From contig NZ_CP036401.1 of the NCBI RefSeq assembly GCF_004322755.1, positions 6,572,001 to 6,636,000 on the forward strand: 64,000 nt of DNA, read 5' to 3'. The position numbers and the translations under genes are program-made. The notes beneath the pieces are model-generated. The model ran no database searches. It was not told where the DNA came from and worked only from the letters and a program-made list of their open reading frames with translations. Source of the stretch: Pseudoduganella albidiflava. Its GTDB lineage: Bacteria > Pseudomonadota > Gammaproteobacteria > Burkholderiales > Burkholderiaceae_D. The first letter of the stretch is position 1, and each line of letters opens with the position of its first letter. This document shows positions 1 through 64,000 of the stretch, one piece after another.

Positions 1-655
1 CCCAGCGGGGGATCTCCGCGCCGCACATGTCGGAGAAGCGCATCAGCTGCGTGTAGTTGGTGATCGGCATGATGCCAGCCACGATCGGCACGGTGACGCC
101 GGCCTTGTGCGCGGCGTCGACGAACTGGAAGTAGGCGTCGGCGTTGTAGAAATACTGCGTGATCGCGGCATCGGCGCCCGCATCCACCTTGCGCACGAAG
201 GCATCGAGATCCGATTGCGGCGATTTCGCCTGCGGATGCACTTCCGGGTAGGCCGCCACTTCGATGTGGAACCAGTCGCCCGTCTCGGCGCGGATGAATT
301 CCACCAGCTCGTTGGCATAGCGGAATTCGCCGGCCGCGCCGTAGCCGCTGGGCAGGTCGCCGCGCAGCGCGACGACGCGCTTGATGCCATGCGACTTGTA
401 TTCGTTCAGGATGGCGCGGATCGATTCGCGCGTGCCCCCCACGCAGGACAGGTGCGGCGCGGCCTGCTCGCCGGCGCCCATGATGTCGAGCACGGTTTCC
501 AGCGTGCCGCGCTGGGTGGTGCCGCCGGCGCCGAACGTGACGGAAAAATACTTCGGGTGCAATTCGGAGAGCTTGGCGCGCGTGGCGCGCAGCTTTTCCG
601 CGCCTTCCGCCGTCTTGGGCGGGAAAAATTCGATACTAAAATTGTGGTCAGCCAT
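1..655 (-). CDS. metF: Methylenetetrahydrofolate reductase, 3' end cut by window edge
   Basis: Reduces 5,10-methylene-THF to 5-methyl-THF, which supplies the methyl group for methionine synthesis. It is a cytosolic flavoprotein. The translation from the ATG at 655-653 starts MADHNFSIEFFPPKTAEG, the typical MetF N-terminus with the FFPPK motif. It continues through the TFGAGG segment and the TQYFYNAD segment of the FAD-binding TIM barrel. About 218 residues are visible; the rest (usually about 275-300 in total) lies outside the window. The start codon overlaps the end of the upstream membrane-protein gene by 8 bases, so the two are probably cotranscribed. Co-location with ahcY and metK places it in the activated methyl cycle. 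Assignment is from family motifs and is secure. Confidence 0.95.
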   Translation of the reverse strand, partial: MADHNFSIEFFPPKTAEGAEKLRATRAKLSELHPKYFSVTFGAGGTTQRGTLETVLDIMGAGEQAAPHLSCVGGTRESIRAILNEYKSHGIKRVVALRGDLPSGYGAAGEFRYANELVEFIRAETGDWFHIEVAAYPEVHPQAKSPQSDLDAFVRKVDAGADAAITQYFYNADAYFQFVDAAHKAGVTVPIVAGIMPITNYTQLMRFSDMCGAEIPRW

Positions 656-998
656 CGGCGTCTTTCAACAACAGTGTGGAGAGGGCCCAGGAAATCACGC
701 TGTACAGCAATGCGCCGCCGACCGCCGCCCAGAAGCTCGTCACGGTGAAGCCGTTCACGAATTGCGCCACCAGCCAGAATGTGAAGCCGTTGACGATAAA
801 GATGAACAGGCCCAGCGACAGCACCGTTACGGGCAAGGTCAGCAGGAGCAGCAATGGACGGATCAGCGTGTTCACCAGCCCGAGGATGAGCGCCGCGATC
901 AGGGCTGCGCCGACGCTCGTGACGTCGACGGAATGCATCAGGTAAGGCACTGCGAACAGGGCCGCGGCATTGATAAACCAGGTCAAGACCAGACGCAT
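648..998 (-). CDS. Small four-helix membrane protein, phage-holin superfamily IV type
   Basis: A 116-residue, very hydrophobic protein starting MRLVLTWFINAAALFAV. The hydrophobic profile suggests four membrane segments: about residues 3-20, 28-50, 55-80 and 88-110. This matches the YvlD-like (mycobacterial four-TMS holin) family, whose cellular role is not well established and which need not be a holin. An open frame extends 30 codons further upstream, but the ATG at 998 opens directly into the first helix and is the better start. The gene overlaps metF by 8 bases and follows the ahcY terminator, so it probably has its own promoter in the 87-base gap. Confidence 0.75.
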   Translation of the reverse strand: MRLVLTWFINAAALFAVPYLMHSVDVTSVGAALIAALILGLVNTLIRPLLLLLTLPVTVLSLGLFIFIVNGFTFWLVAQFVNGFTVTSFWAAVGGALLYSVISWALSTLLLKDADG

Positions 999-1084
999 AG
1001 GGAATACAAGCCTCAAGCGGAAATAACGAAATAGCGAAACAGCGAAATACGGTGGAACCAGCGCTGAAAAGCGGCTAACAATCG

Positions 1085-1113
1085 GCAAAAAAAGGCCGGC
1101 TCGCGCCGGCCTT
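1085..1113 (-). terminator. Rho-independent terminator of ahcY
   Basis: Read on the minus strand, AAGGCCGGC, a four-base loop and GCCGGCCTT form a 9-bp GC-rich stem followed directly by a T run (the A run at 1087-1093 on the plus strand). It begins 9 bases beyond the ahcY stop codon. Confidence 0.9.
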
Positions 1114-1121
1114 CGTACCGA

Positions 1122-2537
<1,416 letters not shown>

Positions 2538-2565
2538 CACGCCTCCTTTCATGTTGAAAAAAGTT

Positions 2566-2637
2566 GACGTGAGCGCGGTTGCAGAAGTGTCCGAGCCTGG
2601 CGGATTCGAATGATCCGTCGCAACGCTCCTCGGAGAA
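2566..2637 (-). promoter_or_regulatory. SAH riboswitch in the ahcY leader
   Basis: On the minus strand the leader contains, in order, CTCCGAGGAGCGTTGCGAC, CGCCAGGCTCGG and CCGCGCTCAC. These are the conserved blocks of the S-adenosylhomocysteine riboswitch. CCGAG pairs with CTCGG to form P1, and the 3' GCGCTC can pair with GAGCG in the loop to form the pseudoknot. It lies about 30 bases before the ahcY start, upstream of the Shine-Dalgarno. In the known class SAH binding turns expression on, so ahcY should be induced by its own substrate. Confidence 0.93.
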
Positions 2638-2651
2638 CAGGCATTCTATAA

Positions 2652-2699
2652 CAAAAAACCGGTGATCACGGCATGCATGCCGTGACCTCCGTTTTTTTT
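2652..2699. terminator. Bidirectional terminator between metK and ahcY
   Basis: A perfect 20-bp palindrome, TCACGGCATGCATGCCGTGA (2666-2685), has a T run on its plus side (2692-2699) and an A run on its minus side (2652-2657). For minus-strand transcription it would terminate metK. The T run on that strand lies just upstream of the ahcY leader, so the ahcY promoter must overlap or follow it. A TATAGAAT stretch about ten bases before the riboswitch is a possible -10. Confidence 0.8.
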
Positions 2700-2749
2700 G
2701 TTGCTGCGGTGATGACGCTAGCCGCCAGCGGCGGCTTGTCGAGCAGCTT

Positions 2750-3919
2750 TCAGGACAGGCCGGCGGCGGCGCGCAGGGCGGCGGCCTTGTCGGTGCGTTC
2801 CCAGCTGAATTCCGGCTCTTCGCGGCCGAAGTGGCCATACGCGGCGGTCTTGCGGTAGATCGGACGCAGCAGGTCCAGCATCTGCACGATGCCTTTCGGG
2901 CGCAGGTCGAAGTGCTCATGCACCAGTTCGGCGATCTTCTCGTCAGGGATCACGCCGGTGCCTTCGGTATAGACGGTGATATTGATGGGACGGGCGATGC
3001 CGATCGCATACGACACCTGCACCTGGCACTGCCGCGCCAGGCCGGCGGCGACGACGTTCTTGGCGACGTAGCGGGCCGCGTAGGCGGCCGAGCGGTCGAC
3101 CTTCGACGGATCCTTGCCGGAGAAGGCGCCGCCGCCGTGCGGCGCGGCCCCGCCGTAGGTGTCGACGATGATCTTGCGGCCGGTCAGGCCGCAGTCGCCC
3201 TGCGGGCCGCCGATGACGAAGCGGCCGGTCGGGTTGACCAGGTATTTCGTGTCTTTCAGCCATTCCTTCGGCAGCACCGGGCGGATGATCTCTTCGATCA
3301 CCGCTTCCTCGATCTGCTTGTGCTGCATTTCCGGCGCGTGCTGGGTCGACAGCACGACCGTGTCCACGGCCACCGGGCGGCCGTTCACGTAGCGCAGCGT
3401 GACCTGCGACTTGGCATCCGGGCGCAGCCACGGCAGGCGGCCATCCTTGCGCAGCTGCGACTGGCGCTCGACCAGGCGGTGCGAGTAGTAGATCGCGGCC
3501 GGCATCAGTTCCGGCGTTTCATCGCAGGCGTAGCCGAACATCAGGCCCTGGTCGCCAGCGCCCTGGTCGAGGTCGATGCCCGCACCTTCGTCGACACCCT
3601 GGGCGATGTCCGGCGACTGCTTGTCGTAGGCCACCAGCACGGCACAGCCGCGGTAGTCGATGCCGTAGTCGGTGTTGTCGTAGCCGATGCTTTTGATGGT
3701 TTCCCGGGCGACCTGAATATAATCCACGTTCGCGTGGGTGGTGATTTCACCGGCCAGCACGACGAGGCCGGTATTGCACAGCGTCTCGGCGGCCACGCGG
3801 GCAGTGGGATCCTGGGCCAGGATGGCGTCGAGGATGGCGTCGGAGATCTGGTCCGCGACCTTGTCGGGGTGGCCTTCGGAAACGGATTCGGACGTGAAGA
3901 GGTAATCGATGGAAGACAT
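2750..3919 (-). CDS. metK: S-adenosylmethionine synthetase
   Basis: Makes S-adenosylmethionine from methionine and ATP in the cytosol. The 389-residue product starts [20 protein letters not shown], with the ATP/Mg site SEGHPDK. Also visible are the [11 protein letters not shown] segment, the flexible-loop region SPDIAQGVD, the phosphate-binding [16 protein letters not shown] loop and the C-terminal [15 protein letters not shown]. Length fits the family. The chosen ATG (3919-3917) has AGGAG 7 bases upstream; a frame extending 20 codons further upstream shows no homology. It is transcribed divergently from the acyltransferase gene and lies upstream of ahcY. No SAM riboswitch class was recognised in its leader. 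Confidence 0.98.
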
Positions 3920-4004
3920 CGCAAGCTCCTGTATAAGTGTCTGTGACTCGAGTTGAAAAAATCTGTCGCAACAACCCATACGGCTTGCGACGCTTTAGCG
4001 ATAT

Positions 4005-4034
4005 TTTTATCCCGCCTCGCAAGTTGTCTGTTAA
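4005..4034 (-). promoter_or_regulatory. Possible metK promoter
   Basis: On the minus strand TTAACA (4034-4029) is followed, after an 18-base spacer, by ATAAAA (4010-4005). This gives a leader of about 80 nucleotides before metK. It is a sigma-70-like match by eye only. Confidence 0.35.
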
Positions 4035-4111
4035 CTCGGCGGTCACTGCTGCGTGGTATTTTACGCTTCTTCAAAAATTTTTGCGCAGGCACACTTCTTT
4101 TTTTCGAGTTC

Positions 4112-4966
4112 ATGCTGTTACGAATTTTCCGTTTCTTCTCAATATTCTCCTTGCCCTTGCTGCATGCAATGGGAAGTGTCCTGGGATGGGCCGTATACCT
4201 TTTATCACCTTCCTATCGCCGCCGGATGCGCGAGAACATGGCACGCGCCGGCTATGGCAGCCACTTGCGCCAGGCCGTCGCGGAGGCCGGCAAGGCCGTG
4301 GCCGAATTGCCATTCGTCTGGCTGGCATCGGACCAGCGGATCGCACGCCGCGTGTTCCTGAAAAACTATGAACTGGTCGAAGAACACCTGCGCGCGGGGC
4401 GTGGCATTGTGTTCCTCACGCCACACCTTGGCTGTTTTGAAATGACCGCGCAACGCGTGTCGCACGACAGCCCGATCATGGTGATGTACCGCCCGCCGAA
4501 GCAGGCGGCGATGAAGCCGCTGGTGGAAGTGGCGCGTGCCCGCGGCCAGATGCTGCTGGCGCCGGCCAACCTGTCCGGCGTGCGGATGCTGGCCAAGTTC
4601 CTCAAGTCAGGCAAGCCCATCGGCATCCTGCCGGACCAGGTGCCGCAGGAAGGCGAAGGCGTGTGGGCCGAGTTCTTCGGACGGCCGGCCTACACGATGA
4701 CGCTGCCGGCCAAGATGGCCAGGCTGGGCGGCGACGCGCCGGTGGTGCTGACCTATGCCGAAAGGCTGCCGCGCGGGCGCGGTTTCCTGGTCCACTTCGT
4801 GCCGTTCCCCGGCTCGCTGGAAGGCGACAACGCGCAGCAGGCACGGGCGATCAATGCGGCGATGGAGCAGTTGATCGCCGGCTGCCCGGCCCAGTATTAC
4901 TGGAGCTATAACCGCTACAAGGTACCGCCCGGCGTGGCGGCCCCCACTACGGCGGAGGCCGCATGA
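4112..4966 (+). CDS. lpxL: Lipid A biosynthesis acyltransferase (LpxL/HtrB family)
   Basis: Transfers a secondary acyl chain to lipid A at the inner face of the cytoplasmic membrane. The 284-residue product has an N-terminal hydrophobic anchor ([20 protein letters not shown]) and the catalytic HX4E motif in [11 protein letters not shown]. It also has the downstream GILPDQVP and [12 protein letters not shown] motifs of the family. The frame is open a further 53 codons upstream, but that part is low in hydrophobic-anchor logic and extends into the metK promoter, so the ATG at 4112 before the anchor is preferred. The Shine-Dalgarno is weak. Its last four bases overlap the next acyltransferase gene (ATGA), so the two are translationally coupled and may act on different lipid A positions. 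Confidence 0.88.
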
Positions 4967-5859
4967 AGATCCTGCTTGGTTTCATGTGGCTGCTGCACTG
5001 GCTGCCGCTGCCCGTGCTGGGCCGCTTCGGCACGGCGGTGGGCAGCCTGCTGTTCATCATCATGGGCCCGCGCCGCGAGATCGCGCTGGTCAACCTGCGC
5101 CTGGCGATGCCGGAACTGTCGGAAGCGCAGCGCCGCGACCTGGCGCGCCGCCATTTCCAGGCATATTCGCGCAGCGTGTTCGAACGGGCGGTGCTGTGGT
5201 GGGCATCCGAAGCCCGGCTGCGCCGGCTGATCCGCATCGAGACCAGCGACGGCATGCCGCCGGGCCAGATCCCGGTGGCGGCGATGACGGAAAAGCCGAC
5301 CATCCTGCTGTGCCCGCATTTCGTGTGCCTGGATGTGGGCGGCGCATCGATCGCGATGGAAGCCTCGGCCTCGTCGATGTACGTCACGCAAAAGAACGCC
5401 ACGTTCGACGCGGTGCTGCGCGCCGGCCGGGCTCGCTTCAAGCCAGTCAAGCTGTTCACGCGGCAGGATGGCATCAAGCCGATCCTGCGCGCGCTGCGCG
5501 ACCGGCTGCCCTACTTCATGCTGCCGGACATGGATTTCGGCGAGAAGGATGCCGAGTTCGTGCCATTCTTCGGCGTGCCGGCCGCGACCCTGACGGCCAC
5601 CGCCCGCATCGCCGCCACCACCGGCGCGCAGGTCATGCCCGTGATCGCCACTTTCCTGCCGAATTATCAAGGCTGGCGCGTCAAGTTCTATCCGGTGTGG
5701 GACAATTACCCTGGTACCGACATGGTTGCCGCCACGCGCCGCATGAACGAATTCATCGAGGAGCGCGTGCGCGAAGCGCCGGCGGAATATTTCTGGACTC
5801 ACAAGCGCTACAAGACCCGCCCCAACGGCGAAGCGTCCTTCTACTCGAACAAGCGATGA
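4963..5859 (+). CDS. Second LpxL/LpxM-type lipid A acyltransferase
   Basis: A 298-residue paralogue of the preceding gene. It has an N-terminal membrane anchor ([17 protein letters not shown]), the HX4D catalytic motif in [11 protein letters not shown], an LPDMDFG motif in place of LPDQ, and the C-terminal [13 protein letters not shown] typical of these enzymes. The start overlaps the upstream stop (ATGA) and the end overlaps the dapF start (ATGA), so the three genes form a tight operon. Tandem acyltransferases before dapF are common in Burkholderiales (recalled family knowledge). Which acyl position each enzyme uses cannot be read from sequence. Confidence 0.87.
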
Positions 5860-6719
5860 AACTCAAATTCACCAAGATGCATGGCGCCGGCAACGACTTC
5901 GTCGTGATCGATGCCATCAACCAGCAGATCGACTTCACGACCGCGCAGTGGAAGGCGCTGGCGGACCGGCGCTTCGGCGTCGGCGCCGACCAGTTGCTGG
6001 TTGTGGAAAAGTCGACGAACCCCAGCTGCGATTTCCGCTACCGCATCTTCAACAACGATGGCGGCGAAGTGGAACAGTGCGGCAACGGGGCGCGTGCGTT
6101 CGCCAAGTTCGTGGCCGAGAAGGGCTTGACGGAGCGGCGCAGCATCGCTGTCGAAACGATGTCGGGCATCATCGCGCCGCGGCTGGAAGAAGATGGCAGC
6201 GTCACGGTGGACATGGGCGCCCCCATCTTCGACACCGCCCTGGTGCCTTTCGATACGGAAGGCCTGGCCGGGCAGCCGGAAGGCGACGATACGCTGTGGC
6301 CGCTGGTGCTGGAACTGGCGGGGGAAAAGGAAACCGTGCTGGTGTCGGTGCTGTCGATGGGCAATCCGCATGCGGTGCAGGTGGTGCCCGACGTGGACAC
6401 GGCGCCGGTCGAACTGACCGGCCCGCTGATCGAGCACCATGCCCATTTCCCGAAACGGGTCAACGCCGGCTTCATGCAGCTGGTAAACCGCCAGCACATC
6501 AAGCTGCGCGTGTTCGAGCGCGGCGCCGGCGAAACGCTGGCGTGCGGCACCGGTGCCTGCGCGGCCGTGGTGGCGGGCATTCGCCGCGGCCTGCTCGATT
6601 CGCCGGTGCGCGTGGATGCGCGCGGCGGCGAACTGTCGATTGCCTGGGCCGGCGATGGCGAACCGGTCTACCTGACCGGTCCCGCCGTCACGGTGTTCGA
6701 AGGCGAGATCACGGTCTGA
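5856..6719 (+). CDS. dapF: Diaminopimelate epimerase
   Basis: Converts LL- to meso-diaminopimelate for lysine and peptidoglycan synthesis. It is a cytosolic, cofactor-independent racemase with two catalytic cysteines. The 287-residue product starts [19 protein letters not shown] and shows both active-site motifs, [10 protein letters not shown] and [10 protein letters not shown], with the usual spacing. A frame far upstream is open, but the canonical N-terminus and the ATGA overlap with the acyltransferase fix the start at 5856. The stop codon lies inside a GTCTGA motif that recurs in the repeats immediately downstream, so a repeat seems to abut the gene end exactly. Confidence 0.97.
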
Positions 6720-7065
6720 ACCTAATGCCGCTTAGTTAGCGGAATTAGATGTAGTTCGCGGCGCTAGCGGATTGGTGGCTTGGCAGGGGTTTCGCGAAAC
6801 ATGCTTCGCGCCTGCCAGGCGGTGATGGCTTGCAAGCCATCATTCCTCCGACAGCGAGCCCCCTGACGCCAACTCAAACAGTCACGCCGCCTTAACTTAA
6901 CGGCATTACCGTCTGACCCTAATGCCGCTTAGATAAGCCCACCCCAAGTGCAAATTCCGGGGTCAGACCCGGCGGGTCTGACCCCTGCCCTTCGCTGTTG
7001 GGGTGAATGCATGCGCTTCCAACGTATCGGGTAACGCTTAACTTAGCGGCATTACCGTCTGACCC
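6712..7065. repeat. Composite repeat patch between dapF and the Sel1 gene
   Basis: This gene-free stretch holds two repeat types. One is a unit with core TTAACTTA(A/G)CGGCATTA followed by CCGTCTGACC, found direct at 6891-6918 and 7037-7065 and inverted at 6713-6739 and 6920-6938. The other, at 6933-7014, is a long imperfect palindrome centred on GGGGTCAGACCC and GGGTCTGACCCC, bordered by CCACCCCAAG and TTGGGGTG. The same unit recurs at 17282-17362, at both sides of the IS110 element, and partly at 32197-32232. Between them, 6740-6890 contains short inverted pieces such as CTTGGCAGG...CCTGCCAGG and GATGGCTTGCAAGCCATC. Confidence 0.8.
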
Positions 7066-7089
7066 GGTTGCAAGGAACCGCCAGCGAAC

Positions 7090-8562
7090 CTAGGCGGCCA
7101 GCTGCGCACGGCCGCCTTCGTCGGCTCCATCGACCGACTGCAGCCATGTCTTGAAGCGGTACAGCCGCTGCCGGTAATTGCCTTCCAGCTTGCTGTCGAC
7201 CTGCTCGAACTGGCGCGCGATGCGCTCCAGCGCCTGGCGCTGCCGGGCGGTTTCCACCAGTACCAGCCGGCGCCGCCCGCGGCCATAGCTGGCGCGGATG
7301 TCGACGACGAGGCAATGGCCCTGGTCGGCCGCCTTCACATCCAGCAACAACGCTTCCGCCCGGGTCAGCCCGAACAGCGCGGCCAGTTCGATGCGCGCCG
7401 CCAGCAGCGGCTGGCTGCTGACCAGTTCCCGCGTCAGCAACGGCAGCAGTGCCACCGCCCACCCGCTGGCATCTGGAGCCGGCGCGATCCGGGCCAGCGC
7501 TTCGGCGGCCTGGGGGCAGTGCTGCGCCGCCGCTTTTTGCAGCCAGTACGCCGCCTTCACGTCGTTGCAGTCGCTGCTGCGCCGCATGCGCCATGCCTGC
7601 AGGCCGCATTCGAGCTGCGCGCCACCATGCCCCAGTGCCGCCGCCCGCTCCAGGCACGCTTGCGCCTCGCCCACGCAGCGCTGCGAAAACTCCGGTTTCA
7701 CATAGATGCGCGACAGCGCGAACCACGCTTCGGCCAGGCCCTGCTCGCCGGCGCGCGTGAGCCAGCGCACCGCTCGCTTGAAGCTGGCCGGGCCTTGCGC
7801 CAGCCGCATGCCCCCCGCGTCGATGCGCGCCAGTTGCAAGCCCAGCGCCAGTTGCGCGTGGCGATCGCCCGCCGTGGCCGCCAGCTCGCGCATGCGCTGC
7901 GCCTCGTCGCCTTCCGCGCCAGACGCAGTGCCGCTTTCCTGCATCAGTGCTTCCGCGCAGCGCGCCAGCAGGCGGGCATCCGCGGCCGATCCCGACCACG
8001 CGGCGCAATCGGCCGGTGCCTGTGCAAGCAGCGCACGTGCCAGCGGCAGCGCGGTGTCGAGGGCAAGGGCCGGCTCACCCGGCTGTGCTTCGCCGGTGCC
8101 GCGCCCCGCCAGCGCCATCGGCACCGGTGCTGCTTCGTGGCCGGCGAGGCGAAGCCGCGCCAGCAAGGCGCCCGCCTCGCCGGCCCCGGCACGCTGCGCC
8201 GTGTCCAGCGCGCGCCGGGCACGCTGGCACAAGCCGGGCTGCGTAATGGCCGGCTCCTGCAGCAGGAGCTGGCCCAGCGTGATCGCGGCCTGGACGATGC
8301 CGGCATCGCTGGCGCGGGCATACCACTCCAGCAGCGTGGCGCGGTGGTGGCTGGCATATTGCCAGGGAATGTGGCGGCCGATCAGCAGCCATGCCTCGTC
8401 GAGGCCGGCGGCTGCCGCGCGTGACAGCCAGTGCAGCGCGGTAGGTGGGCTGCACGGCAAGCCGGCACCGCCGGCAAGGTAGAGCTTACCCAGTTTCAAC
8501 TGGCATTCGGGGTCTCCCGCTCGCGCACCCCGGATCACTGCCAGCTCTTCACGATTGGCCAT
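7090..8562 (-). CDS. Sel1-like repeat protein
   Basis: A 490-residue protein without a signal peptide, made largely of Sel1/TPR-like helical repeats. Units of the type GDPECQLKLGKLYLAGG and ALHWLSRAAAAGLDEAWLLIG recur near residues 15-60, 85-105 and 205-330 (for example AVRWLTRAGEQGLAEAWFALS). The C-terminal 140 residues are arginine-rich and may be a separate domain. Such proteins are usually adaptors; the partner is unknown. AGGAG seven bases before the ATG supports the start. It stands alone, facing the dapF operon across the repeat patch and divergent from the porin gene. Confidence 0.75.
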   Translation of the reverse strand: MANREELAVIRGARAGDPECQLKLGKLYLAGGAGLPCSPPTALHWLSRAAAAGLDEAWLLIGRHIPWQYASHHRATLLEWYARASDAGIVQAAITLGQLLLQEPAITQPGLCQRARRALDTAQRAGAGEAGALLARLRLAGHEAAPVPMALAGRGTGEAQPGEPALALDTALPLARALLAQAPADCAAWSGSAADARLLARCAEALMQESGTASGAEGDEAQRMRELAATAGDRHAQLALGLQLARIDAGGMRLAQGPASFKRAVRWLTRAGEQGLAEAWFALSRIYVKPEFSQRCVGEAQACLERAAALGHGGAQLECGLQAWRMRRSSDCNDVKAAYWLQKAAAQHCPQAAEALARIAPAPDASGWAVALLPLLTRELVSSQPLLAARIELAALFGLTRAEALLLDVKAADQGHCLVVDIRASYGRGRRRLVLVETARQRQALERIARQFEQVDSKLEGNYRQRLYRFKTWLQSVDGADEGGRAQLAA

Positions 8563-8798
8563 GTCGGTCTCCTGAACGCTGCTTATCGCGGCCCCCGGCC
8601 ATGCCGGGTTTCGCCTGCTGCGTTTTCTTGTCGTTGTGAGAGTAAGGCGTAACTGAACAGTTTATGTAGCGAATTGTTGCACGTCTAATACAAGGTTGAC
8701 TTCGCTTGATCTCGCGCAAACGAGGTCAAGCAGTGGTCCGGCTACGCTGTCCGTGATTACCTTACCAATGAAAGGATTACATGACGTGAATAAACCAG

Positions 8799-8827
8799 TT
8801 GGCACCGTAAAACTACCGTTTTATAAA
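8799..8827 (+). promoter_or_regulatory. Sigma-70-type promoter for the porin gene
   Basis: TTGGCA (8799-8804), a 17-base spacer and TATAAA (8822-8827). Transcription would start near 8834, giving a leader of about 160 nucleotides. The rest of the 431-base gap between the Sel1 gene and the porin (8563-8993) holds no open frame that I can support; its lower GC fits a regulatory region. Confidence 0.6.
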
Positions 8828-8993
8828 TACAACAAGATTCGGAAGATTTAGCGTTTTCAACCAAGACTCGTGCCGTCAATCGACCAATCCACGGCGCTCG
8901 ACAGCAACCTCATCTAAGGTGCACCTGTCCAGTTTCACAAGCATCCACCGCTGGCTTCTTGAACCAATCAATTCAGAACAGAGGGAACGACAA

Positions 8994-10049
8994 ATGAAGA
9001 AATCCTTGGTTGCCCTGGCCCTGACGGCCGCCTTCGGCGGTGCCGCCGCCCAGTCTTCCGTGACCATCTACGGCACGATCGACGCCGGCATTCAGCGCAC
9101 CACCCACACCGCCAACGACGCCACGCAGGTTACCCGCCGCGATAACAACAAGCTGGGTTTCCGCGGTGTCGAAGATCTCGGCAATGGCCTCAAGGCATTG
9201 TTCCAGCTGGAAATCCGCTACGATCCCGATACCGGCGCGCTCGAGAACAATGTGCGTCCGCTGTTCCAGGGCCAGAGCCGCGTGGGCCTGCAGGGCGCGT
9301 TCGGTACCGTACGCATCGGCCGTGGCCTGACCGCCTACCAGGAAACCTCGACCCAGTTCGAGCCATGGTCCGGCCTGCCCGCGGTAGCCGGCTACCAGAC
9401 CGACCTGCACGTGGCCGGCTATTCGAGCGACCCGCTGAGCGTTGTCGGCAATTCGATCAACCGCTTCTCCAACGCGGTGTTCTACAACACGCCGGTATGG
9501 GCCGGGTTCCAGGTCAATGTATCGGTGGCCACCAAGGAAGCCAACAATGGCCCGGCCATCATCGGCAAGGGCACCGCCTCGGCACCGCAATACGCGGCCA
9601 ACTCGACGGCATCGGCGAATCCGTACTCGGTCAGCGCCACCTACACCAACGGTCCGTTCGCGGCCATGGTGGGCGCCGAACGCAATGCCATCGAAACGGA
9701 ACTGTGGTCGGTGGCGGCCTCGTACAAGCCGATTCCCGACCTGAAGCTGATGGCTTCCTACCAGCGCCAGGACCTGGGCCACACGATGTGGACCAACGAG
9801 AATATCAGCGCCTGGGTGGTGGGCGCCAACTACACCGTTGGCGCGAACAAGTTCCTGGTCGGTTATGGCCAGAAGGATCCGGATGGCGTGATCAAGACCA
9901 AGCAGGCATCGGTCGGCTATGAGTACAGCCTGTCGCCGCGGACCTACCTGTATCTCGACCTGTCGGTGAAAAAGGCGCCGTTCACCGTGGCCGCCACCAA
10001 TGACGACACCCGCAAGCACTATGCGCTGGGTGTGCACCACAATTTCTGA
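8994..10049 (+). CDS. Gram-negative porin (beta-barrel outer membrane protein)
   Basis: A 351-residue general diffusion porin of the OmpC-like family typical of Burkholderiales. A signal peptide (MKKSLVALALTAAFGGAAA) is followed directly by QSSVTIYGTIDAGIQ, the usual first barrel strand. The NKLGFRGVEDLGNGLKALFQLE segment and the terminal HHNF with the C-terminal Phe needed for barrel assembly are present. GAGGGAA lies before the ATG; an in-frame extension upstream lacks sense. It is monocistronic, with a promoter about 190 bases upstream and a strong terminator downstream. Substrate specificity cannot be assigned. Confidence 0.95.
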   Translation: MKKSLVALALTAAFGGAAAQSSVTIYGTIDAGIQRTTHTANDATQVTRRDNNKLGFRGVEDLGNGLKALFQLEIRYDPDTGALENNVRPLFQGQSRVGLQGAFGTVRIGRGLTAYQETSTQFEPWSGLPAVAGYQTDLHVAGYSSDPLSVVGNSINRFSNAVFYNTPVWAGFQVNVSVATKEANNGPAIIGKGTASAPQYAANSTASANPYSVSATYTNGPFAAMVGAERNAIETELWSVAASYKPIPDLKLMASYQRQDLGHTMWTNENISAWVVGANYTVGANKFLVGYGQKDPDGVIKTKQASVGYEYSLSPRTYLYLDLSVKKAPFTVAATNDDTRKHYALGVHHNF

Positions 10050-10147
10050 TCCGTTTTTCAGTCCGCTTTTCAGTCAGTCCGCTTTTAAGTCCGACCGCTT
10101 ATCCAGTCCGTCTGCTTTTCTAGTCCAGTCTTCACAGTGCGAGGGAG

Positions 10148-10187
10148 AAGCGCTCCGGGGGCAGTTTGCCGGAGCGTTCTTTTTTTG
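10148..10187 (+). terminator. Terminator after the porin gene
   Basis: CGCTCCGG (10151-10158) and CCGGAGCG (10169-10176) form a stem with a ten-base loop, followed by TTCTTTTTTT. Between the porin stop and this hairpin (10050-10130) are four or five imperfect copies of a CAGTCCGCTTTT-like unit. Confidence 0.85.
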
Positions 10188-10234
10188 CCGGTCCGTCGGG
10201 TAGAATGTTGCTTGCTTTTCTTAAAGTGACAACA

Positions 10235-10906
10235 ATGACCGCTACCCTGGATTCCTCGGCTGTCGCGCAATACCTGGCAGACCATCCCCATTTTTTTGAA
10301 GAACACGCAAGCCTGCTGGGCGACGTCCGGCTGTCCAGCCCGCTGACCGGCCGCGCCGTGTCGCTGCAGGAGCGCCAGATGGAAGTGATGCGCGAGCGCT
10401 ACAAGGCGCTGGAACTGCGCCTTGCCGAACTGAACCGCAATGCGCAGGAAAACCAGGCCATCGCCAACCGGTTCCACGCCTGGAATCAGTCGCTGCTGCG
10501 CGAGCGCGACGTGGCCGCGATGCCGCGTGCCGTCACAGAAGGATTGAAGGCCGCGTTCAATGTGCCGGCGGCCACGCTGCGCCTGTTCGGTGTCGCGCCG
10601 GCCCATGCGCAGGAATGGTTCGCGGCCGGCGTATCCGACGATGCCCGGCTATTCGCCAACGGCTTGCTTACGCCCTACTGCGGCAGCAACAACGATTTCG
10701 AAGCGGTGCGCTGGCTCGAGGATGCCGGCTCGATCAAGTCCGCCGTGATCGTGGCGCTGCGCCAGCCCGGCGCCGGCGGCGCGGCCTTCGGCCTGCTGAT
10801 CATGGGCTCGCCCGATCCGGAACGCTTCACGTCGCTGATGGCCACCGATTTCCTGGTGCACATCGGCGAAACGGCCAGCGTCGCGCTGGCCCCGCTGCTG
10901 GCCTGA
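10235..10906 (+). CDS. DUF484 family protein
   Basis: A 223-residue cytosolic protein. The N-terminal AVAQYLADHPHFFEEHASLL is the hallmark of DUF484. It is followed by a coiled coil (about residues 50-85) and a GAF-like C-terminal half. The molecular function of the family is not established; a DUF484 gene sits next to xerC in many proteobacteria, as it does here (xerC starts two bases after this stop). The ATG at 10235 is chosen because the conserved motif begins shortly after it; TAGAAT at 10201-10206 could be its -10. Confidence 0.88.
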   Translation: MTATLDSSAVAQYLADHPHFFEEHASLLGDVRLSSPLTGRAVSLQERQMEVMRERYKALELRLAELNRNAQENQAIANRFHAWNQSLLRERDVAAMPRAVTEGLKAAFNVPAATLRLFGVAPAHAQEWFAAGVSDDARLFANGLLTPYCGSNNDFEAVRWLEDAGSIKSAVIVALRQPGAGGAAFGLLIMGSPDPERFTSLMATDFLVHIGETASVALAPLLA

Positions 10907-10908
10907 GC

Positions 10909-11868
10909 ATGGGCGATCCGCGCGGCATGGCCGACTGGAGCGCGGAGTGGCTGCGGCACCTGGCCACGCAGCGCAAGCTGTCGCCGCGCACGGTCGACGC
11001 CTATGGCCGCGACCTGGCCGAACTGGCCGGGCTGCACGGCGGGCAGGACTGGACCGCCATCACCCACGCGGACATCCGCCGCTACACCGCGAAATTGCAC
11101 GCGGGCGGCCAGCAACCCCGCTCGATAGCCCGCAAGCTGTCCGGCTGGCGCAGCTTTTTCGGCTGGCTGGCCGACCACACGGCCCTGGCGGCCAACCCGG
11201 TCGACGGGGTACGCGCACCGAAACGGCCGAAACTGCTGCCGAAAGCCCTGTCGGTCGACCATGCCGTGCAGCTGGTCGCAACGCCGGCACGCCGGGCAGC
11301 TACCCCGACCCCGGCCGAATCGTGCAACAGCGCGATGTTCGAACTGCTGTATTCCAGCGGCTTGCGGGTATCCGAACTGTGCGGGCTCGATACGCACTTT
11401 CGCAAGGCCGACGCAACGACCGGCGCGTCGGCAGGCTGGCTCGAACGGGAAAATGCCGAAGTCGTGGTGACCGGCAAGGGCAACAAGATGCGCCGCGTAC
11501 CGGTCGGCAAGGCCGCGCTGGCCGCGATCGACGCCTGGCTGCGGGTGCGCCCCGCCCCGTCCGACGGCAGTGCCGCGCTGTTCGTGAGCGAACGCGGCAG
11601 CAGGATGTCGCCGCGTGTCGTGCAGATGCGGCTGAAGCGCCATGCGATCGCCGCCGGCGCGCCGGTCCACGTGCATCCGCACATGCTGCGGCATTCGTTC
11701 GCCTCGCATGTGCTGCAGTCTTCCGGCGACTTGCGGGCCGTGCAGGAAATGCTGGGGCATGCCAGCATCACGTCGACCCAGGTGTATACGGCACTCGATT
11801 TCCAGCACCTGGCCGAGGTGTACGACAAGACCCATCCGCGAGCCAAAACAGGCAAAGGCACGGGCTGA
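10909..11868 (+). CDS. xerC: Tyrosine recombinase XerC
   Basis: Resolves chromosome dimers with XerD at dif in the septal region. The 319-residue product has the N-terminal SAM-like domain (WLRHLATQRKLSPRTVDAYGRDL) and the C-terminal catalytic domain. All catalytic residues are visible: Arg in SSGLRVSELCG, Lys in GKGNKMRRVPVG, the HxxR of HMLRHSFASH, His in LGHASI and the nucleophile in VYTALDF. The start at 10909 lies two bases after the DUF484 stop, so the genes are cotranscribed. A GC-rich insertion (about residues 170-185, TGASAGWLEREN) is a mild peculiarity. XerC is preferred over XerD because of the DUF484 neighbour. Confidence 0.93.
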   Translation: MGDPRGMADWSAEWLRHLATQRKLSPRTVDAYGRDLAELAGLHGGQDWTAITHADIRRYTAKLHAGGQQPRSIARKLSGWRSFFGWLADHTALAANPVDGVRAPKRPKLLPKALSVDHAVQLVATPARRAATPTPAESCNSAMFELLYSSGLRVSELCGLDTHFRKADATTGASAGWLERENAEVVVTGKGNKMRRVPVGKAALAAIDAWLRVRPAPSDGSAALFVSERGSRMSPRVVQMRLKRHAIAAGAPVHVHPHMLRHSFASHVLQSSGDLRAVQEMLGHASITSTQVYTALDFQHLAEVYDKTHPRAKTGKGTG

Positions 11869-11957
11869 TCGAGGTCAATTGTGCGATTGGACAGCATAAT
11901 TGGAATTCCGGCATAATCGACCGATTCTGATTTTGGCAACCGATTCTTTCAACTGAC

Positions 11958-13004
11958 ATGGCACTGATTCCGACCACTATCCTGACCGGCTTTCTCGGCG
12001 CCGGCAAAACCACGCTGCTGAACCGCATCCTGCGCGAACAGCACGGCATGCGCATCGCCGTGATCGAGAACGAATTCGGCCAGGAGAATATCGACAATGA
12101 AATCCTGGTGCAGGAAAGCCGCGAACAGATCGTCGAGATGAACAATGGCTGCATCTGCTGCACGGTGCGTGGCGACCTGATCATCGGCCTGTCGGACCTG
12201 GCGAAGAAACGCGCCGCCGGCGAAATCGCCTTCGACCGCGTGGTCATCGAAACCACCGGTTTGGCCAATCCCGGCCCGGTCGCGCAAACCTTCTTCATCG
12301 ACGAGGAAGTGGGCAGCCATTACCTGCTCGATGCGATCGTGACCGTGGTCGACGCGCGCCATGCGATGCAGCAGCTCGACGCCAACGAGGAAGCCCAGCG
12401 CCAGGTGGGCTTCGCCGACAAGATCCTGCTGTCGAAGACCGACCTGGTCGATGCCGCCGCGATCGAGGAACTGACGGCGCGCCTGAAGCGCATCAATCCG
12501 CGCGCGCCGATCGGCCGCTCCGATTTCGGCAATGCGCCGATCACCGAAGTGCTGGACCTGAAAGGGTTCAACCTGAATGAAAAGCTGGAGATCGATCCGG
12601 ATTTCCTTGCTGCCGAGGAACATGATCATGAACATCACGATCATGAGCATGATCACGAACATGGCGAACATTGCGATCACCCGAGCCACCACCACGCGCA
12701 CCATACGGACGATATTTCCGCCTTTGCATTCACGAGCGAGCGCCCGTTCGATTCAGCCAGGCTGGATGAATTCCTGGGTGGGCTCGTGAATGTTTACGGC
12801 CCTCGCATGTTGCGCTACAAAGGCGTATTGTGGATGCAGGGCGCTGAGCGCAAGGTCGTGTTCCAGGGCGTGCACCAATTGATGGGCAGCGACCTGGGGG
12901 CGAAATGGGGCGAAAACGACGTGCGCGGCAGCAAGATGGTGTTTATCGGCAAGAATCTGCCAAAAGACATCTTTATTCGCGGTTTGGAACAATGTCTGGT
13001 ATAA
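11958..13004 (+). CDS. CobW/COG0523-type GTPase, putative zinc metallochaperone
   Basis: A 348-residue G3E-family P-loop GTPase. Walker A is GFLGAGKTT at residues 11-19, the metal-binding CxCC motif is NGCICCTV, and the switch/base-specificity segments are ETTGLANPGP and SKTDLVD. A histidine-rich linker (about residues 222-250) contains repeated HDHEH units, a feature of metal-handling members. The C-terminal CobW_C domain includes the RPFD and RYKGVLW motifs. Related proteins deliver or store zinc under limitation. The downstream gene is a DksA with most zinc-ligand cysteines missing, which supports a zinc-related role. No clear Zur-type palindrome is visible upstream, although GCATAAT occurs twice there. 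Confidence 0.9.
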   Translation: MALIPTTILTGFLGAGKTTLLNRILREQHGMRIAVIENEFGQENIDNEILVQESREQIVEMNNGCICCTVRGDLIIGLSDLAKKRAAGEIAFDRVVIETTGLANPGPVAQTFFIDEEVGSHYLLDAIVTVVDARHAMQQLDANEEAQRQVGFADKILLSKTDLVDAAAIEELTARLKRINPRAPIGRSDFGNAPITEVLDLKGFNLNEKLEIDPDFLAAEEHDHEHHDHEHDHEHGEHCDHPSHHHAHHTDDISAFAFTSERPFDSARLDEFLGGLVNVYGPRMLRYKGVLWMQGAERKVVFQGVHQLMGSDLGAKWGENDVRGSKMVFIGKNLPKDIFIRGLEQCLV

Positions 13005-13099
13005 ACTAACCCGGTTTTTGTGGGGCCGCGTCCGGTCCAGGCCATGCGGCCTCCCGGCTGGAATTTGAAAACTCTGTCGTATCGAAGGTAAGCGAAGTC

Positions 13100-13540
13100 A
13101 TGACCAAAACAAATAAGTCCCCCGCGGAAGCGCCTATCCTCACCGAAGAAGAAATCCTCGCGATGAGCGACAAGGACTATATGAATCCGGCGCAACAGGC
13201 GTTCTTCAAGGCCAAGCTGCAGGCCCTGGAAAAGGAACTGCTGAAAAACGCCGGCGAAACCACCGAACACCTGCGTGAAACCGTGCTGGTACCCGATCCG
13301 GCCGATCGCGCCACCATCGAGGAAGAGCATGCGCTGGAATTGCGTACCCGCGACCGCGAACGCAAGCTGCTGAAGAAAGTCCAGCAATCGATCGTGGCCA
13401 TCGACAATGGCGAATATGGCTGGTGCGAGGAAACGGGCGAGCCGATCGGCATTCCGCGCCTGATCGCCCGCCCCACCGCCACGCTGTCGCTGGAAGCGCA
13501 GCAGCGGCGCGAGCTGAAACAGAAACTGTACGGCGACTGA
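13100..13540 (+). CDS. dksA: DksA-family RNA polymerase regulator with degenerate zinc finger
   Basis: A 146-residue DksA: the coiled coil with acidic tip (VPDPADRATIEEEHALELRT) inserts into the secondary channel of RNA polymerase and works with ppGpp. The normal C-x2-C / C-x2-C zinc finger is reduced here to C109-x2-T112 and S130-x2-A133, so a single cysteine remains. The GEPIGIPRLIARPTATLS frame around it is kept. By analogy with cysteine-poor DksA paralogues, this form probably works without zinc. AAGGTAAG precedes the ATG. It lies 95 bases after the COG0523 GTPase and ends at a strong terminator. Confidence 0.93.
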   Translation: MTKTNKSPAEAPILTEEEILAMSDKDYMNPAQQAFFKAKLQALEKELLKNAGETTEHLRETVLVPDPADRATIEEEHALELRTRDRERKLLKKVQQSIVAIDNGEYGWCEETGEPIGIPRLIARPTATLSLEAQQRRELKQKLYGD

Positions 13541-13558
13541 CCCGCCCTTCTTCCCATG

Positions 13559-13586
13559 AAAAAGCATGCCTCGGCATGCTTTTTTA
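13559..13586 (+). terminator. Terminator after dksA
   Basis: AAAAAGCATGCC, a two-base loop and GGCATGCTTTTTT form a near-perfect hairpin with A and T runs on both sides. It could work in either direction. Confidence 0.9.
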
Positions 13587-13634
13587 TTTCCTGCCGTGCC
13601 AAGCTCATGTTTGCCTCTGGGCTACACTAGCGCG

Positions 13635-14945
13635 ATGGGTCTCTTTTCCCTTTTCCGCAAAGACAAGCCGGCCGTCGAGGAGGACGAGGACGAGGCTTAT
13701 GCACGCCTGGCCGCCAACAGCGAACTGCAGCGCCGGGAAGATGACGCACAGTCGAGCCTGCAGATACAGCAGCAACTGGACCTGCAACGCGATATCGCCC
13801 GCGCCACCGTGCTGAAAATCGATGCGATCGAAGCCGCGATGGCGGCCGACATGTTCGATGAACCGGCCTTTCGGCGCCCTCCCCGGCGCGCTGCGCCCCC
13901 TGCCGAGGGCAGCCCGCCCGACGAGGCGGTCACCGAACTGCTGGAAGACGACGACATCCCGGTCGAAGCGGCTGCCGCCGAAAGCGCGCCCGTGGTCGAG
14001 GAAGCGGCGATCCTGTACGCCAACGGCGAAGCCGATGAAGCATGCCGCCTGCTGGCCGCCGCCGTCCATGGCGGACCGGCCAGCGACCGCACCGCCTGGT
14101 GGATGCTGTTCGACCTGTACGCCGTGCTCGGACGGCAGGAAGCGTTCGACAGTCTCTCGATCGACTACGCCAGTACGTTTGAAACGTCGCCGCCACCGTG
14201 GAATCCCGCGCTGGCCGATGACACCGCCACCTACAGCGGCGTCACCCCGACCGCCACGCTGGCCGGCGTGCTCGATGCCGCCACCAGCGCGCAGATCGCC
14301 CACCTGCGCAGGGCGGCCGACGGCGCTGCCGTGCTGCGGCTGGATTTTTCCCGCGTCACCGCGGTCGAACCGGACGGCTGCGCCCTGCTGCACGACACCC
14401 TGCGCGAGGTGCAGCAAGGGCGCGAACTGATCCTGGGGGGCGCGGAAGAACTGTTGCGGCAGGTGCGCGCCATCGTCGACGTCGGCCGGCGCGACGATGG
14501 CGCCGCGCCGTGGCTGCTGCTGCTCGAACTGCTGCGCCTGCTGAACCGCGAAAAGGAGTTCGAGGAAGCCGCCATGGATTATTGTGTGACGTTCGAAGTG
14601 TCGCCGCCACCGTTCACGCCGCCGGGCAAGGTGGCCAGCACGCCTCGGCAGCTTGCCGCGCCGGCCGGCGACCGCTACCTGCTGCCACGCATGATCGAGG
14701 GTAACGCCACGGAAGTGTGGTCGGCCATCCGCGACCATGCCGAACGGGGGCCCGCGCTGGTCTTCGACTGTTCGCGGCTGGCGCGGATCGATTACGTGGC
14801 GGCCGGGCACCTGCTGGCGCTGCTGCAACAACTGGCCGGGCCGGACCGGCGCATCGAATTTCGCGAGCTGAACCACATGGTCGCGGCGCTGGCGCGCCTG
14901 CTGGGGTATGGCAGTGTCGCCAGGCTGTTGCCACATCGATACTGA
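13635..14945 (+). CDS. Duplicated STAS-like domain protein
   Basis: A 436-residue cytosolic protein starting [20 protein letters not shown]. After an acidic and Pro/Ala-rich N-terminal third come two similar modules: [17 protein letters not shown] followed by [13 protein letters not shown], and [17 protein letters not shown] followed by [13 protein letters not shown]. Each is followed by a STAS-like segment ([17 protein letters not shown] and [17 protein letters not shown]). The arrangement suggests an internal duplication of a helical plus STAS-like unit. Function is unknown. The position just before hslVU, with a separate heat-shock promoter in between, may be incidental. Confidence 0.7.
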
Positions 14946-14961
14946 CAGGTTTTTTATCCGC

Positions 14962-14989
14962 CTTGCAATTTTTTGATCGGCCCCCATTT
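14962..14989 (+). promoter_or_regulatory. Sigma-32 (heat shock) promoter of hslVU
   Basis: CTTGCAA (14962-14968) and CCCCATTT (14982-14989) are separated by exactly 13 bases. This closely matches the RpoH consensus CTTGAAA-N13-CCCCATNT. Transcription would start about 25 bases before the hslV ATG. Confidence 0.85.
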
Positions 14990-15019
14990 TCGCGGCTGGC
15001 GTCATCACTTGAGGCAACT

Positions 15020-15556
<537 letters not shown>

Positions 15557-15609
15557 TGGCCCAACGGGCCACCCTCGACAACCACGGACAACAGCAGGAA
15601 TAACATCAT

Positions 15610-16953
15610 ATGAACATGACCCCGCAGGAAATCGTCGGCGAACTGGACAAGCACGTCGTCGGCCAGGGCAAGGCGAAGAAGGCCGTGGCGATCGCATTGC
15701 GCAACCGCTGGCGCCGGCAGCAGGTCGAGGAACCGCTGCGCCATGAAATCACGCCGAAGAACATCCTGATGATCGGCCCGACCGGTGTCGGCAAGACCGA
15801 GATCGCGCGCCGCCTGGCCAAGCTGGCCGACGCCCCCTTCATCAAGGTCGAAGCCACCAAGTTCACCGAGGTGGGCTATGTGGGCCGCGACGTGGACACC
15901 ATCATCCGCGACCTGATCGACATCGGCATCAAGCAGACGCGCCAGGCCGAGATGGCCAAGGTGCGCGCCCGCGCCGAGGATGCGGCCGAAGACCGCGTGC
16001 TCGACATCCTGCTGCCGCCGCCGCGCGACTTCGGCTTCTCGGCCAGCAACGATGCGCCGGCCGAGAAGGACACCACGCGCCAGACCTTCCGCAAGCGGCT
16101 GCGCCAGGGCGAACTGGACGACAAGGAAATCGAGATCGAGCTGGCCGACCAGGCGCCGCAGATGGAGATCATGGCACCGCCCGGCATGGAAGAAATGACC
16201 GAGCAGATCAAGTCGATGTTCGCCGGCGTGGGCGGCAACCGCAAGAAAGCCCGCAAGATCAAGATCCGCGATGCGATGAAGGTGCTGCTGGACGAGGAAG
16301 CGGCCAAGCTCGTCAATGAAGACGAGATGAAGCAGAAGGCGATCCAGAACGTGGAACAGAACGGCATCGTGTTCCTGGACGAGATCGACAAGATCGCTTC
16401 CCGTTCGGAGATGGGCAATGCCGACGTGTCGCGCGCCGGCGTGCAGCGCGACCTGCTGCCGCTGGTCGAAGGCACCACCGTGAACACCAAGTACGGCATG
16501 ATCAAGACGGACCATATCCTGTTCATTGCTTCCGGCGCCTTCCACCTGGCGAAACCGTCGGACCTGATCCCGGAACTGCAAGGCCGCTTCCCGATCCGCG
16601 TGGAACTGGAATCGCTGTCGATCGCCGACTTCGAGCGCATCCTGACCAGCACCGATGCCTGCCTGACACTGCAGTACGCGGCGCTGCTGGCCACCGAAGG
16701 CGTGACGCTGGAATTCGCCCCGGGCGGCATCACGCGCCTGGCGGAGATCTCGTTCCAGGTCAACGAACGCACCGAGAACATCGGCGCGCGTCGGCTGTAC
16801 ACGGTGATGGAAAAGCTGCTGGAGGAAATCTCTTTCTCGGCCACCGCCGCGAGCGACCCGGGCGACAAGCATATCGTCATCGATGCAGACTATGTAAACC
16901 AGCGACTGGAAGCGCTGTCCGTCAACGAGGACCTGTCCCGCTACGTCCTGTAA
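15610..16953 (+). CDS. hslU: ATP-dependent protease ATPase subunit HslU (ClpY)
   Basis: A hexameric AAA+ unfoldase that feeds substrates to HslV. The 447-residue product starts [19 protein letters not shown] and has Walker [10 protein letters not shown] (about residues 57-65) and Walker [12 protein letters not shown] (about 250-260). The I-domain lies between them ([20 protein letters not shown] onward), followed by the sensor region GRFPIRVEL. It ends LSRYVL, the C-terminal tail that docks into HslV. It forms an operon with hslV under a heat-shock promoter. Confidence 0.98.
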
Positions 16954-16970
16954 TCCACACGGTTTAGATC

Positions 16971-17174
16971 ATGGCAAACAAGGCCCTGGCAACCCGGCAA
17001 AAGATGCGCCTGCGCATCGAGCCGTCGCAATCGTTCACCAAGCCGCGCAACCCGTTCGCCGCGCTGGCCAAGGCGCGCGCGGCCGGGCCGCACGAGCGCA
17101 GCAAGTCCGCCGAGCGCCAGGCCGCCAAGGCCGCCATTGCAAAGGCAAAGCTGAAGCCGGATCCGGACGATTAG
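16971..17174 (+). CDS. Small basic hypothetical protein
   Basis: A 67-residue, lysine- and arginine-rich protein (MANKALATRQKMRLRIEPSQ) with an Ala/Lys-rich helical C-terminus (AAKAAIAKAKLKPDPDD). It starts 17 bases after hslU on the same strand. No family was recognised and no good Shine-Dalgarno is visible. Base composition and lack of a competing frame make it plausible; it could bind nucleic acid by charge, but that is only a guess. Confidence 0.5.
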   Translation: MANKALATRQKMRLRIEPSQSFTKPRNPFAALAKARAAGPHERSKSAERQAAKAAIAKAKLKPDPDD

Positions 17175-17281
17175 TTGCTTGAAACTTAGTTGCGTGAAGA
17201 ATGGGGACCGACCGGATCGCCGGACAGCCTGTTCTTGAAGAATTTCCTCGAAACTGGGTTCATCCCTATTTATTGGTTATT

Positions 17282-17362
17282 GCATGCATACACCCCAACG
17301 GCAGAGGCTGGGGTCCGACCCGACGGGTCAGACCCCGGGTTTTGCACTTGGGGTGGGCTTAT
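17282..17362. repeat. Dispersed palindromic repeat, copy B
   Basis: This is an inverted copy of the unit at 6933-7014. TGCATGCATACACCCCAAC forms one border, GGGTCCGACCCGACGGGTCA is part of the palindromic core, and TTGCACTTGGGGTGGGCTTA the other border. It lies in the 215-base gap after the hslU-linked small gene and just beyond the gspC stop, so a terminator-like role for both flanking genes is possible. Confidence 0.85.
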
Positions 17363-17389
17363 CGTAACGGCAGCAGGAGCCGAGCCTGT

Positions 17390-17986
17390 TTATTGGAGGC
17401 TGGGCCGCTGGGCTGGTCCCATCTGTACAGGTGCGGGCTGGCCGGCAGGGCCGGTCGGCGTGCCGGCGGGCGGCGTGACCAGCGGCGTGGCGGAAGGTTG
17501 TGGCGCCGGCATGGCGACAGGCGGTGGTGCGGCCCGGTTCACGGGCGCCAGCGGCGCGGCGGTGGTCGATGACACACCGGCATCCGGCAGCAGGTCGAGG
17601 CGTTTGCGCACGCCGCCGTCGAGCAGCGTCACGTGGCGCGCCTGCACATCCTCCACGGTGACGCCCGGCGCCACTTCCTTGCCGACCGGGTAAGCCTTCG
17701 GTATATCGCCGCTGGTGGCGATGATCGCCACGCTGCCGCGGCCGTCGCGGGCAGCTACCACGCCGCGCAACTCATACGTGCTGGCGGTAGCGATCGTGGC
17801 CTGCCCGCCGAACAGTCCCAGTGCCGCGTCGACCGGCGGCGGCGGTGTTTCCTGCACCGGCACCACGGCGATCTGGCGCTGCTGCGGCTTGAACAATTGC
17901 AGGCTCCAGTAGGCCGTGGACGCGGTCAGCGCCACCACGGCGGCCAGGGTGGCAATGGCGGGAAGGTGATGCGGCAAACGGTTCAT
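17390..17986 (-). CDS. gspC: Type II secretion inner-membrane protein GspC
   Basis: A bitopic inner-membrane protein that links the cytoplasmic-membrane platform to the secretin. The 198-residue product has one N-terminal membrane helix (about residues 11-30, IATLAAVVALTASTAYWSL). The homology region with STYELRGVVAARDGRGSVAII and YPVGKEVAPGVTVEDVQARHVTLLDGG follows. The C-terminus is a long Pro/Ala tail with no PDZ or coiled-coil domain, so it is a short GspC. It is the last gene of the gsp operon, 31 bases after gspF. Confidence 0.9.
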   Translation of the reverse strand: MNRLPHHLPAIATLAAVVALTASTAYWSLQLFKPQQRQIAVVPVQETPPPPVDAALGLFGGQATIATASTYELRGVVAARDGRGSVAIIATSGDIPKAYPVGKEVAPGVTVEDVQARHVTLLDGGVRKRLDLLPDAGVSSTTAAPLAPVNRAAPPPVAMPAPQPSATPLVTPPAGTPTGPAGQPAPVQMGPAQRPSLQ

Positions 17987-18017
17987 TCCAACTCCGGTAA
18001 GAATCTTGCGGCGGCCA

Positions 18018-19238
18018 TCAGCGCACCAGCTGGTTGATCTCGATGATCGGCATCAGCACGGCCAGCACGATCAGCAGCACGACGACGCCCATCGCCAGGA
18101 TCAGCGCCGGCTCCAGCAGCCCGGCGATCGTCAGCGTGCGGCGCTCCAGGTCCGCTTCCTGCGCGGCGGCGGCGCGCTCCAGCATCGCCGGCAGCTCGCC
18201 GGTGATTTCGCCGGCGCGGATCATGTGGATCAGCATCGGCGGAAAATGCTTCTGGGCCGACAGCGCCCGCGCCAGGCTCACGCCCTCGCGCACCGCATCG
18301 CTGGCCTCTTCCACCAGCTGGCGCATGGCCACGTTCGACAGCGTATCCCGGCTGGTTTCCAGCGCGCGCAGGATCGGCACACCGGAACCGGTAGTGATCG
18401 CCAGCGTGCTAGCGAAGCGCGACGTGTTCAGGCTGCGCTCGAACTTGCCGTACAGCGGCGCGGTCAGCAGCCACGTGTGCCAGCGCGTTTTCAGCGCGAT
18501 GTTCTGCAGCGCGCGGCGCCACGCGATCCAGCCGCCGATCAGCAGCACCAGCACGACCAGCCCGTAGTTGCGCACGAAATCCGAGACACCCAGCATGATC
18601 ACCGTGAGCAGCGGCAGCTTCTGCTTGGTATTGGCGAAGACCGACACGATCTGCGGCACCACGTAAGTGAGCAGGAAGATCACGATCGCGAACGCCACCA
18701 CCGTGACGATGGCGGGATAGGTGAACGCCAGCCGCACCTTCTGCACCAGCGCGTTGCGCCGTTCGATGTAGTCGGCCAGCCGCGACAGCACGCGCGACAG
18801 CTGGCCGATCTGCTCGCCCGACGCCACCAGCGCGCGGTAGATCTCGGCGAAGTCGCGCGGGTGGCGTTTCAGCACGTCGGACAGCGCCGCGCCGCCGATC
18901 ACCTCGGAGCGGATCGAGGCGATCAGGTCGCGCACATACGGCCGCTCGGCCTGTTCCAGCAGTGCGGTGAAGGCTTGCTCCAGCGGCAGCCCCGCTTCCA
19001 GCAGGCTGGCCATCTGGCGCGTGAACAGCGCCAGTTCCGTCGTCGACAGTTTTTCGCCCAGCCCGCGGCGCGTCGATGCGCCACTGGCATCGACCTGCGC
19101 CGCGATGGTGTCCACCTTGATCGGTACCAGTCCCCTGGCGCGCAGGTCGGCGCGCGCGGCGCGCGGGCTGTCCGCGTTGACGACGCCTTTCTTCGTGGCC
19201 CCGCCCGCATCGACGGCTTCATAACGGAATGCCGGCAT
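18018..19238 (-). CDS. gspF: Type II secretion inner-membrane platform protein GspF
   Basis: A polytopic platform protein that interacts with the GspE ATPase. The 406-residue product begins MPAFRYEAVDAGGATKKGVV and contains two homologous GspF domains. Three hydrophobic segments are apparent: about residues 170-195 (FTYPAIVTVVAFAIVIFLL), 220-240 and 375-400. The LFTRQMASLLEAGLPLEQA and FASTLAITTGSGVPILRALE motifs are typical. It lies between gspE (17-base gap) and gspC. Confidence 0.97.
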   Translation of the reverse strand: MPAFRYEAVDAGGATKKGVVNADSPRAARADLRARGLVPIKVDTIAAQVDASGASTRRGLGEKLSTTELALFTRQMASLLEAGLPLEQAFTALLEQAERPYVRDLIASIRSEVIGGAALSDVLKRHPRDFAEIYRALVASGEQIGQLSRVLSRLADYIERRNALVQKVRLAFTYPAIVTVVAFAIVIFLLTYVVPQIVSVFANTKQKLPLLTVIMLGVSDFVRNYGLVVLVLLIGGWIAWRRALQNIALKTRWHTWLLTAPLYGKFERSLNTSRFASTLAITTGSGVPILRALETSRDTLSNVAMRQLVEEASDAVREGVSLARALSAQKHFPPMLIHMIRAGEITGELPAMLERAAAAQEADLERRTLTIAGLLEPALILAMGVVVLLIVLAVLMPIIEINQLVR

Positions 19239-19255
19239 TCAGTTCATCCCCGATC

Positions 19256-20686
19256 TCAATCCTTGGCGACGCGCAGCAGCTCGGCCAGCGTCGTGGTGCC
19301 GTTGGCGAGCCAGCGCTCGCCGTCCTCGCGCATCGTCGTCATGCCGTCCGCCAGCGCCGTGTCCTTGATCGCCGCTTCGGAGGCGCGGTCGTGGATCTGG
19401 CCGCGGATCCGGTCCGTCGTCTGCAGCAGTTCGTAGATGCCGACCCGGCCCTGGTAGCCCGTCTGGCCGCAGGCGTCGCAGCCGACCGCATGCCACACGT
19501 GCCCGCCCGGCGTCACCTCGCTGCGCTTGCACTCGCCGCACAGCTTGCGCACCAGCCGCTGCGCCAGCACGCCCAGCAGCGATGACGACAGCAGGAACGG
19601 TTCGATGCCCATGTCCAGCAGGCGGGTCACGGCCGATGCCGAATCGTTGGTGTGCAGCGTGGCCAGCACCAGGTGGCCCGTCAGCGAAGCCTGCACGGCG
19701 ATCTGCGCCGTTTCCAGGTCGCGGATCTCGCCGATCATGATCACGTCCGGATCCTGGCGCAGGATCGCCCGCAGCGCCTTCGCGAACGTCATGTCGATGC
19801 GCGAGTTCACCTGCGTCTGGCCGACGCCGGCCAGGTCGTATTCGATCGGGTCCTCGACGGTGAGGATGTTCGTCGTCGTCGAGTTCAGCAGCGACAGCGC
19901 GGCATACAGCGTGGTGGTCTTGCCGGAACCGGTCGGCCCCGTCACCAGCACGATGCCGTGCGGCTGCGCCAGCAGCCCGTTGAACCGGGCCAGCATCGGC
20001 TCGCTCATGCCCAGGTGCTGCAGGTCCAGGCGGCCGGCTTCCTTGTCCAGCAAACGCAGCACGGCCCGTTCGCCGTGCCCGGTCGGCAGCGTGGACACGC
20101 GCACGTCGACCGGCTTGCCGCCCACCCGCAGCGTGATGCGGCCATCCTGCGGCAGGCGCTTCTCGGCGATGTCCAGCTGCGCCATGATCTTGATACGCGA
20201 GATCAGCGAGCCGTGGATCGCCTTTCTCGGCTTGACGATGTCGCGCAGCGCGCCGTCGATGCGGAAGCGCACCACGGAAATCTGCTCGAACGGTTCGACG
20301 TGGATGTCCGACGCGCCCTCGCGCAGCGCCTGGGTGAGCAGCGCATTGATCATGCGGATCACCGGCGCGTCGTCCGACGATTCGAGCAGGTCTTCGATGG
20401 CCGGTACATCCTGCAGCAGCCGGGTAAGGTCCAGGTCGGCGTCGAATTCGTCGGCCACCTGCGACACGTCGCCACCGGCGCCGGCATAGGCCGCGGCGAT
20501 GGCTTCCTCCAGCTGCGCGCGCGGCAGCGGTCGCAGCTGGATGCGGCCGAAACGGCGCGACACCTCGGCGATCGCCGAAGGCGCGGTGGCGTTCGACACC
20601 AGCACCTCGACCGTGCCATCGCGTTCGCCACCCCTGGCCAGCACGAGGAAATCGCGGGCGAACGCGTAAGGAAGAAGATTATCCAT
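19256..20686 (-). CDS. gspE: Type II secretion ATPase GspE
   Basis: The cytoplasmic hexameric ATPase that powers pseudopilus assembly. The 476-residue product has the N2 domain with GASDIHVEP and RFRIDGALRDI, Walker A GPTGSGKTTTLYAA, the Asp box MIGEIRDLETAQIA, the His box LATLHTNDSASAVTRL and the zinc-binding C-x2-C / C-x2-C module (CGEC...CDAC). The N-terminal N1 domain is on the short side compared with the usual length near 500. The ATG at 20686 has a weak GGCGG-like Shine-Dalgarno, so a slightly different start is possible. Confidence 0.96.
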   Translation of the reverse strand: MDNLLPYAFARDFLVLARGGERDGTVEVLVSNATAPSAIAEVSRRFGRIQLRPLPRAQLEEAIAAAYAGAGGDVSQVADEFDADLDLTRLLQDVPAIEDLLESSDDAPVIRMINALLTQALREGASDIHVEPFEQISVVRFRIDGALRDIVKPRKAIHGSLISRIKIMAQLDIAEKRLPQDGRITLRVGGKPVDVRVSTLPTGHGERAVLRLLDKEAGRLDLQHLGMSEPMLARFNGLLAQPHGIVLVTGPTGSGKTTTLYAALSLLNSTTTNILTVEDPIEYDLAGVGQTQVNSRIDMTFAKALRAILRQDPDVIMIGEIRDLETAQIAVQASLTGHLVLATLHTNDSASAVTRLLDMGIEPFLLSSSLLGVLAQRLVRKLCGECKRSEVTPGGHVWHAVGCDACGQTGYQGRVGIYELLQTTDRIRGQIHDRASEAAIKDTALADGMTTMREDGERWLANGTTTLAELLRVAKD

Positions 20687-20713
20687 GATGCCGCCTGTTC
20701 AGATGAGCCAGCA

Positions 20714-22894
20714 TCACTGCTGCCGCGTGGTTTGCGGTACCGGCTGGGCCGCTCCCGGCGCCCCGGCCGGTACCGGTGCCGGCGGCACCGGCGCGGCCAC
20801 CGTCGGCGAGCCGACCGGCACGCCGTTGTTCAGCGCCGGCAGTTGCGGCTGGCCCAGCTGGCGCAGCAGGATCGTGTCGCTCGGCGTGAAATCGGCGCCC
20901 GAGGCACGCATGTAGTCGTAGCGGTCGGCGGCCAGGCTCATGCTCTGTTCCTTGTTGCGGATGACCACCGGGCGCAGGAACACCATCAGGTTGGTTTTCT
21001 TGCGCGCCCGCGTGTTGTACTTGAACAGGTTGCCCAGCACCGGAATGTCGCCCAGGCCGCGCACCTTCTCCACGCCGTCCGACGCGGTATCCTCGATCAG
21101 GCCGCCCAGCACGATGATCTGGCCATCGTCGGCGATCACGTTGTTCTCGATGACGCGCGTGTTCAGGATGATGCCGGACGACGAGGTGGTCAGCGACGAC
21201 TGGTCCACCGACGACGATTCGTTATAGATCGCCATCTTGATCGTGCCGCCTTCGGAAATCTGCGGCTTCACCTTCAGGGTCAGGCCGACGTCCTTGCGGT
21301 CGATGGTCTGGAACGGATTGGTGTTGGTGCCGGACGTGGTGGTGAACTGGCCGGTCAGGATCGGCACGTTCTGGCCCACGCGGATGGTGGCCACTTCGTT
21401 ATCGAGCGTGATCATGTTCGGCGTGGACAGGATATTGCCGTTGCCGGTCGTTTCCAGCGTGTGCGCCACGGCGCCCAGGCCCAGTTTGCCGCCTGCCAGC
21501 TGCTTGAAGATGCCGATCGTCAGGCCATTGCTGGGCGCCGCGTCGCCGTTGTAGACGTTGACCAGGTTGTTGCCGCCGCTGGAGAACGACTGCAGGCCGC
21601 CGATCCGGTAATCGCTGTTGCTGTTGCCGGAAGCGCCCACCCACTGCACGCCGAATTCGGAGGCCTTGTCGACCGAGACCTCGACGATCAGCGCTTCGAT
21701 GTAGACCTGGGCACGGCGCACGTCGAGCTGGTCGATCACGGCGCGCAGGTTGCGGTAGATCGTTTCCGGCGCGGTGATGATCAGCGTGTTGGTCGAGGCA
21801 TCGGCCTGGATGAAGCCGGCCGTGCCGCCCGTGGTGCCCTGCTGGGTGCCCGTGCGGTTCCCCGACAGCAGCGGATTGGTCGGGCCCGAGTTCTGCGACG
21901 ACATGCCGCTCTGGCCGATGGTGTTGTTGGCGCCGGTCTGCATCATGGCGCCATTGTTCAGCGCATTGCCGGACGCGCCGGTATTGACCGGCGTTTCGCC
22001 GGACATCACGGCGCGCAGCGTTTCCGCCAGCTGCGTGGCATCGGCGTTCTTCAGGTACACCACGTGCACGTTGCCCGACTGCGAGGTGGGCATGTCCAGC
22101 TTGGCGATCAGCGAGCGGGCCAGGTTGGCACGCGCCACCGAGGGTGCGCGCAGCACCAGCGAGTTGGTGCGCGGGTCGGCCAGCGCCGAGACTTGCCCGC
22201 CGCCATCGCCACCCTTGCCCGGCTCCATCAGCTTGTTGATCATCGAGGCGATGTCGCTGGCGATCGCGTGGCGTACCGGGATCACGTCCATGTCCGCCGA
22301 CGCCGGCGTATCCATGGCCGCGATGATTTTCGACAGGCGCTTCAGGTTGTCCGCATAGTCGGTGATCACCAGCGTGTTGTTGCCGGGATTCGCGTTGATC
22401 GTGTTGTTGGTGGAGATCAGCGGGCGCAGCACGCCCACCAGGTTCGCCGCCGACTCGTGATTGAGCTGGAATACCTGGGTGGCCACCTGGTCGCCTTTCG
22501 GCGCGGCCTGCCCTGTCACGATGGTCGGGGTGGCCTGCAGCTTGGCTTCCGCCTCCGGCACCACCTTGGCAAAGCCGTCGCCGCTGACGATCGCATAGCC
22601 CTGCAGCCGCAAGGCGGAGGTCAGCAGTGCGAAGGCCTGCGACTTGCTGATGGATTTTTCCGAGACCAGCGTGATCGTGCCTTTCACGCGCGGATCGATC
22701 AGGAACGTGATGTTGGTGTAGTGGCCCACCGCCTTGATGACGGATTCGATATCGGCACCGACGAAGTTCAGCGCGGCTTCATCCTGCGGCGCGGCCCATG
22801 CGGGGCCCACGGAAGAGGACAGCACGCAGCACAGCAGCGCACCGGCGGACAGGCGCCGCAGCGCGGGAAGTTGACGTTTGCTTGCAGTTTTCAT
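20714..22894 (-). CDS. gspD: Type II secretion secretin GspD
   Basis: The outer-membrane channel of the T2SS. The 726-residue product has a signal peptide (about residues 1-34, ending PAWA) and the N0 domain (LNFVGADIESVIKAVGHYTN). N1-N3 repeats with a Gly/Asn/Thr-rich insertion (about residues 300-350) follow. The secretin domain ends with the VPVLGNLF-type segment (IPVLGNLFKYNTRARKK) and a KTNLMVFLRPVVIRN strand. The C-terminus is a Pro-rich tail. Its ATG overlaps the gspN stop by one base. Pilotin dependence cannot be judged from sequence. Confidence 0.97.
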   Translation of the reverse strand: MKTASKRQLPALRRLSAGALLCCVLSSSVGPAWAAPQDEAALNFVGADIESVIKAVGHYTNITFLIDPRVKGTITLVSEKSISKSQAFALLTSALRLQGYAIVSGDGFAKVVPEAEAKLQATPTIVTGQAAPKGDQVATQVFQLNHESAANLVGVLRPLISTNNTINANPGNNTLVITDYADNLKRLSKIIAAMDTPASADMDVIPVRHAIASDIASMINKLMEPGKGGDGGGQVSALADPRTNSLVLRAPSVARANLARSLIAKLDMPTSQSGNVHVVYLKNADATQLAETLRAVMSGETPVNTGASGNALNNGAMMQTGANNTIGQSGMSSQNSGPTNPLLSGNRTGTQQGTTGGTAGFIQADASTNTLIITAPETIYRNLRAVIDQLDVRRAQVYIEALIVEVSVDKASEFGVQWVGASGNSNSDYRIGGLQSFSSGGNNLVNVYNGDAAPSNGLTIGIFKQLAGGKLGLGAVAHTLETTGNGNILSTPNMITLDNEVATIRVGQNVPILTGQFTTTSGTNTNPFQTIDRKDVGLTLKVKPQISEGGTIKMAIYNESSSVDQSSLTTSSSGIILNTRVIENNVIADDGQIIVLGGLIEDTASDGVEKVRGLGDIPVLGNLFKYNTRARKKTNLMVFLRPVVIRNKEQSMSLAADRYDYMRASGADFTPSDTILLRQLGQPQLPALNNGVPVGSPTVAAPVPPAPVPAGAPGAAQPVPQTTRQQ

Positions 22895-23667
22895 TATCTG
22901 AACTCGAGTGCGATGATGTTTTTACCGCCGATATTGCGGCGCTGGCCCAGCAGGTTGAGCAGGTTGCCAAGGGAATCTTCATAGCCGGCGGCCGCCTCGG
23001 CCTGGCCGGAGAATTGCAGCCGGCCGTTGCGCAACTGGCCGCTGCCGGACAGCAGCAGCGGCCCTTTGGTGGACGTCAGCGCCACGGCAGCCTGCTGGCC
23101 GGCCCAGTCCAGCGCCAGCTGGTAGCTGCCCAGCGGCCGGATCGGCGCGAGGCGCGACGAGACATCCTGCATCTGCAGCGTGGTCACGCCGTTCACCAGG
23201 ATGTTCTTGTTCTCCAGCGCGAGGGCGAGCGAGGTCCATGCCAGTTGCAGCCGGCCGGACAGCGCCAGCGTATTGAGCGGCGCGCCCAGGCCGGCCAGGC
23301 CATCGGCCGGCAGCTTCAGCGCCGCCGGGCTCAATTGCCAGGCGCGCCAGCTGCCCGTGAAGATGACCGGCTGCGTCAGCGCTTCCGGGTTCTCCAGTTC
23401 CATGCGCACGCTGCCCAGCAGGGACAGCGGCGACAGCTTCCAGGCGAAACGCCCCGGCAGCAGCGGCGTGACCGCGCCATTGCCGCTGGCCGCACCGCCG
23501 ACAAAGGCGGAGCCGCGCCACAGCGTGCCCTGCGCGTCGCCCAGCGCCAGGCGCCCGCCGGTCTGTTTTTCCACCAGCGCGGCTACCCACGTGGCGGGGA
23601 AGAACACGAGCAGCGTCAGCACGGCCGTGACGGCGATCGCCAGCAGCCAGAGGATGAAACGCTTCAT
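22894..23667 (-). CDS. gspN: Type II secretion protein GspN
   Basis: A 257-residue accessory T2SS protein with one N-terminal membrane helix (MKRFILWLLAIAVTAVLTLLVFFPATW) and a large beta-rich periplasmic domain (for example GRLALGDAQGTLWRGSAFV). That motif is characteristic of GspN. The start at 23667 overlaps the gspM stop (ATGA); a longer frame upstream is out of context. GspN is found only in some T2SS operons and is not always required (family knowledge). Confidence 0.9.
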   Translation of the reverse strand: MKRFILWLLAIAVTAVLTLLVFFPATWVAALVEKQTGGRLALGDAQGTLWRGSAFVGGAASGNGAVTPLLPGRFAWKLSPLSLLGSVRMELENPEALTQPVIFTGSWRAWQLSPAALKLPADGLAGLGAPLNTLALSGRLQLAWTSLALALENKNILVNGVTTLQMQDVSSRLAPIRPLGSYQLALDWAGQQAAVALTSTKGPLLLSGSGQLRNGRLQFSGQAEAAAGYEDSLGNLLNLLGQRRNIGGKNIIALEFR

Positions 23668-24242
23668 CGGCTGCCCGCTTCCTGGCGCAGGGTCAGCGTG
23701 GCATCCACCAGGCCGGCGCTGTCTTCCTTGCCGCCCTGCGTGCCGATCTTCGCTTCCTGCACCGCCAGCCGCTCGTCGCGGCGCACGGCATCGAGCCACG
23801 TCACGAGACCGGCGAACTGCACGCCCTTGAAGTCCACCTTCACGTAATCGCCCGTCACGGCCAGGTTTTGCGCGTCCAGCCCGCGTGCCGCCAGTGCCGC
23901 CGTCAACCTTTCGCGCGACAGCGGCTGCACCTGCACCGGAGCTTGCGCGCCCAGTTGCGCGGCCTGCGCCGCCAGCGCCTGCATTTCCGCCGTTTCCTGG
24001 CGCAGTTGCGGCAATGCCTTGCGCAGCTGTTCGCGGCCCGTCAGCGCCGGATCGACCAGCACCGCATACACCAGCGCCAGGCCGACCACGATGCCGCCCA
24101 CCGCCAGGAAGCGGCGCTCCTGTTCGGTGCGCGCACTCCAGAAGGCCCCGGCCGCGGCACGCATGCCGACCAGCCCATTGCTTGTGCGTCCATTGCTTGC
24201 AAGCCCGCTGGCTGCCGTGCCGTTCCTTGCTTCACTCACCAT
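23664..24242 (-). CDS. gspM: Type II secretion protein GspM
   Basis: A bitopic inner-membrane protein that partners GspL. The 192-residue product starts MVSEARNGTAASG, with a membrane helix at about 45-64 (RFLAVGGIVVGLALVYAVLV). A periplasmic coiled coil and ferredoxin-like domain follow (LAVTGDYVKVDFKGVQFAGL). The start is set at 24242 because GGGAGG lies just upstream and the ATG overlaps the gspL stop (ATGGTGA); an ATG eight codons upstream is less well placed. Confidence 0.88.
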   Translation of the reverse strand: MVSEARNGTAASGLASNGRTSNGLVGMRAAAGAFWSARTEQERRFLAVGGIVVGLALVYAVLVDPALTGREQLRKALPQLRQETAEMQALAAQAAQLGAQAPVQVQPLSRERLTAALAARGLDAQNLAVTGDYVKVDFKGVQFAGLVTWLDAVRRDERLAVQEAKIGTQGGKEDSAGLVDATLTLRQEAGSR

Positions 24243-25465
24243 TTGCCTCCCGCGCGCAATTCCCATGTTCCCGCCCCCGTTTCCGTCAGCGTCAGCCCGC
24301 GCGGCGCCAGTTGCGCCTGCACCTGCGCCAGGGCGCCGCCATCGACGCTGTTGGGCTTGAGGCGCACCACCAGCGCGCGCTCGCGGTACTCGAGGCCGGC
24401 CACGACGTCGCGCCGTGGCAGCGCTCCCAGCGCCTCGCCGAACGCGGCGGCCAGCGCCGTGAAGTCATCCTTTGCCGACGCGCCGCCGCCCGCCTTTGCG
24501 CGGGCGATGTTGGCGCGCAGCTGCGCGGCCGGATCGAGCACCACCTTCTCGTTCGGGTAGGCAGCGCGGAAAATCTGCACCATCGACTGGCGCAATGCCT
24601 CGGCCTCGCGTTTCATGCGCAGCCATTCCACGTTCAGGCCCACGAGGTTGACAAGCACCGCCAGCAGCGCCAGCCGCAACGGCCAGCGCCACTGCTTCCA
24701 GGCCTGCGCACGGGCGCCGCTTGCCGCCGCGAGCCCGGCCGCCAGGTCCAGCTGCACGGCCTTGCTGGCCGCGATCCGGTGCGCCCAGTGATCTTCTTCC
24801 AGCGTGATGCCTACCACGGAGGGCAGCAGCGCTTCGTACTGCGCGTGCTGCGCGGGCGGCACATACAGCGTGACGGGTGCCTCGCCGGCCAGCGCGCGCA
24901 GCACTTGCAGCGCGCCGTCCGGCTGCGCCGGCAATGCCAGGCCCATGCCTTCATATTGACCGGTACGCAGCGCCAGTTCCAGGCCGCCTTCGTCGCTGGC
25001 CAGGGATGCGGACACGCCGCCGGGCGCCAGCGGCAGGCACAGTTGCGCCGGCAGCGCGGCCACGGCGCGCGCGCCCTGCTGCACCAGCGCCTTTACCAGT
25101 ACGTCCAGCCAGGCGCGCTGCACCACGGCCACGGTGCGCTCGCTGCCGCCAGGCTGCGCCGGCCCCAGGGCGAACACGCAGTCGTCCGGATCGCCCAGCA
25201 GCTGTTCCTCGACGAGGTTGGGGATGGCCGCCTTCAGCCGGCTGCCGGAGAGCGGCGGCACCGCCACGCGCAGCAGTGTCACGTCGGCGGCGGCGAGCAG
25301 CAGCACCACCTTGCGGCTCGCCGCCACCAGGTCGCCCAGCTTGCCCAGCGCGCCGGCGCCCTGCTGCATCAGGTTGCCGCCGTCGCCCACCTGCGCATAG
25401 GCGCACGCCGCGCCGATGTCGGCCGCGGACGCGCGGGCGGGATAACTTATGTAGAGAGTCGTCAA
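24236..25465 (-). CDS. gspL: Type II secretion protein GspL
   Basis: Recruits the GspE ATPase to the membrane and binds GspM. The 409-residue product has a cytoplasmic actin-like domain (about residues 1-255, including LRVAVPPLSGSRLKAAIPNLVEEQLL). One membrane helix follows at about 263-282 (WPLRLALLAVLVNLVGLNVEW), then a periplasmic ferredoxin-like domain ending LTLTETGAGTWELRAGGKW. It overlaps gspM and lies 15 bases after gspK. Confidence 0.93.
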   Translation of the reverse strand: MTTLYISYPARASAADIGAACAYAQVGDGGNLMQQGAGALGKLGDLVAASRKVVLLLAAADVTLLRVAVPPLSGSRLKAAIPNLVEEQLLGDPDDCVFALGPAQPGGSERTVAVVQRAWLDVLVKALVQQGARAVAALPAQLCLPLAPGGVSASLASDEGGLELALRTGQYEGMGLALPAQPDGALQVLRALAGEAPVTLYVPPAQHAQYEALLPSVVGITLEEDHWAHRIAASKAVQLDLAAGLAAASGARAQAWKQWRWPLRLALLAVLVNLVGLNVEWLRMKREAEALRQSMVQIFRAAYPNEKVVLDPAAQLRANIARAKAGGGASAKDDFTALAAAFGEALGALPRRDVVAGLEYRERALVVRLKPNSVDGGALAQVQAQLAPRGLTLTETGAGTWELRAGGKW

Positions 25466-25480
25466 AACGGTTTGCTTTCC

Positions 25481-26404
25481 TTAGATTTCCCGTATCCACT
25501 CGAGGGTGATCGGCTGGCCTGGTTTCCCGCGCCTGATCAGCGCCCACGATTCCAGCGCCGCGCGGTCCAGCCGCACCTGGCTCAGCACGAGGAAGTAGTC
25601 GCTGCGCACCACGACCTGTGCCAGCGATTTCCGGCCCTGTACGCGCGTATTGAAATCGCCGACGTTCGCGAATGATGTGCGCTGGCGCGCCGCAACCAGT
25701 GCCTGCGCTTCCGACAGCGACATGCCTTCGACGGCCGCGGCCAGTACTTCCGCCGGCGCCGTGTTCACGTTCACCTGCTGCCCCCGCGGCAGCACGACGA
25801 CGAAGTCGCGCAGCCTTTCGACGGCTGCCTGCGGAAAGCCCGCCACGAGCAGATCGTCGACACGTTGCAAGGGCATCGGTGCGCTGCCTGCACCCTGCTG
25901 CTGCGCCGCCTGCGCGGCGCGCAGCACCAGTTGCGCCGCCGGCTGGGCCAGGCCGGCGTCCAGCTGCAACAGGCTCAGCAGCTGCCCGAATGCCCGCGTT
26001 TCCTCCGCGTTGATGCCGGCGTCGGAGGCCAGATTTGCCAGATTGTAACGCGACTGCGCGTCATAAATCTGGCCCTTCAGCGTGGCGTCGTAATCCTCGC
26101 CCTCGATCCGTTCGCGCTCCACGTACTGGTCCAGCCGCGTCTCGGCCAGCGGCGTGGCCCACACCCCATCGGCGCGAGTGACCGTCGGGTTGTCCAGCCC
26201 GTCCTGCCGCAGGATCAGCCGCGCCCAGTCCAGCGCGCCCCGCAGGATCCAGCGCGTCTGCAAGTGCAGCCGCTGGTTTTCCACCGAGCGCACCTGCACC
26301 TGCTGCTGCCAGAACAGGCTGGCCACGATCGTCACCGCCAGCGTCGTCAGCAGCAGCGCGGTCACGACGGCGACGCCGCGCTGGCGCTGTAAGGCCCGCC
26401 TCAT
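25481..26404 (-). CDS. gspK: Type II secretion minor pseudopilin GspK
   Basis: The tip pseudopilin of the T2SS pseudopilus. The 307-residue product has a prepilin leader cleaved in QRG-VAVVTALLLTTLAVTIVA, without the +5 Glu, as is normal for GspK. A long alpha domain follows with DAQSRYNLANLASD and the helix-hairpin-helix-like NVNTAPAEVLAAAVEGMS. It overlaps gspJ by four bases (ATGA). Confidence 0.94.
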   Translation of the reverse strand: MRRALQRQRGVAVVTALLLTTLAVTIVASLFWQQQVQVRSVENQRLHLQTRWILRGALDWARLILRQDGLDNPTVTRADGVWATPLAETRLDQYVERERIEGEDYDATLKGQIYDAQSRYNLANLASDAGINAEETRAFGQLLSLLQLDAGLAQPAAQLVLRAAQAAQQQGAGSAPMPLQRVDDLLVAGFPQAAVERLRDFVVVLPRGQQVNVNTAPAEVLAAAVEGMSLSEAQALVAARQRTSFANVGDFNTRVQGRKSLAQVVVRSDYFLVLSQVRLDRAALESWALIRRGKPGQPITLEWIREI

Positions 26405-27045
26405 GTCGCCCCCAGCAGCAAGACCTTCACCAGCGGGTTCGGTTCATTGATCAGTTGCAGCGACATTTCCAGGCCGGTCGGCCCGGTGGTGCCGCTTGTG
26501 CCACCAGGGGCCGGGGCCCCGGAGCTGCTTGTTCCTGCACTGGTGCCGCCATTCTGCGGCTGCGTCCATCCGCCATTGGTCCACAGGCGCACGCCCATGC
26601 CCGCCACGCCGGCATGCAGGCCGACACCCGGCACCGGGTCGCCATCGGACAGGGCGACCTGCCACAGCGCGTCGAGCTGCACGAGGTCGCGCGTGGCGGC
26701 CGATTCGCGGCGCGTCAGCACGCCGTCGCGCAGGCGGTAGCTGACCACCACCAGCTGCGTGGGGCCGAGGTCCGGCGCATGCGTGCGCACGAAGATCAGG
26801 CGCAGGTTGTCGGCCACCAGGTTTTGCCGCGTGGCGCCGATCACCTCGCTCGGGGCCAGCTGTTCCAGGTCGTTCTGCAACTGCGCGAAGGCCAGCTGGA
26901 TGCCGCGCGTCTGCTCCATTTCCTGTGTCAGCGCCACGCGCGAGCGCAGGATGCTGTCCAGCCCGCGCCAGCCCAGCACGGCCACGATCGCCAGCACGGA
27001 GATCGCCACCAGCAGCTCGATCAGCGTGAAGCCGCGCTGCCTCAT
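26401..27045 (-). CDS. gspJ: Type II secretion minor pseudopilin GspJ
   Basis: A 214-residue minor pseudopilin with type IV prepilin leader MRQRG-FTLIELLVAISVLAIVAVLGW and the GspJ segment LAFAQLQNDLEQLAPSEV. A Gly/Thr/Ser-rich insertion (about residues 168-190) precedes the C-terminal strand. The start at 27045 is set by the prepilin leader and an ATGA overlap with gspI; the frame upstream is not coding. Confidence 0.93.
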   Translation of the reverse strand: MRQRGFTLIELLVAISVLAIVAVLGWRGLDSILRSRVALTQEMEQTRGIQLAFAQLQNDLEQLAPSEVIGATRQNLVADNLRLIFVRTHAPDLGPTQLVVVSYRLRDGVLTRRESAATRDLVQLDALWQVALSDGDPVPGVGLHAGVAGMGVRLWTNGGWTQPQNGGTSAGTSSSGAPAPGGTSGTTGPTGLEMSLQLINEPNPLVKVLLLGAT

Positions 27046-27425
27046 GGTTTGAGCACCAGTTGCACCAGCTTGATGATGCGGCGTTGCGGATTGGCGGTGT
27101 CGTACACGGAGACTTCGACGCGGCGCAGTAGCGGGTTCGGCGAGATGATCACTTCTTCCTCGCACTGCAGTTGCAGGTCGCCCTGCGGGCAGGCGAACGA
27201 GGTCTTGCCCACCGATGGGAAAACCCGTGCCAGGCGGATCTGCACCAGCCGGTTCTCGGCCGACCAGGTGGCCATCATGGTCGTGCGCAAGCCTTCGCTG
27301 TTGCGGGTCAGGCTGCCGATCGCCTGCAGCGCGGCGACCAGCGCCGTGCCGACGATGAACAGCGCCACCAGCACTTCCAGCAGCGTGAAACCCCGTTCGC
27401 CGGGCCGCGTCGTCGTGCCGTTCAC
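27042..27425 (-). CDS. gspI: Type II secretion minor pseudopilin GspI (GTG start)
   Basis: A 127-residue minor pseudopilin. The leader VNGTTTRPGERG precedes the processed N-terminus FTLLEVLVALFIVGTALVAAL. ATG codons further upstream in this frame lie deep in gspH. The GTG at 27425 has GGAG eight bases before it and begins two bases after the gspH stop, so it is the likely start. It overlaps gspJ by four bases. Confidence 0.9.
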   Translation of the reverse strand: MNGTTTRPGERGFTLLEVLVALFIVGTALVAALQAIGSLTRNSEGLRTTMMATWSAENRLVQIRLARVFPSVGKTSFACPQGDLQLQCEEEVIISPNPLLRRVEVSVYDTANPQRRIIKLVQLVLKP

Positions 27426-27426
27426 C

Positions 27427-27885
27427 TTACTCCACCGTGAAATGGCCGATGCCATCGGCCCGCACCGCGGTGCGCACGTCGTCATGCGCCAGCGTCAGCA
27501 CGAATGGCTTGTCGACCGGTTCGCGGCCGAACACGATGCGCAGCGGCGCGCCAGGAAGATTGGTGGGGGGATCGAGCAGCAGGGTCATCGGGGTGCGCTT
27601 GAAGGCGCGTTCGCGCAGCATGTCGTCTTGCGGCAGGGTCTTCCATTCGCGCCCTTCGCGCACCAGGAAGCGGTAGCCCTGCGTGCCGGCCTCGAACGCG
27701 ATCGGGCGGTTGCGCACGATGGCTTCGTCGCGCGCCAGCTGCAGCAGCAGGGCCACGCGCTGCGCTTCCTGCTGCATCGCCTGGCGCCCGCTCGGCGCCA
27801 TGTTCGCCATCACCAGCCCCAGCGTGAAGCCGATGATGACCAGCACCACCAGCAGCTCGATCAGGGTGAAGCCGCGCTGGCGCAT
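27427..27885 (-). CDS. gspH: Type II secretion minor pseudopilin GspH
   Basis: A 152-residue minor pseudopilin with leader MRQRG-FTLIELLVVLVIIGFTLGLV and the segment RVALLLQLARDEAIVRNRPIAFE typical of GspH. It is followed immediately by gspI and preceded by gspG with a 15-base gap. Confidence 0.94.
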   Translation of the reverse strand: MRQRGFTLIELLVVLVIIGFTLGLVMANMAPSGRQAMQQEAQRVALLLQLARDEAIVRNRPIAFEAGTQGYRFLVREGREWKTLPQDDMLRERAFKRTPMTLLLDPPTNLPGAPLRIVFGREPVDKPFVLTLAHDDVRTAVRADGIGHFTVE

Positions 27886-27900
27886 GCTGCGATCCGCCGC

Positions 27901-28344
27901 TTAGTTTTCCCAGGAGCCGATGTCGGCATCCTCGCCGGTACCGCCCGGCTGGCCGTCGGCGCCGGTCGAGAACACGTCCACCTCGCCCTTGATGCCGGGC
28001 GACAGGTACTGGTACTGGAAGCCCCACGGATCCTTCGGCATCTTTTCCAGGTAGCCGCCTTCCTTCCAGCCGTTGGCGGCCGGGCCGGACGTGGGCTTGA
28101 CCAGCAGCGCCTGCAGGCCCTGCTCGGTGGTCGGATAGCGAGTGTTGTCGAGCTTGTACAGTTTCAAGGATTGCATGATGGTGGCGATGTCGACCTTCGC
28201 GGCGGCGACCTTCGATTCGCCGGTGCGGGCCAGCAGCTTGGGCACCACGAGCGCGGCCAGCACGCCCATGATGACGACGACGACCATGATTTCAATGAGG
28301 GTAAAACCACGCGCGCGGCGCATGACAGGGAGACCTATTTTCAT
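27901..28344 (-). CDS. gspG: Type II secretion major pseudopilin GspG
   Basis: The main subunit of the periplasmic pseudopilus. The 147-residue prepilin has leader MKIGLPVMRRARG-FTLIEIMVVVVIMGVLAALVV. It shows the GspG signature YKLDNTRYPTTEQGLQALL and the calcium-site region DPWGFQYQYLSPG...GADGQPGG. It is the first gene of the 12-gene operon G-H-I-J-K-L-M-N-D-E-F-C. A TATACT -10-like hexamer lies at 28387-28382 with no convincing -35. Confidence 0.97.
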   Translation of the reverse strand: MKIGLPVMRRARGFTLIEIMVVVVIMGVLAALVVPKLLARTGESKVAAAKVDIATIMQSLKLYKLDNTRYPTTEQGLQALLVKPTSGPAANGWKEGGYLEKMPKDPWGFQYQYLSPGIKGEVDVFSTGADGQPGGTGEDADIGSWEN

Positions 28345-28537
28345 GAAGCTTCAGGACACGGTGAAAAAGCGAAAGTGCTGAAGTATAAGCCCGAAATGCT
28401 ACACGACGGTGAAAAAGGAGGTAAAGAGAAGTTACCGGAAAACCGGTGACAGGCACCATTTTCCGGGAAATGTTTCGAGGAAAACGGGCCTGTTACTCAT
28501 GACGCTTGCTCGAGCCGCTCTGCATGCCACTAGCGCC

Positions 28538-28571
28538 TGCATCTACCCCAACGGCAACTGCCGGGGTCAGA
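28538..28571. repeat. Dispersed palindromic repeat, left half interrupted by the IS
   Basis: GCATCTACCCCAACGGC...GCCGGGGTCAGA matches the left half of the copies at 6933-7014 and 17282-17362. Its right half lies at 29772-29819, after the IS110 element. Joining them restores GGGGTCAGACCCGACGGGTC and the rest of the repeat. Confidence 0.85.
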
Positions 28572-29583
28572 TACCGTCTTGTTTTGCAAGGCCCGAATTC
28601 AAAAAATTCGGGTCGAATGGCTTGCCAGAGCAAACCACGCCGTAAATCAAATGAACCAGCTTGCGCATGACGGCGCCGGTGACGGCCTTGGGAGCCATGC
28701 CATTGGCGCTCAGGCGCTCGGCAAAGGTCTTCAGCAAGTTGTTGTACCGCTTGGCGACCATGCCAGGCATGTACAGTGCACTACGCAGATCATTGTTGCC
28801 GATCTTGCTCATGCTTGTCCGACCGCGCACTGATGTTCCAGAGCTTTTTTGCTTTGGACTGACTCCAATAAATGCCGCAAGTGCCTTGGCCGATCCGAAG
28901 CGCCTAATGTCACCAATGTGGCCTAGGACCTTAGCTATCGTAGTGCTGCCAATGCCCGGAATACTGCGCATCAGATCGGCGTCATGTTTCAGGCCAGGAT
29001 GCCTGTCGATGTGATCGTCGATCTCCTTTTCCAGCTCGGTGATCTTTTGATCGAGCCATTTTACGTGCTCATCGACGTTTTTCACCAAGTCGGCCTGACC
29101 GGCAAAATCATGAGCTTCCATCCGGTTCTTTTCCTGTTGCCTGATGTCCTTGAGCGCAAGCAGCCGATCGCTCAAACCCTTGAGTTCACGCTGTTCCTTT
29201 GGAGGTGGCACCCAAACTGGCGGCCTCTTCGCAGCACAGAACCGGGCGATCAGCCCGGCGTCAATTTGATCGTTTTTGTTGCGGATGTTTTCGGACTGCC
29301 CAAAACCTTTGATGCAGCCTGGATTGATGACGCTCACCATAATGCCCGCATCGTGCAACCACAGAGCAAGCGGCTCGCTATAGACACCGGTCGCTTCCAG
29401 ACACACGTGAGCGCTGTCTGGAGAGACCTTCTGCTTGACCAACCATTCGACCAGTTCCTGGTAACCTTCCAGCGTATTGCTGAGCGTCTTCGATTTCGCT
29501 TTGCCACTGACCAGCAGAACAATATCGAGCTTCTTCTTGCTCACATCAACGCCAACTACCGGGGTTACTGCCATTTCCATCAT
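28567..29583 (-). CDS. IS110-family DEDD transposase/recombinase
   Basis: A 338-residue bridge-RNA-dependent recombinase by family. The N-terminal RuvC-like DEDD domain shows Asp in VGVDVSKKKLDIV, Glu in CLEATGVYSEPL and Asp-x2-Asp in NKNDQIDAGLIARF. The C-terminal Tnp20 domain shows SIPGIGSTTIAKVLGHIGD and the catalytic serine region SGTSVRGRTSMSKIGN. The start is one of three near ATGs (29583, 29580, 29574) just after GAGAGGAA. The stop codon TGA is built at the insertion junction: its T comes from the CT core and its GA from the flanking repeat. The frame is intact, so it may be active. Confidence 0.95.
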   Translation of the reverse strand: MMEMAVTPVVGVDVSKKKLDIVLLVSGKAKSKTLSNTLEGYQELVEWLVKQKVSPDSAHVCLEATGVYSEPLALWLHDAGIMVSVINPGCIKGFGQSENIRNKNDQIDAGLIARFCAAKRPPVWVPPPKEQRELKGLSDRLLALKDIRQQEKNRMEAHDFAGQADLVKNVDEHVKWLDQKITELEKEIDDHIDRHPGLKHDADLMRSIPGIGSTTIAKVLGHIGDIRRFGSAKALAAFIGVSPKQKSSGTSVRGRTSMSKIGNNDLRSALYMPGMVAKRYNNLLKTFAERLSANGMAPKAVTGAVMRKLVHLIYGVVCSGKPFDPNFLNSGLAKQDGI

Positions 29584-29730
29584 TTCCTCTCTCGTATGCG
29601 GGCTTAGCGTAAGAACGCCGTCCCAAGATACCGTACGGACTTCAATGAAAAAACAGGCAAGGCCACCTATCTGACCCACAGGCTCGAAGCCTTAATCCCG
29701 AGCGGTGTGTCCTTGCCTGGCCGGAACTGC
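29584..29730 (-). ncRNA. Putative bridge RNA of the IS110 element
   Basis: The non-coding end upstream of the transposase folds as expected. A 9-bp stem CAGGCAAGG/CCTTGCCTG (29719-29711 with 29662-29654) encloses a loop with the hairpin AGGCT-TCG-AGCCT. On either side of that hairpin lie TCGGGATT (29701-29694) and GGGTCAGA (29677-29670). The second is the exact complement of the target TCTGACCC; the first matches the other target half TCGGGTCT in six of eight positions. Further 3', ACGGTATCT (29634-29626) and ATACGAGA (29597-29590) match the two element ends. These fit target and donor guides of a bridge RNA. Ends are approximate. Confidence 0.75.
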
Positions 29731-29736
29731 AGCGGA

Positions 29737-29765
29737 AGTATCCACTGAATTGTCGGTACGCTCAA
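29737..29765 (-). promoter_or_regulatory. Promoter for bridge RNA and transposase
   Basis: On the minus strand TTGAGC (29765-29760), a 17-base spacer and GATACT (29742-29737). The -35 hexamer is only a few bases inside the element end. Transcription would start near 29730, just ahead of the predicted bridge RNA structure. Confidence 0.55.
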
Positions 29766-29771
29766 GATACG

Positions 29772-29819
29772 AGACCCGACGGGTCTGACCCCAGATTTTG
29801 CGGTTGGGGTTGGCTTATC
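29772..29819. repeat. Dispersed palindromic repeat, right half after the IS
   Basis: AGACCCGACGGGTCTGACCC followed by TTTTGCGGTTGGGGTTGGCT corresponds to the right half of the repeat at 17282-17362. One palindrome arm remains intact here. Confidence 0.85.
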
Positions 29820-29838
29820 TGAGCGGCATCTGTGCCTG

Positions 29839-30594
29839 TCACCGGTTCCACGTGGCGCAAACCGGGCAGCCGCCCGCGCGCCCCACGCCGATGCTGGTCC
29901 ACTCCATGCGCAAGCCGTCGAGCAGCAGCAGCCGGCCGGCCAGCGAGGTGCCGATGCCCATCACGATCTTCAGGGCCTCGGCCGCCTGGGTGGCGCCGAC
30001 CACGCCCACCAGCGGCGCGAACACGCCCATCGTCGAACACGCCACGTCCTCGAACGCCTGGTCTTGCGGGAACAGGCACGAGTAGCACGGCGCCTCGGCG
30101 CTGCGCGGGTCGAACACGCTGACCTGGCCGTCGAAGCGGATCACGGCACCGGAGACCAGCGGCACGCGTGCCGCCACGCAGGCGCGGTTGACGGCATGGC
30201 GTGTCTTGAAGTTGTCGGTGCAATCGAGGACGACGTCGCTGGCGGCGGCCAGTTCGGCCAGGCGCGCATCGTCCACGCGCTCGATCAGCGCGGTCACCCG
30301 CACGTCCGGATTGATCGCCGCGATCGCTTCCTTTGCCGACAGCGCCTTGGGCTGGCCGATGCGCGCCGTGGTGTGGGCGATCTGGCGCTGCAGGTTGGTC
30401 AGGTCGACCTCGTCGTCGTCGACGATCGTCAGGTGGCCGATGCCGGCCGTCGCCAGGTACAGCGCGGCGGGCGAACCGAGGCCGCCGGCGCCGATCACCA
30501 GCACCCGCGCGCCGAGGAGCTTCTGCTGGCCCTCGATGCCGATCTCGTCGAGGAGGATATGCCGCGAATAGCGCAGCAGCTGTTCGTCGTTCAT
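29839..30594 (-). CDS. moeB: MoeB/ThiF-family adenylyltransferase
   Basis: Activates the C-terminal glycine of a ubiquitin-like sulfur carrier (MoaD or ThiS) by adenylation. The 251-residue cytosolic product has the nucleotide-binding GAGGLGSPAALYLA, the DDDEVDLTNLQRQ motif and the two zinc-binding pairs C-x2-C in PCYSC and CPVC. The CTDNFKTRHAVN segment is also typical. Length matches MoeB; ThiF cannot be excluded from sequence alone. It is the last gene of the gpmA-envC-ctpA-moeB cluster, six bases after ctpA. Confidence 0.9.
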   Translation of the reverse strand: MNDEQLLRYSRHILLDEIGIEGQQKLLGARVLVIGAGGLGSPAALYLATAGIGHLTIVDDDEVDLTNLQRQIAHTTARIGQPKALSAKEAIAAINPDVRVTALIERVDDARLAELAAASDVVLDCTDNFKTRHAVNRACVAARVPLVSGAVIRFDGQVSVFDPRSAEAPCYSCLFPQDQAFEDVACSTMGVFAPLVGVVGATQAAEALKIVMGIGTSLAGRLLLLDGLRMEWTSIGVGRAGGCPVCATWNR

Positions 30595-30600
30595 GCGCGA

Positions 30601-32148
30601 TTATTTTGTTTGCAAGGACGGCGCTTCCAGCGGCGCGGCGTTGGGCGGCGTCGCTTTCGGCGGCGCCACGTGCGAGGGCGGCGCCTTCTTGTCTTCCGGC
30701 TTGACGGTGTCGGTCTTGGTATCCGGCTTGACGAGAATCTCGGCAGCGCCCTTTTCCGCCGGCGTGTCGGCCTTGGCCAGCTTCACCGGCAAGCCCTTGA
30801 AGTGGTTCAGCGCCTGGGCCAGCTGGAAGTCTTCCCGGGTACCGTATTCGACCGGCTTCTGCTTCTTCGCCAGCGCCAGCAGGCGCTGCTCTTCTTCCAG
30901 TTCGTCGTGGCGCACGGGGCGGGTTTCCTTGTCGTCGCCGGACAGGTGCTTCTGCAAGTCCGCCTCGCGCAGGCGCAGGCTGTTCAGGCCATCGCCTTCG
31001 GCCGTTTCATCGACGTGCACGTCCGGCTCGATGCCCTTGGCCTGGATGGCCCGGCCCTTCGGCGTGTAGTAGCGCGCGGTCGTCAGCTTGACGGCCGTGT
31101 CGGCGGTCAGCTGGCGCAGCGTCTGCACCGAGCCCTTGCCGAACGTGGTGCTGCCCATCACGGTGGCGCGCTTGTAATCCTGCAGCGCGCCGGCGACGAT
31201 CTCGGAAGCCGACGCGGAACCGGCATTCACCAGCACCACCAGCGGCACGGTCTTCACCGCCGCGGGCAGCCTGGCCAGCGGGTCGCCCGGGTGGCGGCCG
31301 GCATAGTATTCGGGCCGCGCATAGAAGGTCTGTTTCGAATCGGCCAGCTGGCCATTGGTGGAAACGACCACCGAATCCTTCGGCAGGAACGCCGCCGACA
31401 CGCCGATCGCGCCCGGCACGACGCCGCCCGGATCGTTGCGCAGGTCCAGCACGATGCCCTTGATGTCCGGCGTCTTCTCGTACAGCGCCGCCAGTTTCTT
31501 GACCATCTCCTCGACGGTGGGCTCCTGGAACTGCGAGATGCGCAGCCACACGTAGCCGGGCTCGACCAGCTTCGCCTTCACGCTCTGCACGCGGATTTCC
31601 TCGCGCACGATCGGCACGATCAGGGGCTTGTCCTCGCCCTTGCGGGAAATCGTCAGCACGACCTTGGTGCGCGGCTCGCCGCGCATCTTCTTGATCGACT
31701 CGTCCAGCGACAGGCCCTTCAGCGGCACGTTGTCGATGCGGGTGATCAGGTCGCCGGAGCGGATGCCCGCCTTGAACGCCGGCGTATCCTCGATGGGCGA
31801 AACCACCTTCACGTAGCCATCCTCGGTGGAGACTTCGATGCCGATGCCGACGAACTTGCCCTGCACCGATTCGCGCATTTCGCGAAACGCCTTTTCGTCC
31901 AGGTACACCGAATGCGGATCGAGCGACGACACCATGCCGGCGATCGCTTCCTGCAGCAGCTTCTTGTCGTCCACGTTTTCAACGTAGTCGCTCTTGATCA
32001 GGCCGAACACATCCGACAGCTGGCGCAATTCTTCCAGCGGCAACGGGGCGTCGATCCGCTGCGCGAGCGCGGAAAAGTTCATGGAGGCGGCCACGCCGGC
32101 CACCATGCCCAGGCCGATCAGGCCGATACTCTTGAGTTTGTTACCCAT
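30601..32148 (-). CDS. ctpA: Carboxy-terminal processing protease (S41 family)
   Basis: A 515-residue periplasmic serine protease that trims C-termini of envelope proteins. The N-terminus has an uncleaved anchor or signal (KSIGLIGLGMVAGVAASM). A PDZ domain lies at about 85-170 (GKFVGIGIEVSTEDGYVKVV). The protease core has the catalytic Ser in LVNAGSASASEIVAGALQD and Lys in STTFGKGSVQTL. The C-terminal 60 residues are a Lys/Pro/Ala-rich tail. It follows the envC homologue, which agrees with a role in peptidoglycan hydrolase turnover. Confidence 0.95.
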   Translation of the reverse strand: MGNKLKSIGLIGLGMVAGVAASMNFSALAQRIDAPLPLEELRQLSDVFGLIKSDYVENVDDKKLLQEAIAGMVSSLDPHSVYLDEKAFREMRESVQGKFVGIGIEVSTEDGYVKVVSPIEDTPAFKAGIRSGDLITRIDNVPLKGLSLDESIKKMRGEPRTKVVLTISRKGEDKPLIVPIVREEIRVQSVKAKLVEPGYVWLRISQFQEPTVEEMVKKLAALYEKTPDIKGIVLDLRNDPGGVVPGAIGVSAAFLPKDSVVVSTNGQLADSKQTFYARPEYYAGRHPGDPLARLPAAVKTVPLVVLVNAGSASASEIVAGALQDYKRATVMGSTTFGKGSVQTLRQLTADTAVKLTTARYYTPKGRAIQAKGIEPDVHVDETAEGDGLNSLRLREADLQKHLSGDDKETRPVRHDELEEEQRLLALAKKQKPVEYGTREDFQLAQALNHFKGLPVKLAKADTPAEKGAAEILVKPDTKTDTVKPEDKKAPPSHVAPPKATPPNAAPLEAPSLQTK

Positions 32149-32196
32149 TGATGTTCCACTGAGGTACTACGGAGGGTCGGCCAGCGAGTCGATATT

Positions 32197-32232
32197 GCAT
32201 GCGCTCCCCCCAACTGCAAGGACTGGGGTCGA
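32197..32232. repeat. Degenerate half copy of the palindromic repeat
   Basis: GCATGCGCTCCCCCCAACTG followed by CAAGGACTGGGGTCGA resembles the first border and first arm of the copy at 17282. It sits in the 118-base gap between envC and ctpA. Confidence 0.55.
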
Positions 32233-32266
32233 GCTGCGCATACGGCACGCCTGCAATCAACGCTTG

Positions 32267-33832
32267 TCAGAACTTCACCCACTCGGCGGGATCGAACGCC
32301 CGGCCCTGGTGGCGCAGCTCGAAGTATAAACCCGATTCCTCGTTGCCACCGCTGTTGCCGGCCGCGGCGATGACGTCGCCGCCCTTGACCACGTCGCCGG
32401 CACGCTTGAGCAGCGACTGGTTGTTGCCATAGATGCTCATGTACTGGCCGCCATGGTCGACGATGATCAGGTTGCCGAAGCCGCGCAGCCAGTCGGCGAA
32501 CACGACACGGCCCTGGGCCACGCTGCGGATTTCGGTGCCCTCGCCGGCGAGGATGAAGACGCCCTTCCAGCTCGGGCCGTCGCCGCGCTTGCTGCCGAAG
32601 CGGGCAGCCACGCGGCCGGACACGGGCGCGCGCATCTGCCCCTTCAGGCTGGCGAACGCGCCGGCCGGCGCGGCGGGCGCCAGCGCCACGTCCGCCGGGC
32701 GGGCCGCGCCCTCGTCGCGCGGCTCCGGTTTCACCGGTTCGCGCTGGGCGATCTTCGGTTCCGGTTTCGGCTCGGGCGCGGTGTCCGGCCTGGAGTCTGG
32801 CTTGATATCGGGCCTGGACTCGGGCTTCTGGGCGATCCTCGGCTCCGGCTTCTGCGCCGATTTCTGTTCCCTGCGTTCGCGCGCCAGCCGCTCGCGTTCG
32901 GCCTTGGCCTTGGCCGCCGCCAGGGCCCGGGCTTCCGCTTCGGCTTTCGCCCTGGCCGCGCGTTGCGCAGCCAGCCGTTCCTGGCGGGCCTTTTCCGCCG
33001 CGGCGGCGCGGGCCTGTTCTTCGATCAATTTGTTGAGGCGGTTGACCAGCGCGCCCATGCGCTGTTCGTCGCGCTCGATGCGCCCGACCTCCTTGCGCTG
33101 CGTGTCGAGCTTTTGCGACAGGCTCGCCACCAGTGCGGCATGCCGGGCCTTCTGTTGTTCCAGCAGCGTTTTCTGCTGGCTTTCTTCCTCGGCGATTTCC
33201 ACCAGCTCATCGCGCGCATTCTGCGCCTCGGCCTGGTTGGTTTCCACGGCCGCCAGGTTGGTGCGCAGCGATTCGATCAGCTGCGCCTGCGCCTGCGAGA
33301 CGTAGGACATCAGTTGCAGGTCGCGGTTGATGCGGTTCGGGTTGTCGCCGGACAGCAGCAGCTTGATCCGGTCTTCGTTGCCGGCCACGTACTGCTCGCG
33401 CAGCAGCCGGGCCAGTTGCCCCTTCTGGCTGGCGATCGTGCCGGCCAGCCGCTCGCGTTCGGTCGACAGTTCGGTGATCTTCGCCGTCGTGGCGGCCGTT
33501 TCGTCGGCCAGTTCGCGCAACTGGCGATTGGCGTTCGAGATCGCCTGTTCGGACTCGGCCAGCGTGTCGGCCGCGTCCTCGCGCGCGCTTTCGGTCTGGC
33601 CGATGTCGCGCTTCAGGGCATTGAGTTTTTGCTGCAGCGCGGCGCGCTCCGCCTCGGCGGCGGCTTTCTGCTTGCTGCGGTTGGTCGGCTGCTTGGCTGG
33701 CTGCTTGGATGGCGCGGCGGCAAGGGCCTCGCCCCCGCCGAATCCCGGCGCAAGTGGAGCGATGGCCACGGCCGCAGCCACGCCGAGCGCGGCAAACCAG
33801 GCGCTGGCGCGCCGCGAACGGTGAACTGGCAT
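32267..33832 (-). CDS. envC: EnvC-like murein hydrolase activator
   Basis: Activates cell-division amidases in the periplasm. The 521-residue product has a signal peptide (about residues 1-39, ending ALAAA) and two long coiled-coil stretches (about 55-270). A Lys/Pro/Glu-rich linker follows (about 330-400), then a C-terminal LytM domain (RVAARFGSKRGDGPSWKGVF). The LytM zinc ligands are missing: the H and D of the first motif are absent (SWKGVFIL) and the usual HxH strand reads LYFELRH. It is therefore an activator and not an endopeptidase. It lies seven bases after gpmA and upstream of ctpA. Confidence 0.92.
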   Translation of the reverse strand: MPVHRSRRASAWFAALGVAAAVAIAPLAPGFGGGEALAAAPSKQPAKQPTNRSKQKAAAEAERAALQQKLNALKRDIGQTESAREDAADTLAESEQAISNANRQLRELADETAATTAKITELSTERERLAGTIASQKGQLARLLREQYVAGNEDRIKLLLSGDNPNRINRDLQLMSYVSQAQAQLIESLRTNLAAVETNQAEAQNARDELVEIAEEESQQKTLLEQQKARHAALVASLSQKLDTQRKEVGRIERDEQRMGALVNRLNKLIEEQARAAAAEKARQERLAAQRAARAKAEAEARALAAAKAKAERERLARERREQKSAQKPEPRIAQKPESRPDIKPDSRPDTAPEPKPEPKIAQREPVKPEPRDEGAARPADVALAPAAPAGAFASLKGQMRAPVSGRVAARFGSKRGDGPSWKGVFILAGEGTEIRSVAQGRVVFADWLRGFGNLIIVDHGGQYMSIYGNNQSLLKRAGDVVKGGDVIAAAGNSGGNEESGLYFELRHQGRAFDPAEWVKF

Positions 33833-33838
33833 CGAGCG

Positions 33839-34585
33839 TTACTTGGCCTTGCCCTGGTTGGCCACCGCGGCTTGCGCGGCGGCGATCGCATCCGCATCGC
33901 CCAGGTAGTAATGGCGGATGGGCTTCAGGTCGGCGTCCAGTTCGTACACCAGCGGCTGGCCGTTCGGAATGTTCAGGCCAACGATTTCCTCGTCGCTGAT
34001 ATTGTCCAGCATCTTGATCAGGGCGCGCAGGCTGTTGCCGTGGGCCGAGATCAGGATCTTCTTGCCGGCCTTGATCTGCGGGGCGATTTCCTCGTTCCAC
34101 GCCGGCAGCACGCGGGCCACCGTATCCTTCAGGCATTCGGTCAGCGGGATCTGCTCTTTCGGCAGGCCGGCATAGCGCGGGTCGTTGAACGAAGCGCGGT
34201 CGTCGCCCTCTTCCAGCGATGGCGGCGGAATATCGTAGCTGCGGCGCCAGACCAGCACCTGCTTGTCGCCGAACTTGGCGGCGGTCTCGCCCTTGTCCAG
34301 GCCCTGCAGGGCGCCATAGTGGCGCTCGTTCAGGCGCCAGTCGTTCTTCACCGGCAGGTACATCAGGTCCATTTCATCGAGCGTCAGCCACAGGGTGCGG
34401 ATGGCGCGCTTGAGCACCGAGGTGTAGCACAGGTCGAACGTGTAGCCTTCGCGCTTGAGCACTTCCCCGGCGGATTTCGCTTCCTTCACGCCTTTCTCGG
34501 TCAAGTCCACGTCGGTCCAGCCGGTGAAACGGTTCTCGAGATTCCACGTGGACTCGCCATGACGCATGAAAACAATTTTGTACAT
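33839..34585 (-). CDS. gpmA: 2,3-bisphosphoglycerate-dependent phosphoglycerate mutase
   Basis: Interconverts 3- and 2-phosphoglycerate in glycolysis, in the cytosol. The 248-residue product begins [20 protein letters not shown] with the catalytic phospho-histidine RHGES. It contains [16 protein letters not shown] and the second histidine in [13 protein letters not shown]. It is the first gene of a minus-strand operon with envC, ctpA and moeB. Confidence 0.98.
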
Positions 34586-34651
34586 AGAGCAATCTTCTCA
34601 GGAGGGTAGGATAGGAAATCGTCGGCCGGGGCCGTTGTTCGTCTTCTATTT

Positions 34652-34657
34652 TATAAT
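34652..34657 (+). promoter_or_regulatory. Consensus -10 for the rhodanese-grxC operon
   Basis: A perfect TATAAT lies 31 bases before the rhodanese ATG. No good -35 hexamer is at 17 bases, so activity is uncertain. Confidence 0.4.
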
Positions 34658-34688
34658 GCGCGGATTGACTTCAACCAATGGAAGCTAA

Positions 34689-35090
34689 GTGAAATTCATC
34701 CTCGACCATATCTTTCTCGTTGGCATTGCCGTGTTGTCGGGCGGCGCGCTGCTGTGGCCAGCGCTCACGCAACGGGGCAAAAGGGCGACGCCGCAGCAGG
34801 TTACACTGTTGATAAACCGCGCCAAAGCCACCATTGTGGACGTACGCGACGCCGCCGCCTTCGGTGAAGGCCACCTGCCCGATGCACGCAATATCCCGCT
34901 GGGGGAACTGGCCAAGCGCAGCGGCGAGCTGGACAAATTCAAGAACAGGACGGCCGTGGTCGTCTGCCAAAAAGGGACGCGCGCCTATGGCGCCGCAAAG
35001 ATTCTGGAAAAGGCGGGATTCGCCGATGTGGTCGTTCTCGACGGCGGCATCGAAGCGTGGAAAACCCAAGGGTTGCCGATCACCAAGTAA
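34689..35090 (+). CDS. Membrane-anchored rhodanese-like protein
   Basis: A 133-residue protein with an N-terminal membrane helix (residues 4-24, ILDHIFLVGIAVLSGGALLW) and one rhodanese domain. The active-site loop is VVCQKGTRAYGAA, with the sulfur-accepting Cys at about residue 95. The preceding ATIVDVRDAAAFGEGHLPDA and the final VVLDGGIEAW are standard. The neighbours grxC (16-base gap) and secB make up a cluster common in beta- and gammaproteobacteria (YibN-GrxC-SecB-GpsA). Confidence 0.9.
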   Translation: MKFILDHIFLVGIAVLSGGALLWPALTQRGKRATPQQVTLLINRAKATIVDVRDAAAFGEGHLPDARNIPLGELAKRSGELDKFKNRTAVVVCQKGTRAYGAAKILEKAGFADVVVLDGGIEAWKTQGLPITK

Positions 35091-35106
35091 AGAAAGGATT
35101 ACCGCC

Positions 35107-35367
35107 ATGACCGCTCAAGTAACCATGTACACCACCGCCATCTGCCCGTACTGCATCCGCGCCGAGCGGCTGCTGGAAAGCAAGGGCATCAAGAATATCG
35201 ACAAGATCCGCGTCGATCTCGATCCGGCGCAGCGCCAGGTGATGATGCAGAAGACGGGGCGCCGCACGGTGCCGCAGATTTACGTGGGCGAAACCCACGT
35301 CGGCGGCTTCGACGACCTGTATGCGCTGGACCAGGCCGGCCGCCTCGATCCGCTGCTGAATGGCTGA
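35107..35367 (+). CDS. grxC: Glutaredoxin 3
   Basis: An 86-residue cytosolic thiol-disulfide oxidoreductase. The active site is CPYC in YTTAICPYCIRAERLL; the cis-Pro motif RTVPQIYVGETHVGGFDDL follows. AAAGGA precedes the ATG at 35107. A longer overlapping frame upstream belongs to the rhodanese gene read out of phase. Confidence 0.97.
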   Translation: MTAQVTMYTTAICPYCIRAERLLESKGIKNIDKIRVDLDPAQRQVMMQKTGRRTVPQIYVGETHVGGFDDLYALDQAGRLDPLLNG

Positions 35368-35523
35368 CGATTTACGTCGATTAATAAAAATGCAACGCGG
35401 GGCAAAAAAAGGCTGTTCCGCATATTTGTTTTGCTACAATTGCCCACGCGTTTGATCCAGGCCAGCACAACCGGCTCGGGGCGGACGACGATAATCATCT
35501 GTCCAATTCATTGAAAGCGTTCC

Positions 35524-36000
35524 ATGTCTGACGAAAACCTGCAACCCGTATTCCAAATCCAACGCGTCTACCTGAAAGACATGTCGCTGGAACAGCCGAA
35601 TTCCCCGGCAATCTTCCTGGAACAGCAAGCTCCGTCGATCGAAGTAGCCCTGGACGTGGGCGCCGTGCCCCTGCAGGAAGGCATCTTCGAATCCACCGTG
35701 ACGATCACCGTGACCGCCAAGGTAGCCGACAAGGTGGCGTTCCTGGTGGAAGGCAAGCAGGCAGGCATCTTCGAAGCACGCAACATCCCGGCCGAACAGC
35801 TGGATCCGCTGCTGGGTATCGGTTGCCCGAACATCGTGTACCCGTACCTGCGCGCCAACATCGCCGACCTGATCACCCGTGCCGGTTTCCCGCCAGTCCA
35901 CCTGGCCGAGATCAACTTCGAAGTGTTCTACCAGCAGCGCCTGCAGGCTATCGCCGAACAGCAAGCCAAGACCGCCGAAGGCACCAACACCGTTCAGTAA
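35524..36000 (+). CDS. secB: Protein-export chaperone SecB
   Basis: A cytosolic tetrameric chaperone that keeps preproteins unfolded and passes them to SecA. The 158-residue product contains [39 protein letters not shown] and [20 protein letters not shown], all SecB signatures. It is separated from grxC by 156 bases that contain a possible -10 TACAAT near 35435. Confidence 0.98.
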
Positions 36001-36065
36001 TCGCTGAACCGGGAGCGGCCGGGGGCATCCCCGGATTGAATTCCCGCAGCCGCTTCTCCCATTCA

Positions 36066-36090
36066 AAGGCCCATTGTGGCCTTTGATCAT
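36066..36090 (+). terminator. Possible terminator between secB and the SH3 gene
   Basis: AAAGGCC, a six-base loop and GGCCTTT form a 7-bp stem followed by GATCATTTT. The T run is short, so termination is uncertain. Confidence 0.4.
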
Positions 36091-36111
36091 TTTGGACGAA
36101 AGTTTTTAGCA

Positions 36112-36552
36112 ATGAGTATTACCCGCTTGATAATAGGAGCCGCTCTGCTGCTGAGCACCACCAGCTGGGCTGCCGATTACAAGACGGTTGGCGCGGCGCC
36201 CGCCGTGCTGTACGACGCCCCGTCCACCAAGGGCGTCAAGCTGTTCATCGTGCCGCGCGGCGCGCCGCTGGAAGTCGTGCTGACCTATGGCGACTGGGTC
36301 AAGGTGCGCGACATGTCCGGCGACCTGGCCTGGACACCCGCGCGCGGCCTCTCCTCCCGCCGCAACGTCATCGTGCGCGTACCGAACGTGAAGGTGCGCA
36401 CGGCCGAGGATGACACGTCCGCCGTGGTATTTACGGCCGACAAGGGCGTTCTGCTGGAGCTGGGCGAGCCCGGCGCGAACGGCTGGGTCAAGGTGCGGCA
36501 TCGCGATGGCTTGAACGGCTTCGTGCGCAGCAGCGACGTCTGGGGTCTTTGA
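36112..36552 (+). CDS. Periplasmic SH3-domain protein
   Basis: A 146-residue protein with a cleavable signal (MSITRLIIGAALLLSTTSWA-ADY) followed by two SH3-like (SH3b) units. The first is about residues 25-78 (APAVLYDAPSTKGVKLFIV) and the second about 82-146 (VRVPNVKVRTAEDDTSAVVF...GWVKVRHRDGLNGFVRSSD). Such domains bind cell wall or protein ligands; the partner is unknown. The start is chosen at the ATG before the signal peptide. Its stop codon overlaps the first palindrome of the array that follows. Confidence 0.82.
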   Translation: MSITRLIIGAALLLSTTSWAADYKTVGAAPAVLYDAPSTKGVKLFIVPRGAPLEVVLTYGDWVKVRDMSGDLAWTPARGLSSRRNVIVRVPNVKVRTAEDDTSAVVFTADKGVLLELGEPGANGWVKVRHRDGLNGFVRSSDVWGL

Positions 36553-36661
36553 TACCGCCGTGGCGGTATCGCTGATATTGGATACCGAGACGGCGATGTA
36601 AGGCGTTTTTGGATACCGCAACGGCGGTATCGGGGTTTTTTGATACCGCCGCTGCGGTATC
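36551..36661. repeat. Four-unit palindrome array before gpsA
   Basis: Units of the 20-bp palindrome GATACCGCC-NN-GGCGGTATC start at 36551, 36581 (degenerate), 36612 and 36642, a period of 30-31 bases or three helical turns. The third is followed by GGGGTTTTTT and can act as a rho-independent terminator for the SH3 gene. The last ends 13 bases before the gpsA ATG. Confidence 0.85.
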
Positions 36662-36674
36662 CGGGGTATTCGAC

Positions 36675-37730
36675 ATGCAAGAGAATCAAGCGAACCGGCG
36701 CCGTATTACCGTACTGGGCGCCGGTGCCTGGGGCACGGCCGTCGCCATCGCCGTGGCCGCGCGCCATGACGTGCTCCTGTGGGGCCGCAACGCCGATGCG
36801 ATGGCCGACATGGCTGCCGCACGCGACAACACCCATTACCTGCCCGGTTTTCCCTTTCCGCCGGCATTGCGCGTGACAGCCGATTTCGACGAGGCCGTTG
36901 CCCACGTGCAGCGCGACGGCGCTGCCGATGGCGAGGAGGGCTTGCTCATCGCAGCCACGCCCGTCGCCGGCCTGCGGCCCTTGCTGCACAGCCTGAAGGG
37001 GCGGCCGATCCCGAACCTGGTCTGGCTGTGCAAGGGGTTCGAGTACGAAACAGGCTTGCTGCCGCACCAGATCTTCCGGGATGTGCTGGGCGACGAGATC
37101 GCCGGCGGCGCGCTGTCGGGTCCATCCTTCGCGCAGGAGGTCGCGCGCGGCCTGCCCTGCGCGCTGACCATCGCTTCGACCTCGGCGGCATTGCGCGACT
37201 GCGTGGTGGCCGTGGTGCACGGCGGTACGATGCGCGTCTATTCAAGCGACGACCTGATCGGCGTGGAAGTCGGCGGTGCCGTGAAGAACGTGATGGCCAT
37301 CGCCACCGGCTGCGCGGACGGCATGGGCCTGGGCCTGAATGCCCGCGCCGCGCTGATCACCCGCGGCCTGGCCGAAGTGACCCGGCTGGGTACCACGCTG
37401 GGCGGCAATATCGAAACGTTCATGGGCCTGACAGGCATGGGCGACCTGATCCTCACGTGCACGGGCGACCTGTCGCGCAACCGGCGCGTGGGCCTGGGCC
37501 TGGCGCAAGGCAAGGCGCTCGATACCATCGTGGCCGAGCTGGGGCACGTGGCCGAAGGCGTGCCATGCGCCAAGGCCGTGCGCGAACTGGCCGCCCGGCT
37601 GGGCGTCGACATGCCGCTCACCAATGGCGTGGCATCGATGCTGTTCGATGGCGTCAAGCCGGAAGCGCTGGTGGCCCGGATGCTGGCCCGCGATCCCCGT
37701 GATGAGACACTTGCGCCCGCTTCAAAGTAA
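36675..37730 (+). CDS. gpsA: Glycerol-3-phosphate dehydrogenase [NAD(P)+]
   Basis: Makes sn-glycerol 3-phosphate from dihydroxyacetone phosphate for phospholipid synthesis. The 351-residue cytosolic product has the Rossmann motif [15 protein letters not shown], the [14 protein letters not shown] motif, the catalytic-lysine segment [13 protein letters not shown] and [13 protein letters not shown]. The ATG at 36675 directly precedes the conserved core; the frame runs a further 22 codons into the palindrome array but those codons only translate the repeats. The Shine-Dalgarno is weak (GGGG), so hairpins just upstream may influence translation. Confidence 0.96.
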
Positions 37731-37977
37731 CTCTTGATTCAGTCCAATTAACTTACCAAAAGGCATGATAGACTTGACGGATTAGCTTGCACGTTTGTCA
37801 TCATGCCTGCGCGATTCCCCACTTTCCGTGCCAATCTGCCGGCGCACAGCTTGCTTGTCTCGCGGTGCGCCGGCATTGCTTTTACGGGCGTCCAGGCTCC
37901 GCGAACGCCTTGCACTGCTATGCCTGCCGACGGCCGGCTTTTCCTGCCCAACTGCTGACCACGATTGGAGAAATCGT

Positions 37978-39009
37978 ATGGAAACCCTGCATCCATGGCA
38001 CCTGGACTTCTCGAAGCCACCGGAACCGGCACTGGAATTGCGGTCAGCGCCGGTCGTCAGCCTCGTGCTGCCGTGCTTCAACGAGCAGGAGGTATTGCCG
38101 GAAACCACACGCCGCCTGGTGGTCCTGCTGGACCGGCTCAAGGCCGAAGGCCGCGCGGCACCGGGCAGTGCGATCTATTACGTGGACGACGGCAGCAGCG
38201 ATTGCACCTGGCGCCTCATCGGCGAATATGCGGCGGCATTCCCCACCGTCTGCGGCATCAAGTTGAGCCGCAACCGTGGGCACCAGAATGCCCTGCTGTG
38301 CGGCCTGCTGACGGCGCCCGGCGAAGTGCTCGTCAGCCTCGATGCCGACCTGCAGGATGATCTCGACGCCATTCCCCGCATGCTGGACGATTACCGCGCC
38401 GGCAGCGAAATCGTCTACGCGGTGCGGCGCTGCCGGGCCGTGGACAGTTTCTTCAAGCGGTGCAGCGCCGAAGGCTATTACCGGCTGCTCGCCTTGCTGG
38501 GCGTGCAGGTACAGTTCAACCATGCCGACTTCCGCCTGATGAGCCGCCGGGCGGTTGAAACGCTGCGCGACTACGAGGAAACCCACCTGTTCCTGCGCGG
38601 GCTGGTTCCCCAGCTCGGCTACCGCACGTCCGTCGTCGAATTCGATCGCGCGTCGCGCTTCGCGGGCGAATCCAAATATCCGCTGCGCAAGATGCTGGCC
38701 CTGGCCTGGGAAGGCGTTACCTCCTTCACGGCTTCTCCGCTGCGGCTGATCACCGGTGCCGGCGTCCTGGTATCGCTGGGCAGCCTCTTGCTGACCGCAT
38801 GGGCGCTCGGCATCCGCCTGTTTACGCACGAGGCGGTACCCGGGTGGGCCTCCGGCGTCATCCCCATGTACCTGCTGGGCGGCGTGCAGCTGCTCAGCCT
38901 GGGCATCATCGGCGAATACCTGGCCAAGGTCTATGAATCGACGAAGAAGCGGCCCCGTTTCCACGTCGAGGTCGTGTGCGGCAACAGCTTCAGAAAGGAC
39001 ACGCCATGA
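37978..39009 (+). CDS. Family 2 glycosyltransferase, GtrB/DPM1-like
   Basis: A 343-residue membrane-associated glycosyltransferase, probably making a polyprenyl-phosphate sugar. The GT-A core has VVSLVLPCFNEQEVLPET, the DDGSSD motif and the SLDADLQDD motif (DXD-like). Two C-terminal membrane helices (about residues 255-280 and 295-320) are typical of GtrB/ArnC-like enzymes. TTGGAGA lies before the ATG at 37978. It overlaps the following small gene (ATGA), and a large membrane protein ends the cassette. The 247 bases between gpsA and this gene hold no gene that I can support. Confidence 0.9.
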   Translation: METLHPWHLDFSKPPEPALELRSAPVVSLVLPCFNEQEVLPETTRRLVVLLDRLKAEGRAAPGSAIYYVDDGSSDCTWRLIGEYAAAFPTVCGIKLSRNRGHQNALLCGLLTAPGEVLVSLDADLQDDLDAIPRMLDDYRAGSEIVYAVRRCRAVDSFFKRCSAEGYYRLLALLGVQVQFNHADFRLMSRRAVETLRDYEETHLFLRGLVPQLGYRTSVVEFDRASRFAGESKYPLRKMLALAWEGVTSFTASPLRLITGAGVLVSLGSLLLTAWALGIRLFTHEAVPGWASGVIPMYLLGGVQLLSLGIIGEYLAKVYESTKKRPRFHVEVVCGNSFRKDTP

Positions 39010-39158
39010 GCCGGCTTCCCGCTGCGCTGGTGTCGAAAGTGCCCGCTGCGGCATCGGCATGCTCCGCCATCGTTTACTTCGCGTTCAGCGAAGGCTTCCA
39101 CAATTACCTGGCGACGCTGTGGCAGGCGGTGCGCACTGTCGCGGAGCATCTGCGGTGA
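39006..39158 (+). CDS. 50-residue protein in the glycosyltransferase cassette
   Basis: MSRLPAALVSKVPAAASACS is followed by a moderately hydrophobic segment (SAIVYFAFSEGFHNYLATLW). It overlaps the stop of the glycosyltransferase by four bases and the GTG start of the next gene by four bases, so translational coupling on both sides supports it as real. No family was recognised. It may be a small membrane subunit of the glycosylation cassette. Confidence 0.6.
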   Translation: MSRLPAALVSKVPAAASACSAIVYFAFSEGFHNYLATLWQAVRTVAEHLR

Positions 39159-40993
39159 GCGCGTTTCTTTACCTGCTGCTGTGTGCCTGGACCGCGGCTG
39201 CCGTAGCGCGCCGCTTCGCCGCCGAACGGGGCCTGGTGGCGGTCACCGTGTTCTTCGGTGCCATGCTGCTGCCCTTCCATGCCCTGGGGTTGCTGGAGTT
39301 GATGACCGGCTGGCCCGGCGCTTCCGTCGGCCACGCGGCACTGCTGCTGCTGCTGGCAGTGCTGGCGCTGCGCCTCGTCCCTGCCATGCCGGCCGGTTTC
39401 TCCTGGCCACGCGGGCAGCGCGAATTCCTCCCATGGCTGACCTTGGCTGTTTTGACCCTGGCTGTTTTCCTGCTGGCCGGTGTGCTGCTGGCCTTCGGGC
39501 GGCCCCAGGGCTACGAGGTGATGGCCTATCACCTGCCCCTGTCCGTCGACTTGCTGCAAACCCACTCGCTGATGGGATGGGACCGCAACTTTCCCCATAC
39601 CTTCCCTGCCAATGCCAGCGTGCTGTGGGCGGTCTTGCTCGACTGGCTGCCGGAACGGCTCGTGTCAAGCGCCGACCTGTTGCTGCTGGTGCCACTGGTG
39701 ATGGCCACGTACACGCTGTGCCGGCAGGCCGACGCCGATCGCAAGGCGTCGCTGTATGCCTGCTGCGGCCTGCTCGGCGTGCCGATGGTCGCGTTTTCAT
39801 CGGTCGAGCTGGGCGCCGATATCGGCGGCATGGCCTTCGCGGCGCTGGCGATGTGTTTCGTGCTGTCATCGCTGCGCCCACCGCTGGCCATGGCCCTGGC
39901 CGGCCTGTGCATGGGACTGGCGATCGGCTTCAAGAGCCTGCACCTGCTGAGCGCCATGGCCGTCGGGCTGGTGGCCTGCGCACGCGGCCGCACCCTGGCC
40001 GGCGCACTGCGCAACGCGGCCGTGTTCGGCACGGTGGCAGCGCTGGCGGGCGGCTTCTGGTTACTGCGCAACGCGATCGTGCTCGGCAATCCGCTGCATC
40101 CGGTCGGCGTACCGCTGATCGGCAAATGGATGGGCTGGCTGCCGGCGCCGGATTTCGACCTGTCGCTGCGCCAGGTGACGCAACTCGAATGGGTCAGCAA
40201 TACCTGGCAGTGGCTGGTCTATCCATGGATGGAAACGCAGCACTACGGCCAGAACTTCAAGCACAGCTCGGGCTTGGGTGCCTTCGTCGCCACGGCCATT
40301 CCCGGCACGGCGGTGGCGCTGGCCGCCGCGGCGGTGCGCGATGGCCCGCGCCTGCACCGGGTGCGCCTGTCGCTGCTGTTCGCGGTCCTGTTCATCGTGG
40401 CCGCATGGTTCCTGCTGGGCGACCGGCAGCCGCGCTATGTGCTGGGGGCATTGCCGCTGGCACTGCCACTGTTGGCATGGGTCGTCACGCAAGCCACCGG
40501 CCAGTGGCGCCGGGTGTTCGATATCACCCTTGCCGTGTGCATCGTGGCGATGCTGGGCGTGTTTCTGTCGCGCCAGGCGCTGCAGTTCGGCGACCGTATC
40601 GTGCTGTCGCGGCAGACGGCGCGGCCGGCGTTCTATGAATACCCGCCGCTGCTCGATGCGTTGCCGGCCGGGTCGACGATCCTGAATACCGCCGACCGCA
40701 GCTGGCACTATCCGCTGTTCGGCGCGGCGCTGTCGAACCGTGTCGTCAGCATGCCGGAAGCACGGCGAATGATGGGATTGCCACCGAGCCTGAGCGCGCC
40801 CCGCGGGCTTGCGCTGGCGGCCGCGCCATTGCGCGCAGCCGGCGTGACACATGTGTTCGTGACGGGAACCAGCGTGACAGCCGGCGCTTGCCTGCAGCTG
40901 GACAACGTCGCGCAGCTGGACCGCAATCCCGTCAACGGCATGCCGCTCGGCAGCCCGCGCACACTGTATGCGGTGCGCTACCTGTGCCCGTGA
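39155..40993 (+). CDS. Polytopic membrane protein, probable GT-C-fold glycosyltransferase
   Basis: A 612-residue protein with about ten to twelve hydrophobic segments (for example FLYLLLCAWTAAAVA, LALCMGL-like and ALPLALPLLAWVVTQATG stretches). A loop after the early helices reads YEVMAYHLPLSVDLLQTHSL, and a periplasmic C-terminal domain is visible. The layout resembles GT-C transferases that use lipid-linked sugars, which suits the GtrB-like partner upstream, but no strict catalytic motif was recognised. The start is GTG at 39155, overlapping the stop of the small gene; an in-frame extension upstream overlaps two genes and is rejected. Confidence 0.75.
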   Translation: MSAFLYLLLCAWTAAAVARRFAAERGLVAVTVFFGAMLLPFHALGLLELMTGWPGASVGHAALLLLLAVLALRLVPAMPAGFSWPRGQREFLPWLTLAVLTLAVFLLAGVLLAFGRPQGYEVMAYHLPLSVDLLQTHSLMGWDRNFPHTFPANASVLWAVLLDWLPERLVSSADLLLLVPLVMATYTLCRQADADRKASLYACCGLLGVPMVAFSSVELGADIGGMAFAALAMCFVLSSLRPPLAMALAGLCMGLAIGFKSLHLLSAMAVGLVACARGRTLAGALRNAAVFGTVAALAGGFWLLRNAIVLGNPLHPVGVPLIGKWMGWLPAPDFDLSLRQVTQLEWVSNTWQWLVYPWMETQHYGQNFKHSSGLGAFVATAIPGTAVALAAAAVRDGPRLHRVRLSLLFAVLFIVAAWFLLGDRQPRYVLGALPLALPLLAWVVTQATGQWRRVFDITLAVCIVAMLGVFLSRQALQFGDRIVLSRQTARPAFYEYPPLLDALPAGSTILNTADRSWHYPLFGAALSNRVVSMPEARRMMGLPPSLSAPRGLALAAAPLRAAGVTHVFVTGTSVTAGACLQLDNVAQLDRNPVNGMPLGSPRTLYAVRYLCP

Positions 40994-41020
40994 CGCGGCA
41001 TGGACCGGGAAACGGGCGGG

Positions 41021-41350
41021 TCAGCTCTTCAGCACGATCGTCAGCAAGGCCACCGAATCGGCTACCGCTTTCAGCGCATGCGGCGTTGCCCCGGCGAGAA
41101 ACAGCATTTCGCCGCCATGCAGCGTCGCCGTGCGGCCATGCGCCTCCACGGCGATTTCGCCGGACAGGCATTGCAGCGTGATTTCTCCCTTGACCCAGTG
41201 TTCGGGCATGGTTTTCCCGGTGGGCAGCACCAGGCGGATCAGTTCGATATCGTCGGTCTTGGCCAATGCGATCGAAGAAAACTGCGAGCCGTCTTCACCG
41301 CTGCGCTGCAATGCGATGACCTGGCCGGAAGAAGCGTGTTGCAGAGCCAT
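41021..41350 (-). CDS. Small cupin-domain protein
   Basis: A 109-residue single-domain cupin. The first motif is degenerate (LPTGKTMPEHWVKGEITLQCL) and the second reads LHGGEMLFLAGATPHALKAV, with one conserved His. Cupins of this size often sense or bind small ligands; the reaction is not predictable. The ATG at 41350 has GGGAG upstream and is preferred over a GTG two codons earlier. It is convergent with the membrane glycosyltransferase gene. Confidence 0.82.
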   Translation of the reverse strand: MALQHASSGQVIALQRSGEDGSQFSSIALAKTDDIELIRLVLPTGKTMPEHWVKGEITLQCLSGEIAVEAHGRTATLHGGEMLFLAGATPHALKAVADSVALLTIVLKS

Positions 41351-41435
41351 GAGCACTCCCGTGATTGAACGTTGTGCTCATCTTATCAAACCGGCAGGGG
41401 ATGCCGCGCTGCATTGAACTGGCCGGTCAGCTGGG

Positions 41436-42863
41436 TCAGTTCGCCGGCGCCAGCGCCCGGGCATCTTCCTTGAGGACGCCGCACGCGATCAGCGCGTCGA
41501 TATCCTTGGCCCGGCCGCGCAGCGACCGGGTGGCCGACTGCGCCAGCACGTCGCGCCAGCGCGCTTCTTCCGCCGCGTCGCTGGCCTGCCCCGCGCCGGG
41601 AACGGAGTCTCGCGCGGCCGTGTGCTTGAGCGACGACAGCGTGAGGGGCCAGCGGGTTTCCTTCGGCGCATACGCCATCCGCGCCGTCAGCAATTGCTCC
41701 ATGCGCCCGGCGGCCGCCTTCATCGGCTCCGGCGCGGGCGCGCCGCTGGCATGCAGCTGGAGGATTTCCCTGGCCGCCGCCATCTCCGGAATGATGAAAT
41801 CCTTGAGCAGGTAGTAGTACCTCACCTGGGCCGCCGCCGCCGCCATGCCGGCCTGTTTCACAGCTGCCTGCTTCACTGTTGCCTGCTTTGCGCCGGCCTG
41901 CCCGATGGCGGCTTGTTTCATGGCCTGCGCATTGCGATCGTTCGCCTGCTCCGCCGCACAGCCATCCTTCATCGATTGCACCACTTCGTTGTCGAACGCA
42001 TGGGCCACCGATGTGACCGCAACGGCTTCGCGCACATCTTCGTGGAAGATCACCAGCAGCCGCGCCAGTTCGGCCTGCACTTGCGCGTCGAAGCCGGAAC
42101 GCTGCCTGTCGACCTTCTTCGACAGCGCGGCCAGCTGGCTTGCCGCGGGATCCCGGCAGGTTTCGATCAGCTCGCCGGTAAAGGTGAATGTATTGCTGCC
42201 CAACAGCTCCTGGCATTGCTGGTAAGTGGCGGTCAGCTCATCGAGGTTGGCGGCGATGTTGCCGACATTCGCCGCCGCATTCGGCGGCCTGGCCTGCGAC
42301 GCGTCGATGGCGTTCTTGCCGAGGAAGAGCGAGCCGGCGCCGCCGGCGACCACCAGGACGGCGGCGGCAAGCAGGACCAGCTTGAACTTGCCGGAAGCCC
42401 TGGCTTCATGGCCATAGAACACGCCGCGCACTTTCGGCTGCTGGCCGATGTGGGCAGCGATCGTTGGCCAGCCCCAGACCGCCACCGAGGACTGGCCGGC
42501 GGCCTGCCGGCTGGCGCTCAACCCGGCCGCATGCGCCTGCAATCCGGCATCGCCGGGCCCTGCCGACAACAGGATGAACTCATCGGCCGGATGGGGGAAG
42601 TCCGCCGCCTCCGCCAGCGCCATGTCGACATCGGCCGGGGTCAGCGGCTGGCCATAACGCTCGGTGCGCCCCTCGATCCGCAATGCCACCACCCGGCCAT
42701 CGGCCAGCTTCGCCCACGCATCCACGCCATTCTTGCGCTGGCCCGCGCTGCCCCAGCGGCGCAGGCGGGTCGCGTAGATCTCGGATAACAGGGCGATGGA
42801 CAAACGCTCGAAATCCTGCCAGTTCGAGGGACGGGCAAAATCGTTTGCGGCGGAAGAGGTCAT
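41436..42863 (-). CDS. Membrane protein with restriction-endonuclease-like N-terminus
   Basis: A 475-residue protein. Residues about 8-75 (NWQDFERLSIALLSEIYATR, then GSAGQRKNGVDAW) match the pattern W-x2-FE-x-L...G-x2-GQ-x3-GVD seen in Mrr-like nuclease domains of many defence proteins. The usual ExK/QxK strand reads ALRIEGRTE here, so catalysis may be lost. One membrane helix follows at about 158-178 (KFKLVLLAAAVLVVAGGAGSLFLG), then a long helical region with Ala/Gln/Lys repeats (AAIGQAGAKQATVKQAAVKQ). The start at 42863 is the ATG before the domain; a longer frame is unsupported. Function is unknown. Confidence 0.65.
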   Translation of the reverse strand: MTSSAANDFARPSNWQDFERLSIALLSEIYATRLRRWGSAGQRKNGVDAWAKLADGRVVALRIEGRTERYGQPLTPADVDMALAEAADFPHPADEFILLSAGPGDAGLQAHAAGLSASRQAAGQSSVAVWGWPTIAAHIGQQPKVRGVFYGHEARASGKFKLVLLAAAVLVVAGGAGSLFLGKNAIDASQARPPNAAANVGNIAANLDELTATYQQCQELLGSNTFTFTGELIETCRDPAASQLAALSKKVDRQRSGFDAQVQAELARLLVIFHEDVREAVAVTSVAHAFDNEVVQSMKDGCAAEQANDRNAQAMKQAAIGQAGAKQATVKQAAVKQAGMAAAAAQVRYYYLLKDFIIPEMAAAREILQLHASGAPAPEPMKAAAGRMEQLLTARMAYAPKETRWPLTLSSLKHTAARDSVPGAGQASDAAEEARWRDVLAQSATRSLRGRAKDIDALIACGVLKEDARALAPAN

Positions 42864-43007
42864 GTAGTGCTCCGGAACGTTCGGCCCGTGCTGTCGACTT
42901 CCATGATGACTTTTCCAGGCCTTGAAAAGCACGGATATTAGCAGGCGTGGCTGTCCAGCGATCGCTGCACGAGCCACGATGGCGGGACTGCGCGCCTGCG
43001 GCCGGGA

Positions 43008-46000
43008 TCAGCCAGTGGTCAGCGGCGAACTGCTGGCGTCGTAGGCAGACCAGGTATTGCGCCCGGCTTCCTTGGATTTGTAGAGCGCGATATCGGCGCA
43101 CTTGTAGAGCCGCTCGGCGCTGTCCTGCTCTTTGGCATAGCCTGCCACGCCGACGCTTGCGCTGATGTGCATCGTGTGCTCGCCATGGATGACCGGGGTG
43201 GCGATGGCGGCCACGATCCGCTCGCAGATATCCTGCACGACCGCGGGTTCGTAGCCCGGCGCCAGCAGGATCGCGAACTCGTCGCCGCCCAGGCGCGCAA
43301 CGAGGTCGCCTTCCCTCACGACCGACCGGAGGCGCTCCGCGGCAGTGACGAGCAGCGCATCGCCGGCATCGTGCCCCAGCGTGTCGTTGACCGACTTGAA
43401 ATGATCGAGGTCGACCAGCAGCAGGGCGAACGGCTGGCCGCCACGCGCCGCCTGCGCGGTCATCCGGCGCAGCGTATCGTTGAACAGGCGCCGGTTCGGC
43501 AGGCCCGTCAGCGTATCGCCATAGGCCAGCTCCTCGAGCCGCGCCTGGGTCGCCCGCAACTCCGCTGTGCGGCCGGCGATGATCGCTTCCAGTTCGCGCT
43601 TCTTCCGGCGCAGCAGCGAGGTACGCGCCTGCATCAGCAGCACGAGCAGGAGAAGCACGCACAGGCCACCCAGGACGCGCACCCAGTCTTTCTGGTGCCA
43701 GGCGGGCAGCGCGACGACTGGCACGCGCAGGATGGCGTCCGCTCCGTCGCTTGCCGTGCCACGCAGTTCGAGCGTGTATTTCCCCGGCGGCAGGTTGGTG
43801 TAGCCCGCCCGGGGTGGCACGGCGCTGGTTTCGATCCAGTCCCGGTCGAAGCCATCGAGCCTGTAGGCATACTGGCGGTAGCCGGGCGGCGCAAAATCGA
43901 GCGCGGAGAATTCCAGAGCGATGCCGCGCTCCCGTTCTTCGGGCGCGATCCGCAGCGGCAAGCCGGTGCCCCCGTTCGACGGCACCGATGTCATGCTCCT
44001 GCCACCCAGCGACACCTGCGTGATGGCCATGGAAGGGCGATAGCCGGGCCGCTTCAGGTGCGCCGGCCGCAGGACCGTCACGCCGGCAACGCCGCCGAAC
44101 ACGATATCCCCGGCTGGGGTCCGCACCCCCGCGCCGGTCCAGTAGGCCGAAATCTGCAGGCCGTCGGCAATGCCGAGTTTTCGTATGACGAACGTATCGG
44201 CATCGATTCCCGCTACGCCGTTGTCGGTACTGATCCAGATCCGTCCAGCCGCGTCCAGCACCAGGGCATTCACGCCGTTGTCGGGAAGACCTTCGGCGGT
44301 GCCGAAGCGGCGGAACCAGTGCCGTCCCTGCGCATCGGTGCGTTCCAGCACGGCGATGCCGGCCGAGAAGGTGGAAACCCACACGCGCCCCCTGGTGTCC
44401 TGGATGATCGACGACACATAGTGGCCCGGCGTGTCCGGCTGGGCGGCGGGATCGAGCGATACCCGCTCCACGGCGTTGGTCCTGGTATCGAGCCGGGCCA
44501 GGCCCGCCATGGTCCCGACCCAGACGCTGCCATCGTCCAGTGCCCGGATTGCCGTGACACGGGAATCGCCCAGCGCACGGTCTTCATGACGGATGACCTG
44601 CGCCGATCCGTCCGGCGCCATCTTCAGGCCCCAGATACCGTCCAGCCCGCCCAACCACAGCACGCCGTCGTGCCAGGCCACGCTCCAGGCCGGACTTGCG
44701 CCGGGGCGCCCGGCTATATCGATGCGCCGGATGTCGCGGCCGTCCGCCGTACTGCGAAACACACCGTGCTGGGTAGCGATGAACACCGTGTCCCCGGGAC
44801 CATTGGCCATCGCCAGGACACGGCTCTTCGGCAGCCCCCTGGTTCGCGTGCCGGTCGCCGGCGCGAATTCCCCCATTGCGCCCCGGGTCGGGTCGACGAT
44901 CTCGATCCTTCCCGCCATGACGCCGAACCATACGCTGCCATCCGGCCGTGCCAGCAGGCTCGGTACGTCGAGCTTCCCCGGGCTTCCCAGCGAGCGGATG
45001 GTAATGATGCCGTTGGTGCGCGGGTCGTGCTGGCTGAGGCCATCCATCGTGGCGACGAATACCTGCCCGCTGTGGTCGCGCAACATTGCACTGACATCAT
45101 CTTCGATCAGGCTGTCCGCGATTTCCGCATGGTGCCGGATACGGCGCGTGCGGCCGTGCTCGACGTCGACCTCGACGATTCCACCGCCTTCGGTTCCCAG
45201 CCATACCACGCCGGCGGTCTTCTCCACGATGGAATAGATCCGCTCGTTCTGCAGGGTCGACGGGGCCGGCGACTCGCCTACCACGACCGGGCCCTGGCGG
45301 GAATCGCCTTGCATGAAAGCGCCATTGGCACGCGTGCCGATCCAGACCCTGCCGGCGCTATCCTGGTAAAGCGTGCTGATCGTTGGCTGGCCGGCGCCTT
45401 CGACCGGCAGGCGCACCGGCACGAGCGGCTGGTCATCCGCGCTGCGCCGCCATAAACCCTTCTTCGTGCCGATCCACAGCGTGCCACTGCGATCGCGCAG
45501 CAGCGACTCGATGCCACTCTTGACCAGCGCCATGCTGTCGACCTGGGGAGCACCGCTGTGCGCGCCGTGCACCACACCCGCGGCATCGATGCGCTCCAGC
45601 CCCGCGCCGGTGCCAACCCACATGCCGCCTTTGCCATCCTCGGCCAGCGAGGTGACCTGCACATGGCTCAGGCCGCCCTTCCCCACCCCGACGGAAATGA
45701 AGTTGTCCCGCGCGGCGTCGTACCGCGCAATGCCGCCGCTATTGGTGCCGATCCACAGGCGGCCGGTGCTGTCGACGCGGAGGTTGAGAATATAGCTGTC
45801 CAGCAGCGAACCGGATTTTCCGGGCGCCGCCTGATAGCGCCGGAACTGGAAACCGTCCCAGCGCATCAGGCCGGTCTGCGTACCGAGCCAGATGAACCCC
45901 TGCCGATCCTGGGCCAGGGAGGTGCCCACGCCCAGCGATGGGGCCTTGTGGTGGAGAAACGACGTATGGGCCAGCGTGGACCACGGCGCGGGCGCTGCCG

Positions 46001-46082
46001 CGTGAACGATCCCTGGAAGCCAGGGCAGAGCCAGCAGGGCAAGCAGGGTCAGGCAGCTGAAAAATCGGCTCAGATAGGGCAT
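43008..46082 (-). CDS. Beta-propeller sensor diguanylate cyclase
   Basis: Makes cyclic di-GMP in response to a periplasmic signal. The 1024-residue product has a signal peptide (PYLSRFFSCLTLLALLALPW) and about a dozen regulator-propeller repeats of the type GRLWIGTNSGGIARYD (about residues 45-680). A Y_Y_Y domain (about 740-800), one membrane helix (about 810-830, VLGGLCVLLLLVLLMQ), a short coiled coil and a C-terminal GGDEF domain follow. The active-site motif is GGDEF, and an RxxD inhibitory site (REGD) lies five residues before it, so product feedback is expected. The start is set at the signal peptide; two ATGs ten codons upstream are alternatives. Confidence 0.93.
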   Translation of the reverse strand: MPYLSRFFSCLTLLALLALPWLPGIVHAAAPAPWSTLAHTSFLHHKAPSLGVGTSLAQDRQGFIWLGTQTGLMRWDGFQFRRYQAAPGKSGSLLDSYILNLRVDSTGRLWIGTNSGGIARYDAARDNFISVGVGKGGLSHVQVTSLAEDGKGGMWVGTGAGLERIDAAGVVHGAHSGAPQVDSMALVKSGIESLLRDRSGTLWIGTKKGLWRRSADDQPLVPVRLPVEGAGQPTISTLYQDSAGRVWIGTRANGAFMQGDSRQGPVVVGESPAPSTLQNERIYSIVEKTAGVVWLGTEGGGIVEVDVEHGRTRRIRHHAEIADSLIEDDVSAMLRDHSGQVFVATMDGLSQHDPRTNGIITIRSLGSPGKLDVPSLLARPDGSVWFGVMAGRIEIVDPTRGAMGEFAPATGTRTRGLPKSRVLAMANGPGDTVFIATQHGVFRSTADGRDIRRIDIAGRPGASPAWSVAWHDGVLWLGGLDGIWGLKMAPDGSAQVIRHEDRALGDSRVTAIRALDDGSVWVGTMAGLARLDTRTNAVERVSLDPAAQPDTPGHYVSSIIQDTRGRVWVSTFSAGIAVLERTDAQGRHWFRRFGTAEGLPDNGVNALVLDAAGRIWISTDNGVAGIDADTFVIRKLGIADGLQISAYWTGAGVRTPAGDIVFGGVAGVTVLRPAHLKRPGYRPSMAITQVSLGGRSMTSVPSNGGTGLPLRIAPEERERGIALEFSALDFAPPGYRQYAYRLDGFDRDWIETSAVPPRAGYTNLPPGKYTLELRGTASDGADAILRVPVVALPAWHQKDWVRVLGGLCVLLLLVLLMQARTSLLRRKKRELEAIIAGRTAELRATQARLEELAYGDTLTGLPNRRLFNDTLRRMTAQAARGGQPFALLLVDLDHFKSVNDTLGHDAGDALLVTAAERLRSVVREGDLVARLGGDEFAILLAPGYEPAVVQDICERIVAAIATPVIHGEHTMHISASVGVAGYAKEQDSAERLYKCADIALYKSKEAGRNTWSAYDASSSPLTTG

Positions 46083-46435
46083 TTGAACATTTTTGTTTCC
46101 ACTTGGAATCATCATATACCGTATTCGTGCCGATCGCGCGTGCCGAGGGTGCGAATGCCACAGTCTGTGGCGGCAATGCTGGTCTGCCACTTCGCAAAGT
46201 GTTGCCGGTTCCGACATGAAACCTGAGCATAGCGCAGTCCGGTGCGAGGCCGCGGCATGGCAGGCGGGGCGAACCGGCATCACAGGAGGCAAAGGTTCTT
46301 GTGATCTCCTGTCGGGCTTCAAGGTATGCCGCCGCGGCCAGAATCACGGGTTTCCGACAACCTATCCGGGAGGCCGTGAAAACAAAAAAGGGCACATGCA
46401 AATTTGCATGTGCCCCTCGATGTCAAGCCTGATGC
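46083..46435. other. Gene-free region left of the island
   Basis: A 353-base stretch upstream of the diguanylate cyclase gene. It should contain that gene's promoter on the minus strand and the original terminator of tRNA-Thr (46384-46415). No open frame is convincing. Confidence 0.6.
46384..46415 (-). terminator. Displaced terminator of tRNA-Thr
   Basis: GGGCACATGCAAA and TTTGCATGTGCCC form a perfect 26-bp palindrome (46390-46415), with a T run on the minus strand at 46389-46384. It lies 20 bases beyond the tRNA-Thr 3' fragment, where the tRNA terminator would be before integration. Confidence 0.8.
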
Positions 46436-46483
46436 CTGGTGCCGGCTGCCGGTTTCGAACTGGCCACCTGATGATTACAAATC
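46436..46483. other. attL: 48-bp copy of the tRNA-Thr 3' part
   Basis: Identical over 48 bp to 63886-63933. On the minus strand it runs from the anticodon loop (GATTTGTAATCATCAGG) through the T arm to GGCACCA. It lacks the tRNA 5' half, so it is not a gene. It marks the left boundary of the island. Confidence 0.93.
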
Positions 46484-46648
46484 GTTGGAATTTTGTTTTT
46501 CGATGTATTGATTTGGCTGCCAGAAAACCGCCTCCTCATAGGGGATTCGACAAAATCCAGATGCTTTTATGCCAAATATTGATTCCTATGACTTCCCTTA
46601 TTTTGCTAGACTTTGCCTACATGGTGCCTACACGGAAGGCGGCAGCAA

Positions 46649-47956
46649 ATGGCGAAGGTCAATTTCACAGCGGCCAGGGTGGGCAGTTTCGAGTGCGAAG
46701 CTGGCAAACAGCAGAGCATATTCTGGGATGCCAAAACGCCCGGTCTCGGCTTGCGTGTCACCGCCAGCGCCTCCCGGTCTTACATCTTCGAAACTCGCCT
46801 GAACGGGAAGACTCTCCGAGTCACCATTGGCGACACTCGTACTTGGACGGTAGGTAAAGCCCAGGCTGAAGCTACGCGCTACAAAGCATTGACCGACCAA
46901 GGCATTGACCCGCGCCAAGTGCGAGCAGCCCGGCAAGCGGCCCAAGAGGCGACTAAGGTGGAAGCCGCTGCTGCTGCGGTGCGCGACTCCGTGACCCTTG
47001 GTGCTGTCTGGCCGGTTTACGTCGCGGAGCGCACCCCGCATTGGGGAAAGCACCAGATAGCGGCGCACAGGAAAATAATTCAAGCTGGTGGCGAGAAGCG
47101 TAAGCGTAGCCCAAAGCTTACCGAGCCGGGCCCGCTGGCGACGCTGGCCAATGTACGCCTGATCGACCTGACGGCCGTGCATGTGGAAGCTTGGGCCAAG
47201 GCAGAGGCTTTGGCGCGACCGTCCAGCGGCCGGCTGGCCATGCGCCTGCTAAAAGCTTGCCTCAACTGGTGCACGCTACACCCAAGCTATTCCGTTATCG
47301 TGACCACGAACGCAGCGAAGAGCACCAAGGTCCGGGAGATACTGGGCAAGCCGAAAATGAAGCACGACCTATTACAGCGCGAGCAACTGGCCGCCTGGTT
47401 CGGGGCCGTCAAACAAATTGGAAATCCAGTCATCGCTGCCTATCTGCAAACTCTGCTGATTGTCGGCGCACGCCGCGAAGAACTAGCCAGTTTGCGCTGG
47501 GACGATGTCGATTTTCAGTGGTGCAGTATGAGGCTGAGCGACAAGATGGAAGATTTCCGTATGGTCCCGCTCACGCCGTATGTCGCGCAAATACTGTCCG
47601 CGCTGCCGCGCCGAAATGAATGGGTGTTCAGTAGCCCGGCTGTGAAGTCTGGACGTTTGGCCGAGCCGCGCATTGCTCACAATGAGGCGGTGGCCGTTGC
47701 CGGGTTGCCGCACTTGACATTGCATGGCCTGCGCCGCAGTTTCGCGACGCTGAGCGAGTGGACCGAGACGCCGGCCGGAATCGCGGCCCAAATTCAGGGG
47801 CATGCACCGCAGGGCGTGCGCGAACAGAATTACATTCGACGCCCGCTGGACCTGCTGCGCAAGTGGCATATCAAAATCGAGGGATGGATGCTGGAACAGG
47901 CTGGCGTGGACTTCGTACCAGCGCCAGCAGGATTGCGAGTGGTAACGTCCGGCTGA
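46649..47956 (+). CDS. int: Tyrosine-type island integrase
   Basis: Catalyses site-specific integration into tRNA-Thr. The 435-residue product has the N-terminal arm-binding domain (MAKVNFTAARVGSFECEAGK, then LGLRVTASASRSYIFETRL). It also has the central SAM-like domain and the catalytic domain with Arg in VGARREELASLRW, HxxR in HGLRRSFATLSE, His in QGHAPQG and Tyr in EQNYIRRPLD. It belongs to the P4-like integrase group by layout. GGAAGG precedes the ATG at 46649. It lies 165 bases from attL, the expected position, beside short CCTACA repeats that may be arm sites. Confidence 0.95.
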   Translation: MAKVNFTAARVGSFECEAGKQQSIFWDAKTPGLGLRVTASASRSYIFETRLNGKTLRVTIGDTRTWTVGKAQAEATRYKALTDQGIDPRQVRAARQAAQEATKVEAAAAAVRDSVTLGAVWPVYVAERTPHWGKHQIAAHRKIIQAGGEKRKRSPKLTEPGPLATLANVRLIDLTAVHVEAWAKAEALARPSSGRLAMRLLKACLNWCTLHPSYSVIVTTNAAKSTKVREILGKPKMKHDLLQREQLAAWFGAVKQIGNPVIAAYLQTLLIVGARREELASLRWDDVDFQWCSMRLSDKMEDFRMVPLTPYVAQILSALPRRNEWVFSSPAVKSGRLAEPRIAHNEAVAVAGLPHLTLHGLRRSFATLSEWTETPAGIAAQIQGHAPQGVREQNYIRRPLDLLRKWHIKIEGWMLEQAGVDFVPAPAGLRVVTSG

Positions 47957-48070
47957 CCGCATCCGTCACGATTTATAGCGCCAGTCTAGTTTTAGCGGAC
48001 GAAAAACCGGCTCCTTCACCGGCCTGACTGGTGCCCCAATTCATGAAGACCGACACCTGAAGGGGTGGCA

Positions 48071-48958
48071 ATGGATCAAGAAATCGTGATGATACTTCGG
48101 GATGTCGCAAGGCGCCTGGCATGGGAGTCGTCTGACGTTTCAGCAAAGTGGGAGATGGATGACTATGCGGCCGGCTTCGTGACAGCGAAACTTCGGGCAC
48201 TCCACCAGCAAGACAATTCGGGGGCGGCACTTATTGCCGAAGCTGAGCGTATCGTCTGGCGAACGGTTGAGAACGGCCAAGCATTTAACGAGCCTACCTC
48301 ATCTTTGATACCCACTTCCGAGCCATGGAAATCACTTCGCCTGGAACTGGCACACTATTTCGACATGCCGCTATTGGCGCTCCCGACGGAATTGCAGGAG
48401 CGCGTCAAGTCCAGTTTTTATCCTTTCCAGTGGGACGAGTTGGCACCGGAGAATAGGGAAAAACTGGCCTTTCAGTCCGATAGCAAGAATGATCCGGCCA
48501 AGGAAAGCGAGCGACAATACTGGCGGGAGCTTGGTTGCAAGATTGATGAGATAGAGCAGGAGATTGCCAAATGGACGGCCATGGATCATAAAGGTGTCCC
48601 GAGCGAAGCTGCGCTGCAAGATGAACGTCTGCTCTTACTCCGGGCGCAGCTTGATGAATTGAAGAAGAGCTGGCTCCGGCCATTCATTAAAACGACAACT
48701 GAAGATTCTCCCTTGCCGGAAGCGAGTGCGAAAATGTCGCCCGTTGAACGTAGAAAAGCTCTGGATATTTCTCGAGAACGCGGGTGCCGACGACGCATCA
48801 TCGAAAGTTGGAACAATATCGAGATGACACACGGACCGCGTCCTGGCGCACGCCAGGTTTTAAGGTATTTAAAACTAGATAAAGATGATGTTGAGCCACA
48901 GCTCAAAACCGTTCAGAATCATCTGATCGAATTGCGCAAGGAGGGGCTTATTCCTTGA
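48071..48958 (+). CDS. Island hypothetical protein with C-terminal HTH-like segment
   Basis: A 295-residue, mostly helical cytosolic protein. No family was recognised for the first two thirds. The last 70 residues (MSPVERRKALDISRERGCRR onward, ending TVQNHLIELRKEGLIP) look like a winged helix-turn-helix. A DNA-binding role is therefore possible, perhaps at the TTCCCG repeats just downstream of the gene. AAGGGG precedes the ATG at 48071. It lies between the integrase and the relaxase operon. Confidence 0.6.
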   Translation: MDQEIVMILRDVARRLAWESSDVSAKWEMDDYAAGFVTAKLRALHQQDNSGAALIAEAERIVWRTVENGQAFNEPTSSLIPTSEPWKSLRLELAHYFDMPLLALPTELQERVKSSFYPFQWDELAPENREKLAFQSDSKNDPAKESERQYWRELGCKIDEIEQEIAKWTAMDHKGVPSEAALQDERLLLLRAQLDELKKSWLRPFIKTTTEDSPLPEASAKMSPVERRKALDISRERGCRRRIIESWNNIEMTHGPRPGARQVLRYLKLDKDDVEPQLKTVQNHLIELRKEGLIP

Positions 48959-48960
48959 AA

Positions 48961-49000
48961 AATTCCCGGGAAATTCCCGGTTGCATCCTAGTTTCCCGTG
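48961..49000. repeat. TTCCCG repeats upstream of the relaxase operon
   Basis: AATTCCCGG occurs at 48961-48969 and 48972-48980 (11-base period), with a weaker AGTTTCCCGTG at 48990-49000. The placement between the HTH-like gene and the relaxase operon suggests an operator or part of a transfer origin; this is inference. Confidence 0.5.
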
Positions 49001-49060
49001 AGGCTCAGCGCGGCAATATAGGATAGGAGAATCTGCCCATCAATTCCATGAAAGGGAAAG

Positions 49061-49285
49061 ATGATGCAGACAATTCAACTGCCGCCAGCCTTGGCAACAG
49101 TCGCCAATGGCCGCGACCACATAACAACGGCTGAGTTCGCGCACGCTATGTGCCGAGCAACCCAGACCGTCCTCAAGAACCACTGCCTTACCGGCGAATG
49201 CTTCGGCATCCGTCCAATCAAGCGCGGGAAATTACTACTCTGGCCTGTTGCCGCTGTCGCCAACATCTTGAACGGCGGTGCGTAA
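49061..49285 (+). CDS. Small hypothetical protein of the mobilisation operon
   Basis: A 74-residue protein (MMQTIQLPPALATVANGRDH) with TTAEFAHAMCRATQTVLKNH followed by a basic strand (IRPIKRGKLLLWPVAAV). The layout resembles small helix-turn-helix, excisionase-like proteins of mobile elements. AAAGGG precedes two adjacent ATGs; either could be the start. The stop overlaps the next start by one base. Confidence 0.6.
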   Translation: MMQTIQLPPALATVANGRDHITTAEFAHAMCRATQTVLKNHCLTGECFGIRPIKRGKLLLWPVAAVANILNGGA

Positions 49286-49509
49286 TGGCGCGCCTACAAC
49301 CTAAGCCAATAAAGGAAAAGGCCAGTCGCCACCAAGCAGAACCGGACCTCTTCGAAACGGCAAAAACTCCCAAGCGTTCGGCACCGGCCATAATCCACTG
49401 CCTGCACGCTGCCGCACTGCGCTTACTGACACCGCCAATGGCCGACCTGCCGCTGATGCTGGCGTTGGCGTTGGCGTTGGCTTACGCAGCATGTAGAGGA
49501 TTCGTATGA
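49285..49509 (+). CDS. Small protein upstream of the relaxase
   Basis: A 74-residue protein. The basic N-terminal half (MARLQPKPIKEKASRHQAEP) is followed by a hydrophobic C-terminal segment (ADLPLMLALALALAYAAC), which includes a short GCGTTGG-type triplet run. Overlaps on both sides (TAATG and ATGA) support cotranslation with the relaxase. No family was recognised. Confidence 0.5.
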   Translation: MARLQPKPIKEKASRHQAEPDLFETAKTPKRSAPAIIHCLHAAALRLLTPPMADLPLMLALALALAYAACRGFV

Positions 49510-50459
49510 CTGATTCACTGTTTTTGCGGCTCAAGAGTTTGAACACTCGTACCGTGCGTGGTGTCACGTCGCCAAAAAACATCATCAAGGTGGCGGCCAT
49601 GCACAACCTGCGGGAGTTACAGGCTGAATTGGGTGCAAGCGCAGCCAGTGGAATCAACCCTGCGCGAACGGCCCTAAACTACATGTTGCGGGGCCCTACT
49701 ACTGCCGCCGGCGTGGCCGAGCAGGCGCAGGCTCTGCTCGGCCACGCCGGCGTCAAGAAACTGCGTCGCGATGCCGTCATGGCGCTGGAACTGGTCTTCA
49801 GTCTTCCGACTCACAGCGCGGTCGGGCATCGCGAGTATTTCATCGCCGCCGTTGCATGGGCAGGCCACTTTTTCAAAGTCCCCATCATCAGCGCCGTTGT
49901 CCACATGGATGAAGCCGCACCGCATTGCCACGTCCTGCTGCTGCCCTTGGTCGCCGGTCGGCTGCAGGGTGGCGCACTTGCTGGCGGTCCCAAAAAAATC
50001 AAGAAGATGCTGGCCGACTTCCAGCAGCAGGTTGGCCAACGCTTCGGGTTGGTGCACCAGCCACGCGCAAGGCGGCTCGGCAAGCCGACCAGCGACGCGG
50101 CTGGGCATGCGGTGCTGGAAGCATTGAAATCGCACCCGGAGCTTTTAAACGAACCTGCCGTGTGCGATACGCTGATTGCTGTGTTGGGTCAGCACCATGA
50201 GATTCTGATTCCCTTGCTGGGCCTGAAGCTGCCGGTACTGGCAAAGCGCAAGGCAAAAAGCTTCGCGGCCATCATGACGGCACCGTGCAAACCAGAGCGA
50301 AAGACGCGAGCGTTCAAGTCTATAGATGTTGCGGAGTCGATGTGTATAGATGTTGTCTCAAGCAGCGCCGATACTGGCCGCCAAAATTCGACAACATCTA
50401 TGCTCTGTATAGACGTTGCCCCCATGCCGGTTGCGGATATGCTGGACGAAGTGGCATAG
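49506..50459 (+). CDS. MobV-like (Pre/Mob) relaxase
   Basis: Would nick one strand at a transfer origin to start mobilisation. The 317-residue product has an N-terminal NLRELQAELGASAASGINPA and LNYMLRG region like the MobV family. The metal-binding histidine motif VHMDEAAPHCHVLLLPL corresponds to HxDE...PHxH. The C-terminal third carries repeated SIDVA/CIDVV units encoded by TATAGATGTTG repeats. The frame ends at an amber codon, after which a matching C-terminal extension continues in the same frame, so the protein may be truncated. Nicking activity is inferred from the motif only. Confidence 0.82.
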   Translation: MTDSLFLRLKSLNTRTVRGVTSPKNIIKVAAMHNLRELQAELGASAASGINPARTALNYMLRGPTTAAGVAEQAQALLGHAGVKKLRRDAVMALELVFSLPTHSAVGHREYFIAAVAWAGHFFKVPIISAVVHMDEAAPHCHVLLLPLVAGRLQGGALAGGPKKIKKMLADFQQQVGQRFGLVHQPRARRLGKPTSDAAGHAVLEALKSHPELLNEPAVCDTLIAVLGQHHEILIPLLGLKLPVLAKRKAKSFAAIMTAPCKPERKTRAFKSIDVAESMCIDVVSSSADTGRQNSTTSMLCIDVAPMPVADMLDEVA

Positions 50460-50675
50460 CCAGCGATGGCTGAACTGGACATGGAACTGGCAGCGCAGCA
50501 ACGTTGCGATGGCAAAGCCGACCTGCCGGGCGCAGGAGAGTCCAGCGCATTTTGTCATCACTGGAATTCGATGGTTGCGGATATGCCGCATGAGGCGGCA
50601 TATCCGGCAATGGCTGATTTGATTGCGCAATTGCAAGAACTGGACATGGATGCCCCGTATTACGTCATGCAGTAA
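50460..50675 (+). pseudogene. In-frame C-terminal extension of the relaxase after an amber codon
   Basis: The reading frame continues after TAG 50457-50459 for 71 codons (PAMAELDMELAAQQRCDGKA onward). It contains a second copy of the sequence that spans the stop: VADMLDEVA-stop-PAMAELDME in the first copy and VADMPHEAAYPAMADL in the second. TAG in the first copy corresponds to TAT (Tyr) in the second, so the stop looks like a recent nonsense change. An ATG at 50466 could also start a separate 69-residue protein. Confidence 0.55.
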
Positions 50676-50736
50676 TACCAGATGAGGGGAGCGAAGCAGT
50701 ATCGCGGCCAGCATACAAATTACATCATGATGTAAT
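50658..50736. promoter_or_regulatory. Pair of related palindromes (operator-like)
   Basis: A perfect 18-bp palindrome ATTACATCATGATGTAAT (50719-50736) is preceded about 60 bases upstream by an imperfect relative, ATTACGTCATGCAGTAAT (50659-50676), at the end of the relaxase extension. Paired palindromes of this type are usual binding sites for ribbon-helix-helix or HTH regulators. No such regulator gene is adjacent. Confidence 0.5.
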
Positions 50737-50768
50737 CGGCGCGGCAGATTCGGGGACCCAGGAGCTGA

Positions 50769-50876
50769 ATCGTCCCGAACGAGCGCGCCATCATCTGCCT
50801 GATCGGCGTACTGATGTTCGAGCAGAACGACGAGTGGTCGCGGCGACGACGTTACGTGCAGCTCGGAGGACTGTAA
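50769..50876 (+). pseudogene. IS256-family transposase, C-terminal remnant
   Basis: The frame reads VPNERAIICLIGVLMFEQND followed by EWSRRRRYVQLGGL and a stop. This resembles the last 35 residues of IS256-type (mutator) transposases, which end in an LLEQNDEWAVQRARYM-like motif. Nothing of the rest of the element is present. Confidence 0.7.
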
Positions 50877-51001
50877 GTCTTGGGTGACTGTCGGCCAGCT
50901 CGGCTGTCTGTCGGATGAAGCGACACGACAGAAGAAGTCGCTTTCGTTGGCCTCGTTACCACATTTGACTTTCGCTCGCCGGTTAGTAAGCCTCCCGGCT
51001 A

Positions 51002-51364
51002 GTGCAGAAGGTGATGTTCGCCTGCGTCGGTTACATTCTCGGTTACACCCCGCGGCGTGCTTTTCCCGGTGTAACTTCGCATCCAGCAAGCGCTCTCCAA
51101 AACCTTCAGAGAAAAGACCACGGGCGCACCAGCAAGGGGCCAATGACGGCGATCCTGCCGCTGGACGAGCACGGCCAGCAAAAGACATGGCTGTTGACCG
51201 GGTGGGAAGAAGGCAAGCCCGATGGGGTCGGCGGGGTTGGTGCCCAATCCAGCACTACACAGAACGCCCTATCTTTAGTCGTGGCGACCTGGGAGCGAGC
51301 TTGCAAACCATTTACTGCAACCGTGTGGCGCCGTAAGCGCGAGGCCGCCCCTGAACGACAGTAA
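51002..51364 (+). pseudogene. Decayed tail of a large mobile-element protein
   Basis: One frame reads MTAILPLDEHGQQKTWLLTG followed by WEEGKPDGVGGVGAQSSTTQ. After a frame change the end reads PIFSRGDLGASLQTIYCNRV. The second segment resembles the C-terminus of large phage or plasmid polyvalent proteins. A related tail (TFSRGELGAGLSDPNRNR) lies at 63526-63579. The rest of 50877-51001 shows no gene. Confidence 0.45.
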
Positions 51365-51377
51365 GCGTGAAGCCAGT

Positions 51378-51406
51378 TTGACAGTTGCTTTGGCGTAAAC
51401 GATACT
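51378..51406 (+). promoter_or_regulatory. Promoter of the hsd operon
   Basis: A consensus TTGACA (51378-51383), a 17-base spacer and GATACT (51401-51406). Transcription would start near 51413, 51 bases before hsdM. Confidence 0.65.
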
Positions 51407-51463
51407 CTGGTTCGCGCGGATGATCTGCTGTTCGCCGCATCACTCCTCATCTCCAGCCTCAGA

Positions 51464-53923
51464 ATGCCAATCACACTGCCGCAACTAGAACGCCACTTAT
51501 TCAAGGCCGCTGACATCTTGCGCGGCAAGATGGATGCTTCAGAATTCAAAGAATACATCTTCGGAATGCTGTTCCTCAAACGTTGCTCGGACGTGTTTGA
51601 TCAGCGCCGCGAGCAGGTCCTGGCTCAGGAACGGGCAAGCGGTAAATCCGAATCCGAAGCACAGGAAAGTGCCAACCTCAAACGCTGGTACGGGCAGTCG
51701 TTTTATGTGCCCCCAACATCGCGATGGGATTATTTGGTTAACGAGGCCCACGTTGACGTGGGTGGTTTCCTCAATCGTGCACTCGGGGGACTTGAGAGCA
51801 ACAACTCCAGCTTGGCCGAGGTGCTGGAACATATCGACTTTTCACGCAAAGTCGGCCAGAGCAAAATCCCCGACATCAAGCTGCGACAGCTCATCAGCCA
51901 CTTCGGCATCTATCGCCTGCGTAACGAAGATTTCGAGTTCCCCGATCTACTAGGCGCGGCCTATGAATACCTGATCGGCGAGTTCGCAGACTCGGCCGGC
52001 AAAAAGGGTGGCGAGTTTTACACGCCACGCTCAGTCGTGCGCATGATGGTACGCCTAGTCAAGCCAGAGCAACATCACAGCATCTACGACCCGTGCGTGG
52101 GCTCGGGCGGTATGCTGATCATGGCCAAAGAGTACATCGACGAACATGGCGGCGATGGCACCCGCGCTGACTTGTGCGGCCAGGAGGCGAACGGCACCGT
52201 CTGGTCCATCGCCAAGATGAACATGCTCTTGCATGGCATCAGCAGCGCCGACTTGCGAAACGAGGACACCTTGGCCGAACCGCAGCACGTGGAAGGGGGC
52301 GAGTTGATGCGCTTTGACCGCGTGCTGTCGAATCCGCCTTTCTCGATCAACTGGGGCAGTGCCGACACTGACCGCGCCGGCCAGTCCGTATGGACCCCCA
52401 AGTTCCGCGCCGAGCGCTTCCGCTACGGCGAGGTGTCCCTGGGAAGTAAGAAGGCCGACCTGATGTTCCTGCAGCACATGGTGGCCGTGCTGCGCGACGG
52501 CGGCCAGCTTGCCACCGTGATGCCGCACGGTGTGCTGTTCCGTGGCGGCGAAGAGCGCGCCATCCGTGGCGCCATGATCGAGGCCGATCTGGTCGAAGCG
52601 GTGATCGGCTTGCCAGCCAACCTATTCTACGGCACAGGCATTCCCGCCTGCGTGCTGGTGCTGCGCCAGCGCCAGGGCAATGCCAGCGGCAAGGTGGGCG
52701 AGCGTCGTGGCCAAGTGTTATTCATCAACGCCGACCGCGAATATTTCGAGGGCCGCGCGCAGAACTACCTGCTGCCGGAACACATCGAAAAGATCGTCAA
52801 CACGTTCGAAAATTTCAAGGCCGAACCTGGTTTCTCCGCCATCATCAGCACGGCCACGCTGCGCGAGAACGACTACAACCTCAACATCCGCCGCTACGCC
52901 GACAACGCACCTGCGCCGGAGCAGCACGACGTGCGTGCGCACCTGCTGGGCGGTGTGCCCAAGGCCGAGGTGGCGGCCAAGGCCGACATGCTAGCCGCGC
53001 ACGGCCTCGACCCGCTGGCGCTTCTGGTGGAGCGAGACGCAAACTACTTCGATTTCGCGCCGCAGCTCACGACACGCCAGTCCATTAAGCCTGCCATCGA
53101 AACCAACCCCGGCCTGCTCCAGCGCGAACAGGCGGTGCGCGCCGCCTTCGCCGCATGGTGGCGTGAACATAGCCCGCGTATCACCTCAATTGCAGGCGCC
53201 GCCAGCTTGGTTGGCCTACGCAACGACCTGTTATACAGCTTCACCGAGGCCATGGAGCCCGCTGGCGTGCTTGGACGGTTCCAGGTGCGCGGCATCGTGG
53301 CCGGTTTTTGGGACGATGCTAAGTACGAGTTTATGACTCTGATGGCGCGCGGCCCCAAGGGTGTTGTCGACGCATGGCGCACCAGCATACTGGCGGCCAT
53401 GGACGACGAGCAAAGCAAGGACAAACCGCTCGAACACAAGCTGGTCAAGTTCCTGATGGCCGATTTCGTCGATGCGCAAGCCGCGCTGGATGCTCGCAAG
53501 GTCGAGTTGGACAGCCAGATCAAGGCCATAGCACTAAGCAAAGGTGCGGGTGAAGACGGCGACGAAGCCGAGGTTGCTGATGACGAGCCTGTTGTGGACG
53601 AGGCACAGGGGAAGGCGTGGAAGACGCAACTGGGCGCATTGAAGAAAGAGATCAAGGCGCAGGAGCAGGGCTTTACGGTGCGGCTTAATTCGGCTGTCGA
53701 TGGGCTCGATGATTCCAGCGCGGCTGACCTGCTGCTGACCATCTTGAGCAATGACATGGTGTCTATCCTGGAGCGTTGCATAGCCGCGCATCGGCTGCTA
53801 GTTGTTTCCGAGTTTGAAAACTGGTGGGACAAGTATCGAGTGACGCTGGCCGCATTGGAGCAAGAACGCAATATCGCCTCGACTACGCTGAGCGCATACC
53901 TTGGAGGGCTAGGTTATGTCTGA
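51464..53923 (+). CDS. hsdM: Type I restriction-modification DNA methyltransferase subunit
   Basis: N6-adenine methyltransferase of a type I system. The 819-residue product has the N-terminal HsdM_N domain ([20 protein letters not shown]) and the SAM-binding motif region [13 protein letters not shown]. The catalytic motif is NPPFSINW. It is longer than usual (about 500-550), with a C-terminal region (about 560-819) that contains an acidic segment ([20 protein letters not shown]) and a coiled coil. It overlaps hsdS by eight bases. No clear Shine-Dalgarno precedes the ATG. Confidence 0.96.
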
Positions 53924-55103
53924 TTTGGGTGATTTGCTTTCACTTGAATACGGCGAACCCTTGCCATCCGAAATTCGGACTGGGCATGGATATCCAGTGT
54001 TCGGATCAAACGGAGAAGTTGGTCGACATGATAGTGTACTTATTGAAGGCCCTGGCATTATCGTCGGCCGAAAAGGCAGTGCAGGCAAAGTCTGCTGGAC
54101 GGATGAATCATTCTGGCCGATTGATACGACTTATTGGGTCAAATGCGAGTCTGACGATCAGCGCTGGCTTTACTGGTTACTATCATACTTGCCGTTAAGT
54201 CGGCTCGGTTCGTCAACAGGTGTACCTGGATTAAATAGGAATGACGTTTACACATTGCAAGTATTTGGACCACCTGGCAACGAACGGCGCAAAATTGCAA
54301 TGGTCCTCGATGCACTGGAGACCACCATTCGGCAGACCGAAGCGATCATCGAGAAGCTCAAGCAGGTCAAGCAGGGGCTGTTGCATGACCTGCTGACCCG
54401 TGGCATCGATGCCAACGGAGAACTACGCCCGCCTCAGAGCCAGACGCCGCATCTTTACAAGAACTCGCCGCTGGGTTGGATTCCAAATGACTGGCGTTCT
54501 GGTCAAATCGAAGAATTCGTAGATCGCATTATTGACTATCGTGGTAAGACGCCTGTGAAGTGTGCCTCAGGAATTCCTTTGATCACGGCGAAAAATGTTC
54601 GGTTGGGGTATGTCGATACTGAACCCCAGGAGTTCATCAGCGAGAGAACCTATGATGAATGGATGACAAGGGGAATCCCACAACAAGGGGACGTGCTTTT
54701 TACGATGGAGGCCCCGCTCGGTAATGTCGCCCAAATCGAGAGCGATGAGCGACTCGCATTTGCACAGCGCATGATTATTCTTCAGAGCGGTCAAAGTACT
54801 ATCAATACGTTTCTTAAATATTTATTGCTTGGTGAGCCGTTCCGTCGTCGCCTCTTCCGGATGGGCAGCGGTTCGACAGTGGAAGGTATTCAACAGTCGA
54901 CATTTCGAAAATTGGCAATTGCTGTTCCTATTTCGATGACAGAGCAACGCGAGATTGTACGGATCCTAGATGAGTCCAGTTCTGTGATCGATAGCGAAGC
55001 AAGTACCTTGAGCAAGTTAAAAAAAACCAAATCTGGTTTGATGGATGACCTCCTGACCGGTCGGGTCCGCATTGCGCCGATACTTGAAACAGCAGGCTCG
55101 TAG
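53916..55103 (+). CDS. hsdS: Type I restriction-modification specificity subunit
   Basis: Reads the bipartite DNA target for HsdM and HsdR. The 395-residue product has two target-recognition domains (about residues 1-125 and 165-345). Each is followed by a conserved helical spacer: [20 protein letters not shown] and [20 protein letters not shown], both leading to LLTG/LLTR. Base composition is lower in GC than its neighbours, common for hsdS recognition domains that are exchanged between strains. The target sequence cannot be predicted. Confidence 0.95.
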
Positions 55104-55105
55104 CC

Positions 55106-56767
55106 ATGCCCCCTATTCTGCCCCAGCGCGAATCGCTTACCGTCGAGTTCAAGAGTGACCGCAAATGCCTGTCCGACAAGGATCTGGTCGAGGCAGTGAT
55201 CTGTCTGGCCAATGCCGATGGTGGCGAGCTCTGGCTGGGGGTGGAAGACGACGGCACGCCGACCGGGCTACACACTGATCGCTTGCAGGTGGCCGGCTTG
55301 GCCGGTCTAGTGGCTGCTCGTACATCGCCATCGTTAGCGGTCACGGTCGTGCCCGTCGTACTGAGCGCTGTAAATGTGGCATGCATCAAGGTACCCAAGG
55401 CACACGGCGAAGTGGCGACCACCGGCGGCGTGTACCTCCGTCGGCGCCTGAAGGCCGACGGCCAGCCCGAATGCGTGGCGATGCTGCCGCACGACCGCGC
55501 CAGCCGCGCCACAACTTTCGGCTTGGTGGACGCCTCGGCACAGGCGGTGGCCGGCGCCCAACTGAGCGACCTTGACCCGCTTGAGCGCGAGCGGCTGCGC
55601 CAGTGCGTGCAGCAATTTGGCGGCGACCGCGTCCTACTGGAACTCGACGACGAGGCGCTCGACGGCGCGCTTGGCCTGACGGCGCGCCAGAGCGACGGCA
55701 CCCGTGCCCCCACGCTCACCGGCCTGCTGCTGGTTGGTAAGGAGCTGGCCTTGCGCGAGCTGGTGCCCACGCACGAGTTCGCGTTCCAGGTGCTCGCGCG
55801 CGAGGCGGTCGGCTTCAACGAATTCCGCCGCTTTCCGTTGCTCAAGGCGCTCGACTGGCTGGAGACGAATTTCCGTCCCTACAACCCCGAACGCGAGATA
55901 CAGGTTGGCCTGTTCCGCGTGCCTGTTCCCAAGGTGGATCTAGGCGCCTTTCGCGAAGCTGTAGCCAACGCACTGGTGCATCGCGACTATCACCGCTTGG
56001 GTGCCGTACATGTGCGGATGGACGATGATGGACTGACGATCAGCAACCCCGGTGGGCTGATGGAAGGCGTGACGTTGGCGAATTTGCTGACCACCGAGCC
56101 GCGTCCGCGCAACCGCGCTTTGGCCGATGCGATGAAGCGCATCGGCGTGGTGGAGCGCTCGGGGCGTGGTGTCGATAAAATCTATCGCGGCATGTTGCGC
56201 TTTGGACGGCCCGAGCCTGACTACCGGCGTACCGATGCAAGCAGCGTCGTTCTACGATTGGCGACGACGGACGCGGACGAGGCATTTCTGAAAAGCGTGG
56301 TCGAAGAAGAAGGCCGGCTCGGCAGCGCATTGCCGATCGACAGTCTGATCGCCTTGGCTGCGCTGCGCGGCCTGAAACGCCTTACCACCGACGAACTTGC
56401 TATTCACATTCAGCGCGAGCCGGCGCAAGCCAAGCGCACACTGGAGGCATTGGTCGAGGCTGGCCTCGCACAGGCCCACGGCGCCACGCGCGGGCGCACT
56501 TACACGCTCGCTGCCAGTGTCTATCAGGCAGAGGGTGGCAAGGCCGCCTACATCAGGCAACTTGGCTTCAGCAATCTTCAGCATGAGCAGCTGGTGCTGA
56601 ACTACGTGCGCGAACATGGCGCAATTCGACGTGCCGAAGTGATAGAACTTTGCCGGCTTTCCGACGGGCAGGCGAAAGATCTGCTCAAGCGAATGAAGTC
56701 GACCGAATTACTGCTGCTGGAAGGGGCGGGGCGAACCGCCGCCTATCGACTGGGCCCAAAGGGGTAA
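55106..56767 (+). CDS. AlbA_2/Schlafen-domain ATPase protein within the hsd operon
   Basis: A 553-residue cytosolic protein. The N-terminal AlbA_2 (Schlafen-like) domain reads RESLTVEFKSD...LVEAVICLANADGGELWLGV. An HATPase_c_4 domain follows (AVANALVHRDYH...ISNPGGLMEG...NRALADAMKRIGVVERSGRG). Winged-helix segments form the C-terminus. Such proteins are often encoded inside type I loci, and their role is not settled; regulation or an added defence function is possible. It starts two bases after the hsdS stop. Confidence 0.88.
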   Translation: MPPILPQRESLTVEFKSDRKCLSDKDLVEAVICLANADGGELWLGVEDDGTPTGLHTDRLQVAGLAGLVAARTSPSLAVTVVPVVLSAVNVACIKVPKAHGEVATTGGVYLRRRLKADGQPECVAMLPHDRASRATTFGLVDASAQAVAGAQLSDLDPLERERLRQCVQQFGGDRVLLELDDEALDGALGLTARQSDGTRAPTLTGLLLVGKELALRELVPTHEFAFQVLAREAVGFNEFRRFPLLKALDWLETNFRPYNPEREIQVGLFRVPVPKVDLGAFREAVANALVHRDYHRLGAVHVRMDDDGLTISNPGGLMEGVTLANLLTTEPRPRNRALADAMKRIGVVERSGRGVDKIYRGMLRFGRPEPDYRRTDASSVVLRLATTDADEAFLKSVVEEEGRLGSALPIDSLIALAALRGLKRLTTDELAIHIQREPAQAKRTLEALVEAGLAQAHGATRGRTYTLAASVYQAEGGKAAYIRQLGFSNLQHEQLVLNYVREHGAIRRAEVIELCRLSDGQAKDLLKRMKSTELLLLEGAGRTAAYRLGPKG

Positions 56768-56881
56768 GCCCATCCTAAACGGATGTAAATGGATGGAATC
56801 GGATGGAAATGGATGCTTGGGATGTCGCAGTTTTCATCCTCCTCAATAAAATCAATGGCTTAGCAAACGCTTAGGAGAGTT
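56768..56881. repeat. GGATGNAAATGGATG direct repeats before hsdR
   Basis: In this 114-base gap, GGATGTAAATGGATG (56780-56794) and GGATGGAAATGGATG (56801-56815) repeat with a 21-base offset. They might be a regulator site for the separate expression of hsdR. TAGGAGAG at the end is the hsdR Shine-Dalgarno. Confidence 0.5.
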
Positions 56882-59800
56882 ATGGACTGGGAATTGGACG
56901 AAGTCGAACGCCCGTTTGTTGAGCAACTGACTGCCATGGGGTGGCGCTATGTCGTCGGTGATATAGATCGGCCTGCCACCACCGGGCGCGCCACCTTTGC
57001 CGAGGTGGTGCAAGAGGCCATGCTGCGCCGCCAGCTCTACGCGCTTAATCTGCGTGAAATAGCCGGGGTCGAACAACCGTGGCTGGACGATGAGCGTCTT
57101 ATACAAGCCATGAGCGCTATCACGCGCATCCCCTCGCACCGCTTGATGGAGGCGAACCGCACCGCTACCGAACTGCTGCACGGCGGTATCACGGTCGATG
57201 GCTTGCCAGGCTGGGACGGTGGCCGGGCCCAAACCATCCACTATATCGACTGGGATCACCCGGAACGCAACGAATTTACTGTCATCAATCAGTACCGCGT
57301 GGACTGCCCGCCTGGATTCAACCGGGGCAAGGCCTTCATCGTGCCTGACCTGGTGCTGCTGGTGAACGGCATTCCGCTAGTCGTGGTCGAGTGCAAGAGC
57401 CCAGCGGTGCCCGAGCCGCTCGCCGAAGCCGTGGACCAGTTGCGCCGCTATAGCAACGCGCGCCGGGCCAGTGGCGAAGTCGATGACAACGAGGGCAATG
57501 AGGCGCTGTTCCACACGAACCAGTTGCTGGTGGCAACCTGTTTCAACACGGCCAGGGTTGGTTGCATCGGCGCAGAATTCCGACACTACGCTGCCTGGAA
57601 GACGGTGGCGCCGATGACCGAGGAAGACGTGTGCACGAAGCTCGGCAAAGCCCATCTGTCCGAGCAGGAGCGCCTGGTTGCCGGGATGTTTGAACCGGGC
57701 ACGCTGCTCGACGTGCTGCGCCACTTTACGCTCTTCATGAATATCGACGGCCATACCATCAAGACCGTTTGCCGCTATCAGCAGTATCGCGCCGTCACGC
57801 GCGCGATAGAACGCCTGCGCACCGGCAAGACACGGCTTGAGGACGGCGAACATGACCGGCGCGGCGGTATCGTTTGGCATACGCAGGGCTCGGGCAAGAG
57901 CCTGACTATGGTGTTTTTGATTCGCAAGCTGCGTACCGATCCCCTGCTTCGCCGTTTCAAAGTGGTGGTGGTGACTGACCGCACCGATCTGGAGCAGCAG
58001 CTTACCCTGACCGCCGCTTTAACAGGCGAGTCGGTGGAACGTGCCAGTTCTGCTGACAAGCTGCAGGCGATGTTGCGTCGCAGGGGACCGGGCCTATTGT
58101 TCGGCATGATCCAAAAACAGCGCGCTGGCGACGCGAACGGAGAACCTGGCCTCACGCCGGAGGATCTGCCTCGGTATGCGGTGCGCGAGTCGGCACCGCC
58201 CGAGGTGCTCAACGAAGACGACAGCATCCTGATTTTGGTAGACGAGGCGCACCGTGGCCAGAGCGGTGACTTGCAGGCAGCACTGCAAGCCGGCTTGCCT
58301 AACTGCGCGCGCATTGGCTTTACCGGCACGCCGATTTTGATGGGCGACAAGAAGCGCACGCATGAAATTTTTGGCGAGTTCATCGACCGCTATACGATTC
58401 GTGAGGCTGAAGATGACGGTGCCATCGTCCCCATACTTTACGAGGGCCGCACGGCCGTTGGTGCGGTCAAGGACGGCGCCAATCTGGACGAATTGTTTGA
58501 AGACCTGTTCCGCGAGCACACGCCGGAGGAACTCGAAGCGATTCGCCAGAAGTACGCAACCAAAGGTCAGATTTTCGAGGCGCCCGCACTTATCGCCGAT
58601 AAGGCGCGTGACATGCTGCGCCATTACGTGACGCACATTCTGCCCAACGGATTTAAAGCTCAAGTAGTGGCGTACAGCCGGTTGGCGGTAGTGCGCTATG
58701 TCGATGCGTTTTCTATGGCACGCGACGCGCTGCTGGCCGAAGCCGAAGCCTTGAGCGTTGACGACAAGGTGATGGATGACGAAGCCCTGTGCCGTCGACC
58801 GCCAGCCCTGCAGGCGCAAGTGCAAGCATGGCGTTATCGCGACACACTGCGCACGCTTGAGTTCGCGCCGATCATCTCCGGTGGCAATAACGATGCTCCG
58901 GTGTGGAAGCAATGGACTGATGGCGCAGCCCAGGAGCTGCGCATCAAGCGCTTCAAAAAGCCACTGTTGCACAAGGACGCGACCAAGACCGATCCGCTGG
59001 CATTCCTGATTGTCAAATCGATGCTGCTGACCGGCTTCGACGCACCAATCGAGGGGGTGATGTATCTGGACCGCCCGATCCGCGAGGCCGAACTGCTGCA
59101 AACCATCGCGCGCGTAAATCGAACCGGCTACGGCAAACAGTTCGGCATCGTGGTCGACTACTTTGGCCTTGCGCATCATCTCAAACAGGCCCTCAACGTC
59201 TACGCCGACGAAGACGTTGAAGGGGCTTTGCAGAGCCTGAAAGACGAGATTCCGGTTCTGCGTGACCGCCACTTGCGCGTGGTCGATCTGTTCCGCAGCA
59301 GAGGTATTGAGAGCCTCACTGATTTTGAGTCCTGCGTTGAAGTACTCGGCAATGAGCGTCTGCGTGCCGAATTTACTGTCAAGCTCAAACAGTTCCTGAG
59401 TACGCTCGACGTGGTGCTGCCACGGCCAGAAGGCTTGCCTTTCGCGCCGGACGCGAAGCTGCTGGCCTTCATTTACGCGAGCGCGCGCAACCGCTACCGC
59501 GATACGCCGGTGCTGGGCAAGGATGTAGGCGCCAAAGTTCGCAAGCTGATTGACGAACATGTCATCTCTTTGGGCGTAGACCCTAAGATTGCACCCATCT
59601 CGCTCACCGACGCCGACTTCGCCATGAAAGTAATGCGCGAGCCGAGTGACCGCGCCAAGGCATCCGAAATGGAGCACGCGATACGCGCGCACATTCGCGA
59701 GCACATGGATCAGGACCCGGTCGCCTTCCGCAAATTGAGTGAACGCTTGGCCGATCTGTTCGACAAGCTGGGCGACCATTGGGACCAACTGGCGCAGGCA

Positions 59801-60169
59801 CTTAAAGTCTTGGTTGACGAGATTCGCAGTGGGGCCGTGGACCATGACGATCGCTTGCCAGAACTGCCCGAACACTACGGCCCCTTCCTTCGGCTGGTGG
59901 TTGACACTGCTGTTGGCGATGCGCCGATGACGAATGTCGAACGCACGAAACTGGTGGATTTGACGGTAGAAGTTGTGGACACGATCACGGCGGAATTGAC
60001 GCCGAATTTCTGGCGCCCCAATCGACAGCCAGCGCAGGATGGGCTGAACACGCGCATCTTCGAGTTGCTGATGCGTTCGCGTCTGTTGCCGACACCGCAG
60101 ATCGAAGCCTTGGTCGATAAATTGATGGAGCTGGCACGTGCGAACCACGAGAGGCTCATGACGTCATGA
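56882..60169 (+). CDS. hsdR: Type I restriction endonuclease subunit
   Basis: The motor and nuclease subunit. The 1095-residue product has the N-terminal nuclease domain with the PD-ExK signature (FIVPDLVLLVNGIPLVVVEC followed by KSP). Two RecA-like helicase domains follow, with Walker A WHTQGSGKSLTM, the DEAH box ILVDEAHRGQSGDL, GFTGTPI and motif VI (TIARVNRTGYGKQFG). The C-terminal helical domain (about 830-1095) contacts HsdM. TAGGAGAG precedes the ATG. The frame is intact, so the system looks functional. It overlaps the next gene by four bases. Confidence 0.97.
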   Translation: MDWELDEVERPFVEQLTAMGWRYVVGDIDRPATTGRATFAEVVQEAMLRRQLYALNLREIAGVEQPWLDDERLIQAMSAITRIPSHRLMEANRTATELLHGGITVDGLPGWDGGRAQTIHYIDWDHPERNEFTVINQYRVDCPPGFNRGKAFIVPDLVLLVNGIPLVVVECKSPAVPEPLAEAVDQLRRYSNARRASGEVDDNEGNEALFHTNQLLVATCFNTARVGCIGAEFRHYAAWKTVAPMTEEDVCTKLGKAHLSEQERLVAGMFEPGTLLDVLRHFTLFMNIDGHTIKTVCRYQQYRAVTRAIERLRTGKTRLEDGEHDRRGGIVWHTQGSGKSLTMVFLIRKLRTDPLLRRFKVVVVTDRTDLEQQLTLTAALTGESVERASSADKLQAMLRRRGPGLLFGMIQKQRAGDANGEPGLTPEDLPRYAVRESAPPEVLNEDDSILILVDEAHRGQSGDLQAALQAGLPNCARIGFTGTPILMGDKKRTHEIFGEFIDRYTIREAEDDGAIVPILYEGRTAVGAVKDGANLDELFEDLFREHTPEELEAIRQKYATKGQIFEAPALIADKARDMLRHYVTHILPNGFKAQVVAYSRLAVVRYVDAFSMARDALLAEAEALSVDDKVMDDEALCRRPPALQAQVQAWRYRDTLRTLEFAPIISGGNNDAPVWKQWTDGAAQELRIKRFKKPLLHKDATKTDPLAFLIVKSMLLTGFDAPIEGVMYLDRPIREAELLQTIARVNRTGYGKQFGIVVDYFGLAHHLKQALNVYADEDVEGALQSLKDEIPVLRDRHLRVVDLFRSRGIESLTDFESCVEVLGNERLRAEFTVKLKQFLSTLDVVLPRPEGLPFAPDAKLLAFIYASARNRYRDTPVLGKDVGAKVRKLIDEHVISLGVDPKIAPISLTDADFAMKVMREPSDRAKASEMEHAIRAHIREHMDQDPVAFRKLSERLADLFDKLGDHWDQLAQALKVLVDEIRSGAVDHDDRLPELPEHYGPFLRLVVDTAVGDAPMTNVERTKLVDLTVEVVDTITAELTPNFWRPNRQPAQDGLNTRIFELLMRSRLLPTPQIEALVDKLMELARANHERLMTS

Positions 60170-60861
60170 ACATCCTCACCGTCGATGATTTGCACTTCGA
60201 AATCCGGCGCAGCGCCGCTCGGCGGTCTTTGGAGATTACAGTCGACCGCAGTGGGGATCTGATTCTCTCAGCACCGTCAACGGCGACAGAAGCGGTCTTG
60301 CGCGACTTCGTTCAGCGTAAGCGCATGTGGATCTATCAACAACTGGCACGGCAAGAAACCTATAGCCGTGAGTCGCCCAATAAAGAGTTCGTCGAAGGCG
60401 AAGGTTTCCTCTATCTCGGTCGCAGCTATCGGTTGCGCCTGGTTGACGAATCGATAGTGCCGGTAAAGCTAGTTGGTGGCCGCTTCGTGATGCCCAAGGC
60501 GTTGGCTGACGTAGGTCGTGAGCACATGATCCGCTGGTACTGCGGCAACGCCACGCGTTGGCTGTCCGCCAAGGTAGCGGACTACGCCGCGCGCATGGAG
60601 GTCACGCCTGTCGGCGTGAAGGTTCAAGATCTGGGCTATCGTTGGGGATCGTGCGGCAAGGGCAACTTGCTGTACTTCCATTGGAAGACCATCCTACTCC
60701 CCGCGCGAATCGCCGAATACGTGGTAGTGCATGAGATGGTGCACTTGCACGAGCCCCATCACACCCCCGAGTTCTGGCGCCGCATTGAGCGCGTGCTACC
60801 AGACTACGAGCTGCGGAAAGACTGGCTGAGTAGGAATGGGACTTCAGTGGAAGGATTGTGA
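60166..60861 (+). CDS. YgjP-like M48/SprT-type metallohydrolase
   Basis: A 231-residue protein with the zinc motif VVVHEMVHLHEPHHTPEFW (HExxH plus a third His) and the family segment GYRWGSCGKGNLLYFHW. This is the DUF45/YgjP family, which is frequent downstream of hsdR. Whether it is a peptidase of restriction components is not established. It is translationally coupled to hsdR (ATGA) and ends the operon. Confidence 0.92.
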   Translation: MNILTVDDLHFEIRRSAARRSLEITVDRSGDLILSAPSTATEAVLRDFVQRKRMWIYQQLARQETYSRESPNKEFVEGEGFLYLGRSYRLRLVDESIVPVKLVGGRFVMPKALADVGREHMIRWYCGNATRWLSAKVADYAARMEVTPVGVKVQDLGYRWGSCGKGNLLYFHWKTILLPARIAEYVVVHEMVHLHEPHHTPEFWRRIERVLPDYELRKDWLSRNGTSVEGL

Positions 60862-60896
60862 ACATAGTTACTGTAACAGCATTCGATACCCACTTT

Positions 60897-61610
60897 TTAA
60901 GGCGGATCGGCTTTCGCTGTTGATCCTGCATCCGCGTCGTCCGCACGCGGCAGAATGGGGTAGCAACATCTGTCGATTTGCAGCTGTCCCTTCCAAACGC
61001 CCAAATACACTGTGGTGCCCATTATTCTTTTTGCCAGTGCCGACATTCTCGTTGCAGCCAGAGAATATTCGCTATCCCATGCTTTTCCTTGGGCAGGCAT
61101 CGCCAAATGCGTGCCGGGCATTTCAATTGATAAAACCTCCCCGTCGAAACGAAAAATAATCATATCGGACGCGCCCGCAGCCGATGCGTGATTCCGAATC
61201 TTCTTCGCTGCTACCCGGAACCAATCGCGCTCCACGCTACATTGCGGTCGACCTTCGAACGCTTTACGTGACCGCTCCCACGGAAGGTGCTCAGACCATC
61301 GACGACCATCATCAACCCAAGATGTCGTCTTGAACGGAATAAATTTCTCGCCGAGCAGGTAAACGATCCATGCAACCCCCTGCTCAAACGACTCCACCTC
61401 AACCGGTATATCAGACGAAATTTCCGTAATACTTCTAGGAGTTATGATCATCCCAGAGATAAAAAAAACGGGTTGTAAATATAGGTTGGTAACTTGCGTG
61501 GCACTCAGTTTAAGATTACCGAAGTTAAAATAATACCCAGGGAGCTGGTCCGTCATAGTGGCCCAGTCCTCTTCGAAATCCAGCCGAATCAGTACATCGC
61601 GAAGTTGCAT
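60897..61610 (-). CDS. Unknown cytosolic protein, second gene of a two-gene module
   Basis: A 237-residue protein not recognised. It starts MQLRDVLIRLDFEEDWATMT and has a mixed alpha/beta look with many aromatic residues (GYYFNFGNLKLSATQVTNLY) and no membrane segment. A C-terminal basic/proline tail (ADDADAGSTAKADPP) has host-like codon use. GAGGTGA precedes the ATG. It lies 88 bases after the glycine-rich membrane protein on the same strand and converges with the hsd operon. It could be an immunity, sensor or effector partner; nothing in the sequence decides. Confidence 0.65.
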   Translation of the reverse strand: MQLRDVLIRLDFEEDWATMTDQLPGYYFNFGNLKLSATQVTNLYLQPVFFISGMIITPRSITEISSDIPVEVESFEQGVAWIVYLLGEKFIPFKTTSWVDDGRRWSEHLPWERSRKAFEGRPQCSVERDWFRVAAKKIRNHASAAGASDMIIFRFDGEVLSIEMPGTHLAMPAQGKAWDSEYSLAATRMSALAKRIMGTTVYLGVWKGQLQIDRCCYPILPRADDADAGSTAKADPP

Positions 61611-61698
61611 AGTTCACCTCGTAACAGCACGGCTTGCTTCCCATCTTCCTCATCGAAAGCAGACTTTTTCAGTCAGTCGATTTATCTGATCATGAGCA

Positions 61699-62547
61699 CT
61701 ATTTTGCAGGTTGATTGTCGCCACGGTAGTGCTTGATGCCTTTCCACGCTGCTATACCGACTGCAGCGCCGGCAGCGCAGCCTGCTAGTAATGGCCAGAG
61801 GGGTGCGGATACAAGGCCGAGCGAAAGTGCTGCAGCGCCAATAGCATGGGAGCCGAACACAGTAACCGAGCTAGCTGCCAAGGCCCCGCCTATCGCCGCC
61901 CCTGCTGCCGCTGTTGTTGCAGTCGTTAATCCTGCAGCAGGGCTCGTCGCAAGCTCCATTTTAATGTCGAGCAGTTCGTCCCAAGTTCTTGCGACGATTC
62001 TGGCAGTTAACGGCGCCAGTTGAATGATCCCGTCGGAAAATTTTGACGCAAGGTACAAGACTCGTTTGTCTTTTACGACACGGCGGGCACCGTCTACAAT
62101 CAATGCCATACCGACGAATAAAAGGGTCCCACCGGCGAAAATATCGGTTAACGCAGGATGCGGCGTCAGCAGTTTTTCTGCTATATCTCCTGCGCCGTAG
62201 CCAGCTGCTCCGAGAATTACCATCCCACCGGTAGCGAGGGCAATTGCTGGTATCCCAAACGTGAAGGCTCCCGCAACGCCAATAGATCCAAGAATAGCCG
62301 CACCAACTCCCCCAACACCTGCGCCAATCGCCGCGCCCATCAATCCACCGTTGGAAAGTTCTGTCGCTACCACCTCGTTTCCAAAGTGAATGTGTCCAGC
62401 TTGCACTCCCCATGCGACGATCGCCACCCCCAATGCCATTTCTGCTATCCCGACCTCAGCCTGGTGTTTAGAGCTCCATTCCGAGCAATGTGCGAACAGC
62501 TTTTCAAAGCCACGTTTGCCACTGTCGTCTAGTGAGATTTCCTTCAT
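61699..62547 (-). CDS. Glycine-zipper membrane protein, first gene of a two-gene module
   Basis: A 282-residue protein. A soluble N-terminus (MKEISLDDSGKRGFEKLFAH) is followed by four or five hydrophobic segments rich in glycine zippers: GIAEMALGVAIVAWGVQAG, GAAIGAGVGGVGAAILGSIG, GIPAIALATGGMVILGAAG and GTLLFVGMALIVDG, plus a C-terminal Ala/Gly-rich pair. Glycine-zipper helices occur in pore-forming toxins and bacteriocin-like proteins. GGAG seven bases before the ATG at 62547 favours it over an ATG two codons earlier. No family was recognised. Confidence 0.7.
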   Translation of the reverse strand: MKEISLDDSGKRGFEKLFAHCSEWSSKHQAEVGIAEMALGVAIVAWGVQAGHIHFGNEVVATELSNGGLMGAAIGAGVGGVGAAILGSIGVAGAFTFGIPAIALATGGMVILGAAGYGAGDIAEKLLTPHPALTDIFAGGTLLFVGMALIVDGARRVVKDKRVLYLASKFSDGIIQLAPLTARIVARTWDELLDIKMELATSPAAGLTTATTAAAGAAIGGALAASSVTVFGSHAIGAAALSLGLVSAPLWPLLAGCAAGAAVGIAAWKGIKHYRGDNQPAK

Positions 62548-62694
62548 ATTCATTCTCCGAAAACTGTATTTATTATCCAATCGCTTGTTCCGGAACGTCC
62601 ACCGTAATACCGCGAGCATTAGGCGCTCTTGCAAGCGTGGCGGTGGCGTACTAAGGCTGCTTTATGCCCATTTGGCACACAGCGATTTCGCCTG

Positions 62695-63037
62695 TTACAT
62701 CACCATTTCCACGGTTTCAGCCTGCTTTACTGGCGTGTACTTACGCAAAATGCGTTGGACCAGAAGCCGCAGCTTGGCTCGTACGCTATCACGCACGGCC
62801 CATTCCACGCTAACATTTTGGCGTAAGCTCGTTGCCAGTTCATGGGCGATCTTTTCAGCGTTTCGTCGTCTAGTTCTCGCACAGACTCTTCATTGTTAGC
62901 CAGCGCGTCGTAAAACGCCACCTCATCGGCGTTGAGATCAAGTCAAGCTCGGCGCTCGACTGCCTGCTTGAATCTTTTCGCCATAGCGATCAGCTCTTCC
63001 ATCACCTGTGCGGTTTCAATCGAGCGGTCGAAAACGT
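62695..63037 (-). pseudogene. C-terminal remnant of a second hsdR
   Basis: On the minus strand, VFDRSIETAQVMEELIAMAK, then after an in-frame stop LDLNADEVAFYDALANNEES, then after a frameshift IAHELATSLRQNVSVEWAVR and DSVRAKLRLLVQRIL. This is the C-terminal domain of EcoR124I-like HsdR proteins and is unrelated in sequence to the intact hsdR here. At least one stop and one frameshift make it dead. Confidence 0.78.
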
Positions 63038-63232
63038 GATACGGCCCATCGCGATCGGCACGAAGAACTGGCTTTTTGGTGCTCGCAACGTGCCGGGCGC
63101 CGTGCTGCTGCCATCCAAAGCCTGCTTGCCACGGCCAAGCTCAATGGGCTCGATCCTGCCCGCTGGCTGACCGACAGGCCCAACTACTGACTTGCCCGAA
63201 CAGCAAGATCGACTTGCTGTTCCCCTTATGAA
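63038..63232 (+). pseudogene. IS66-family transposase, C-terminal remnant
   Basis: Across shifting frames the sequence reads GPIAIGTKNWLFG, then RAGRRAAAIQSLLATAKLNG and LDPARWLTD, then LPTCPNSKIDLLFPL with a stop. These are the final motifs of IS66-type TnpC transposases. At least two frameshifts are present. Confidence 0.75.
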
Positions 63233-63840
63233 CTGTACGCAGGACTGAGCTGCTGCGGAACGTGGTGTCGCCGGACGCTTACGAAGATGATGTATGAGTG
63301 TGATATGGGGTGATGCCTTACTTGGCAGGTATCCGTCAGCCCTATGCCAAGATCTGCCGGAACAAAGCGCAGTGTTCTCCATGGCCGTATCGAGGGTAGG
63401 CGCTGCGCGCACACCAATGGTGATCTCCAACACGGCCAACAACAACCCTCCGAGCGATATGCACGGTCAGTAGGAGCGGGCCCGATGCGAGCGGCGAGGT
63501 TTGTACTCGGTCCGTCGCTATGCAACTGCCCCTACGTTTAGTCGTGGCGAGTTGGGTGCGGGCCTGAGCGATCCTAACCGAAACAGGTAGCCTGTCAAGT
63601 GGCAGCGTGGTCGTCTGCCGACTAACGCAGCCGACTTGCTCAACTGGTGGATCGACGTAACAGTGATGGGGCTGGGGGAGTTGGTTGCGCATCTGGCCGT
63701 AGAGGCGCAGTTGATGCAAGAGCTGGCTACCAATTACTCCAGGGGTTAGCTCGGCTGCGGGGCACCGGTACCGGCCACCTGCAATGGGCAAATCGCGGGC
63801 CGCAGGAAAAACCTACACAGTGCCTACATGGCGCCCAGAT
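63233..63840. other. Right-end island DNA with no intact gene
   Basis: This 600-base stretch holds fragments only. TFSRGELGAGLSDPNRNR with a stop at 63526-63582 is related to the tail near 51300. A 50-codon open stretch (about 63596-63748, reading NAADLLNWWIDVTVMGLGEL) looks protein-like but has no start that I can support. CCTACA repeats at 63812-63828 lie near attR. Confidence 0.45.
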
Positions 63841-63870
63841 AGCAAAAAGCCCAACCGTAAAGGCTGGGCT
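63841..63870 (-). terminator. Island-supplied terminator for tRNA-Thr
   Basis: On the minus strand AGCCCA, a ten-base loop and TGGGCT-like arm are followed by TTTTTGCT. It lies 17 bases past the tRNA 3' end, replacing the original terminator now 17 kb away at 46384-46415. Confidence 0.7.
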
Positions 63871-63885
63871 AAGTGCTTGATTTTA

Positions 63886-63962
<77 letters not shown>

Positions 63963-64000
63963 GTGATCTGAACAACAGCGAAATTATACGCTATTTGATA

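Follow-up and report, generated by a model that had tools for sequence, protein, structure and literature searches.

The window, the whole 64,000-nt stretch of Pseudoduganella albidiflava DNA analysed here, very probably carries an IS110-group, IS621-type insertion sequence with a REP-targeting bridge RNA and a transposase stop codon completed by the target. The host genome is a single contig of 7.44 Mb. The element body, 28571-29771 on the minus strand, is 1201 bp long (1203 bp with one CT core), and the following features were assigned to it and its flanks:

28571..29771, minus strand: element body, delimited by a genomic palindrome that reappears when the flanks are joined and by conservation of the ends among relatives
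29772..29773, minus strand: left core CT, from the joined flanks
28569..28570, minus strand: right core CT, from the joined flanks
29772..29780, minus strand: left target GTCGGGTCT, core included, from the flank sequence and relatives
28564..28570, minus strand: right target CTGACCC, core included, from the flank sequence and the match to the right target guide
28567..29583, minus strand: transposase (DEDD, IS110), 338 aa from the ATG used, from Pfam, NCBIfam and structure matches and the stop position
29591..29771, minus strand: predicted bridge RNA region with 5' stem-loop, target-binding loop and donor-binding loop, from a covariance model built without the window
29730..29747, minus strand: 5' stem-loop CAGTGGA-TACT-TCCGCTG, in the MFE and centroid fold of the window alone
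29654..29719, minus strand: target-binding loop with enclosing stem and inner hairpin, from the fold and covariation in relatives
29694..29702, minus strand: left target guide CTCGGGATT, core written TT and not CT; 6 of 9 plus one wobble to GTCGGGTCT, weak alone
29671..29677, minus strand: right target guide GGGTCAG, pairing with CTGACCC at 7 of 7 positions
29669..29670, minus strand: handshake-guide position (AT), by analogy with IS621 positions 81-82 (PMC11208158)
29626..29634, minus strand: left donor guide ACGGTATCT, identical to the right end plus core at 9 of 9 positions
29591..29597, minus strand: right donor guide ATACGAG, 7 of 7 to CTCGTAT
28584..28589, minus strand: -35-like TTGCAA of the right end, separated in the circle by 17 bp from the -10-like TATCTT
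29764..29769, minus strand: -10-like TATCTT in the left end, part of a TTGNNN-17-TATNNN motif

The guide boundaries follow the convention of PMC11208160 and PMC11208158. The element is assigned to the IS110 group of the IS110 family: the RNA sits in the left noncoding end, upstream of the gene, and not in the right end (IS1111), and the transposase gene extends to the right end. Its product matches PF01548 and PF02371, a RuvC-like DEDD N domain and a C-terminal Tnp domain, and the NCBIfam model NF033542, 'IS110 family RNA-guided transposase' (229 bits, cut-off 140). Among solved enzymes it matches IS621 (8wt6) at E 2.7e-83 and ISCro4 (PDB 9t56), a similar IS110-type recombinase compared by sequence match alone, at E 2.8e-78. 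Its D, E, D, D and S line up by eye with IS621, where such residues are reported as D11, E60, D102, D105 and S241 (PMC11208160, PMC11208158).

Joining the flanks of the element restores the palindrome GGGGTCAGACCCG-T-CGGGTCTGACCCC, with 13-bp arms around one base, in line with the proposal of a first-pass annotation, made from the sequence alone, that the programmed specificity of the element is the palindromic repeat family. The joined flanks give GGGGTCAGACCCGTCGGGTCTGACCCC in a repeat context that agrees with another copy at 57 of 67 bases, and the insertion point is the second of the two half-palindromes of the restored unit. The paired motif GACCCNNCGGGTCTGACCC has 168 + 160 occurrences in the genome. 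The palindrome GGGTCWGACCC is present in 507 intact copies (reversed control, 0) and GGTGTCAGACACC makes up 11 of the 40 sites counted (control, 2), two figures that are not strictly comparable, as the patterns differ in length; another 28 of the 40 sites are GGTGACAGGCACC, a repeat of the CTGT type. The target repeats are high-copy short palindromes, and REP is a reasonable label for them. The RAYT link is thin: one Y1_Tnp locus of the genome, L153, has GGGGTCWGACCCC on both sides, and the other four have none within the stretch examined. Two more paired palindromes, both uninserted, lie in the window at 6960-6984 (both halves exact) and 17311-17335 (one mismatch), and a second repeat type, GTGACAGGCAC, is found on both sides of the element (28446-28456 and 29832-29842).

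The predicted RNA of the window folds more stably than its shuffles (z -2.9; 2 of 200 as stable). The left ends of 18 relatives, aligned without the window, fold to the bridge-RNA shape, and 19 of the 32 predicted pairs show at least one double-sided, pair-keeping change. Changes on both sides affect 12 of 14 pairs in the enclosing stem and three of four in the inner hairpin. Over the named stems, a set of three helices one of which contributes nothing, 57 cells changed on both sides against 16.6 in shuffles (0 of 500 as high) and 3-10 in slid controls. The bridge RNA fold that the first-pass annotation proposed to seek by covariance search was recovered: the model built from these 18 left ends, with the window left out, has a single match up to E 1 in the 64 kb, at 29591-29771 on the minus strand (143.3 bits, E 1.2e-33). 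The same model recovers 26 of 27 further loci, the exception being L129, and finds the left end of IS621 in an E. coli record (21.7 bits, E 1.6e-5), where the IS621 guides, judged by eye, land at the guide positions of the model. Rfam returned no family at the gathering cut-off over the bridge RNA region, and two matches, at E 6.1 and 9.8, when E was raised to 10; elsewhere in the window it identified a SAH riboswitch (2564-2637, minus), an int-alpA RNA (47979-48049, plus) and a tRNA (63890-63962, minus). Sequence comparison thus confirms the left end as the site of a predicted IS621-type bridge RNA with target- and donor-binding loops. The RNA itself would be about 170 nt long, since the matched stretch also takes in the -10-like box.

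On the minus strand the target loop reads CAGGCAAGG..CACC-G-CTCGGGATT-A-[AGGCTTCGAGCCT]-GT-GGGTCAG-AT-A-GGTG..CCTTGCCTG, and all strings quoted in the first-pass annotation are present on this strand. Its claim of a guide fully complementary to the target is correct, GGGTCAGA being the exact reverse complement of TCTGACCC; by IS621 numbering (PMC11208158) the guide proper would be GGGTCAG against CTGACCC, with the final A in the handshake position. Likewise, TCGGGATT agrees with the other target side, TCGGGTCT, at 6 of 8 positions as described, and under the convention used here CTCGGGATT matches GTCGGGTCT exactly at 6 of 9 positions, with a U.G pair at core position 8 and mismatches at positions 1 and 7. 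For the donor side, ACGGTATCT does equal the element's own right end; it had been placed before the CT core, which in fact falls inside the 9-mer. The downstream guide said to be complementary to the other end is ATACGAG, which pairs with CTCGTAT. Of the four guides announced as directly readable, three are therefore perfect and the left target guide is imperfect.

Mononucleotide shuffling of the 181-nt stretch, repeated 200,000 times, never produced the right target, left donor and right donor guides together in this order; 3,099 shuffles had the right target guide and one had the first two. With position left free, the left target guide is not beyond chance, as the targets of 38 of 43 other elements match the window RNA as well or better. 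At the fixed structural position the window's own left target ranks best of 49 (score 6; next best 5). The left target guide of the window is thus weak and carries conviction only where the fold fixes its position. The four pairings of an IS621-type bridge RNA can be assigned in the element, the left target guide being supported at the level of the class.

Comparison of guides with insertion sites in relatives, also suggested by the first-pass annotation, found related copies at sites that match their own guides. The left-guide comparison covered 49 elements with 34 distinct guides; L209-L212 were not included, and L122, whose left flank ACGGTATCT is identical to the donor end, was removed beforehand for that reason. 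Left guides were located in 43 of the 49 elements as the best-matching 9-mer, which favours own matches, and in six by structure. Under this procedure the match to the own left target averages 7.52 of 9 against 3.98 for swapped targets, and 5.90 against 2.47 when only guide positions 1-7 are used; for the 34 distinct guides, 0 of 20,000 permutations were as high in either test, and the same result (0 of 20,000) was obtained within the close group alone and within the distant group alone. When swapped targets were given equal search freedom (44 elements), the values were 7.59 and 6.12 of 9 (0 of 20,000), and 6.87 and 6.19 in the close group only. Among distant members there are left targets, such as GCCCACCCT, with a 9/9 match. 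In G044 a single RNA is common to the eight copies of one element, whose left matches range from 7 to 9 of 9; the right target of one of these copies, L094, is one base off.

The right target guide matches at 7/7 positions in 19 of 21 close elements and at 6/7 in the remaining two; eight of these 21 are copies of a single element. Several right-guide alleles are found together with correspondingly changed targets: (i) GTGTCAG with target CTGACAC in L002 and L003, two copies with identical guides in the window's genome; (ii) GTGACAG with CTGTCAC in L097, the same pairing being present in both G028 copies; (iii) GGGACAG with CTGTCCC in all seven G046 copies; and (iv) GGGAGAG with CTCTCCC in L140. 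The L002/L003 element is 60% identical to the window element, and both its right guide and its targets have changed in a matching way. L003 is inserted in GGTGTCTGACAC and L002 in the less perfect GATGTCTGACACC; their location at CTGACAC, despite the abundance of CTGACCC, agrees with what their putative guide would read.

On the donor side, the left donor guide matches at 8 or 9 of 9 positions in 30 of 36 elements, and in 35 of 36 the base at LD position 3, G or A, is the same as in its guide. A perfect (7/7) right donor guide is seen in 16 of 36 elements, that is, in 16 of 18 close and 0 of 18 distant ones, where 4-6 of 7 positions match. At core position 8, 13 of 18 close left guides have U, opposite a target C in ten (U.G) and a T in three (L096, L104 and L125). 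In these three elements the core guide is split: UU of the left guide matches the TT left core, and CT continues to be read by the right guide. L096, the only one of them with a readable right end, has a TT left core and a CT right core, as would follow from a left core derived from the target, a right core derived from the donor and cleavage 3' of the core. Flanks of the donor type were observed on the left of L122 (..AGACGGTATCT before the element) and on the right of L133 and L211 (CTCGTAT); these are perhaps the result of tandem or donor-donor events.

The same data bear on other explanations of the stretch. It lies directly upstream of the transposase gene, small RNAs and a structured 5' leader have been reported to regulate the ISPpu9 transposase (PMC8450116), and the left target match alone could be due to chance; that the stretch serves the transposase as a cis-regulatory RNA or structured 5' leader, with guide matches as accidental leftovers, is nevertheless very improbable, given that across 34 guides a 9-mer at one set position in the fold follows the insertion site and that right-guide alleles change together with the right target. 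We regard it as equally improbable that the recombinase itself recognises a palindrome or hairpin which the guides merely resemble as a conserved target. The right targets of the close group are nearly all CTGACCC, CTGACAC or CTGTCAC, many of them in palindromes, and transposases outside IS110 are known to target REP (PMC1525189), but two recombinases of 60% identity in one genome occupy different sites that each match the own RNA, there are distant left targets (GCCCACCCT among them) with a 9/9 match, and targeting by IS621 is RNA-programmable (PMC11208160).

A misplaced element end, with the conserved GAC after the core belonging to the element, the stop being its own and the target something else, would account for the recurrence of the right flank CTGACCC across genera. 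This is extremely improbable: moving GA into the element leaves GGGTCTCCCC as the empty site, while joining at CT restores a unit with the GACCCNNCGGGTCTGACCC motif (168 + 160 copies). Moreover, copies of one element (L088-L095) have either GACCCC or GACACC at this place, L097 has GTCACC, and L133 and L211 have CGTAT. An IS621-type bridge RNA in an element bounded at CT is the reading retained below.

With these ends, the transposase frame in the close clade is open to the last base of the element, and the TGA consists of the core T and the target GA (28569 and 28568-28567, respectively, in the window). Among the 28 close elements whose right end could be read, 23 have such a target-made TGA, corresponding to 15 distinct rows of the tree set. 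The five exceptions are L097, with its own TAA 10 nt before the core and a guide and target of the CTGT type; L135, with its own TGA and a position outside the clade in the tree; L133 and L211, where the right flank CTCG.. (CTCGTAT) is read through; and L212, with a frameshifted transposase. L098-L100 have no right end and are outside the 28 counted. Among 51 further right ends, from seven genomes and a few others and a part of the contig-edge copies, 50 read TGA and one TGG (L038, matched only over residues 110-340). Sixteen copies with CTGACAC, all from G025, entered the analysis as right ends only. At the protein level, which is all that these records cover, all 120 homologues listed of 3,777, the window's own included, end in DGI (116), DSI (2), VGI or DGT, endings that correspond to the last codons of the element. 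All 29 other elements with a right end carry a stop of their own upstream of the core; for 13 elements it is a TGA inside a -35-like TTGA.

In the tree, the target-stop rows fall in one 21-row clade (support 100/98) that also includes L097 (100/95). The target-stop label needs six changes on the tree as coded, since the clade also contains rows whose ends are unread, are broken or carry their own stop. We read this as a single loss of the own stop in the clade, the many copies not being independent. The guide-selected target would usually complete the transposase gene in this clade, and the only member whose right guide reads a non-GA site, L097, has its own stop.

Whether the stop is more than a by-product can be viewed in two ways. 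The lineage may simply live in GACCC and GACAC repeats, with a neutral loss of the own stop and an unconstrained guide. This explanation, which we consider quite possible though short of probable, is favoured by the grouping of the target-stop rows in one lineage, maybe reflecting one historical event, and by the occurrence of target-made stops in the IS481 elements ISLxc2 and ISLxx4 (PMC2516522). It fits less well with the presence in the genome of CTGT-type repeats (GGTGACAGGCACC, 28 of 40 sites) and with L097, nested in the clade, which has its own TAA 10 nt before the core and a guide moved to CTGT, a single event. We tentatively suggest, as a possible alternative, that guide RNA and transposase are coupled: the ..CTGA target chosen via the right guide UCAG would supply the stop, and the circle (ATC TCG TAT..), having no stop there, would read into the bridge-RNA gene. 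Such coupling would lock the right guide and leave the left guide free to follow the repeats of each genome, and it could make the amount or form of the enzyme differ between the circle and the inserted copy.

Beyond the circle junction, at least 24 codons of the left end are free of stops in the transposase frame in 22 of 24 close elements, compared with 10 and 0 of 24 for the other frames; in the distant group the three frames are open in 8, 11 and 8 of 21 elements. Most distances between the element start and the left guide are a multiple of three apart (66, 69, 81 and 84), with exceptions of 61 and, by one measure, 68. A coding read-through tail in the circle is not claimed, as codon-position counts gave no third-position excess (16 non-independent pairs).

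A TTGNNN-17-TATNNN motif is found across the joined ends in 30 of 36 elements, as TTGCAA-17-TATCTT in the window, and provides a putative junction promoter of the kind expected for an IS621-type bridge RNA. Excision, RNA synthesis from the junction promoter, pairing and recombination at CT are carried over from IS621, and the window element has each anatomical feature that they would require. On the observed anatomy, covariation of the fold, tracking of targets and donors by the guides, restored target and stop position, we infer a pathway in which transcription, pairing in the cell, catalysis and a constraint of the stop on the right guide are the predicted steps. Excision would join the right and left ends in a circle and rebuild a sigma-70-like promoter, from which the bridge RNA of about 170 nt would be transcribed. 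The target-binding loop would pair with both strands of the GGGGTCAGACCCG.CGGGTCTGACCCC palindrome, and the circle junction would pair with the donor-binding loop; the DEDD recombinase would insert the circle at the CT core of the predicted insertion site GTCGGGTCTGACCCC. Because the transposase frame extends through the element's final base in this clade, the GA read by the right guide (..UCAG) would also complete the TGA stop of the transposase.

Much of this is shared with IS621 of E. coli, where the RNA in the left end, the 5' stem-loop, the target and donor loops, the CT core, the junction promoter and the REP target have been described (PMC11208160, PMC11208158). The two elements differ in three respects: (i) the right guide is 4 nt in IS621 and 7 nt in the window element, longer right guides being reported in IS621 orthologues (PMC11208160, PMC11208158), (ii) the core of the left guide is here often UU, with targets CT or TT, and (iii) the transposase stop is supplied by the target in the clade of the window element. 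The main text of PMC11208160 and PMC11208158 contains no mention of a stop or termination codon. In the seekRNA elements ISEc21, ISMch6, ISEc11 and ISXne4, an RNA of the noncoding end also guides target choice, and natural redirection between relatives has been reported; they represent other subgroups and targets, and the RNA region of the IS1111 type is usually downstream of the gene (PMC11187229). ISPpu9, ISPpu10, ISPa11 and ISRm19 are likewise IS110-family elements inserted in REP sequences, though of other REP families, and guides are not considered in the accessible text of that report (PMC1525189). A transposase stop codon within the host insertion site is known from ISLxc2 and ISLxx4, which have a transposase of another family (IS481) and a duplicated NCTAGN site, with no guide RNA involved in the account available (PMC2516522).

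Earlier reports thus already describe the bridge or seek RNA, the targeting of REP and natural redirection (PMC11208160, PMC11187229, PMC1525189), and target-made stops are already known in IS481; what appears to be new here is the known mechanism in an IS110 clade where the guide-selected target completes the gene. The literature searched yielded no IS110 stop codon made by the target, which does not prove its absence elsewhere. The relatives form a natural, multi-genome series of bridge-RNA retargeting, in which one recombinase lineage is found with changed left and right guides and matching sites. This series is useful for studying mismatch rules, 7-nt right guides and non-CT cores, the latter in the three elements with a TT left core. 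If the stop coupling is true, the choice made by the guide RNA would be directly linked to the completeness of the element's own gene, and caution would be needed in reprogramming, as a non-GA target would alter the C-terminus of the recombinase.
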